A stretch of DNA of 31,846 nucleotides from a bacterium (GTDB lineage Bacteria > Dependentiae > Babeliae > Babeliales > RVW-14): positions 1-31,846 of the forward strand of contig RGUK01000009.1 in the NCBI GenBank assembly GCA_010027825.1, read 5' to 3'. The notes beneath the pieces are model-generated. The model had not been told where the DNA came from. It was given only the letters and a program-made list of their open reading frames with translations, and searched no databases. Position numbers and translations under genes: made by a program. Shown piece by piece: positions 1 through 31,846 of the stretch (its first letter is position 1; each line of letters starts with the position of its first letter).

Positions 1-67
1 GACCCGCGATGCCGTCTGCCGGTATGGTAAGTCAGCGGTCGCGGGCCGCTGATCGCTGGCGTTATGC
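1..67 (+). repeat. attC-like site, copy 1 (left part cut by window edge)
   Basis: Positions 1-54 repeat positions 406-459 with one mismatch. The copy ends in an R'-like box GTTATGC (61-67), the exact reverse complement of GCATAAC at 385-391. The L'-like arm at 39-56 reads TCGCGGGCCGCTGATCGC. Its reverse complement matches the L'' arm of copy 2 except for two extra bases there. This layout (R'', L'', spacer, L', R', with extrahelical bases) is that of integron attC sites. The assignment is inference from symmetry; no integron integrase is in the window. Confidence 0.5.
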
Positions 68-388
68 GTCGTACCGAGCAATTGCACTGCGTGCCTTTTC
101 CACAATGTCGCGCCGAACGTCGCTCTCGCAACATTTGATGCAGAACAGAATCGCGTCGCGTTCGTCGCTAGTCAGTTCAAGGCGATCAATTTCTGCCCGC
201 AATCCCAGCACCTCATCAAAGTCGGCCGCCGCTTCTGGCGCGTCATCGCGAAACGTGCAGCCGTCTAGGTGCGGAAGGCGGCCAATCTCGCAGCATGGGC
301 ATGTGTTGTGAATCATCTCACGCTCCAAGTTCATATTGGCAATCAGTCGCTTTTCGTTGAGTTTCGCGTATGGGCGGGGCTGTTGCAT
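62..388 (-). CDS. Small Cys-rich protein, putative integron-cassette gene
   Basis: A protein of about 108 aa, unrecognised. It has a CPCC motif near the N-terminus, then HLDGCTF, an acidic/Leu-rich middle, and a CIKCC motif, so metal binding is plausible. The gene fills the space between two attC-like sites: its stop codon lies inside the R' box of copy 1 and its start abuts the R'' box of copy 2. It runs opposite to the usual cassette orientation, which is known but less common. A GTG at 394 is an alternative start; neither start has a clear ribosome binding site. The opposite-strand ORF in the same span is low in protein character. I infer a cassette gene; the function is unknown. Confidence 0.5.
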   Translation of the reverse strand: MQQPRPYAKLNEKRLIANMNLEREMIHNTCPCCEIGRLPHLDGCTFRDDAPEAAADFDEVLGLRAEIDRLELTSDERDAILFCIKCCESDVRRDIVEKARSAIARYDA

Positions 389-470
389 AACCACGCGATG
401 CAGCGGACCCGCGATGCCGTCTGCCGGTATGGTAAGTCAGCGTTCGCGGGCCGCTGATCCTGCGTGTTCT
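385..470 (+). repeat. attC-like site, copy 2 (most complete)
   Basis: The R''-like box GCATAAC is at 385-391. The L'' arm GCGATGCAGCGGACCCGCGA is at 395-414. A spacer follows, then the L' arm TCGCGGGCCGCTGATC at 444-459. L' pairs with L'' over its whole length if G400 and A407 are left unpaired, as expected of attC extrahelical bases. The final R' box is degenerate here (around GTGTTCT, 464-470). The start of this motif translates as NHAMQRTR, a peptide tail I remember from many short planctomycete and verrucomicrobial hypothetical proteins. Confidence 0.5.
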
Positions 471-650
471 CTCAACGAATGATGCCGGTTACCGGAGTCC
501 GGCGCAGGCGTATAGCCCCTGCGGTGTCGCGTCGGTTGTGGGTTCAACCTTGGCCTAACGTCGCATCCCCCAACGGAAACCCGGAGAGGTGTACCGCCCA
601 GCGAGGGGCGGCCATGATTCACGTCGCGGGCTCCTGACTTTCAGACCCAT

Positions 651-725
651 GCTCCCGACTTTGCTGGTCAGGCTCCCGACTTTGCTGGTCAGGCTCCCGA
701 CTTTGCTGGTCAGGCTCCCGACTTT
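651..725. repeat. 21-bp tandem repeat, three full copies plus a partial
   Basis: The unit GCTCCCGACTTTGCTGGTCAG occurs at 651-671, 672-692 and 693-713 without mismatch, followed by a partial unit at 714-725. A degenerate copy lies just upstream near 630. Read on the minus strand it gives the heptad SKVGSLT. I remember this peptide as recurrent in planctomycete hypothetical proteins, but the surrounding frame does not look like a real gene. Confidence 0.85.
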
Positions 726-740
726 ATGCCTCCAAGAGAG

Positions 741-815
741 AACCACGCGATGCAGCGGACCCGCGAGGGCGTCGGTTGATTTGTTCATGGTCATAGGTCG
801 CGGGTCGCCGGCATC
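741..815 (+). repeat. attC-like site, copy 3 (degenerate)
   Basis: The 20-base L'' arm GCGATGCAGCGGACCCGCGA recurs exactly at 747-766, with the same flanking AACCAC. The matching arm at 798-806 (TCGCGGGTC) pairs only with its end, and no GTTRRRY box follows. The right end of the repeat seems cut off near the end of the phage-type operon. Confidence 0.45.
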
Positions 816-830
816 TTAATATTCAACTAT

Positions 831-1676
831 TTAATCATCTTCAGCGGCGGCGCTCGATTCTACGCTAGCCGCGTCCAACTTGTCGAACACGCGGCCCCGA
901 ACCTTCCGGCACATGCCGATGTGCTCGTCCATTAGTTCGCGCAGCGTGTCAAAATTGCTTTCAATCGCGTCGAAACTTTCACAGATGGCGTCATTAATTT
1001 TTGACGCCGGAGTGTTAACAATTTCGTCATAAATATTGTCTTTGTCTTCGCTCAACCAAAGACTCGTCGACCGCGTGATAAACCGCTGCTGATGATTAAT
1101 TAAATCTTGCAACTGCTGCTTGAGGCCTTTAGGCGCCTCGTGCGGGCGGCCTGCGCCGCTTTTGTTTTTGCCGCGCAATTCGTGAAGTTCGTGCGCCAAC
1201 GCCCGCGCCGTGTACGCTTCTTCCGCGCATTTCTTTTCGACGGCTTGCCGCTGTGCAAGATCGGGGATCTGCGACAAAAGCTGCACGTGCGATGTCGTCA
1301 ACCGCCACCGAGGTCGTTCAGGGCACCGCAAAGATAGCAATTTGTTAAGTGCACCCTCTTCAGGATATTGCTCAAAAATACTGATTGCGCTGCGAATGTG
1401 CTCGACGCTATATACCGGCGCAAACACGGAAATAATTACAGCTTCAGCGTCGATGTGTGCCGACCGCTGCTCGTCCGTTAAATACGTTTCAGGCTTGTCG
1501 CGCACAGAACAGATTAACTGCCCCACGCGCCAAATAGTCCGCACGCTTTCTTTTTGAATGTCAGAAAACAGCGAGTCAATTTCCTCAATAATATCGGCAA
1601 GGGCCGGCGCGATCTGACGCCCCTGTAAATCTGTTTGTTCAGCGCCGGTTGAAATTTCTTTCAATTCATTTGCCAT
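831..1676 (-). CDS. Hypothetical protein, DUF1016/ParB-associated style helical protein
   Basis: 281 aa, last gene of the replication operon. The start has a good Shine-Dalgarno (AAGGAG, 7 bases before ATG) and overlaps the stop of the upstream gene by 11 bases. The middle segment around residues 120-165 (LTTSHVQLLSQIP, then a Glu/Ala-rich helix) resembles the helical domain seen in DUF1016 (YhcG) N-terminal regions and in some ParB-like proteins. That resemblance is from memory and weak. A basic, Gly-rich hinge (RGKNKSGAGRP) follows, then a long helical C-terminal half with an acidic end (AAAEDD). No catalytic motif is visible. Position next to recombination genes suggests a DNA-related role; that is inference. 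Confidence 0.55.
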   Translation of the reverse strand: MANELKEISTGAEQTDLQGRQIAPALADIIEEIDSLFSDIQKESVRTIWRVGQLICSVRDKPETYLTDEQRSAHIDAEAVIISVFAPVYSVEHIRSAISIFEQYPEEGALNKLLSLRCPERPRWRLTTSHVQLLSQIPDLAQRQAVEKKCAEEAYTARALAHELHELRGKNKSGAGRPHEAPKGLKQQLQDLINHQQRFITRSTSLWLSEDKDNIYDEIVNTPASKINDAICESFDAIESNFDTLRELMDEHIGMCRKVRGRVFDKLDAASVESSAAAEDD

Positions 1677-2835
1677 GTTTTCTCCTTAAATATTCGTTAT
1701 CCAAATCCGGCAACAATAAACGCATTGCTGAGGTCTGCAGTAAATCGCGGTACGTAGCGTACTCATTGCGCGCAAAACGAGTCATAGCGCACACAAGATC
1801 AAACAGATTTCTGCGTTTAAGCGCAGACTCTGTATAGACGTCTATTAAATCTTTTGGTTTGGCGTCGCAGCCAACGAGCAGCGCATTTCTAGCCAACTCT
1901 AAAGCCAAACTGTTCGGTATTTTGAGTTTATGTAGATACTCGCTGCAACGTTGTAATGCGGCGTTAAAATCGGTTTTGTCGTCAGTGGCGCCGAGATTAC
2001 TATTTGAAAGTTTTTCTATTTGCGCCGCCAATGCCGCCATGTCAATTGTTCGGCTTGCAGCTTTACGTACCATGACAGAAGCGCGCCCTAAAATATCTGA
2101 GCCCATGTGAATGAGCTTAGAGACTTTTGTTGCGCTTTCTATTGCCGGGCCGAAACGTGTAAACAAACATAGCGTGGCTTTGGCTGCGTAGCCGCCGTCT
2201 TCGCGATTCGAAAAATACCAGCCGGGAGCAAAAAAATGCTGCCCGTTAGGCCCTACGTTTGAAAGCTTTACCGTCGGGTCAATGTAAAACACACGCAATT
2301 CTCGCCCTATAATTTCAGCGCGAAAAAATTGGGCTTGCGGTTGCGCGCTTTCTAACTCGGCTCGAATCATGTCAAAAAACGCGGTATTTTCAAGCATGCG
2401 ATGATCGAGGCCGAGAAAACCCTCAATCGCCTGTTCCGCGTGATTTACTAGCAACGTCCGTTCGCGTATAGCGTCGAATCGGACGCGCAACGCTGTGTTG
2501 TAGATGCCAACAGCGGCCGGAATGTCAACCGGTCTATCTTCCGAATTTGAGCTGTGCCGCGTTTCGCCGGCCAACTCGTTAAACATTAAGAGCAACCCGG
2601 CGCTTAAAATTTTGGCTAACGCGTCAAACCCTATAGAGTTAAACCTGTAACCGGTTTCAGACAACGTGCCCGCGGCAGACATTAGTAACTGATTTTCATC
2701 AACAACCGGCACGCATTCGGTATGCGCGGCACGATCGCTTAAAAAATCCCGGCACTCGTCGGCCTGGCTCGACGAAAACTGAAGCGCAACAACCGGAACA
2801 AAAACGCTGCGACTATTTTGCGCGGCAGGAGGCAT
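1666..2835 (-). CDS. DUF932-like phage/plasmid protein
   Basis: 389 aa. The order of blocks recalls the DUF932 (phage/plasmid-like TIGR03299) family. An N-terminal region has VPVVDENQLL. A central helical part contains LLVNHAEQAIEGFLGL. Then comes FFRAEIIGRELRVFYIDP, followed by the FAPGWYFSNREDGGYAAK block, which matches the family's conserved stretch of ISNSE type before a segment on surface loops. Family members occur on phages and plasmids beside recombination or SSB genes; their biochemical role is unclear. The gene starts 13 bases after the upstream stop and overlaps the next gene by 11 bases, so it is translated within the operon. The assignment rests on recalled motif order only. Confidence 0.5.
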   Translation of the reverse strand: MPPAAQNSRSVFVPVVALQFSSSQADECRDFLSDRAAHTECVPVVDENQLLMSAAGTLSETGYRFNSIGFDALAKILSAGLLLMFNELAGETRHSSNSEDRPVDIPAAVGIYNTALRVRFDAIRERTLLVNHAEQAIEGFLGLDHRMLENTAFFDMIRAELESAQPQAQFFRAEIIGRELRVFYIDPTVKLSNVGPNGQHFFAPGWYFSNREDGGYAAKATLCLFTRFGPAIESATKVSKLIHMGSDILGRASVMVRKAASRTIDMAALAAQIEKLSNSNLGATDDKTDFNAALQRCSEYLHKLKIPNSLALELARNALLVGCDAKPKDLIDVYTESALKRRNLFDLVCAMTRFARNEYATYRDLLQTSAMRLLLPDLDNEYLRRKHGK

Positions 2836-2847
2836 GTTTTGCTCGGT

Positions 2848-3399
2848 TTACGACGGATTACATGTATACCAGTCGGGCCCAATGGCTGCAAATAAAGACA
2901 CGGTGGATTCGACGGCCAGTACCGAATTATTTACCCGCAATGTCCAACGCACTCCAGATTCGTCGCACATTGAATTAAGATTGTGCGCGCAGTACATCGT
3001 GCGCACAACCGGAAAAACAAATACGAACGCCTTGCGCTCATCAATAGCTTGAGCGTGCAAACTTCTAATCACAGCCTTCGCCAGCCGATTTTTATCGACC
3101 GGTTTAAACATGTCAACTATCGTTAATTCGTGTAATTTAGGGATGCGCCGGCCGCACAGTCGCGCAGGAAAACTAAACGAATTGTTGAACCAGCTGAAGT
3201 TTAAATTTTGATGCCCGGTTGCGTTCCGGCATTCGTTTACAAATTGTCTCCAGCCTTTAACCGCAATTCCGCACTCGCGAAAAACGCGTTTAATCGTGCG
3301 CTCTTCGTAAGCCAGCTGCCGCTGCTCCCTAGCTGACTCCGCAGCTTCGCTATTTTCGTTAAACAGTTCGCCAAAAAACTGGTCGCGATCTAGCGTCAA
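2848..3399 (-). CDS. Hypothetical protein in recombinase operon
   Basis: 183 aa, unrecognised. The start is TTG, overlapping the TGA of the recombinase gene (TTGA, 3396-3399), with an AGGAG immediately upstream; spacing is short. The N-terminus is acidic and helical (ELFNENSEAAESAREQRQ). The middle has Trp/Phe-rich strands (NFSWFNNSFSFPARLCG). The C-terminal half contains Cys-His clusters (YCAHNLNSMCDESG) without a clean zinc-finger spacing. Tight coupling to the recombinase suggests an accessory or mediator role, which cannot be shown from the sequence. Confidence 0.6.
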   Translation of the reverse strand: MTLDRDQFFGELFNENSEAAESAREQRQLAYEERTIKRVFRECGIAVKGWRQFVNECRNATGHQNLNFSWFNNSFSFPARLCGRRIPKLHELTIVDMFKPVDKNRLAKAVIRSLHAQAIDERKAFVFVFPVVRTMYCAHNLNSMCDESGVRWTLRVNNSVLAVESTVSLFAAIGPDWYTCNPS

Positions 3400-4760
3400 C
3401 TTACTTCTCCTAGCGGGTCAAGATCAGACGGCAGAAGACTTGTAACAGCGCTAGCAGCGGCCATCAACTCGGGAACATCGGTCATCTCGCGCTTTTTCAA
3501 TTCTTCCATGACTTGCTCACGGTATTTGCGCGCCGGGTCGCACACCGTGTATTCATTGATTCCGAGCAATCCGTGCAGCAACCCGATAATTTTTTTGTTG
3601 CTTTCAAGCGCGATCGACGCCTCGACTTCGGACACCGCGTCTTGCTTTGAAATTCCTAACGCTGTTGAATAAACCAGCGGCGTATCGGAATTTTTAGTGC
3701 CGTGCTTGTACTCTAAATCGCACACCTGCCGCAAAAGTCCCGGAAGCTTGGGATCCATGCCGGGCGGCAATTTGCCCTCGGAACTCTGCAACTCCATCAG
3801 CAACCGAATAGACGCTGTGTGCCAGTCCCAAAAATGAAATTGCTGATTACGGTATGTTTCATTTCCGTCCGCGTCAGTACCGGCAATAATTTCGTTATAC
3901 CACAGTAAATTGACGACAATTTTTCGGCCCGGCGCACCCAGATTGTTTTTCGTGGCGACGATGCGCACCGATTGTCCTTCATACCGACCAGTAATATTCT
4001 TTGTCGACGCTTTCGACATATCAAGAATTAACGTCGGGTAATAATCTAGGCTAGCGCCGCCGGGGGCGTACTTTTTCGGCGGGCCAAAGCCGCTGGCGTT
4101 AATTTCTTCTTTCAAATGATTTGTAGCCACAAACGCAATCGGATAATGACGTAACGTAGGCACAAGCGCTGTGCGCATAAAATCCGACAAATTGCGCGCC
4201 AAATACGGATGTCCCGCTGCTGCATGTCCTTCGTCTGCTACCTTTTCAACGCGGCGATCGACCTCCACCGCCGAGATCGAGTCAACGCCGATGCAAACCG
4301 GAATTGCCCGCGCAGCCGCGTCGATCTGTTTGTGAATAGCCTGACAAAACCCCATGTACTTTTTTTGCCACTCTTCAACACTCGCGGCTGTTGTAACTTT
4401 TGTTCGGGCCATGTACTGCGGGTTGTGGCCGAAAATACCAGCCAACATCGTCGGACTGCCTTTATTTTCGGTGTCGATCATGACGGCGCCGCCGCCATAT
4501 AAATGAAACCACCGCATGATTTCAGTTAACATGGCAGATTTACCGGCGCTGAACTCACCGCGCAATTGCGTAAAACGCGACAGCGGAAAAATGTTGGCCT
4601 GCAACAGATAGCGGGCAGACAACGCCGGCAGCGGCAAACCAATAAGCGGGTCGTTATCTTCCGCTGTGGCTTTTAATACTTCAGAAATTACAGGATGTTC
4701 GTCTGCCCGGGAGTACGCCGAGTCCTGTTCAGCTAGATTGTCTTTTTTCTTTTTGCCCAT
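3396..4760 (-). CDS. RecA/UvsX-like recombinase
   Basis: 454 aa counted from the ATG at 4760; a GTG at 4769 is in frame, but the GGTGA covering it is the likely Shine-Dalgarno for 4760. Numbering here includes the GTG. Walker A is GEFSAGKS (71-78). The acidic pair in MIDTENKG (97-104) corresponds to the RecA catalytic Glu region. Walker B is PVCIGVDSIS (D163), followed by the FVATNHLKE strand. RecA-family recombinases coat ssDNA and drive strand invasion; T4 UvsX uses this for origin-independent replication. The neighbours (UvsW-like helicase, SbcCD, polymerase) support that role over a DnaB- or RadA-type ATPase. A lysine-rich N-terminus and a long C-terminal extension (about 310-457) are not typical RecA domains. 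Confidence 0.82.
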   Translation of the reverse strand: MGKKKKDNLAEQDSAYSRADEHPVISEVLKATAEDNDPLIGLPLPALSARYLLQANIFPLSRFTQLRGEFSAGKSAMLTEIMRWFHLYGGGAVMIDTENKGSPTMLAGIFGHNPQYMARTKVTTAASVEEWQKKYMGFCQAIHKQIDAAARAIPVCIGVDSISAVEVDRRVEKVADEGHAAAGHPYLARNLSDFMRTALVPTLRHYPIAFVATNHLKEEINASGFGPPKKYAPGGASLDYYPTLILDMSKASTKNITGRYEGQSVRIVATKNNLGAPGRKIVVNLLWYNEIIAGTDADGNETYRNQQFHFWDWHTASIRLLMELQSSEGKLPPGMDPKLPGLLRQVCDLEYKHGTKNSDTPLVYSTALGISKQDAVSEVEASIALESNKKIIGLLHGLLGINEYTVCDPARKYREQVMEELKKREMTDVPELMAAASAVTSLLPSDLDPLGEVS

Positions 4761-4796
4761 TATTTTCACCAGAAAGAAAAGGATGATGTAGATACT

Positions 4797-4852
4797 CGCG
4801 CGGGCCGATTCTGACGCGATGCAAATCGCTCAGATGGCTGTCGGCCCGCGCG
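4797..4852 (-). promoter_or_regulatory. Stem-loop in leader of the recombinase gene
   Basis: A perfect 12-bp inverted repeat, CGCGCGGGCCGA at 4797-4808 and TCGGCCCGCGCG at 4841-4852, encloses a smaller hairpin GCGAT/ATCGC. It lies in the 99-base gap between the upstream stop and the recombinase start. On the minus strand no U-run follows directly, so it is more likely an RNA processing, stability or translational-control element than an intrinsic terminator. That role is inference. Confidence 0.5.
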
Positions 4853-4868
4853 GTAAACGGCCAACAAA

Positions 4869-6305
4869 CTATTTATTCGCCGCAGCCCGGGCCTTAGCCC
4901 GGGCAAGAATTTCCGCCGAAGACGGTTTACCGGCGGCGTTAGCGCTAGCCGCCGCAGAAGGCGGCGGCGGCGGCGGCGCAAAACTTGCTCCGGGCACCGC
5001 AGCCGGCTTGCTAGACGGCGCAGAAAAAATGTCCGTCAGGCCCGCAGAATCTTCAGCAGACAGCTCTTCAGGCGGCGGATCCCACGGCGCAGGCGGAGCT
5101 TTTGGCGCCGTTTCTCGGCTCGCGACGGGAATAGCCGGACTGCTTGAAAACTGCCCGTCATCGTCAGCCGTTTCGCCCACAAACGCCGTCGTGGTGTTGC
5201 GGGGAATGTGGCGGGCGTACTGCGGATGCTCACGCCACGCAAAATCCAAGATTTCCCGCGGAAAACGAGAGGCCAGAATTTCCGCTTGCTCGTCATACGA
5301 CGGCACATAAAGCTGGTCGTCCCACGAAACAGTTTCCGCCACAATTCGTTCCGCGTACGGTTCAAGATTAATTTCTTGCCCGTTATACGTTTCGTGAATA
5401 ACGGCAAAATGCGTAAAACTGCTCCGCGCCGGAGGATAGCCTACAATCAGCGGATTACTCTGCTGAATGTAAGACGGCACCTGTACGCCGGTAATACCAG
5501 CCGCCGACAAAGCCATACGATTCTTGCCGTCAGAATTCTTATAATCATCCGGCAAAAACGTAATAAGCTTTGCGCCGCTAAACGACAACATATCGCCCGA
5601 CGCGAACTCGTGCGTACGCTCGTCCTGTACTCGCAAAGCAGACAGCAACGAACTGGCCGCACTCGTCTTCAGGCCGACAATACGCGCGTGCCGTTTGCGC
5701 GCTAACTTATCCTCGCCAGCGGCGTCGAATGGGCCGAGAGCCGTACGTCCGGCGTCGTTCAAAAACACAAGGCCCGCCGAAACGAACAAAATCTGTTCGG
5801 CTTTCTTGAGCGAACCAACATGCGAATCTTTCGCAAACGTATTGGACAGCAAGTCATCGCACAGCCGGCCGAGTACGGGGTGTGCAACACCGTTTTTACT
5901 GTTCGACGAATTGCGATACACGACGTTTCGCAGCACGTGATACGGGCTGTCGTACAGCGAAATTTCTGGATTGCCGTCGTGAATAATAAAACAGACGCCG
6001 GGGTTGCCAACCCAGTGCGCACACGTTACCAACCGACACCAGTCGCCGAAAGTGCCGTCGGTCGCCCGAAATTCGACAAACTGCTGATTTTTAACGTCAG
6101 CGGGCGTCGAATAAATCGGCAAAAGTCGCAGGCAGAGCCCGTGCGAAAACAAATCAGCGCCGGACGCGATTAGAATGCCGTCGCCGCCCTGCTGGCTGTA
6201 CATGTAATTGCTTTTACGTGCAGCATTGCCAGCCAGCGAGATATTGTGTTTCTTGCGAAACTCGGGATCAACAGCAGCAAGATTTTGAGATTCATAACGC
6301 GGCAT
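4869..6305 (-). CDS. Candidate ssDNA-binding protein (gp32-like role)
   Basis: 478 aa. I do not recognise the family by sequence. Residues 1 to about 370 form a mixed, probably globular region with many aromatic and beta-prone stretches. The rest is low complexity: acidic and Pro-rich (PPPEELSAEDSAGL), a run of six Pro, Ala-rich sequence, then a basic helix ending ARAKARAAANK. A folded core with a disordered acidic tail, and placement exactly between the DNA polymerase and the UvsX-like recombinase, is what a phage SSB would show; T4 gp32 works with UvsX. The Shine-Dalgarno AGGAG at 6315-6319 is well placed. The usual SSB tip (DDxxF) is absent. The function is inference. Confidence 0.45.
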   Translation of the reverse strand: MPRYESQNLAAVDPEFRKKHNISLAGNAARKSNYMYSQQGGDGILIASGADLFSHGLCLRLLPIYSTPADVKNQQFVEFRATDGTFGDWCRLVTCAHWVGNPGVCFIIHDGNPEISLYDSPYHVLRNVVYRNSSNSKNGVAHPVLGRLCDDLLSNTFAKDSHVGSLKKAEQILFVSAGLVFLNDAGRTALGPFDAAGEDKLARKRHARIVGLKTSAASSLLSALRVQDERTHEFASGDMLSFSGAKLITFLPDDYKNSDGKNRMALSAAGITGVQVPSYIQQSNPLIVGYPPARSSFTHFAVIHETYNGQEINLEPYAERIVAETVSWDDQLYVPSYDEQAEILASRFPREILDFAWREHPQYARHIPRNTTTAFVGETADDDGQFSSSPAIPVASRETAPKAPPAPWDPPPEELSAEDSAGLTDIFSAPSSKPAAVPGASFAPPPPPPSAAASANAAGKPSSAEILARAKARAAANK

Positions 6306-6434
6306 AATTGCGTTCTCCTAATTATGGGGTTTTAATAACCCCGGGTTAAAAATAGAGACATCTTAGTCTCTGACCTTGACCAACCGCGGTTGGCTGGCCC
6401 GAGCATACCATATGCGGCAAAAAAGTCTAGCGAG
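6306..6434 (-). promoter_or_regulatory. Structured intergenic leader (three inverted repeats)
   Basis: Between the polymerase stop and the putative SSB start are three symmetric elements: a 14-bp perfect palindrome CCAACCGCGGTTGG (6380-6393), a hairpin AGAGAC/GTCTCT (6354-6371) followed on the minus strand by ATTTTT, and a hairpin GGGGTT/AACCCC (6326-6342) only a few bases upstream of the Shine-Dalgarno. The middle one could be a weak terminator or attenuator. The last could occlude the ribosome site. The palindrome could be an operator. Confidence 0.5.
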
Positions 6435-9400
6435 TCATTTCGCCAAGAAGTGCAGGCCCAGATCTTTGGCTTGCGAAGAAGTAAGCGGTTCGCCCCAGTG
6501 CACAAACACTTCCTGCGACACGCCAAAATGATAAGGCCCGCGGTCAGTAATTAAAGAGCCGTCAAGGCGCCGCGGATAAAACGGAACTTGGTCGATCATG
6601 CACAGTGGAATAACTTCTTTGTATACGCGCTCGGCGTGTTCAATCGGGACAATTAACACAATAGCGTCGTGAATCTGCAGCGCAATTTTGTAATCAATAT
6701 CCGAATGCGCGGCACGGTAACTGTAAAAATTGTTTAAGGCAATTGATACAGCATCCGCAACGCCGCCTTGAATCGGGAAATTTTGCGCCTGACGTTCTTG
6801 CTCGCCGATAACCGCGCGATCCGTTGATTTATTAAATCTGCGCAGACGGCCGTATGGGCCGACAAGATAACCCGGAGATTGAACACGCGCCCGACAATTT
6901 GCCAAAAATTCTTCTGTGCCGGGGTAAGACTCAAAATAGGCTTCAATCATTGCTTGGCAGTCGCCAGCTGTCACGTTGAAACCTTCTTCTTTGCATTGCC
7001 GCGCGATTGCTTCAGCGCCACGACCGTATGGAATGCCGAAATTCACGTTTTTAGCGGCAATTCGCATACCCCGTTTACCGGCCGCCTCAAAGCCTTTTTT
7101 CGTCGGTTTGATGTCGTAAAGATTAAACGTTTTTACGGCCTGCTGAGCATGGATGTCATAGTGGTCTGGATGGCTTTCTGGCAGATTGTTGCGGCGCACG
7201 TGTTCGATCATGTTGTCGTCTTGCGCCAGCCACGCTAACACGGCCAACTCTGCACCAGTCAAGTCTGTTTCAATACCGACATGTCCATCCGGCACACGCA
7301 ACACAGACCGCACGGGATGCAAGTATTTACCCTTGCCGATAATTCTTTCGTAATCTCCTTCGCGCCTAGAACTGAGGTTTTGCAGCGGCGGGCGGGCAGA
7401 AGACGCGCGGCCCGTTTCTTTTGTCTGAAATAAATGTGTTCGAACTTTTCCGTCTGCGTGCGCACAGCCGACAAGCCCTTTGTCGTATACATAATTGCCG
7501 GAATTATCTGTTTCAAAATCGCCGGCATCGGTTTCGTTGGGTTTGCGCAACACAGATTGCAACACTTGACTTGCAAATTTGTAATCGCGAATTTTGGCGG
7601 CTGTAGCATTAATGTGCCCAAGAATGCCAAGACTTTCTTTATCCGTACTCGGCACGGCGGTATTGGGCGTAGGGTGTCGATATAGCTCGCGCCACAGAAC
7701 CGGGCGTTTTCCCGTTGTTTTAACCGGCGGCAAATCCAGCAGTTTCGCCGTTTCTGGAATTTCTGGCGTATTGATGTAGCGCGAAGCATATTGCCGGCCG
7801 AATAACGCCACGGCTAATTGGGGCTGCGATTTTGGATTAAACTCGGGCCAATTTAATTCAGCCCGGATTTCAGCCAACAATCGATCCTGTGCATTAATAA
7901 ATTGCGTCGTAAGTTCGTCGGCGCGGCGACGGTCAACCACCATGCCGGTCATTTCCATTTCAAGAAACGCCAGCGAAGCACTATGCGCCGTCCAATACGG
8001 CAACCAGCAATCTTGGTCATTAACGTCTTTTGCGAGGTTACCGTCTTGGCCGTTTGTGCCGTAAAAATGAATCATTACCCGGCGCGTGACGTCGGCATCG
8101 TAAGCGGCGTATGGATGCAAAATATGCGGCGGCACATTTCCGTAACCGCCGGGGTCGCCGCCGCCGCGATTTAATTCTTGATATTTCTTTCGCCAGCGGT
8201 CTAACTCTGCCCAGTACGTAGGTGCAGACGTAAATTTCATCGAGCACTCGTCGAGCCCGTATTTCGCGCATTCGTTTACGGCGTGATACATCAAACTCGT
8301 ATCCCAACCGCCATGCGTCCGATCTTCGCAATCCTTTGCAGGCGCATATTCGGCGCGGACATCTACGCCGAAAGCAATTAACCACGGCAAGTCTGCCCGC
8401 AAAAAATGCCCGCCAACTCGCACGTGGCGGCCGGGTGTGCTTTTCAAAAGCCGCAACAATTCGCGACGGACCACATCCAGCCCGGGATGAAACGCTAGTT
8501 GCCCGCCTTGATGCCGCAACACTATCGTGCGCGCCCACCGATCTTTATTTGAAACTTGAATAGTCCGCAAATAAGCGCCCGGTTCGGTTGGGTATTCTCC
8601 GTGCCACTCGCAGTCTACCGCGATAATGTTCGCGTTTGGATCCGTATCCGCAATCATTGCATCAACGGTTTCGACCAACGTTTCTTCTGTATAGATATCA
8701 GCGTGATCGATTTCTTCGTGCGTAACTAATTTGTCGTCAATTAAAGATTTAAAACGCGTAATTTGCGTAATCAAATCTTCAAACAATTCTGGCTTTCTGG
8801 CGACATACGCCGGATGTACAACGCACATAACCTGCACGTCCCGAGGCGAACCATCGGCCGCGCAAACCTTGTGCGGAATAGCCCGCCCGGCCAGATTTGA
8901 AACATTGCCGCGAAAATTTAATACGGCTTTCGTCGCCTCTACCCCCAAACACAAAATGTAATCCGGCTGCGTTGCCCGAATTTCTTGCTCTAAAATTGGT
9001 GCGCAATCTCGCATCCACGCGGCCGGTACCACATTTACGTCAGTGTCGGGGAGCAGGTACTTGCACGCGTAAGTGATATACCAGTTTTCGTACACCGCCG
9101 GGGAAATGCCAACCGTCGCAAAAGCTTTTTTGAGAACGTCAACCCCCGCGCCAACAGCGGCAGACTTTTTTGAATACGCTTCTTTGCTCGGCAGCTTACC
9201 GACGATCATGACGCGCGCACGACGCGTAGGTCCGTACGTTAGAATCGGTCGATTGGCCGGTCCCCAAATATGCCCCGGAAGTAATTTGACGATATTTACA
9301 TCGCCTGTTTTTAACGTTACAGGCAATGCAAATTCCGGACTGTATGTTGCTTGCCTGTAAAGCGCGACCAACCTTTCGCCGACCGGGTTTATTTTTTTCT

Positions 9401-9581
9401 TTTTGAGCGCGGCCTCGTCGATTGTGTCGCCCAGCGCAACCGCGTGCGCCACAAATGACGGCCCGGCCGCTGGCATACCCGGCGCGTCTAAGTTTGGCAT
9501 TGGATACGCGGCTGCCGTAAATGCAACGCTATTTGCATCGTAGAACGCGCGCGAATGGCGATGATCTAAAGATATGGTCAT
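6435..9581 (-). CDS. Family A DNA polymerase with N-terminal UDG-like domain
   Basis: 1048 aa replicative polymerase. Residues about 95-285 resemble the SPO1-type/family 4 uracil-DNA glycosylase fold: VMIVGKLPS (124-132), ILCLGVEATKAVL (209-221) and VVHPAYVARKPE (254-265). The 3'-5' exonuclease follows: DCE (D323/E325), HFLRAD (D397) and YAAYD (Y491/D495). The palm and fingers show TGRASSARPPLQNL (723-736), motif A TDLTGAELA (D773), motif B R840-K844-F848-Y852 and motif C QIHDA (971-973). There is no 5'-3' exonuclease domain, as is usual for phage PolA. Odd points: the first UDG motif lacks the acidic and Gly residues of GEAPG, and motif C has Ala where HDE is usual. The residue equivalent to E. 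coli Phe762 is Phe. Confidence 0.93.
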   Translation of the reverse strand: MTISLDHRHSRAFYDANSVAFTAAAYPMPNLDAPGMPAAGPSFVAHAVALGDTIDEAALKKKKINPVGERLVALYRQATYSPEFALPVTLKTGDVNIVKLLPGHIWGPANRPILTYGPTRRARVMIVGKLPSKEAYSKKSAAVGAGVDVLKKAFATVGISPAVYENWYITYACKYLLPDTDVNVVPAAWMRDCAPILEQEIRATQPDYILCLGVEATKAVLNFRGNVSNLAGRAIPHKVCAADGSPRDVQVMCVVHPAYVARKPELFEDLITQITRFKSLIDDKLVTHEEIDHADIYTEETLVETVDAMIADTDPNANIIAVDCEWHGEYPTEPGAYLRTIQVSNKDRWARTIVLRHQGGQLAFHPGLDVVRRELLRLLKSTPGRHVRVGGHFLRADLPWLIAFGVDVRAEYAPAKDCEDRTHGGWDTSLMYHAVNECAKYGLDECSMKFTSAPTYWAELDRWRKKYQELNRGGGDPGGYGNVPPHILHPYAAYDADVTRRVMIHFYGTNGQDGNLAKDVNDQDCWLPYWTAHSASLAFLEMEMTGMVVDRRRADELTTQFINAQDRLLAEIRAELNWPEFNPKSQPQLAVALFGRQYASRYINTPEIPETAKLLDLPPVKTTGKRPVLWRELYRHPTPNTAVPSTDKESLGILGHINATAAKIRDYKFASQVLQSVLRKPNETDAGDFETDNSGNYVYDKGLVGCAHADGKVRTHLFQTKETGRASSARPPLQNLSSRREGDYERIIGKGKYLHPVRSVLRVPDGHVGIETDLTGAELAVLAWLAQDDNMIEHVRRNNLPESHPDHYDIHAQQAVKTFNLYDIKPTKKGFEAAGKRGMRIAAKNVNFGIPYGRGAEAIARQCKEEGFNVTAGDCQAMIEAYFESYPGTEEFLANCRARVQSPGYLVGPYGRLRRFNKSTDRAVIGEQERQAQNFPIQGGVADAVSIALNNFYSYRAAHSDIDYKIALQIHDAIVLIVPIEHAERVYKEVIPLCMIDQVPFYPRRLDGSLITDRGPYHFGVSQEVFVHWGEPLTSSQAKDLGLHFLAK

Positions 9582-10673
9582 TTACCCGTTATCCAAAAAT
9601 GACAAATCAGCCGTAATGTTTTGCACTGCGGCTGAATCTGCTAATAAAGTTTTTAACTCACTGCGTTGATAATCTGCTGGGTCCCTGCTATCGGGCAGAA
9701 ACACCGGTATAACTTGCACATCGTGTCGGCACAACTCGTTTACGCCAATTTCCATTTCTGTTTCAGCGTCATTGTCGAGCAACAGAAATACCGGCAAATT
9801 CGGCCAAGTTGTCGCGATGGTTGTGCGCTGCCAATGCGACATTGTTTTGCCGAACAAACACACGGCCGGCGCACCCAACCGCCACACACTTGGAACGCCT
9901 TCGACAATAATTACGCACGATTGCTTGCTGGCAACGTCGTAGTTGTACAGCAACCGGCTTTTTTGCATACCGGGCACGTTATAGTACTTCGGCCCGTATG
10001 CGCTATCGTCAACCGCTCGGCCTTGCCAACCAGTCAACACGCCGTTCACAACAATCGGAATGTAGAGCCGATTCTTCATTATGCGTAATTTATCAGTCGT
10101 CGGATTGACGCACACGCCGACACCAAAATTGTTTGATAAATACGCCGGGTCAAAGTTTCGACTGCGCACATATTGCACGGCTGCATGATCGTGCGGCAAA
10201 TCTGCTAAAGGAATGATTTCGCCCGGTTTGGTGATTTGTGCCGCCGGAACATCGACTACGTCGACTTGACGAATTGGCATAGCCGCCGGGAAAAACCGAT
10301 TATGCCCAAAAATAAGATCTTCTAACTGCTTTCTGCGGCCTGGCTGGCGCAAACAATCATGCCGGTAACAAACAGCCAAATGCGTATTGGTGCGCTGAAA
10401 CGCATTAAACCGCAACTCGCTGCCGTAAAGATGATTTATCCAAAGCCGAAATCCGCTTTCCTTACAAAACGGGCAGCAAACAGCGTAATATTCACCGTAA
10501 ACGTAATACTCTTTTCGCAACGCGCCGGGCTGCATAGGATCTGGCAGCATTTGAAATTGCGCGGGGCTGCCCGAATTATGCACCCGCACTGCACCAAATT
10601 TGCGCCGCAGTAATCCGTAAAGAACCGGATTCAATGGTTCAATACCGTTGCTCGCCGCCACGGTCATTGTCAT
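9582..10673 (-). CDS. TOPRIM DNA primase (DnaG-like)
   Basis: 363 aa. The N-terminal part carries a zinc-ribbon pattern, CPFC near residue 69 and CYRHDC near 105, typical of DnaG-type primases that read the template. The catalytic core contains the TOPRIM signature: VIIVEG (Glu) and, about 45 residues later, VFLLLDNDAE (acidic pair). A strand-rich middle (LYIPIVVNGVLTGWQGRA) matches the region before TOPRIM in DnaG. The protein is shorter than cellular DnaG (around 580 aa) and lacks its C-terminal helicase-binding domain. It would make RNA primers for the polymerase encoded directly downstream; the adjacent upstream gene is the helicase. The ATG has a strong GAGGAAGG site. Confidence 0.88.
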   Translation of the reverse strand: MTMTVAASNGIEPLNPVLYGLLRRKFGAVRVHNSGSPAQFQMLPDPMQPGALRKEYYVYGEYYAVCCPFCKESGFRLWINHLYGSELRFNAFQRTNTHLAVCYRHDCLRQPGRRKQLEDLIFGHNRFFPAAMPIRQVDVVDVPAAQITKPGEIIPLADLPHDHAAVQYVRSRNFDPAYLSNNFGVGVCVNPTTDKLRIMKNRLYIPIVVNGVLTGWQGRAVDDSAYGPKYYNVPGMQKSRLLYNYDVASKQSCVIIVEGVPSVWRLGAPAVCLFGKTMSHWQRTTIATTWPNLPVFLLLDNDAETEMEIGVNELCRHDVQVIPVFLPDSRDPADYQRSELKTLLADSAAVQNITADLSFLDNG

Positions 10674-10684
10674 TTGCCTTCCTC

Positions 10685-12325
10685 TTACAAGTCGCTGCCG
10701 AATGTGTCGACGCCACCGTCACCGAATCTGTTTTTCCGGCGCGTCGTTGGATCATCTGGCAATACCAACCCGGCCTCATTCTTTTTAATAATCCGGCGGC
10801 TACTTTCAGACGCGACATAATCGTCATTCACTAAATGAGCGTCAACAATTGTGTCGTCCAGGCGAATTAACCCGAACGGCGTGGCGGGCACAGCAGCCCG
10901 AATTTTTGACCAATTAATAGTCGACACGCGCGTTTCCGGATCGCGATGGTTTATGCACAAACAAGCGTGCACGTTCTCAGCAAACGCTTTTGATCCCTGC
11001 GCGTCGAAATGTGTAACGTACCGATACGCTGGAATCTTTTTAATGTCTGACCCGGCCAATTGATGCGCCAGCATAATTGAACAACCCGTGGGCACGGCTA
11101 CTCGCGTTCGCAAATCATCGGGCAGCTGCTGAACTTGCCGCCAGATTTGTTCTAGATTTTTCGTGCGTCGGTCATTGGACAATTCACGATTAATTAACAA
11201 TACAGCGTAGTCAATTGCTACAAATCCGATTTCCATGCCTCGGGCTTCCGACAGCGCCGAAAGCACGGCCGAAATTTCTGCGACGCCGCCTGAACCGTAA
11301 CCGGTTGCTCCCGCGGCAGAGAAGTCCAAAAACACAAAGTGTTTATCGAGCCACGGGCGCGTTAAAATCCACCGTTCCTTCTCACCCGTAACAATTCGCC
11401 CGTTGCGATTTTCTGGCAGCCGCTTGTCGTACTCTTTTGGATTGTCTTTCGTGGAACAATTCGCCCAAAAATCGGCGCCGCTGACAAGTAAATTTCTGTC
11501 AATGTGCGCGGCGGCCGACCAGAACAAATGATTAGTCTTTTCGGCACCGTCCTCGTAGCCGATAAATATCGCTAATTTGTTCTCGCCGCGCGCTGAGTAA
11601 TTTTGCGCCATACGCGTAGCCGCAATCGCCATCAGCGTCGATTTGCCGCCTGAAGTTGGACCAAGCAAGCCAATAACGTCACCAGCACGAAAGCCACCAA
11701 TGTACTTATCTACCCAAGGTAACGAGGTGACTTCAGGTGCTGGCGGCAGCTGGATAGGCGAACCCCACTCAGGCATTAATGCGCCACTGACGATCGGCCG
11801 ACCAATAAACTTCACGGCCTGCGCCGCTTTTGTCCATCGATTTAACTTTTCGTCCAGTCCGCCTGCCGCGGTGTTCGGGTTTGTGTCCGAGTTTGTCAGC
11901 ACACTCTGAACGCCGCGCTTGATCATCCGCGTGTTAATAAAACGCCGCACAATCTTTTCAACATATTGCCGCTCAGAACGAGCCGCCTGGGCGTCAAGCG
12001 GCGGCGCGTCAAACGCGTTTGCAATAAACTTTTGCAGTTCAAGAAATTCGACTTCACTTACAGGAATTGCGTTTGCGGCATACCAAGCACGCAACTCAGT
12101 CAATAACATCTCTTCTGTTACAGTCGCATGCGCGCCGATTAAATTTCTCAGCGCGGCGAACGTGTAAAACGCCAACATTTCGCCGGGGCCGTTGAACTGC
12201 GCCGACTCCATGCCTACACGTACGGAATCTTTCAAAATTATTTGTTGAATAATCATGCCGCGCAACATGGCATAAATTTCATCCAAACATACCGGCGCGT
12301 CATCTGAAATTTGGTTATCAACCAC
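10685..12325 (-). CDS. DnaB-like replicative helicase
   Basis: 546 aa, GTG start with a strong GGGAGGA site. The N-terminal 150 residues are helical, as in DnaB N-domains. The RecA-like ATPase follows: GLLGPTSGGKST (Walker A, 219-230), FIGYEDGAEK (position of the DnaB Glu), GFVAIDYAVLL (Walker B, D372), and IMLAHQLAG (sensor region). WVDKYIGGFRAGDVIGLLG is the usual lead-in of DnaB/RadA ATPases. It would unwind DNA at the fork together with the primase gene that follows 12 bases downstream. The Walker A and Glu motif depart from the cellular DnaB consensus. The C-terminal tail is charged. It overlaps the upstream unknown gene by 8 bases. Confidence 0.85.
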   Translation of the reverse strand: MVDNQISDDAPVCLDEIYAMLRGMIIQQIILKDSVRVGMESAQFNGPGEMLAFYTFAALRNLIGAHATVTEEMLLTELRAWYAANAIPVSEVEFLELQKFIANAFDAPPLDAQAARSERQYVEKIVRRFINTRMIKRGVQSVLTNSDTNPNTAAGGLDEKLNRWTKAAQAVKFIGRPIVSGALMPEWGSPIQLPPAPEVTSLPWVDKYIGGFRAGDVIGLLGPTSGGKSTLMAIAATRMAQNYSARGENKLAIFIGYEDGAEKTNHLFWSAAAHIDRNLLVSGADFWANCSTKDNPKEYDKRLPENRNGRIVTGEKERWILTRPWLDKHFVFLDFSAAGATGYGSGGVAEISAVLSALSEARGMEIGFVAIDYAVLLINRELSNDRRTKNLEQIWRQVQQLPDDLRTRVAVPTGCSIMLAHQLAGSDIKKIPAYRYVTHFDAQGSKAFAENVHACLCINHRDPETRVSTINWSKIRAAVPATPFGLIRLDDTIVDAHLVNDDYVASESSRRIIKKNEAGLVLPDDPTTRRKNRFGDGGVDTFGSDL

Positions 12326-13070
12326 GGAATTCCTCCCAATGTTGTCGAATGCGTACAGTAGCCGCGATAATTGAATCGGTAATCGACGCGTGCTGTCCGA
12401 TTTGTTTAGTTAAAGCCGTGTAACTATCTTGATGCACTTCATAATCTACCGCCGCGGCAAATAAATAACGCTGCATAGCCGCTTCACAGCCAGCCGCAGC
12501 CGCAAATACGTGGCGAAAAAATGGCGTGGCTGTAACGTATGACTCGTCACAGAGCACGTACTCCACCTGCTCGTTTATCGGCAAATCTAAACCGGCAGTA
12601 GTTTTAAACCGCATACTGACAGTTTGGTCCGCCAGTTCAAAATCGTGGCGCAAAACACTACCAAGCATGGATAGATATTTTTCATAGATTTGAAGCGATT
12701 TTGCAGATTGTAAATTTGTTGGTCGCACCTCTGGCAACGATTGAGTATTTACCGTTAACTTTAAATCGGCGGCTGGGGAAAAATGCGCGCACACCCAAAT
12801 ACCCGGATGCGCCGAAAATTTCCTGATATTCCGGCCAATTTGCGCCCAGACGTTTGAGCGCCGGACGCCGTATGCGTCAGTACCGCCATCCCAGTGTGGA
12901 CGCCGGCGCGACTGCGCGATTGAATCCCAGCTTAAAGCATGCTCGCTAATCCGGATAAATTGATATCGAATATAAGCGGCAAGCTGCAATTCAGTTAAAT
13001 TGCGATGCCATGCCGGATCCAAAAACTTTTGCGAATTTTCATTCAGTTCGCCAACTACGCTGGGCCTCAT
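12318..13070 (-). CDS. Hypothetical protein between two helicases
   Basis: 250 aa, unrecognised. It starts inside the 3' end of the UvsW-like helicase gene (32-base overlap) and overlaps the start of the replicative helicase by 8 bases, so translation is coupled to both. It is rich in Trp, Arg and aromatic residues in the first 90 positions (QSRRRPHWDGGTDAYG) and helical toward the C-terminus. No Walker, zinc or nuclease motif is seen. Context makes a helicase loader (as T4 gp59) or an ssDNA-binding accessory reasonable guesses; nothing in the sequence proves either. Confidence 0.6.
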   Translation of the reverse strand: MRPSVVGELNENSQKFLDPAWHRNLTELQLAAYIRYQFIRISEHALSWDSIAQSRRRPHWDGGTDAYGVRRSNVWAQIGRNIRKFSAHPGIWVCAHFSPAADLKLTVNTQSLPEVRPTNLQSAKSLQIYEKYLSMLGSVLRHDFELADQTVSMRFKTTAGLDLPINEQVEYVLCDESYVTATPFFRHVFAAAAGCEAAMQRYLFAAAVDYEVHQDSYTALTKQIGQHASITDSIIAATVRIRQHWEEFRG

Positions 13071-15426
13071 TCCAGTTTTGTTCCCATCCTAGAAGTTTGT
13101 AGCTATTTCGCCGTCCGACGCTTTTTCGATAAAACGTCGGGTCGAACGTGTCCATGCAATCCAAAACTTCACCAAATTCTTTTTTGGCTCCGTCCGGCGA
13201 CGTATAAATTCGACTTACGCGGCCAGGGCCCTGCACGTCAACAATGTCGCTGTCGCGATCGTCTGCGCGAACAAGCACATTTAATTGTTCGAAATCCACG
13301 CCGGTAGACCATACATCGGTAGCGATTACTCGCCGCAACGTTCCTGCCTCAAATTGAGACCGAAGTTCGTGTTTCTGATAATCGGTTAGCGTCGTGTAAT
13401 TTTCCGGCAAAAGCTTTTGCCGTTTATACGCAAAATAATCTTGCGACGACATGTTTGAATACATGAGCGTGAATTCGGGCAGATGTTTCCCCAAATGCAC
13501 GGCATGTTCGATAGTCTCGACAAGTATCAAAATTTGATGCGTGTCGGGATACTGCCGTACGGCGTGGGCAATGATACGGTTACGGTCGTAGTTTGTCCAT
13601 ATGCCGTGTCGCTTTCTTGCCACGCGATTGTTGTAGCGCTCCGCCGGGTTGTGCAGCAAACGAATCGGCAGCCAGTTAACACGTACAGGTACCACAAGAC
13701 CAAGCTCAACGGCCTGTTGATACGGCATGTCAAAAATCATCGGGCCGAACAACGGTTCGAGTACGGCATGCGCGTTGTCCATGCGGGCATAGGGAGTCGC
13801 GCTCATGCCAAAATTCCGGCTATTGCGATACCGATTCGCCAGCAACGAAGAAAAGTTTATAGTGGCAAGTTGATGCACTTCGTCAGCGAACAAAAAATCT
13901 ACATCGCCGTCCGCGTGATTGAGGCTGCCGGCAGTGATTACAGTGACGCGCTCTCGCTGTTTGTATCCGTCGCCGATTCTGCCGACTGTTGGCAAAAGCC
14001 GGCGAAGACTGCGCACAATACGTTCCGCCACATCAACGCTTTTTGTAACAACGTCGATGCGCGCTTCCGGAAACAGTAACGCCGCAGCGCCGACGAGCGT
14101 GGTGTTATGTGTCACCGTATAACCCGTCGTTAAATACAAACCATTTGGCGCGGCGACAGAAATGCAAACACAAGGCTCGTCTGCTATTGAACGAATAGCG
14201 ACAATTGCTTTGGTCTTGCGCGGTTGAAAATATCCCCGCCACTTTTTGCTGTCTGGATGCCACAAAAACGGATTTAATTCTAGATCTACAATTACGCGAT
14301 ACCGAGACTTACCTTCGACGCGCGTTATACCGCCGAGCGACCGGACAAGATCGCAAACATCTAGAGCAATTTTTTTAGATACTACTGCTCTAAATTCCGA
14401 ACGAATTTTGTCGTTGCAAAGTCGCCCGGCTACGTCCATGATGCCGCGCAAAAGCGCCATCCGCTGCTCAAAACTGGCGTACTTATAACGTACCGGAATT
14501 CCAGGTCGGCGCCCGGAGCCTACTAATACACCAAACGCATATGGCGGCAACGGACATTTAGATCTAGCGTTAAAATTTACCGCCGACGTAGCCGGCACAA
14601 ACCATTTCGGCAAACCGTCGCTGTCTTGCAAATCGTCAATCAGTTTTTCAATCGGTACGGTTATGTCTGCTGATTCATATTCGCGCTGGTTGGCGGGGCA
14701 AACAGTCCACAGATGCTCCCTGCAGCAACGCACACGCACGCCGTCAGAAAACTCAACCTCAACAACTGGTTTAACGCCTTGCGGATAAACCCCAGTCACT
14801 TCCGTTGGATTGCCGGACGCGCCAATAATTAAATCGCCAACAGTTAACGTGCCGATGGGTACTGGGCCGCTGGGCGTATAAACTGACTCATTGACTGGTT
14901 GCGCTTTTCCAAACCCAGTCACAGCTTTGATAATTCCGCATGGCGCCTTGGCTATCGTGCGTAAACATTCTTCTTGGCGCGGGCGAAACGTAATTCGGCC
15001 GTTAAGATTGTCCCACTGCGGCGTATAACAGCTGGGGCGCTTACGCTGCGGCTTGGTGTCAATAATCTGCACCGAACAACCCAACTTATTCAACCGGCGG
15101 ACCATGCGCGCAAGATAGCCCATCAACACTACAATATGCCCATTCGTAACCCGATGGAGCTTGTACTCCTTGGTTTGAAAGAACATTTTCTGGCCGGTGA
15201 TTGGGTTTCTTTTTGCCGGGCCTTTAATCGCTTCAACGTGTGAGTAACACAAATCATGCGTTAGCGCTTTAATTAAATTTTCCGGCAACGGCCCCGAATC
15301 TGCAGCCTTTATTGTCAACGTGTTTTCTTCTTTACAGATTAAAACCGGAACAGCCGAAAAATTTGCGGGCGCCATTTGTTCGTTACTGGTTACGTTTGTC
15401 GCTTCGTAAGGTTTTAAATGACTCAT
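13039..15426 (-). CDS. UvsW-like SF2 helicase containing an intein
   Basis: 795-aa precursor; about 528 aa after splicing. N-terminal residues 1-150 precede a Q-motif-like RPRQEECLRTI. Walker A is formed only after splicing: GFGK (171-174) joins TTLVGAA (442 on). Downstream are DFLFADEVHQL (motif II, DEVH), FGMSATP (motif III), RVIATDVWSTGVDF (motif V) and QGPGRVSR (motif VI). These are DEAD/DEAH-box family motifs in UvsW order. T4 UvsW is a 3'-5' helicase that remodels D-loops and stalled forks, and the neighbours include UvsX- and SbcCD-like genes. The gene starts 3 bases after the preceding stop. Confidence 0.88.
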   Translation of the reverse strand: MSHLKPYEATNVTSNEQMAPANFSAVPVLICKEENTLTIKAADSGPLPENLIKALTHDLCYSHVEAIKGPAKRNPITGQKMFFQTKEYKLHRVTNGHIVVLMGYLARMVRRLNKLGCSVQIIDTKPQRKRPSCYTPQWDNLNGRITFRPRQEECLRTIAKAPCGIIKAVTGFGKAQPVNESVYTPSGPVPIGTLTVGDLIIGASGNPTEVTGVYPQGVKPVVEVEFSDGVRVRCCREHLWTVCPANQREYESADITVPIEKLIDDLQDSDGLPKWFVPATSAVNFNARSKCPLPPYAFGVLVGSGRRPGIPVRYKYASFEQRMALLRGIMDVAGRLCNDKIRSEFRAVVSKKIALDVCDLVRSLGGITRVEGKSRYRVIVDLELNPFLWHPDSKKWRGYFQPRKTKAIVAIRSIADEPCVCISVAAPNGLYLTTGYTVTHNTTLVGAAALLFPEARIDVVTKSVDVAERIVRSLRRLLPTVGRIGDGYKQRERVTVITAGSLNHADGDVDFLFADEVHQLATINFSSLLANRYRNSRNFGMSATPYARMDNAHAVLEPLFGPMIFDMPYQQAVELGLVVPVRVNWLPIRLLHNPAERYNNRVARKRHGIWTNYDRNRIIAHAVRQYPDTHQILILVETIEHAVHLGKHLPEFTLMYSNMSSQDYFAYKRQKLLPENYTTLTDYQKHELRSQFEAGTLRRVIATDVWSTGVDFEQLNVLVRADDRDSDIVDVQGPGRVSRIYTSPDGAKKEFGEVLDCMDTFDPTFYRKSVGRRNSYKLLGWEQNWNEAQRSWRTE
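14104..14904 (-). other. Class 3 intein inserted in Walker A of the helicase
   Basis: 267 residues, precursor A175 to N441. The intein starts with Ala instead of Cys or Ser and ends VTHN before Thr442. It carries the three residues I recall as the class 3 signature: Trp240 two residues after the block B His238 (REHLW), Cys421 at the block F position (CVCISV), and Thr439 in block G (TVTHN). In this class the block F Cys makes the first attack. A homing-endonuclease remnant is visible: AFGVLVGSG and LLRGIMDVAG are LAGLIDADG-like but lack the acidic residues, and only about 25 residues lie between them. It is probably immobile. Removal restores a perfect GFGKTT Walker A. Confidence 0.88.
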
Positions 15427-15428
15427 AT

Positions 15429-16358
15429 TTATTTAACGGCCATATAATCTAAATAGGCCGATATTTCTGGTTGTGATTTGAAAAATATGTCCGGCGCAAA
15501 CAAACTATCTTTTTTGCCTTTTCTAGTATCCAACGCGGCAAGCCAGTTGTGGCGCAAATACCGCACAAATGCTTGCGACGCGCGAAGATCGCCTTTTGAA
15601 CCGCCGCCAGCCGCAGCGTAAATGCGGTACAAAAAATTGTTCGGCTGCGATACATCTACGTCGGCTGGGTTTGCTGTTTTCCAACAACTCAGCACAGTCG
15701 CGCAGCGCAGCTCCCGCGGCCGGCAAATTATACGCTTTTTGTCGGAAACGGATTGCTGTGTTTTTGGTGACAATCCGAGATACAGCTCAAGCTTTGACGA
15801 CCGCTCAGGGCGGCGCAAGTCCACAAACCAGCGCGGGTCCAGAATCGAGACAAGCAGTCCGATGGTTGCCGCTTCTGACAACGTATGAATGAACTTTAAA
15901 GCTTTACGCGCTGGATGAAACTGATAGTAGCGCAACACCGACGCGTCGATAACGGCGTTGTTTTTTTGCCAACTATTAGCCATAGCGTAAGTAGAATGAT
16001 CCATCAACGACATATCGTGCCAACCGCCGCACGACGGCGCAGATTGAATCGTGCGCATTTTTAACAACACAAGTTTTGGATTATTAAACTCTTCGTTAGT
16101 TATGTATTGCGGGCCTGCAAGTTGCACAACTTGCAATTCGCCGCGATATTTGCGCATAAATAGTTCAGAGATAAGCTCGGCGTTATTACGGCAACCAATT
16201 AGCCGAACGCACAAGCTCATGCCGGAGATTATTGGCGACAGCAAAAATTCTTCTACTGTCTTGCCTGAGTCAATAGGCACGCCAATTCCTTTGACGTACC
16301 AGACTCGATCGTTGTCCGCAACGTGCAACTTAATCGACAACTCGTCACGATTGGCCAT
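15429..16358 (-). CDS. Hypothetical protein in recombination operon
   Basis: 309 aa from the ATG at 16358, which has GGAG at a good distance; longer in-frame versions overlap the SbcC gene further and lack such a site. No family is recognised. It contains a strand-rich first half (MANRDELSIKLHVADNDRVWYV), a Trp/His patch (PSCGGWHDMSLMDHSTYAM), a helical middle, and a charged end (LDTRKGKKDSLFAPDIFF). It lies between sbcC-like and uvsW-like genes and overlaps the former by 14 bases. A role in recombination or replication is inferred from position only. Confidence 0.6.
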   Translation of the reverse strand: MANRDELSIKLHVADNDRVWYVKGIGVPIDSGKTVEEFLLSPIISGMSLCVRLIGCRNNAELISELFMRKYRGELQVVQLAGPQYITNEEFNNPKLVLLKMRTIQSAPSCGGWHDMSLMDHSTYAMANSWQKNNAVIDASVLRYYQFHPARKALKFIHTLSEAATIGLLVSILDPRWFVDLRRPERSSKLELYLGLSPKTQQSVSDKKRIICRPRELRCATVLSCWKTANPADVDVSQPNNFLYRIYAAAGGGSKGDLRASQAFVRYLRHNWLAALDTRKGKKDSLFAPDIFFKSQPEISAYLDYMAVK

Positions 16359-18504
16359 GGCGCATCTCCGGCGGTTCAAGTTCGATAGCCGACTCAAACA
16401 AATGCGCCATACTCGACGCATGTGTAACCAACAAACACTGCAGCCCCTTGGCCGTAGATAGCGTGCGCAGTTTGTCTAATACGGGCGCCAATGCACGAAT
16501 TCTTGCTGCGTCCAGAGCAGCTGTTGGCTCGTCCAGCGCCAGCAGACCAATCTCTTCAGCAAACATGGCGTTAACGGCCACGCGAAAAGCCAACGCTAAC
16601 ACCGTTTTTTGCCCGATCGACAACCGTTGCGCAACTTGTTTACGGCCGTCAAAAAATTCGGCAATAAAAGCCGGCGCGCCATCGCTGGGCACGCGAATCA
16701 CAAAATTTACAGCAAATAATTCCAGCAGCTCGTTAATTGCTGTTTCGAGTTTCTGCAGATTACGCTGCGCAACAATTCTCGGCGCGTTCTTAAGCGCAGC
16801 CCGGACACGATCGGCTACGTTAACCCAGTCCCGAAGGCGGCTTGCCGTAATTTCTTGCTGACGCACTTCAGCGTACTGTTCTCGCACACGACGTAATTCG
16901 AAATCTAGTTCTGTTTTTTGCTGAGTTAACGTTTGACGCGCCGAATACTTTGCCTGCAATTGCTCCAGTTGTTTTTCTGCCGCGTTCGCCTGCTCGACAG
17001 CAATTTTATTGTCAGCTATTTCCGCCTGCAGAGTTTTTTGCCGTTGATCTAATTCAGTTTTGGCCGCAGAAATTGCCGCCACTTTTTCATTTGCTTTTCG
17101 AAGAATTGGCTCAATTTCTTTTTTAACTCGTTGGAACTCGGCATAGTCGTTGACGGTTCGCTGTAATTCCGTTTCACTCACGTCTGGCGGGGCTACGGCC
17201 ACAAGCTTTGCCGCTGCGTCTTCTAACTGTTTGGCCCGGGCGGCGAGCGTGCTGTCTTTACGCTCCCAATCAATGCGCCTAGCGACCTGATCGGCCAACG
17301 CTTTAGCCGCCGCTTCTTGATTTACCAACTGCGCAGACAAATCAGGAATAATTACATTTTGCGTGTTTTCCAGCTGCGGCTGAAGATCCGTTGTTGGGGT
17401 ATGGCAGGTTGGACAATGCGCAACACCAGCCGCTGTAAAAGTGGCAACAAAATTTTCCGCGTCTTTCAACTGCTTTTTAATATCTGCAACTTCTGCCGCA
17501 ACTTTGGCGATTGCGCTGTCATCGACTTTCAAAGGTTGATTTGCAGAATTTTGCAGCCGCTGAGCGTTGAGTTCGTCCCAATTAGCCTGCAACTCTTGCC
17601 GTGCTGTTTCTACACTTTTGTAACTATGCCAACGCCCCAAAGCCGTACGCGCCCGGGCCTGCGAATCTTCCTGCTCTGCCGTTACATTTACCAACGCAGC
17701 GTAATTATCGGCGTGTTCTTTTTGTTCCGCAGTTGCTGCCAATAGCCGGGCGCCGTAGTCATCAATTTGCCCTTGCAGCGTTTCTAGTTCTGTTTGCGCC
17801 CGTTGCTGCCGCTGCCACGCGCTTAATGTGTCTTGCGCTAACTTCTGCTCGGCAAGAAAAGATTCGAATGACGGCAACAAATCAATTTGCGCAGTTAACT
17901 TCTGCAGCTTATCAGTTAACTCTTTACCTTGCGCGGCCAGTTGATCAGTTGTTTGCACGATCTCGGGTATAACCAGTTTGCCCAGATTTTTGCCGACGAC
18001 TTCTTGGCATTTATCAGCTTTGGCTGTATTGAACAAACGCTGAAAAAACTTATCAGTTTCTGTCTGATTGTCGTCAATAAACGAAAAGATTTCCGTTTGG
18101 CCGACAATAATAAAGCGACTAATAAACTTTGCGTCTACGCCAAGAATCTTTTCGATACCACTCGTGACAGCTTTGTCGCCACGCGCGACCTCTGTACCGT
18201 CGACAACCAACGTGGATTGTTCTTTTTCCGGCAACAAATGCCGGCGCACAACGGCTACGTGCCCGTTATGCTCAAACTCTAAAGTAACATTCGCCGGCTC
18301 CCCTTCTTTAGCGTACTGACTAATGTTGTCAGTTTTTACGCCAAAATTGGGATTCTCGCCGGTTAACGCCCAGCGAATAGCGCCAAACAGGCTACTTTTA
18401 CCGGAACCGTTTTCGCCAAGAATGGCCACCAAACCGCGAGTAAATTCACACACTCGATGACGATGGTGCACCCAATTCCTGACTTCCAACTTCAATAACT
18501 GCAT
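16345..18504 (-). CDS. sbcC: SbcC/Rad50-type SMC ATPase (T4 gp46-like)
   Basis: 719 aa from the ATG at 18504 (AAAGGA about 8 bases upstream); an ATG at 18513 is also in frame but sits directly on that site. Numbering here is from 18513. Walker A is GENGSGKSS (33-41). A long heptad-rich coiled coil (about 170-600) is broken near residue 367 by CPTC, the zinc hook joining two Rad50 arms. The C-terminal lobe has the signature RLSIGQKTVLALAF, Walker B LLALDEPTAALD and a switch VTHASS. With SbcD it forms the Mre11-Rad50 complex that processes DNA ends; T4 gp46/47 is essential for recombination-dependent replication. The coiled coil is short compared with E. coli SbcC, as in phages. It overlaps sbcD by about 59 bases. 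Confidence 0.92.
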   Translation of the reverse strand: MQLLKLEVRNWVHHRHRVCEFTRGLVAILGENGSGKSSLFGAIRWALTGENPNFGVKTDNISQYAKEGEPANVTLEFEHNGHVAVVRRHLLPEKEQSTLVVDGTEVARGDKAVTSGIEKILGVDAKFISRFIIVGQTEIFSFIDDNQTETDKFFQRLFNTAKADKCQEVVGKNLGKLVIPEIVQTTDQLAAQGKELTDKLQKLTAQIDLLPSFESFLAEQKLAQDTLSAWQRQQRAQTELETLQGQIDDYGARLLAATAEQKEHADNYAALVNVTAEQEDSQARARTALGRWHSYKSVETARQELQANWDELNAQRLQNSANQPLKVDDSAIAKVAAEVADIKKQLKDAENFVATFTAAGVAHCPTCHTPTTDLQPQLENTQNVIIPDLSAQLVNQEAAAKALADQVARRIDWERKDSTLAARAKQLEDAAAKLVAVAPPDVSETELQRTVNDYAEFQRVKKEIEPILRKANEKVAAISAAKTELDQRQKTLQAEIADNKIAVEQANAAEKQLEQLQAKYSARQTLTQQKTELDFELRRVREQYAEVRQQEITASRLRDWVNVADRVRAALKNAPRIVAQRNLQKLETAINELLELFAVNFVIRVPSDGAPAFIAEFFDGRKQVAQRLSIGQKTVLALAFRVAVNAMFAEEIGLLALDEPTAALDAARIRALAPVLDKLRTLSTAKGLQCLLVTHASSMAHLFESAIELEPPEMRHGQS

Positions 18505-19624
18505 TAGCGCCATCCTTTATGAACTTGGAAAATTGTGCGTCGAGCGCTTTGACAGGATCCTCTGCCGCCAACAAACCGACGGCAATTCCATACTCGACAG
18601 AATTTTCAGGCAGCAACTCCGCTAAAACAGATAGCAAGTCATTGCGCCCAGATTTACGATCAGTCACCTGGTTGGCCGTGTCGCGGTCGTTGATTACGTC
18701 ACAAAACACATGCGCAGAATCGCCTATGGCAGTGATTAGCCGTAAATAGGCGTCGGGCAGTTGTTTGTCGAATTTAATCCGAATCAGCGGTTTGTTTATT
18801 TCTGCCGGCAGCTCACCATCTAGTTTTTTTATATCTGCGATCAACTTGCCCGCGCAGAGTTCGTCCAGCGTATCGAGATCTCTTACAACGTAGTAAGCAA
18901 ACCGACGTGTTTTTAACTGCACCGGCTGGAAAACGAGTTTGCGCGAATTGTTTTCCACGCCAATCACAAAAAAGTATTTCTCCGGCGTTTCTCCGATGTC
19001 TTGCATAGCTGTCGAGCCGGGCGAAAGCATTTGAACTGGTTTACCCTGTGCGTTAACGCCCTCGACAGTTTTTGTTACGTGAAAATCGCCGGCTAGCACC
19101 GTTTGCACATGATGCACGTCGGACAGCTCACATTCTGTCCGCCCCAAAGTGCCCATGAAGTCTTTCCAAACCTGATGGGTAATCAAGATGTCAGTGTCTG
19201 CTGGTACTTGCTGTAACGCGGCTTGAATTTCACCGCGCGGCAGCCAATCCAACCCCCAGACGCCAATACACGCGTCGCCGAACTGCACACCGGTGTCATG
19301 CAGATGAATCGGCCACGGATGCACGCTCAACCACGGCGCATTTCGGTCGTATTCGTGGTTGCCTTGAATGTAATACGCCCGCACATTTTTTTGCTGCAGC
19401 CGGGACAAACCCTCGCACAACTTAGCAATAGGCCGCGCAAGATTTTGTTTCTTTTCCAGAATGTCGCCGCCCATGATCAGCGGCAAGTTCTGCGCAATAC
19501 AGTAGTCAATAATTTGTTGAAAACTGTAATACGCGTCGCCATAAATCCCCGGCCGTGTTGACCATGCGCCGTCCTCCAAATGCAGGTCAGCGCAGAATAC
19601 AAACAGTGGCGTAACCCCATTCAC
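18446..19624 (-). CDS. sbcD: SbcD/Mre11-type nuclease (T4 gp47-like)
   Basis: 392 aa, GTG start with AAAGGG 8 bases upstream. All metallophosphoesterase motifs are present in order: DLH (D13, H15), GGDI (D54), GNHE (N89, H90), ITHQ (H150) and GDFH (D180, H182). This is the two-metal site of Mre11 family exo/endonucleases. The C-terminal part (about 230-392) would hold the capping and Rad50-binding regions. The gene is immediately upstream of sbcC with an unusually long overlap, which implies coupled translation and complex formation. Confidence 0.93.
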   Translation of the reverse strand: MNGVTPLFVFCADLHLEDGAWSTRPGIYGDAYYSFQQIIDYCIAQNLPLIMGGDILEKKQNLARPIAKLCEGLSRLQQKNVRAYYIQGNHEYDRNAPWLSVHPWPIHLHDTGVQFGDACIGVWGLDWLPRGEIQAALQQVPADTDILITHQVWKDFMGTLGRTECELSDVHHVQTVLAGDFHVTKTVEGVNAQGKPVQMLSPGSTAMQDIGETPEKYFFVIGVENNSRKLVFQPVQLKTRRFAYYVVRDLDTLDELCAGKLIADIKKLDGELPAEINKPLIRIKFDKQLPDAYLRLITAIGDSAHVFCDVINDRDTANQVTDRKSGRNDLLSVLAELLPENSVEYGIAVGLLAAEDPVKALDAQFSKFIKDGANAVIEVGSQELGAPSSSSV

Positions 19625-19636
19625 GCAGTAAACCCT

Positions 19637-20236
19637 TTATTCAATGCCAATTTCAGGCCAATCATTGTCTTCGTCATCGTCGTCAAACGGGCAGTCATCA
19701 ATTGGCCACAAATTTTCTGATTTTGAATTGCCGCTGAAATAAAACTTCTGCCAGTTTGTAAGCGTCGGCGGAAAGTTGTTGAACTTCGATAAAAGTCCGC
19801 CCCAACCTTTTAACGTGGCGGACGCCCCGAAATCTTCAACCGCCGCGTCATCGACTGACTGCGGATCGCCGCTAAACCAGCCGTCGTCTTTTTTGGCCAG
19901 AACTTTTCCGTCTGTTTTGAGTGTTTTCACCAATTTGAAAAACGACCACAAAAAAATATCGTCTAATTCGTCATTGGTTGGCGTGTCATCTCCGCGGCTG
20001 CGTTTTTTAATTTTGTGCTTTGCGGCTAAATCTGTCAGGCGCGCAGAAAAGTCGGTGTGCAACTGTGTTAATTGCTGCGCCATATCCGTAGCGCGCACAA
20101 CGTTTTTAACGTCTAACGCCGGATCCTGCATAATGGCTATAACATTGCGCAACAATTCAAAATCTCGACGCATTGCGGCCACATACGTTTGCACAAACGT
20201 AAACTCGGTCGATGACATCTGCTGCACATTGAACAT
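19637..20236 (-). CDS. Hypothetical protein with acidic C-terminal tail
   Basis: 199 aa from the ATG at 20236 (GGAGA 10 bases upstream). The longer in-frame ORF runs through the tRNA and is rejected. The first 90 residues are predicted helical. The middle has a basic patch (KHKIKKRSRGDD). A Trp/Gly-rich segment follows, then a strongly acidic end with DDDDEDNDWPEIG. A basic region plus acidic aromatic tail is seen in ssDNA-binding and recombination-mediator proteins, so this is a second candidate for such a role; no known family is recognised. It is the first protein gene downstream of the tRNA and stops 12 bases before the sbcD start. Confidence 0.6.
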   Translation of the reverse strand: MFNVQQMSSTEFTFVQTYVAAMRRDFELLRNVIAIMQDPALDVKNVVRATDMAQQLTQLHTDFSARLTDLAAKHKIKKRSRGDDTPTNDELDDIFLWSFFKLVKTLKTDGKVLAKKDDGWFSGDPQSVDDAAVEDFGASATLKGWGGLLSKFNNFPPTLTNWQKFYFSGNSKSENLWPIDDCPFDDDDEDNDWPEIGIE

Positions 20237-20308
20237 CGATATGTTTCTCCGTACGCTGGCGGGCTGCTGCTTTAATTTTAGCAGTAACGCCGACGCAGGG
20301 CAGCTGAA

Positions 20309-20379
20309 TTCGGGGGCTAGGATTCGAACCCAGACAAAGGGAACCAAAATCCCTTGTGCTACCGTTACACCACCCCCGA
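20309..20379 (-). tRNA. tRNA-Gln (UUG)
   Basis: 71 nt. The acceptor stem TCGGGGG pairs with CCCCCGA. The anticodon arm is AGGGA-TTTTGGT-TCCCT with anticodon TTG (reads CAA). The T arm is CTGGG-TTCGAAT-CCTAG, with one G-T pair. The D arm is GTG...CAC with a GG in the loop. The discriminator is A and no CCA is encoded. All tRNA landmarks are present, so it should be functional. A single tRNA inside an early operon is common in larger phages. Confidence 0.95.
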
Positions 20380-20540
20380 ACGCGCGGCAAATCTTTTGCT
20401 TACGACTTCTAACGCCCGCCAGGAATCAACATCTTGTTAAGCGGCGTTAGCCTCGTTGTTACAAACCCACAAACGACTGGGGTGCCGAGCGGTTGTTGCG
20501 TGACTTAATTACCGCTAGAGACGTCGGCCCGCCTGGTATA
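20380..20540. other. Intergenic spacer 5' of the tRNA
   Basis: A 161-bp gap between the stop of the 89-aa gene and the tRNA. It contains one 8-bp inverted repeat CTAACGCC/GGCGTTAG (about 20409-20451) with a long loop. I see no second tRNA: there is no T-arm or anticodon-arm pattern on either strand. It may hold a promoter for the tRNA and replication operon, but no clear -35/-10 pair is visible. Confidence 0.4.
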
Positions 20541-20810
20541 TTAGCTTCGTTTTTTTCTTTGCGCCGCCGTAAACCCTACAAACCTGCCACCGTTTTTTGT
20601 AAACAACAAGCCAGGTTTACCGCCACATTTTTTTGCAGCAAATTTGGCTACCCGCATCAAATCGTTGTAAATGATTTCGCCGGGCCGGCCGTAACGCCGC
20701 AAAAATTTACGAACAGGCAAAAACGCATCGTCAGCGCTCGGCCCGTCGGCTTCAAATGCTTTGTTTTTGTCATTAATAAATCCTCCAAAATCGAAATTGC
20801 CGGGTTTCAT
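20541..20810 (-). CDS. Small basic hypothetical protein
   Basis: 89 aa, unrecognised, starting 3 bases after the stop of the gene upstream. It has a charged N-terminus (NDKNKAFEADGPSADD), an Arg/Lys-rich centre (RKFLRRYGRPGE, KFAAKKCGGKPG) and a basic end (AAQRKKRS). Such composition suggests nucleic-acid contact, but no motif supports a specific function. The tight spacing argues that it is a real cotranslated gene. Confidence 0.55.
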   Translation of the reverse strand: MKPGNFDFGGFINDKNKAFEADGPSADDAFLPVRKFLRRYGRPGEIIYNDLMRVAKFAAKKCGGKPGLLFTKNGGRFVGFTAAQRKKRS

Positions 20811-20813
20811 GTT

Positions 20814-21920
20814 TTAAACTTTGAGCACAATCAGAGCATTTTGTCTAGGGAAAAAGTAAAATCCGCGAACAGTGTCATACCTCGGCAAATCTCTGCGCAT
20901 CAGCACTCGGTCGTGCTGCGCGTTTGCCGATGTACGTACAAGCTTACTAACGACGTAAGCGCCAGCTGCATCCACTTGCATGTCTAATACAACGAATGTT
21001 TCTGGCAACGCGGAAACAGGAAATCGAACCGACGCGCCAACTGGCCCTGTCGGCCCGCTCAATGTACCGTGTGCGGCCGACATGTCAATCACCTTCAACA
21101 ACGGTTGAAGCGCGGCCAGCTGCGCGTCAACTTTGTGAACAGGCGCCGTAAAATTGCCCAGAATACCGGCGGCAATCGCGGCCGCATTTTCGGCGGTAAT
21201 TAATCCGCTGTCGGCCAATTCCGGAGCGCCGAGCACAGCCAAAACCAACAACACAACCGGCACGTTAGTATACGTATCTTCGTCGATTAATTTGGATGAA
21301 ATAGCTGACGCTGAAACGCATAAGCACTCACCCGTTTCAGTCATGGCGATAAATTCGTCGGGGGCCGCGCCGGGTACAACCAAACTCAGCCGATCATCTC
21401 CGAGCGAACTTTTGCAATAGGCCAACGAAAATCCAAGCCGGCTGGCCAATGCCACAGAAAACTTCGCCGGATTGAATACGCGCCGCATAAGCGGATGGCT
21501 GTAGATCTCCGGCTGTTCAGCCACCGAGGGCGGCGCTAAGTCAGCATTGGCCGACAGTTCTTGGGCGATCGCGTGCAGCAGCTCAGGAGTAAGTTCGTCT
21601 ACCAGCACGCCATCAGTCTCAAGGACTTCTGCAAATAGCGCGATAGCCTCCTGCGCCACATCTACGGATGACTGTGCCAACGAGTCAGATTCAGATTCAA
21701 ACGACACGCCGGCATATTGCCACGGAAGATCGGCAACTCCGGCAATAAAGTTTGCAACCGGAATTAATGATTGATCGTTGTTGAAAGTTTTTAGTTTTCG
21801 AATTGCGTCTAAAAGCGCGCAGCACGCAGAAAATCCGGCCGGCGACTTTGAAGGATTAACCTTCCCAAAAAACGCTCGAATTTTATCCGCGAGTGTTGGC
21901 TTGTGTTTTGCTGTAGTCAT
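20814..21920 (-). CDS. Hypothetical protein, possible partner of the HTH-DHS fusion
   Basis: 368 aa, unrecognised. It starts directly at the stop of the HTH-DHS fusion gene (21921). Residues 1-160 are mostly helical and acidic. A central hydrophobic strand-helix block (VPVVLLVLAVLGAPELADSGL) is followed by Ala-rich helices, then a GPTGPVG turn and a C-terminal beta-rich part (YFFPRQNALIVLKV). The hydrophobic block is too broken by charged residues for a clear membrane segment. There are no catalytic motifs. Immediate adjacency suggests it may act with the fusion protein; that is inference. Confidence 0.6.
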   Translation of the reverse strand: MTTAKHKPTLADKIRAFFGKVNPSKSPAGFSACCALLDAIRKLKTFNNDQSLIPVANFIAGVADLPWQYAGVSFESESDSLAQSSVDVAQEAIALFAEVLETDGVLVDELTPELLHAIAQELSANADLAPPSVAEQPEIYSHPLMRRVFNPAKFSVALASRLGFSLAYCKSSLGDDRLSLVVPGAAPDEFIAMTETGECLCVSASAISSKLIDEDTYTNVPVVLLVLAVLGAPELADSGLITAENAAAIAAGILGNFTAPVHKVDAQLAALQPLLKVIDMSAAHGTLSGPTGPVGASVRFPVSALPETFVVLDMQVDAAGAYVVSKLVRTSANAQHDRVLMRRDLPRYDTVRGFYFFPRQNALIVLKV

Positions 21921-23099
21921 TTATTTTGCTTTGTCAAAAACCACGACGCAGCGCTGCAGCAAGGTTGCCGCCTGCGTCGCAATATGTCCGTGCACAGAAT
22001 GAAATTGTCCGCCCAACGCTGCAATCTGAGCTTTTGCGTTTCTCGGCGCCGGCGCGTCGTCGAGGAGTATGAACGAAAACGCGTCGTATTTTTTTTCCGG
22101 CAGCCCAGTGCGCTGCGCGATTGTCATAGCGCGGGCAAACAAATTCAAAAACCGCGGCCCAGAGCCCAAAGCTATGCAGACGCCGCCCGGCTCACCAAAA
22201 AACAACCGCAGCTGTTCCGCAAACACCAATAAATCGATATACGCGGCCGCGCCAATACTCGCGCCAGATTCTGCGCCGTGTAACCCGGGCCAATAATGAT
22301 CCAAGATTTCGCCGAACTCGGGATGCACTGTAAACGGTATTCCGCGCTGCTTCGCCGCCATCACAATGCTTTCCGGCAACGCTCCGCCCCATTGCGCCAC
22401 AGCTTCGCCCATGCCGATGCCGACGTTTGCGCCAATTTTTGCCAGTTGCGCTTTATTACGCGTGGGTTTAGACGGAGCGTCCAGTTCGACAGCCGCGGCT
22501 GTCAGCCCAACACCGGTTACATAATTATGCGCAATTAAATTGTTGATAATTACGCGCGCGCCGGATTCCAACGCAGACTCTGCCGCCAGCAAATACACCG
22601 GCTTTGCCGAGGTGCGTGCACCTATAATCGCTCGGGCTGCGCGCTTAATCGACTTTTTGGCGGCAACCGGAGGAGGCGGGGGCGGCAATTCCGCAGGTCT
22701 TTTAGGCGCAACGCCAACGTAGCTTTCCACTGACAGCAAAGAAAAAGAAGTCTCTAAAACCTTAGGCAGCGACAACGGCGCAATGTCGTCCGGCAAATCC
22801 GCCGACAACATCGGGCCGATGCCGCACAATAGCCACTCCGCGCGCACATTTGTGAACATGATTATTTGCGCTAGAAACTTAAGACTAACGCGCGTCGCAA
22901 ATCGTAGGGCGCGAATGACATGGCCGGTTTCCATGCCAATCGTGGAAGAAAAAGCGGAAAGGTCGCCGCCAAACAAGTAATCACAAACGTATGCAACCCG
23001 CTGCTTAATGACGTCCGGGTTCGTCAGCATCCGGCGCGACTTGCGATTCCGGCGCAACACATGCGCCCGGCGCATCACACTCAATTTTGTTTGGCGCAT
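21921..23099 (-). CDS. XRE-type HTH fused to deoxyhypusine-synthase-like domain
   Basis: 392 aa. GGAG 7 bases before the ATG supports this start even though it lies 95 bases inside the upstream gene. After a basic leader, residues about 28-97 look like a phage-repressor HTH. They contain LSAFSSTIGMETGHVIRALR and end VRAEWLLCGIGPML, the usual exit of CI/XRE domains (compare EWLLTGEGPM). A Pro-rich linker (PPPPPP, 139-144) follows. Residues about 168-392 match from memory the bacterial deoxyhypusine-synthase-like family: VGIGMGEAVAQW, RGIPFTVHPEFG, HGAESGASIGAAAY and GGVCIALGSGPRFLNLF. True DHS transfers aminobutyl from spermidine to eIF5A; bacterial relatives make or modify polyamines. The catalytic Lys segment (WGK) of eukaryotic DHS is not seen. 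The role is unknown. Confidence 0.7.
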   Translation of the reverse strand: MRQTKLSVMRRAHVLRRNRKSRRMLTNPDVIKQRVAYVCDYLFGGDLSAFSSTIGMETGHVIRALRFATRVSLKFLAQIIMFTNVRAEWLLCGIGPMLSADLPDDIAPLSLPKVLETSFSLLSVESYVGVAPKRPAELPPPPPPVAAKKSIKRAARAIIGARTSAKPVYLLAAESALESGARVIINNLIAHNYVTGVGLTAAAVELDAPSKPTRNKAQLAKIGANVGIGMGEAVAQWGGALPESIVMAAKQRGIPFTVHPEFGEILDHYWPGLHGAESGASIGAAAYIDLLVFAEQLRLFFGEPGGVCIALGSGPRFLNLFARAMTIAQRTGLPEKKYDAFSFILLDDAPAPRNAKAQIAALGGQFHSVHGHIATQAATLLQRCVVVFDKAK

Positions 23100-24129
23100 C
23101 TTTCTTCTCCACGCTTGGTTTGCGCATTGTACGCAATAACCCGCGGCAAGTTTTTAAGAACAAGCCAGAGCCCCGAAATAGTTTAATTCCCGCCGCGGCA
23201 TGTAGATAAGCCGCAACTAATTCTGGCGGAGCTATCAGCAAACTTTTGTGATACCGACAGAACTCGCCAAACACGGGATAAAACGCGTCATCAAATTCTT
23301 CGCCCTTCGGGGCGGCCACGAGCGGCAAACGCTCGTTATAAACAACCGCCGCATTTGGCAACGTCACGACAGGCAATTTTTTAAGATTGGCCCGGCACAA
23401 TAAAAATTGACGGGTTTCTACAAACCAACCGTCGATTTGCGGGTCAACCGTCACCCGCCACATTGAACCTATCGTGTGCCGCGCGACTCGTTTGCTGCGC
23501 ACTAAAGCATCGTAATGCGCTTTATGCTGCCGTAGCGCAAATTTTAAAGGCCGAGCTAATTCTGCTATTTTTTCTTGGTCGCATCCGAGGGCGGCATTGA
23601 AGCCAATAGCAGGAACAAATTCCCGAAGAACACGACATACGACCATAAAAGAATCGCAAGAAACATTTTTTTTCGCCCAAATATTGACGGTGTGTTTTAC
23701 AAGCCGGTATTGGGCCGCGCTAATACGAGCTATACAAAACGGACAAATTCGCGTGCGCCAACACGGACGAACTTGATAATTGATCGACTGCCCGCTGGAT
23801 TTTACATAGTACAAATACGTCGGCCGGCAACACAACGCGCGCCTATACGACAAAGCAAACCGCTTTAATTCAAACAGCGGGCTGGAAGGATCTACCTCGG
23901 GCGAACTGCTGAGCCGCCAAAGTTGCCGCGACAGCAACTCTTTAAGCCGCCGAGACCATAAACGCCGAAACGTGTTGGTCCGGCGAACGACGCGGCGCCC
24001 AGTTTTTAAATACAAGCCCAGCGTAAATTCAGCGGCGAAAAACTGACTTTTGGTTTTGCCTGTTTTTAGAACAAACCAACGCGGCAATTTGAATTTATTG
24101 ACAAACTGAATAAAGTCGAAGTCTTCCAT
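23005..24129 (-). CDS. CxxC protein, remotely Rep-like
   Basis: 374 aa from the ATG at 24129; a GTG at 24150 lies in the loop of a terminator. Neither start has a Shine-Dalgarno. It is Arg/Lys-rich in the first 100 residues. RPCWRTRICPFCIAR (about 128-142) recalls the CxxC element before the HUH domain of rolling-circle replication proteins. IGSMWRVTVDPQIDGWFVE (about 245) sits where those proteins have the HxH motif, but the His residues are missing. So it may be a degenerate Rep relative or an unrelated zinc protein. The C-terminal 60 residues are disordered and charged. The 3' end overlaps the HTH-DHS gene by 95 bases. Confidence 0.5.
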   Translation of the reverse strand: MEDFDFIQFVNKFKLPRWFVLKTGKTKSQFFAAEFTLGLYLKTGRRVVRRTNTFRRLWSRRLKELLSRQLWRLSSSPEVDPSSPLFELKRFALSYRRALCCRPTYLYYVKSSGQSINYQVRPCWRTRICPFCIARISAAQYRLVKHTVNIWAKKNVSCDSFMVVCRVLREFVPAIGFNAALGCDQEKIAELARPLKFALRQHKAHYDALVRSKRVARHTIGSMWRVTVDPQIDGWFVETRQFLLCRANLKKLPVVTLPNAAVVYNERLPLVAAPKGEEFDDAFYPVFGEFCRYHKSLLIAPPELVAAYLHAAAGIKLFRGSGLFLKTCRGLLRTMRKPSVEKKDAPNKIECDAPGACVAPESQVAPDADEPGRH

Positions 24130-24161
24130 AAAAAAGCAGCCGCGATACACACCGCGGCTGC
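24130..24161 (-). terminator. Intrinsic terminator after the GC-rich gene
   Basis: A 9-bp perfect stem GCAGCCGCG/CGCGGCTGC (24136-24144 and 24153-24161) with an 8-base loop is followed on the minus strand by six T (24135-24130). It lies 41 bases after the stop at 24203. It is the clearest terminator inside the window. It abuts the next ATG at 24129, so genes further down need read-through, antitermination or their own promoter. Confidence 0.88.
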
Positions 24162-24202
24162 TACATGCCTTATTGTGTCAGAACTGCCGATTCAACAGTC
24201 GA

Positions 24203-25339
24203 CTATTCATCGCCAACGCCAACGGTAACGCCGCCATCGCCCTTCTTATTGCGATGTGCCCGACCCTTCGTCAGCGCCGTACGGCTCGTCAAATAGACGT
24301 TCTCGTCTACCACGCCGCAATGCGAAAAGACCGCCTTCGCGCCCTTTTCCATGTAACGCTCAACAGCGCCCAGAATCAACAACGTCTTGCGGTGACGCTC
24401 GCCGGCGCCGCCGCTGACCTCTTCCCTGACAATGATGTTGATGTTTTCGGCCGCGTCGAACTTACCGGCTTTCTTGTTGCCCTGATCGTCGCGATAGTCG
24501 GCGAACAACGACAGAAGCTTGCGCTCAGCCTCAGGGATCGCGCCGTCGGGAGCAATTACGACATACTTCATATACGCCAACAGAAACGCCTCGGTCACCG
24601 CACCGCTGAACCGGCTCGAACTAACGTCGAGCGAATCCAGAGCCGCAATTGCCCGCTTGAACAGCCGAACGCACTCGACCAGCTCGGGCTGACAACGCCG
24701 CCGGAGATTCTTCGTTTCCGTCGCGCGCCGGAGCATGCTCTTGTTTACCTGACCATGCTTGGCCATGAACGCAAAAGCCTCGCGAAGCGGCGAGACGAGA
24801 CCATTGCAGTTGCGGACGTAGTTGGAAGTCGGAGACAGGCCGACCTCGCTATACGCAGAGAACAACTGATCCTGGCCGGTCTTGCCCTGCGCGGTCGAGT
24901 CGCAGGTCTTGTAAACGTCGTTCGACTTATCGGCGTTATCGCAATAAATAGCAATTACCAACAACTCATCCGGCTTCGCATCGGTCAGGTTGTTTTCCCA
25001 ACCATAGCACCGAGTGTTGCAATCCACACGCTGAATTTCGCCGGCAGCGTCGACCGTAATAATTGCAATCTTATGAATCGGCAGCAGCTTGCTCAGCCGC
25101 TCCGCGCTCTTCTTCCAGCGCTTGGCCGTGTCGCGCTGAATCGTCGCGGGCGCCATAGCAAGCACCTCTTCCAAAGACATAATCATCACCGCCGGGAAGT
25201 CAGGGCGGTCATGCCGAGACATGAGCTGCGCCAGATTTCTTCGGGTTTGCGGCAATACCGAATCTGCTCCAATGGCGTCAGTTAGCGCGCGCGCTACTTC
25301 CAGCCGCTTAACTTTCCAATCAGGCGAAACAGGCTTCAT
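24203..25339 (-). CDS. Putative ParB-superfamily-like phage protein
   Basis: 378 aa, ATG with AAGGA about 9 bases upstream. The central block IQRVDCNTRCYGWENNL (about 107-123), followed by a strand and VYKTCDSTAQGKTGQDQL (about 142-159), recalls phage proteins with a ParB-like DGxTRxxAW motif followed by a YxxFDS element. The Gly is Cys here. This match is from memory and tentative. The remainder is helical with a Gly-rich, basic C-terminus (AHRNKKGDGGVTVGVGDE). The gene is visibly richer in G+C and in C-ending codons than its neighbours and has its own terminator, which suggests strong expression or a separate origin. The long ORF on the opposite strand is a by-product of that composition. 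Confidence 0.6.
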   Translation of the reverse strand: MKPVSPDWKVKRLEVARALTDAIGADSVLPQTRRNLAQLMSRHDRPDFPAVMIMSLEEVLAMAPATIQRDTAKRWKKSAERLSKLLPIHKIAIITVDAAGEIQRVDCNTRCYGWENNLTDAKPDELLVIAIYCDNADKSNDVYKTCDSTAQGKTGQDQLFSAYSEVGLSPTSNYVRNCNGLVSPLREAFAFMAKHGQVNKSMLRRATETKNLRRRCQPELVECVRLFKRAIAALDSLDVSSSRFSGAVTEAFLLAYMKYVVIAPDGAIPEAERKLLSLFADYRDDQGNKKAGKFDAAENINIIVREEVSGGAGERHRKTLLILGAVERYMEKGAKAVFSHCGVVDENVYLTSRTALTKGRAHRNKKGDGGVTVGVGDE

Positions 25340-25378
25340 CGTCTATTTCCTTTTAAAGTTGAAACGATTATCGAGCCA

Positions 25379-25639
25379 TTAAATGTCGTTAGCCTCGAAA
25401 TAATCGTCTTCAAGGGTGTCAGAATCATGATCACTTTCGTCGGCGTCGGATTCTTCCGTCGCCGGCAAGAAATAATCTTCCGCTCCGTCAATTAGTTCCA
25501 TAACAAGCGGATTCAAAAAATCAAACTGCTGCGCATCAATCCATTTTTGCGCAGCCTCCACATCGGCAAACGGACCATGAATTGAATAGCCAAATTCAAG
25601 ATTACCGACAACTGCAACAAATTGTGAGGGTTTTTCCAT
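25379..25639 (-). CDS. Small acidic hypothetical protein
   Basis: 86 aa with AGGAT 8 bases before the ATG. The first 55 residues form a compact domain (QFVAVVGNLEFGYSIHGPF, then EAAQKWIDAQQF), as seen in small phage proteins of unknown function. The last 30 residues are almost all acidic (EESDADESDHDSDTLEDD). A strongly negative tail can mimic DNA or bind basic proteins; no specific function is supported. It lies between the MazG-like gene and the ParB-like gene with short gaps, so it is probably cotranscribed with both. Confidence 0.6.
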   Translation of the reverse strand: MEKPSQFVAVVGNLEFGYSIHGPFADVEAAQKWIDAQQFDFLNPLVMELIDGAEDYFLPATEESDADESDHDSDTLEDDYFEANDI

Positions 25640-25659
25640 TTGCCGTATATCCTGTTAAC

Positions 25660-26232
25660 TTAGGCGTGCGCCGGCGGAGTGCTTGTGTCTTCTGAGGCGT
25701 TTTCCTTTACGAATACTCCGTTAGGCATCAGATACCCACGCCGATCTTTGATGGCGGCATACGCAGCATCCAAACACTCAATCGGGCAAATATTCAGCAA
25801 TTCGCAGTAGATAATCAGCGTGACAAGCACGTCACCTACGCCGTCGATTGCTGCGATTTTTGAACCCGCTTCGGCCGAAAGTTTAAGCGTGGCGTCGGCT
25901 AGTTCGCCCAGCTCTGACATCGTTTTCATCAACTGCGCGGCCGGCGTGCTATTAGGAATAATCTGCCGGTCTTTTGCCCATTGAATAACGCGATGCTGCA
26001 ACTCGGCAAACTTTACCTTTGACTTAAACTCCTGCACCTTGTTTTCGCGCTCGGCCAGCTGCTCCGAGAAATTTTGCAGAGAAAACTGCAACTTGTGCTG
26101 CATCGCTAAATTATGCGCATCCTGCTGCCGAATCTTAGCGCGCAGATCTTCATTTTCAGTTTCAAACTGCTTAAGAATTTCGCTGCTCACCGGGTCCGCG
26201 CAGCCAAAAAGACGACAAATAAAATCCAACAT
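25660..26232 (-). CDS. MazG-like nucleotide pyrophosphohydrolase with N-terminal coiled coil
   Basis: 190 aa from the ATG at 26232, which has a near-perfect AAAGGAG 7 bases upstream; the longer in-frame form is rejected. Residues about 20-80 form a coiled coil (Gln/Glu/Lys heptads). Residues about 80-180 are MazG-like: VIQWAKDRQI, then TMSELGELADATLK with the metal-binding acidic residues, then DGVGDVLVTLIIY with the second acidic pair, and the end motif AIKDRRGYLMPNGVFVKE. Phage MazG proteins hydrolyse NTPs or dNTPs (and possibly ppGpp-like alarmones) to steer host metabolism. The coiled-coil extension is not usual. The sequence just upstream is copy B of the 99-bp repeat. Confidence 0.78.
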   Translation of the reverse strand: MLDFICRLFGCADPVSSEILKQFETENEDLRAKIRQQDAHNLAMQHKLQFSLQNFSEQLAERENKVQEFKSKVKFAELQHRVIQWAKDRQIIPNSTPAAQLMKTMSELGELADATLKLSAEAGSKIAAIDGVGDVLVTLIIYCELLNICPIECLDAAYAAIKDRRGYLMPNGVFVKENASEDTSTPPAHA

Positions 26233-26250
26233 GAACCACTCCTTTTGAAG

Positions 26251-26349
26251 TTTGAAGCCTAGCAATAATTGCTCGGCTTTACGCTGAGATTACTTGTCAG
26301 CGTCGAGTAAAAGCTGTTGCCAGTATTCTTTAATCGCAGCCACGGCTTT
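26251..26349. repeat. 99-bp perfect direct repeat, copy B
   Basis: Identical base for base to 26711-26809, offset 460 bp. On the minus strand it contains the last 20 codons of a reading frame ending EYWQQLLLDADK-stop, then a hairpin AAGCCgAGCAA-TTA-TTGCTaGGCTT. Its end, ACGGCTTT (26342-26349), is directly followed by a second ACGGCTTT (26350-26357). This 8-bp tandem duplication changes the frame relative to the upstream codons GDGMFEPEERMPELIKAV. Confidence 0.97.
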
Positions 26350-26379
26350 ACGGCTTTGATTAACTCTGGCATACGTTCT

Positions 26380-26679
26380 TCAGGCTCGAACATGCCGTCG
26401 CCGCTCTCCGATATCGCCAGCGTACACCTGCATAGACCTATTCAGAGCGACAAACAGGTTGCTGACGGTGCGGATCGCTTGGAGTCCATCTCCTTGAAGG
26501 ATTCGCCTGACCACGTACGGCTTGCTTCCAACTCGTCCCGCCAACTCCTCAACACTGACATTCTGCTGCGCCATCAAGATGGAAAGCAGGTCGCCGATGT
26601 CCGCCACAACACGCTCCTGCTCGGAATCCCTCTGGTTGTTGGGAGATTTCTCCAACACCTTCATCCATTTTGAAATCAT
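26380..26679 (-). CDS. XRE/antitoxin-like HTH protein
   Basis: 99 aa, ATG with GGGGAT 7 bases upstream. Residues about 24-85 form a helix-turn-helix of the XRE or HigA-antitoxin type: ADIGDLLSILMAQQNVSVEE, LAGRVGSKPYVVRRILQG, then AIRTVSNLFVALNRSMQV. These follow the usual helix order with a glycine at the turn. Alone, with no toxin beside it, it is more likely a small regulator. It lies exactly between the two 99-bp repeats. In another frame, its 3' end continues into GDGMFEPEERMPEL, which looks like the missing tail of the gene upstream. That suggests the HTH gene was inserted there. Confidence 0.7.
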   Translation of the reverse strand: MISKWMKVLEKSPNNQRDSEQERVVADIGDLLSILMAQQNVSVEELAGRVGSKPYVVRRILQGDGLQAIRTVSNLFVALNRSMQVYAGDIGERRRHVRA

Positions 26680-26710
26680 CGTTTTATCCCCAGTTTGTTC
26701 AGTTGCTGTA

Positions 26711-26809
26711 TTTGAAGCCTAGCAATAATTGCTCGGCTTTACGCTGAGATTACTTGTCAGCGTCGAGTAAAAGCTGTTGCCAGTATTCTTTAATCGCAGC
26801 CACGGCTTT
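26711..26809. repeat. 99-bp perfect direct repeat, copy A
   Basis: Second copy of the repeat at 26251-26349. It forms the 3' end of the 98-aa gene, but that gene reads it in a frame (KPWLRLKNTGNSF) that looks non-native, whereas the frame ending EYWQQLLLDADK looks protein-like. The identity without a single mismatch implies a recent duplication or gene-conversion event. Confidence 0.97.
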
Positions 26810-27015
26810 CTCGGCCGCGACGAGTACACCGTAGTTCCGCCAACGTCCGGGCAATCTGCGCGAAACTGGCCGTGTCGTAAACGTAAATACCCGACAAGTT
26901 TGTTATTGTCGTTAAATACGTCATATTGCTCTGGGCAGGCAGAACACGTGCAAACTAACTTGTAACCGTCAATTGCAAAATCGGGCCTGATGTCTTTGTC
27001 AAAATCAGCGTCACG
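26719..27015 (-). CDS. CxxC protein with recombined 3' end
   Basis: 98 aa from the ATG at 27015, which overlaps the stop of the SEC-C gene (ATGCGTGA). The first 70 residues look authentic: VCTCSACPEQYDVF with a probable metal site, then LVGYLRLRHGQFRADCPDVGGTTVY, a pattern I recall from small phage and plasmid proteins of unknown function. In that family the tail usually continues with an EGDG...ER...L..A segment. Here such a segment (GDGMFEPEERMPELIKAV) is found 400 bases downstream beyond the HTH gene, while this gene runs into the 99-bp repeat in a foreign frame. I infer that the native C-terminus was lost. Confidence 0.6.
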   Translation of the reverse strand, partial: RDADFDKDIRPDFAIDGYKLVCTCSACPEQYDVFNDNNKLVGYLRLRHGQFRADCPDVGGTTVYSSRPRKPWLRLKNTGNSFYSTLTSNLSVKPSNYC

Positions 27016-27472
27016 CATGGCTTTCAACTTTGGTTTGCGATTCGGGCGCCGGGGCAACTTCGGCCTGCGGCACGTTCATAGCAATCCGTTCTCGAATCAA
27101 CGTCGCGGCGGTCTCTTGATCCACCTCAACATACGCGATTAATTTTTTGAATTGCTCAAACGATTCAAGGCCGAGGCCAACGACGTTTATTTCGCCCGGC
27201 TGCTGGGCAGAAAACTCGTCCAACGTAGCCGATTTGATCGCCACATCGCGGTCGCTAAACACGAGCGCACGATTGTCTTTGTCGGCAAACAACCGCCGGC
27301 CAGATTCGTCGGCAATCAGCCAATACGCTGCGAACGCTTTATCGGGCTGTGGCGGCTGAGCTTGCTGAGTTTGCTGAGCGGCCAGCCCACAGCAGTGTTT
27401 GAATTTTTTGCCGCTAGCGCACGGACACGCGTCATTGCGGCGAGCAGGAGCATTGCCTCGAATGTGTGGCAC
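27011..27472 (-). CDS. SEC-C motif zinc protein
   Basis: 153 aa, GTG start with GAGG about 7 bases upstream. Residues about 12-29 are RNDACPCASGKKFKHCCG, a clear SEC-C motif (CxC...CC) binding one zinc ion, best known from the SecA C-terminus and from many small accessory proteins. A Gln/Pro linker follows, then a domain with WLIADESGRRLFADKDNRALVFSD and a helical end (LIAYVEVDQETAATLIRERIAM). The SEC-C tag often mediates binding to protein or RNA partners. No enzymatic motif is seen. This is the first gene downstream of the structured non-coding region. Confidence 0.72.
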   Translation of the reverse strand: MPHIRGNAPARRNDACPCASGKKFKHCCGLAAQQTQQAQPPQPDKAFAAYWLIADESGRRLFADKDNRALVFSDRDVAIKSATLDEFSAQQPGEINVVGLGLESFEQFKKLIAYVEVDQETAATLIRERIAMNVPQAEVAPAPESQTKVESHA

Positions 27473-28025
27473 GCAGAAACCTCGCGTGTTTGCGGAGACG
27501 AAGAAGTGTGCCGAAGATCATAACGCCCGCGCACCGTTTTGCAAGCGCCCGATTCTCGACTGCCAATGTTGACTACGCTATGCGTCGAGTTAGAATTCAT
27601 CCGCAACGTTGCCTCAACGCTCTCTGCAAGTTGCGTGCCAAAAATGAGCCATTTCTTACGAAACATACAGAATGTCCGACCTGAACGGACCTAGAGTAGT
27701 TTCTATGAAACTACAAGGAATTAAGCAAAAAAAGGCAAAGAAGAGGATCAAATTGCTTGAATATGCGCAGTTTAGGCAGAATAAGTAAGCAAAAATACAG
27801 GAAAAATTAACTCTAATGCTGACAAATCCATTCAAACATCTACAATTTTTTCCTGTAAACATCGAAAGGTTCTTCGAGCCCTTAGGCGCTCGAAGAAAAA
27901 CCTTTGAGCGGGTCAAACTCACGGTACCAAAACTTAAAAGATGTTCAGGAAAAAACCTGAAACGACCCGCTACCCGGGGAAGTAAGTTCTCACTTACTCC
28001 CCCGAAAAATGCAAAAGATTATGCA
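27473..28025. other. Non-coding region rich in inverted repeats (possible structured RNA or origin)
   Basis: 553 bp with no credible gene. At least seven inverted repeats are packed into 27674-28027: GTCCG/CGGAC (27674-27690); GTAGTTTC/GAAACTAC (27696-27714); ACAGGAAAAATT with AATTTTTTCCTGT (27797-27856); CTTCGAGC/GCTCGAAG (27872-27895), extended by AAAGGTT/AACCTTT; GCGGGTC/GACCCGC (27908-27970), enclosing TTCAGG/CCTGAA (27944-27961); AGTAAG/CTTACT with GGGG/CCCC (27976-28002); AATGCA/TGCATT (28008-28027). None is followed by a proper U-run. The stretch is A+T-richer than its surroundings. Candidates are a non-coding RNA, a long 5' leader of the SEC-C gene, or a replication origin. Confidence 0.6.
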
Positions 28026-28313
28026 TTAACTGTCAACTACAACGATTTTAATACCTTTGTAGAAGCCCGCATATTTGATTAACTTACCCAACAACAAAAT
28101 GTCCGCATCGGTATACATCACACCGAAATCATTTTGATCGATATTGATAACTGCCGGGCTACTTGCCGCTGCCGCTGTTTTACAAGCTTGCGCAAACTTA
28201 GGAAACATGGCCTCGACATCTTCTCGAAGTTTTTCTTTCCGAGCTTCCCACAGTTCTTTTGAAACCGTAGGCTCACCAGCATCGACCGACTCTTCGACAT
28301 ATAACTTATTCAT
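28026..28313 (-). CDS. Small hypothetical protein
   Basis: 95 aa from the ATG at 28313 (TTAGG about 8 bases upstream). The longer form adds a hydrophobic leader with no Shine-Dalgarno and is rejected. The first half is charged and helical (SKELWEARKEKLREDVEAMF). The second half has alternating strands and helices (PAVINIDQNDFGVMYTDADI, then GFYKGIKIVVVDS). No family is recognised. It ends at the border of the structured non-coding region. Confidence 0.55.
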   Translation of the reverse strand: MNKLYVEESVDAGEPTVSKELWEARKEKLREDVEAMFPKFAQACKTAAAASSPAVINIDQNDFGVMYTDADILLLGKLIKYAGFYKGIKIVVVDS

Positions 28314-28384
28314 CGTAACACCTAATAGTAATACGTTAGTAAGTAAACATATTTTCCACAGCCTGCAAAAATTCAACTAATTTT

Positions 28385-28576
28385 TCAATCTTCGGAATCG
28401 TCAAAGTTAACTCCGACTCCTTTACATTCAGGACAAATTTCAGGGTAAGCAAGTTCTCGATGGATGTCGCCTTCACCTTTACATACCTCACAAGGAATAA
28501 TAGAAATAAGTAACTTGCGCATACGCTCAAAAAGGTCAATCAAAGTTGCAATCTGTTCACTGTTTATTTTTGGCAT
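28385..28576 (-). CDS. DnaJ-type zinc-finger mini-protein
   Basis: 63 aa from the ATG at 28576. After a helical N-terminus (SEQIATLIDLFERMRKLL) come CEVCKGEG and CPECKGVG, two CxxCxGxG units that together bind one zinc, as in the central domain of DnaJ. There is no J domain. Free-standing versions of this finger are common in phages and often serve as small protein-binding or folding modules. The tail is acidic (NFDDSED). The nearby ORF in another frame is a shadow. Confidence 0.68.
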   Translation of the reverse strand: MPKINSEQIATLIDLFERMRKLLISIIPCEVCKGEGDIHRELAYPEICPECKGVGVNFDDSED

Positions 28577-28642
28577 CAAACCGCGACAAGTTGTTTTTAA
28601 AAGTAGCGCGAAAACGATTTGCCCGGCGTAATTTGCTGTTAT

Positions 28643-29317
28643 TTACAGTTTGCGAAAAACGCCTTTTGCATTCATAGTGTACGACGGGGCGACAACAGGA
28701 CCAGATTCTTTCACGACCAACCGCTGTTGCCGAATAGATTCCGTCCAATTTCGTCGTTGTTCCGCGGCCCGTTCTGCAATCTGTTCTGGCGTGGGGTCTT
28801 GTTTTGTAGGCCCAGTACCTTCATCGCCAGCAGCCGACGATAACCGCGCGGCCAAAGACTTCCTTGCCGGCAGTTTATTCTCAGCCGCCACCCGACTGAG
28901 CATAGACACGGCCAAACCAAGTTTGTCCGCTATTTCTTTATTTGACAGCGGGGTTTGCCAGAGTTCTTTAAGTTCTTTAGCCAACCGAGCGCTGCGCAGC
29001 TTATGCCGGTCATGCGGACGTAAAGATATTGATTCTGATTTAGCCAAGCTTCGCAGCTCATTAACCGAAATGTTTAGCCGTTTTGCGATGTCGGCTATCA
29101 TTAACGGCTTGGCGACCAGTTCATTTAGCTGATCAGTTAGAGAGCGTTGGCGCCGCAATTCATCCCGCGAGGGTAAACCGTACACCTGAATGATTTTAGT
29201 TAGTTGCTGCTCCGTTACTTCAAATTTGTCAGCGATTTCTTTATACGTCAGCGGGCTAATCAGCAAGTTCGTCAACTGCCGCGCGAATTTTTTGCGCGTG
29301 TCATTATGCTCATCCAT
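28643..29317 (-). CDS. Protein with three tandem helix-turn-helix units
   Basis: 224 aa, ATG with GGAG 6-7 bases upstream. Three repeats of about 43 residues share the pattern L..L....L...EIA.K...V....L: residues about 14-53 (LTYKEIADKFEVTEQQLTKI), 64-103 (LMIADIAKRLNISVNELRSL) and 114-153 (LSNKEIADKLGLAVSMLSRV). Each is a helix-turn-helix unit with Ile-Ala-x-Lys in the first helix. The C-terminal 60 residues are charged and probably disordered. Three tandem HTH units in one chain would read an extended or repeated DNA site, which suits a phage transcription regulator or a DNA-organising protein. I do not know this architecture by name. Confidence 0.65.
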   Translation of the reverse strand: MDEHNDTRKKFARQLTNLLISPLTYKEIADKFEVTEQQLTKIIQVYGLPSRDELRRQRSLTDQLNELVAKPLMIADIAKRLNISVNELRSLAKSESISLRPHDRHKLRSARLAKELKELWQTPLSNKEIADKLGLAVSMLSRVAAENKLPARKSLAARLSSAAGDEGTGPTKQDPTPEQIAERAAEQRRNWTESIRQQRLVVKESGPVVAPSYTMNAKGVFRKL

Positions 29318-29339
29318 GCAAGCGCTCCGTGCAAAATAA

Positions 29340-29600
29340 TTACTCTTTTACAACTTCCCAACCGAGAAATGAAAATACGTGCCGCGTAGCTATGACGTCA
29401 GGATCATCGAAGCCTCCGCCGCCAGTACCGGCTATCCACTTTAGTTGCTTTTTCTTTTTGTCAATACGAAAAGCAATTTGAGATCGTGGAATACACCAAA
29501 CGCCGCCGTCTTTGATGCTGTCTATCAGCGATCTGCACCAGGCTAAAATGTGCGGAGGCGGGGGCGAGAATTCGGGTTCAGATTTATTGACAGCGATCAT
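29340..29600 (-). CDS. Small hypothetical protein
   Basis: 86 aa; its ATG overlaps the upstream TGA (ATGA), so it is translationally coupled. It contains a Pro-rich N-terminus (SPPPPHILAWC), a short strand-rich core (GVWCIPRSQIAFRI, then KKKKQLKWIAGTGGGG) and an aromatic end (HVFSFLGWEVV). The small beta core resembles many short phage early proteins but I recognise no family. It is probably cotranscribed with the DUF6915- and DUF6878-like genes. Confidence 0.6.
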   Translation of the reverse strand: MIAVNKSEPEFSPPPPHILAWCRSLIDSIKDGGVWCIPRSQIAFRIDKKKKQLKWIAGTGGGGFDDPDVIATRHVFSFLGWEVVKE

Positions 29601-29905
29601 GGCGATCCAAATGGCACGACGCCGGCTTTAGCTAACGCGTACTTGGCGTCATTGATGGCGTTTTCGATGTTTCCGTCGCCGTCCGGAAACATGTCTTTCA
29701 TTTGCTGACACTGGTGCAACAAAGCCCACAGCGCGGCGACGAGATCAGGCGCCGCAGCAAGGAGTTGGCCGTTTTCTTTTGCACTGTCGCCGCACAGCAC
29801 GATTGCGATAGCTTGATTGTTGCCGTCTTTCAGTGTCTCTCCGCGAAAGGCGCCGGTAGCAATATGCGGATCACCGACGCGCCAAGAGCCGGGCGAATAT
29901 GTCAT
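29597..29905 (-). CDS. Small phage hypothetical protein with AAAPDL motif
   Basis: 102 aa, strong AAAAGGA Shine-Dalgarno, overlapping its upstream neighbour by 4 bases. After a strand-rich first half (GSWRVGDPHIATG, NNQAIAIVLCG) it has ENGQLLAAAPDLVAALWALL. This matches the NARLIAAAPDLLEAL motif recurrent in small phage proteins of unknown function. The C-terminus is an Ala-rich helix. Function is unknown; the family is typical of phage early regions. Confidence 0.7.
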   Translation of the reverse strand: MTYSPGSWRVGDPHIATGAFRGETLKDGNNQAIAIVLCGDSAKENGQLLAAAPDLVAALWALLHQCQQMKDMFPDGDGNIENAINDAKYALAKAGVVPFGSP

Positions 29906-30279
29906 GTTATTTCCTTTTCGTGTTTTGCTGGTTCTGCCAGTTCTTGTTCTAACCTACGTTTGTTGCCGCACATCCAATTTTCTATCGGAATTTTTTGGAA
30001 CCAATCAGCAATCGTTGGAATGCGGCCAAGGTCTTCTTCCACATGCTGCTCGCCAATAAAGCGCACCGGCACAACGCGGCCAGCCGAATTCACGATGGTT
30101 GTGCCGAAAATCTTTTCCGCCATAAAAATGCCTTCGCTGTGATGCCGAAGGGCGCGGTGGCGGAAGTCAGCCATATGGGCTTTAGACTCGTCGAACCAGC
30201 TATGAATCTTTAAATAGTCGTCAATTTCTCCGCCCCATTTTTTCACAGAAGATTGGGCGTGGTGGTAAGGGTGCGCCAC
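29902..30279 (-). CDS. DUF6915-like protein
   Basis: 125 aa from the GTG at 30279, with AGG about 8 bases upstream; another GTG at 30288 is too close to that site. It shows the whole conserved pattern I remember for DUF6915: HPYHHAQSSVKKWGG, IHSWFDESKAHMADFRHRAL, RHHSEGIF, then NSAGRVVPVRFIGEQH and LGRIPTIADW. The many conserved His residues and acidic positions suggest a metal site; the function is not known. It overlaps the next gene by 4 bases, as in a tight operon. Confidence 0.75.
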   Translation of the reverse strand: MAHPYHHAQSSVKKWGGEIDDYLKIHSWFDESKAHMADFRHRALRHHSEGIFMAEKIFGTTIVNSAGRVVPVRFIGEQHVEEDLGRIPTIADWFQKIPIENWMCGNKRRLEQELAEPAKHEKEIT

Positions 30280-30307
30280 AAGTATCACCTATTGTGCCCG
30301 ATTTAGT

Positions 30308-30775
30308 TTATTCGTCGTCGTCGTAATCGTCGTCGTAATCGTGTTCAATTTCAAGCACGATTGCGCTGTGGGTCTTTTCAATACCTTTTTCTGGCGTCGT
30401 AAACGTAATAGAGCCTGACGAGCCAGAGTTTATTTCCCACCCCGGCGATTCAAGCTCTAAAAACTCGTAGCAAATATCGATGAGAAGTTCACTAAGCCGC
30501 AGCGGGTCTTTCTTGAAATTTCTTTTTTCGTACCCAACCGAGCCAGTCCAGTGCATACTCAAAGAGTCATTTGTCGGCTGCAATTCAAGAAACATGTGCT
30601 CTAAATCGTCTTGCGCAATAGGCTCGTCGTCGATGGACGTTGCGATTAGCTCGTAAACACTGCCGCTGTCGCCAGATCCTGAAAACTTTGCTACGACAGA
30701 TTTAATTTCGCGAACGTACAATTCGTGCAACAGCGTGGCTCGGTTGTTTAGCGAGATTATGTGGTCTATTTTCAT
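30308..30775 (-). CDS. DUF6878-like protein
   Basis: 155 aa; the ATG overlaps the upstream stop (ATGA). The stretch VVAKFSGSGDSGSVYEL (about 28-44) is the hallmark I recall for DUF6878. The C-terminal half has ESPGWEINSGSSGSITF and then HSAIVLEIEH, also family-like. It ends in DYDDDYDDDE, encoded by a GTC/GTA-rich microrepeat at about 30310-30336 on the plus strand. The function of this family, common on plasmids, phages and planctomycete chromosomes, is unknown. Confidence 0.75.
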   Translation of the reverse strand: MKIDHIISLNNRATLLHELYVREIKSVVAKFSGSGDSGSVYELIATSIDDEPIAQDDLEHMFLELQPTNDSLSMHWTGSVGYEKRNFKKDPLRLSELLIDICYEFLELESPGWEINSGSSGSITFTTPEKGIEKTHSAIVLEIEHDYDDDYDDDE

Positions 30776-31185
30776 TTTGCGGCTTTCGGTTTAGCGAATT
30801 CGTGCATAAAAGTTGTTGCGCCGACATCCACGTGAAACTCTTCGAATTCGTCGCAGGCTGTTAACCAGGCCGGCGTAATGTCAATAAATTCCACGAAATC
30901 ATCGCCACCGACGAGATCCCGACTGCGTCCGTACCAAGAATCAAAATTGCCGATATTTGGATTACAGCCGTCCGCGTATGCGACGTACATGCGGCTGTCT
31001 GGATTTTCTGGTTCGAGCTTGTCGCCCGGCGAGCCGTTGCTCATGAGATATACGCCTGAATCATGCACGAAGAACAAACCGGGCGGCTTTGGCTGTCCGG
31101 TTTCATCTACGCTGCATGTTCTGTTGGTCAACGCGTGCGCAACACAGCGCCGCATGTCGTCTGTTTTAAATACACACAAACCCAT
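30772..31185 (-). CDS. DUF3085-like protein
   Basis: 137 aa, ATG with AAGGGAG just upstream. The pattern PGLFFVHDSGVYLMSNGSPG, then MYVAYADGCNP, then GGDDFVEFID follows the conserved core of DUF3085, a family of unknown function carried mainly by plasmids and phages. It is the second gene of the right-hand operon and overlaps the DUF6878-like gene by 4 bases, so the two may act together. Confidence 0.78.
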   Translation of the reverse strand: MGLCVFKTDDMRRCVAHALTNRTCSVDETGQPKPPGLFFVHDSGVYLMSNGSPGDKLEPENPDSRMYVAYADGCNPNIGNFDSWYGRSRDLVGGDDFVEFIDITPAWLTACDEFEEFHVDVGATTFMHEFAKPKAAK

Positions 31186-31195
31186 AAAAGCTCCC

Positions 31196-31783
31196 TTAGT
31201 ACGAAACCGTTACAGTGCACGGCTGCCCGGTTTCACGTTCTTTTTGCTCAGCCAGCTCAATAAACTTGTAGAAATTTGCCCGGACAGTATTCTCGTATTC
31301 GGTATCTGTGTTTAAACCAAGTTCGCCAAGCTGTCTGGTGCGCGCGGCAATTGCGCGCTCGACGGGCATTGCCGGCGGGAGTTTTTGCGCACGTTTCATT
31401 TCTCTATTAATGCGCTGACGATTCTTGCGCAAAAACTGTTGCAGGTCGTCGTGAATCTTTTCTTTATCTGTTTCGGGGTCTGGTGTAATGTCGCCGGGTT
31501 CGCCAGTTGCTTCAGTAAGCGTGTTAGTTTTTTTGGCAAAATTTTCGCGCAAAAACTTCACGAGTACGTGCCCGACCAAAAACACATTCGCCGGTTCAGT
31601 AATTTCTGTCATGCGGCGGCGCATGTCGGCAGCCGGAATTGGCGCCGACATTTTTTCTGACTCAAATGCTTCGCGCACCAAAAACTGCGACGGATAAATA
31701 CTGCCCTCGTAACTTTCTCGCAAATAACCCGGCGTGTCAGTTTCATCCATGCCCGGCCACGTTAAATACACATCTACACCCAT
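31196..31783 (-). CDS. Hypothetical protein, first gene of right-hand operon
   Basis: 195 aa, AGAGG 6 bases before the ATG. The N-terminus MGVDVYLTWPGMDE followed by TPGYLRESYEGSIYPSQFLVREAF recalls a small-protein family seen in phages and planctomycetes, without an assigned function. The middle is a charged, probably coiled helical region (DDLQQFLRKNRQRINREMK). It follows the terminator at the window edge, so it is likely the first gene of a transcription unit that starts between 31784 and 31817. Confidence 0.65.
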   Translation of the reverse strand: MGVDVYLTWPGMDETDTPGYLRESYEGSIYPSQFLVREAFESEKMSAPIPAADMRRRMTEITEPANVFLVGHVLVKFLRENFAKKTNTLTEATGEPGDITPDPETDKEKIHDDLQQFLRKNRQRINREMKRAQKLPPAMPVERAIAARTRQLGELGLNTDTEYENTVRANFYKFIELAEQKERETGQPCTVTVSY

Positions 31784-31817
31784 ACGCGCCTCTTTTTTTG
31801 ATTACTGGACACTAGAA

Positions 31818-31846
31818 ATAAAAAGAGCCCCGAATGCGCATTCGGG
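31818..31846 (-). terminator. Intrinsic terminator of the upstream unit
   Basis: An 18-bp perfect palindrome CCCGAATGCGCATTCGGG (31829-31846) is followed on the minus strand by GCTC and a run of five T. It would end transcription of a gene beyond the right edge and separate it from the operon beginning at 31783. Its stem may extend past the window. Confidence 0.82.

Follow-up and report, generated by a model that had tools for sequence, protein, structure and literature searches.

A fusion gene in a phage replication module

The window, our term for the whole 31,846-nucleotide stretch analyzed, contains a gene that joins a helix-turn-helix (HTH) region to a domain with the deoxyhypusine synthase (DHS)/ArgZ-C fold (Table 1). 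A GGAG precedes its ATG at 23099, while the ATG at 23030, used as the start of the 369-residue database version of the protein (P0001), has no GGAG-type site before it. Single residues (E209, G240, H245, G260, Y264, D266, H236, A150, and S258) are cited below in P0001 numbering, which is the 392-residue numbering minus 23.

Table 1. Features of the fusion gene and its surroundings (positions in the window)
Feature	Position	Strand	Remark
Family-A DNA polymerase, 1048 aa	6435-9581	-	PF00476, E 2.2e-44
SbcC-like subunit	16345-18513	-	replication/recombination module
SbcD-like nuclease subunit	18446-19624	-	syntenic anchor for presence/absence survey
tRNA-Gln (TTG), single	20308-20380	-	between 89-aa ORF and 236-aa ORF
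Downstream 89-aa ORF	20541-20810	-	14/16 related loci
Downstream neighbor, 368-aa ORF, no known family	20814-21920	-	14/16 related loci
HTH-GSU2086-type-domain fusion gene, 392 aa	21921-23099	-	ORF confirmed
GSU2086-type domain, DHS/ArgZ-C fold, residues 143-392	21924-22673	-	
Most conserved segment, presumed pocket, residues 227-293	22221-22421	-	GIGMGEA ... PFTVHPEFGEILDHYWP ... HGAESGASIGAAAYIDLLVF
Variable linker with poly-Pro run, residues 97-142	22674-22811	-	
CI/434-type HTH, residues 28-96, five helices	22812-23018	-	ends EWLLCGIGPML
Recognition helix within the HTH, residues ~58-66		-	
Basic N-terminal tail, residues 1-27	23019-23099	-	family median net charge +6
Upstream neighbor, 381-aa ORF, no known family	23005-24150	-	16/16 related loci, CxxC-type motif

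The fusion gene is tightly packed between its neighbors. The 381-aa ORF overlaps it by 95 nucleotides, and the 368-aa ORF starts at the base directly after its stop. The latter had been proposed as a partner and is indeed a conserved neighbor. Neither a Pfam domain nor a telling name was found for 16 homologues of it. In one of the first 16 related loci (L002) the sequence ends inside the fusion gene. The 381-aa protein contains a CxxC-type stretch, CWRTRICPFC, reminiscent of Rep-like zinc motifs. Genes for SbcD, SbcC, a helicase, a DnaB-type helicase, a primase, a UvsX-like recombinase, and the family-A DNA polymerase lie on the same strand. The phage context expected from the original prediction is supported. 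A classical lysogeny repressor, for which an immunity region with a divergent cro-like gene would be expected, was considered and judged unlikely, because the gene sits within a replication module and the neighbors found are co-directional replication and recombination genes. The polymerase carries a uracil-DNA-glycosylase-superfamily domain in front (residues 116 to 266; PF03167, E 2.9e-15). Rfam at the gathering cut-off found only the tRNA, whose gene overlaps the listed start of the 236-aa ORF; that ORF is probably mis-started.

The two halves of the protein

By single-sequence search the window protein is nearly an orphan. It matched no Pfam family at an E value of ≤1, gave no tblastn match at ≤0.01 in 50,697 phage records and only chance-level matches in the PDB, and showed a weak match of its N-terminal half to a PHROG repressor family (E 0.0045). 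Viral scans with the single proteins, the fusion and its neighbor, found no relative, and with a relative (L003) as the query, nothing in the phage records matched at E ≤1 except a single annotated repressor, through its HTH part (E 0.3). A profile of the N-terminal half (19 rows, the P0018 row being full length) best matched the HTH transcriptional regulator 4ich in the PDB (E 5.4e-7), followed by 434 repressor (0.02 to 0.036) and HigA antitoxins (0.057 to 0.095). Among the best 50 of 458 matches to a library of predicted viral structures, those of high probability were mostly CI/XRE repressors with HTH-sized alignments, and the best repressor superpositions listed were at 1.8 to 2 Å; in the same 50 there was no convincing match to the C-terminal half and none at E ≤0.001. 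The N-terminal half thus has the five helices of an XRE/CI-type HTH, and shares with phage CI/434-type repressors both the fold and the EWLL.G.GPM end, whereas its C-terminal domain comes from another superfamily and its gene lies within a replication module.

Among 40 nonredundant members, variability peaks in the recognition helix (mean entropy of 2.51 bits versus 0.9 to 2.15 for the other helices), and the AEWLL.G.GPM end of the HTH hardly varies (entropy of 0.9). A variable recognition helix in a conserved core resembles repressors with diverged operators; the variability would also fit a loss of DNA binding. The tail in front of the HTH is basic, with a median net charge of +6 and a minimum of 0 in 33 tails, some of which may take in residues upstream of the true start. 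Three database proteins (P0004, P0014, and P0015) have predicted starts inside the HTH, which are either wrong starts or true HTH-less forms. Palindromes and repeats were examined as operator candidates. The region upstream of the 381-aa gene has no palindrome common to the window and 11 relatives, and the single inverted repeat upstream of that gene in the window is terminator-like.

The nearest family of the C-terminal domain is GSU2086, not DHS. The NCBIfam model NF052581 (GSU2086) matched P0001 with 70.1 bits (E 2.3e-19), far below its curated cut-off of 250 bits, and matched L003 with an E value of 8.6e-28, while hhalign aligned the whole C-terminal domain to GSU2086 over 251 columns (99.9, E 3e-33). 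By these comparisons the phage domain is a homologue of the GSU2086 family that falls outside its curated limits. In the best 80 of 219 GSU2086 loci (L025 to L104), the phage C-domain profile matched ORFs in all 80, whereas the HTH profile matched 0 of 2190 ORFs. The GSU2086 family and the phage domain have in common the motifs GxGxGEA, S, P.TVH..G....H, GAA.G..Y.D.L, and GV...G. The bacterial proteins fetched, in most cases of about 312 to 330 amino acids, lack the HTH of the fusion.

Matches of the two halves to CI-type repressors and to PF01916 (DS) had been named as support for the original prediction. The window protein showed no PF01916 match at E ≤1, relatives reached 14.7 to 14.8 bits against a cut-off of 27, and hhalign of the phage domain with this DHS/homospermidine-synthase-like family gave 60% over 98 columns. 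Likewise, for PF21570, the ArgZ-like C-terminal domain found in ArgZ/AgrE and the LOR/SDH (TIGR00300) ornithine cyclodeaminases, the best phage member (P0008) reached 16 bits against a cut-off of 27 and P0001 gave no match; the phage proteins also differ from those enzymes in having no dihydrolase or LOR/SDH N-terminal part. TIGR00300 is named NPN-dependent ornithine cyclodeaminase in NCBIfam, a naming that may serve only as a lead to the cofactor type; the literature searched held nothing joining NPN with ornithine cyclodeaminase. L003 also showed a weak match to PF24401 (iHD-CE; E 0.003), below the cut-off. The structural match of the C-terminal half to the DHS fold, part of the original prediction, was found, with family, profile, and fold evidence in agreement; the superpositions behind the assignment are loose, and beyond the first half of the domain phage residues are mapped to DHS by the order of secondary-structure elements. 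That the HTH or the DHS fold is not genuine, and the fusion is an artefact or chance, is highly improbable given this agreement, even though Pfam returned nothing for the window protein by itself and the best PDB matches of the A1 profile were not significant (4ich HTH, 0.091; Repressor protein CI 2fjr, 0.24; probable DHS 7cmc, 0.3).

Outside phages, GSU2086 (NF052581) is a widespread bacterial and archaeal branch of the DHS superfamily that often occurs in heptose-activation clusters. In 40 loci flanked on each side by about 6 kb of sequence, the neighbors included a CTP-transferase-like nucleotidyltransferase (27 loci), an HldE-type kinase/nucleotidyltransferase (27), a GmhA-type SIS isomerase (25), and a radical-SAM/SPASM protein (19); at least one of the four was present in 31 loci and none in 9. 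In Geobacter, according to PMC5585712, GSU2086 lies between hldE (GSU2085) and gmhA (GSU2087), genes affecting growth on electrodes, its electrode-growth score of -3.2 is similar to those of its neighbors (-3.1 and -3.7), and it is termed a hypothetical protein of a sugar biosynthesis operon.

Residues kept and lost in the C-terminal domain

An alignment of 40 phage with 77 bacterial and archaeal proteins separates a retained core from lost loops. The core motifs GxGxGE, P.TVH..G....H, and G..Y.D are present in the phage proteins, and E209, G240, H245, G260, Y264, and D266 each occur in all 40. In the bacterial and archaeal proteins G240, H245, G260, and D266 are found in 77/77, Y264 in 75/77, and E209 in 63/77. 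H236 is less constant among the phages (28/40), and P0001 differs in places from the family consensus, for example with A150 where the family has G and S258 where it has A. The segment spanning these motifs is presumed, from the fold, to form the pocket. Two loops of the bacterial and archaeal proteins, FGLWxETG (72/77) and RPxKT (77/77), occur in none of the phage proteins, where the two loops are about 20 residues shorter; the stretch from H245 to G260 is four residues longer than in the bacterial proteins. L015 (9965 to 11098) and P0018 retain more of a segment similar to the bacterial ALIGATTES (MFGGLASHS and LLGGLADS), and these two may represent intermediate stages at which the first loop was being lost.

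The retained residues and the lost loops bear on whether the C-terminal domain is a scaffold. A GSU2086-type domain that only pairs or tetramerizes the HTHs, with no ligand, would explain why both loops are gone from every phage protein, and would accord with the tetramer described for DHS in PMC7226451. A pure scaffold, however, would have no obvious need for the charged and polar E209, H245, D266, and Y264, which are kept throughout the phage proteins and are common to the bacterial family, and we regard this explanation as unlikely, while still counting it the main rival of a regulatory role.

The domain had also been suggested to be a polyamine enzyme, and this was not supported. The motif [SAGT][WFY]GK, presumably the one that holds the DHS catalytic lysine (Lys329 in human), was present in 9/9 PF01916 proteins fetched and in 0/40 phage C-domains; one phage protein has the pattern in its HTH. 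Because of its absence, DHS activity was rejected. The DHS catalytic residues named in PMC7226451 and PMC7581365 are Lys329, His288, Glu137, Asp316, Glu323, and Trp327. In six related loci dN/dS was 0.08 to 0.24 for the C-terminal domain and 0.05 to 0.28 for the HTH where computable, which suggests purifying selection on both domains. The values are rough, as many dS approached or exceeded 1 and others could not be computed. This selection and the strongly conserved core pocket are also what would be expected if the HTH brought to phage DNA a domain that still catalyzes a reaction, one new to the DHS/ArgZ-C superfamily. Set against such a tethered enzyme, next in rank after the scaffold and rather doubtful, are the loss of both GSU2086 loops and of the DHS lysine motif, and the known superfamily reactions have no obvious need for a location on DNA.

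Distribution and proposed role

Relatives were recovered by several routes. A protein search returned 10 proteins at E ≤0.01, including that of the window, a profile search returned 16 proteins, two of them full GSU2086 proteins, and a profile scan of IMG/VR returned 16 loci. A scan with the neighboring SbcD gene gave 50 loci, 40 at 51 to 69% SbcD identity and 10 at 27 to 33%. Among the 40 closer loci, 31 encode the C-terminal domain, and 30 of the 31 have the HTH in the same ORF, the predicted joining of both domains in one gene; in the remaining one (L135) the sequence begins inside the fusion gene. Seven of the nine closer loci without the domain have only 1.4 to 5.9 kb on that side, probably too short to reach the gene, and in one of these (L152) the 368-aa neighbor is already at the sequence edge. 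In L159 the frames are broken and only the HTH was detected. None of the 10 distant loci has the fusion. Both scans together gave 35 distinct contigs with the predicted two-domain order, some near-identical (e.g., L009, L010, and L013), the largest being 194 to 205 kb. Sub-cut-off matches to the tail-sheath family PF04984 in 4 of 10 records only suggest contractile tails as the virion type. No host or prophage was found, since none of 593 stretches fitting a pattern in species genomes encodes a relative.

In a sister phage (L154, 2588 to 4759), the 381-aa gene directly adjoins the 368-aa gene, with no fusion gene between them and with SbcD and SbcC kept; this is perhaps a natural deletion, and the gene is dispensable there, being absent with both neighbors present. 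The case bears on the idea that the HTH-like region serves in protein-protein contact or nonspecific DNA binding at the replication fork, not in transcription control. Such an adaptor would fit the nearby SbcCD, helicase, DnaB-type helicase, primase, and polymerase genes, the basic tail, and the failure to find an operator; that a phage keeping SbcD, SbcC, and both flanking genes lacks it, and that repressors are the best matches of the HTH, which retains their hallmark EWLL.G.GPM, makes it quite unlikely.

The simplest account, to which we give a probability of about one half, is a phage one-component regulator in which the C-terminal domain serves oligomerization and ligand sensing, because an HTH with a repressor hallmark is fused to an enzyme-fold domain that has kept its core residues and not its loops. 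By analogy with DHS, the C-terminal domain would oligomerize and so pair the HTHs on an operator. The ancestral pocket, kept while two conserved loops were lost, would still bind a metabolite or nucleotide-type cofactor but no longer carry out the ancestral chemistry, and ligand binding would alter DNA binding; the steps from retained pocket to ligand to changed DNA binding are our inference. From the position of the gene, the regulator would most likely time or tune transcription of the replication/recombination cluster. Candidate ligands include an activated-sugar intermediate and a nucleotide cofactor of the NAD or NPN type named for the superfamily. Counting against a regulator are the search that found no operator, the phage without the gene, the three predicted HTH-less proteins, and the NCBIfam score below the cut-off. 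A more specific scenario, which we consider improbable, is that phages captured a GSU2086-type protein of heptose activation, which then lost its catalytic loops and became fused to a repressor HTH. The replication/recombination cluster would in that case be expressed according to the level of an activated-heptose intermediate in the host or of the domain's nucleotide cofactor. A link to anti-phage defense, also raised originally, found nothing pointing to it, and a defense gene was rejected as a candidate after PADLOC gave no match at E ≤0.01 for five proteins.

Regulators that combine an HTH with a sensor domain derived from an enzyme are, as a general kind, already known; to our knowledge, the DHS/ArgZ-C superfamily is known for enzymes only. 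As predicted, no described system with this fusion was found in the literature searched (preprints were outside its scope), where relevant titles and abstract openings concern other subjects, digestion metagenomics among them, and the word deoxyhypusine is absent from the portions consulted of a jumbo-phage overview (PMC7824862). Nor is the fusion described in the 50,697 phage records or in the best 50 of 458 predicted viral structures. The large uncultured phage group that carries it is, for this gene, not represented in the named-phage collection searched. A stable, conserved fusion thus links a DNA-binding domain to an enzyme superfamily, with GSU2086 named as the nearest bacterial relative, and judging from its sequence it is probably a gene switch that senses a small molecule. 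It makes two questions jointly testable, namely, the ligand of the GSU2086 family and the signal to which these phages respond while they replicate.
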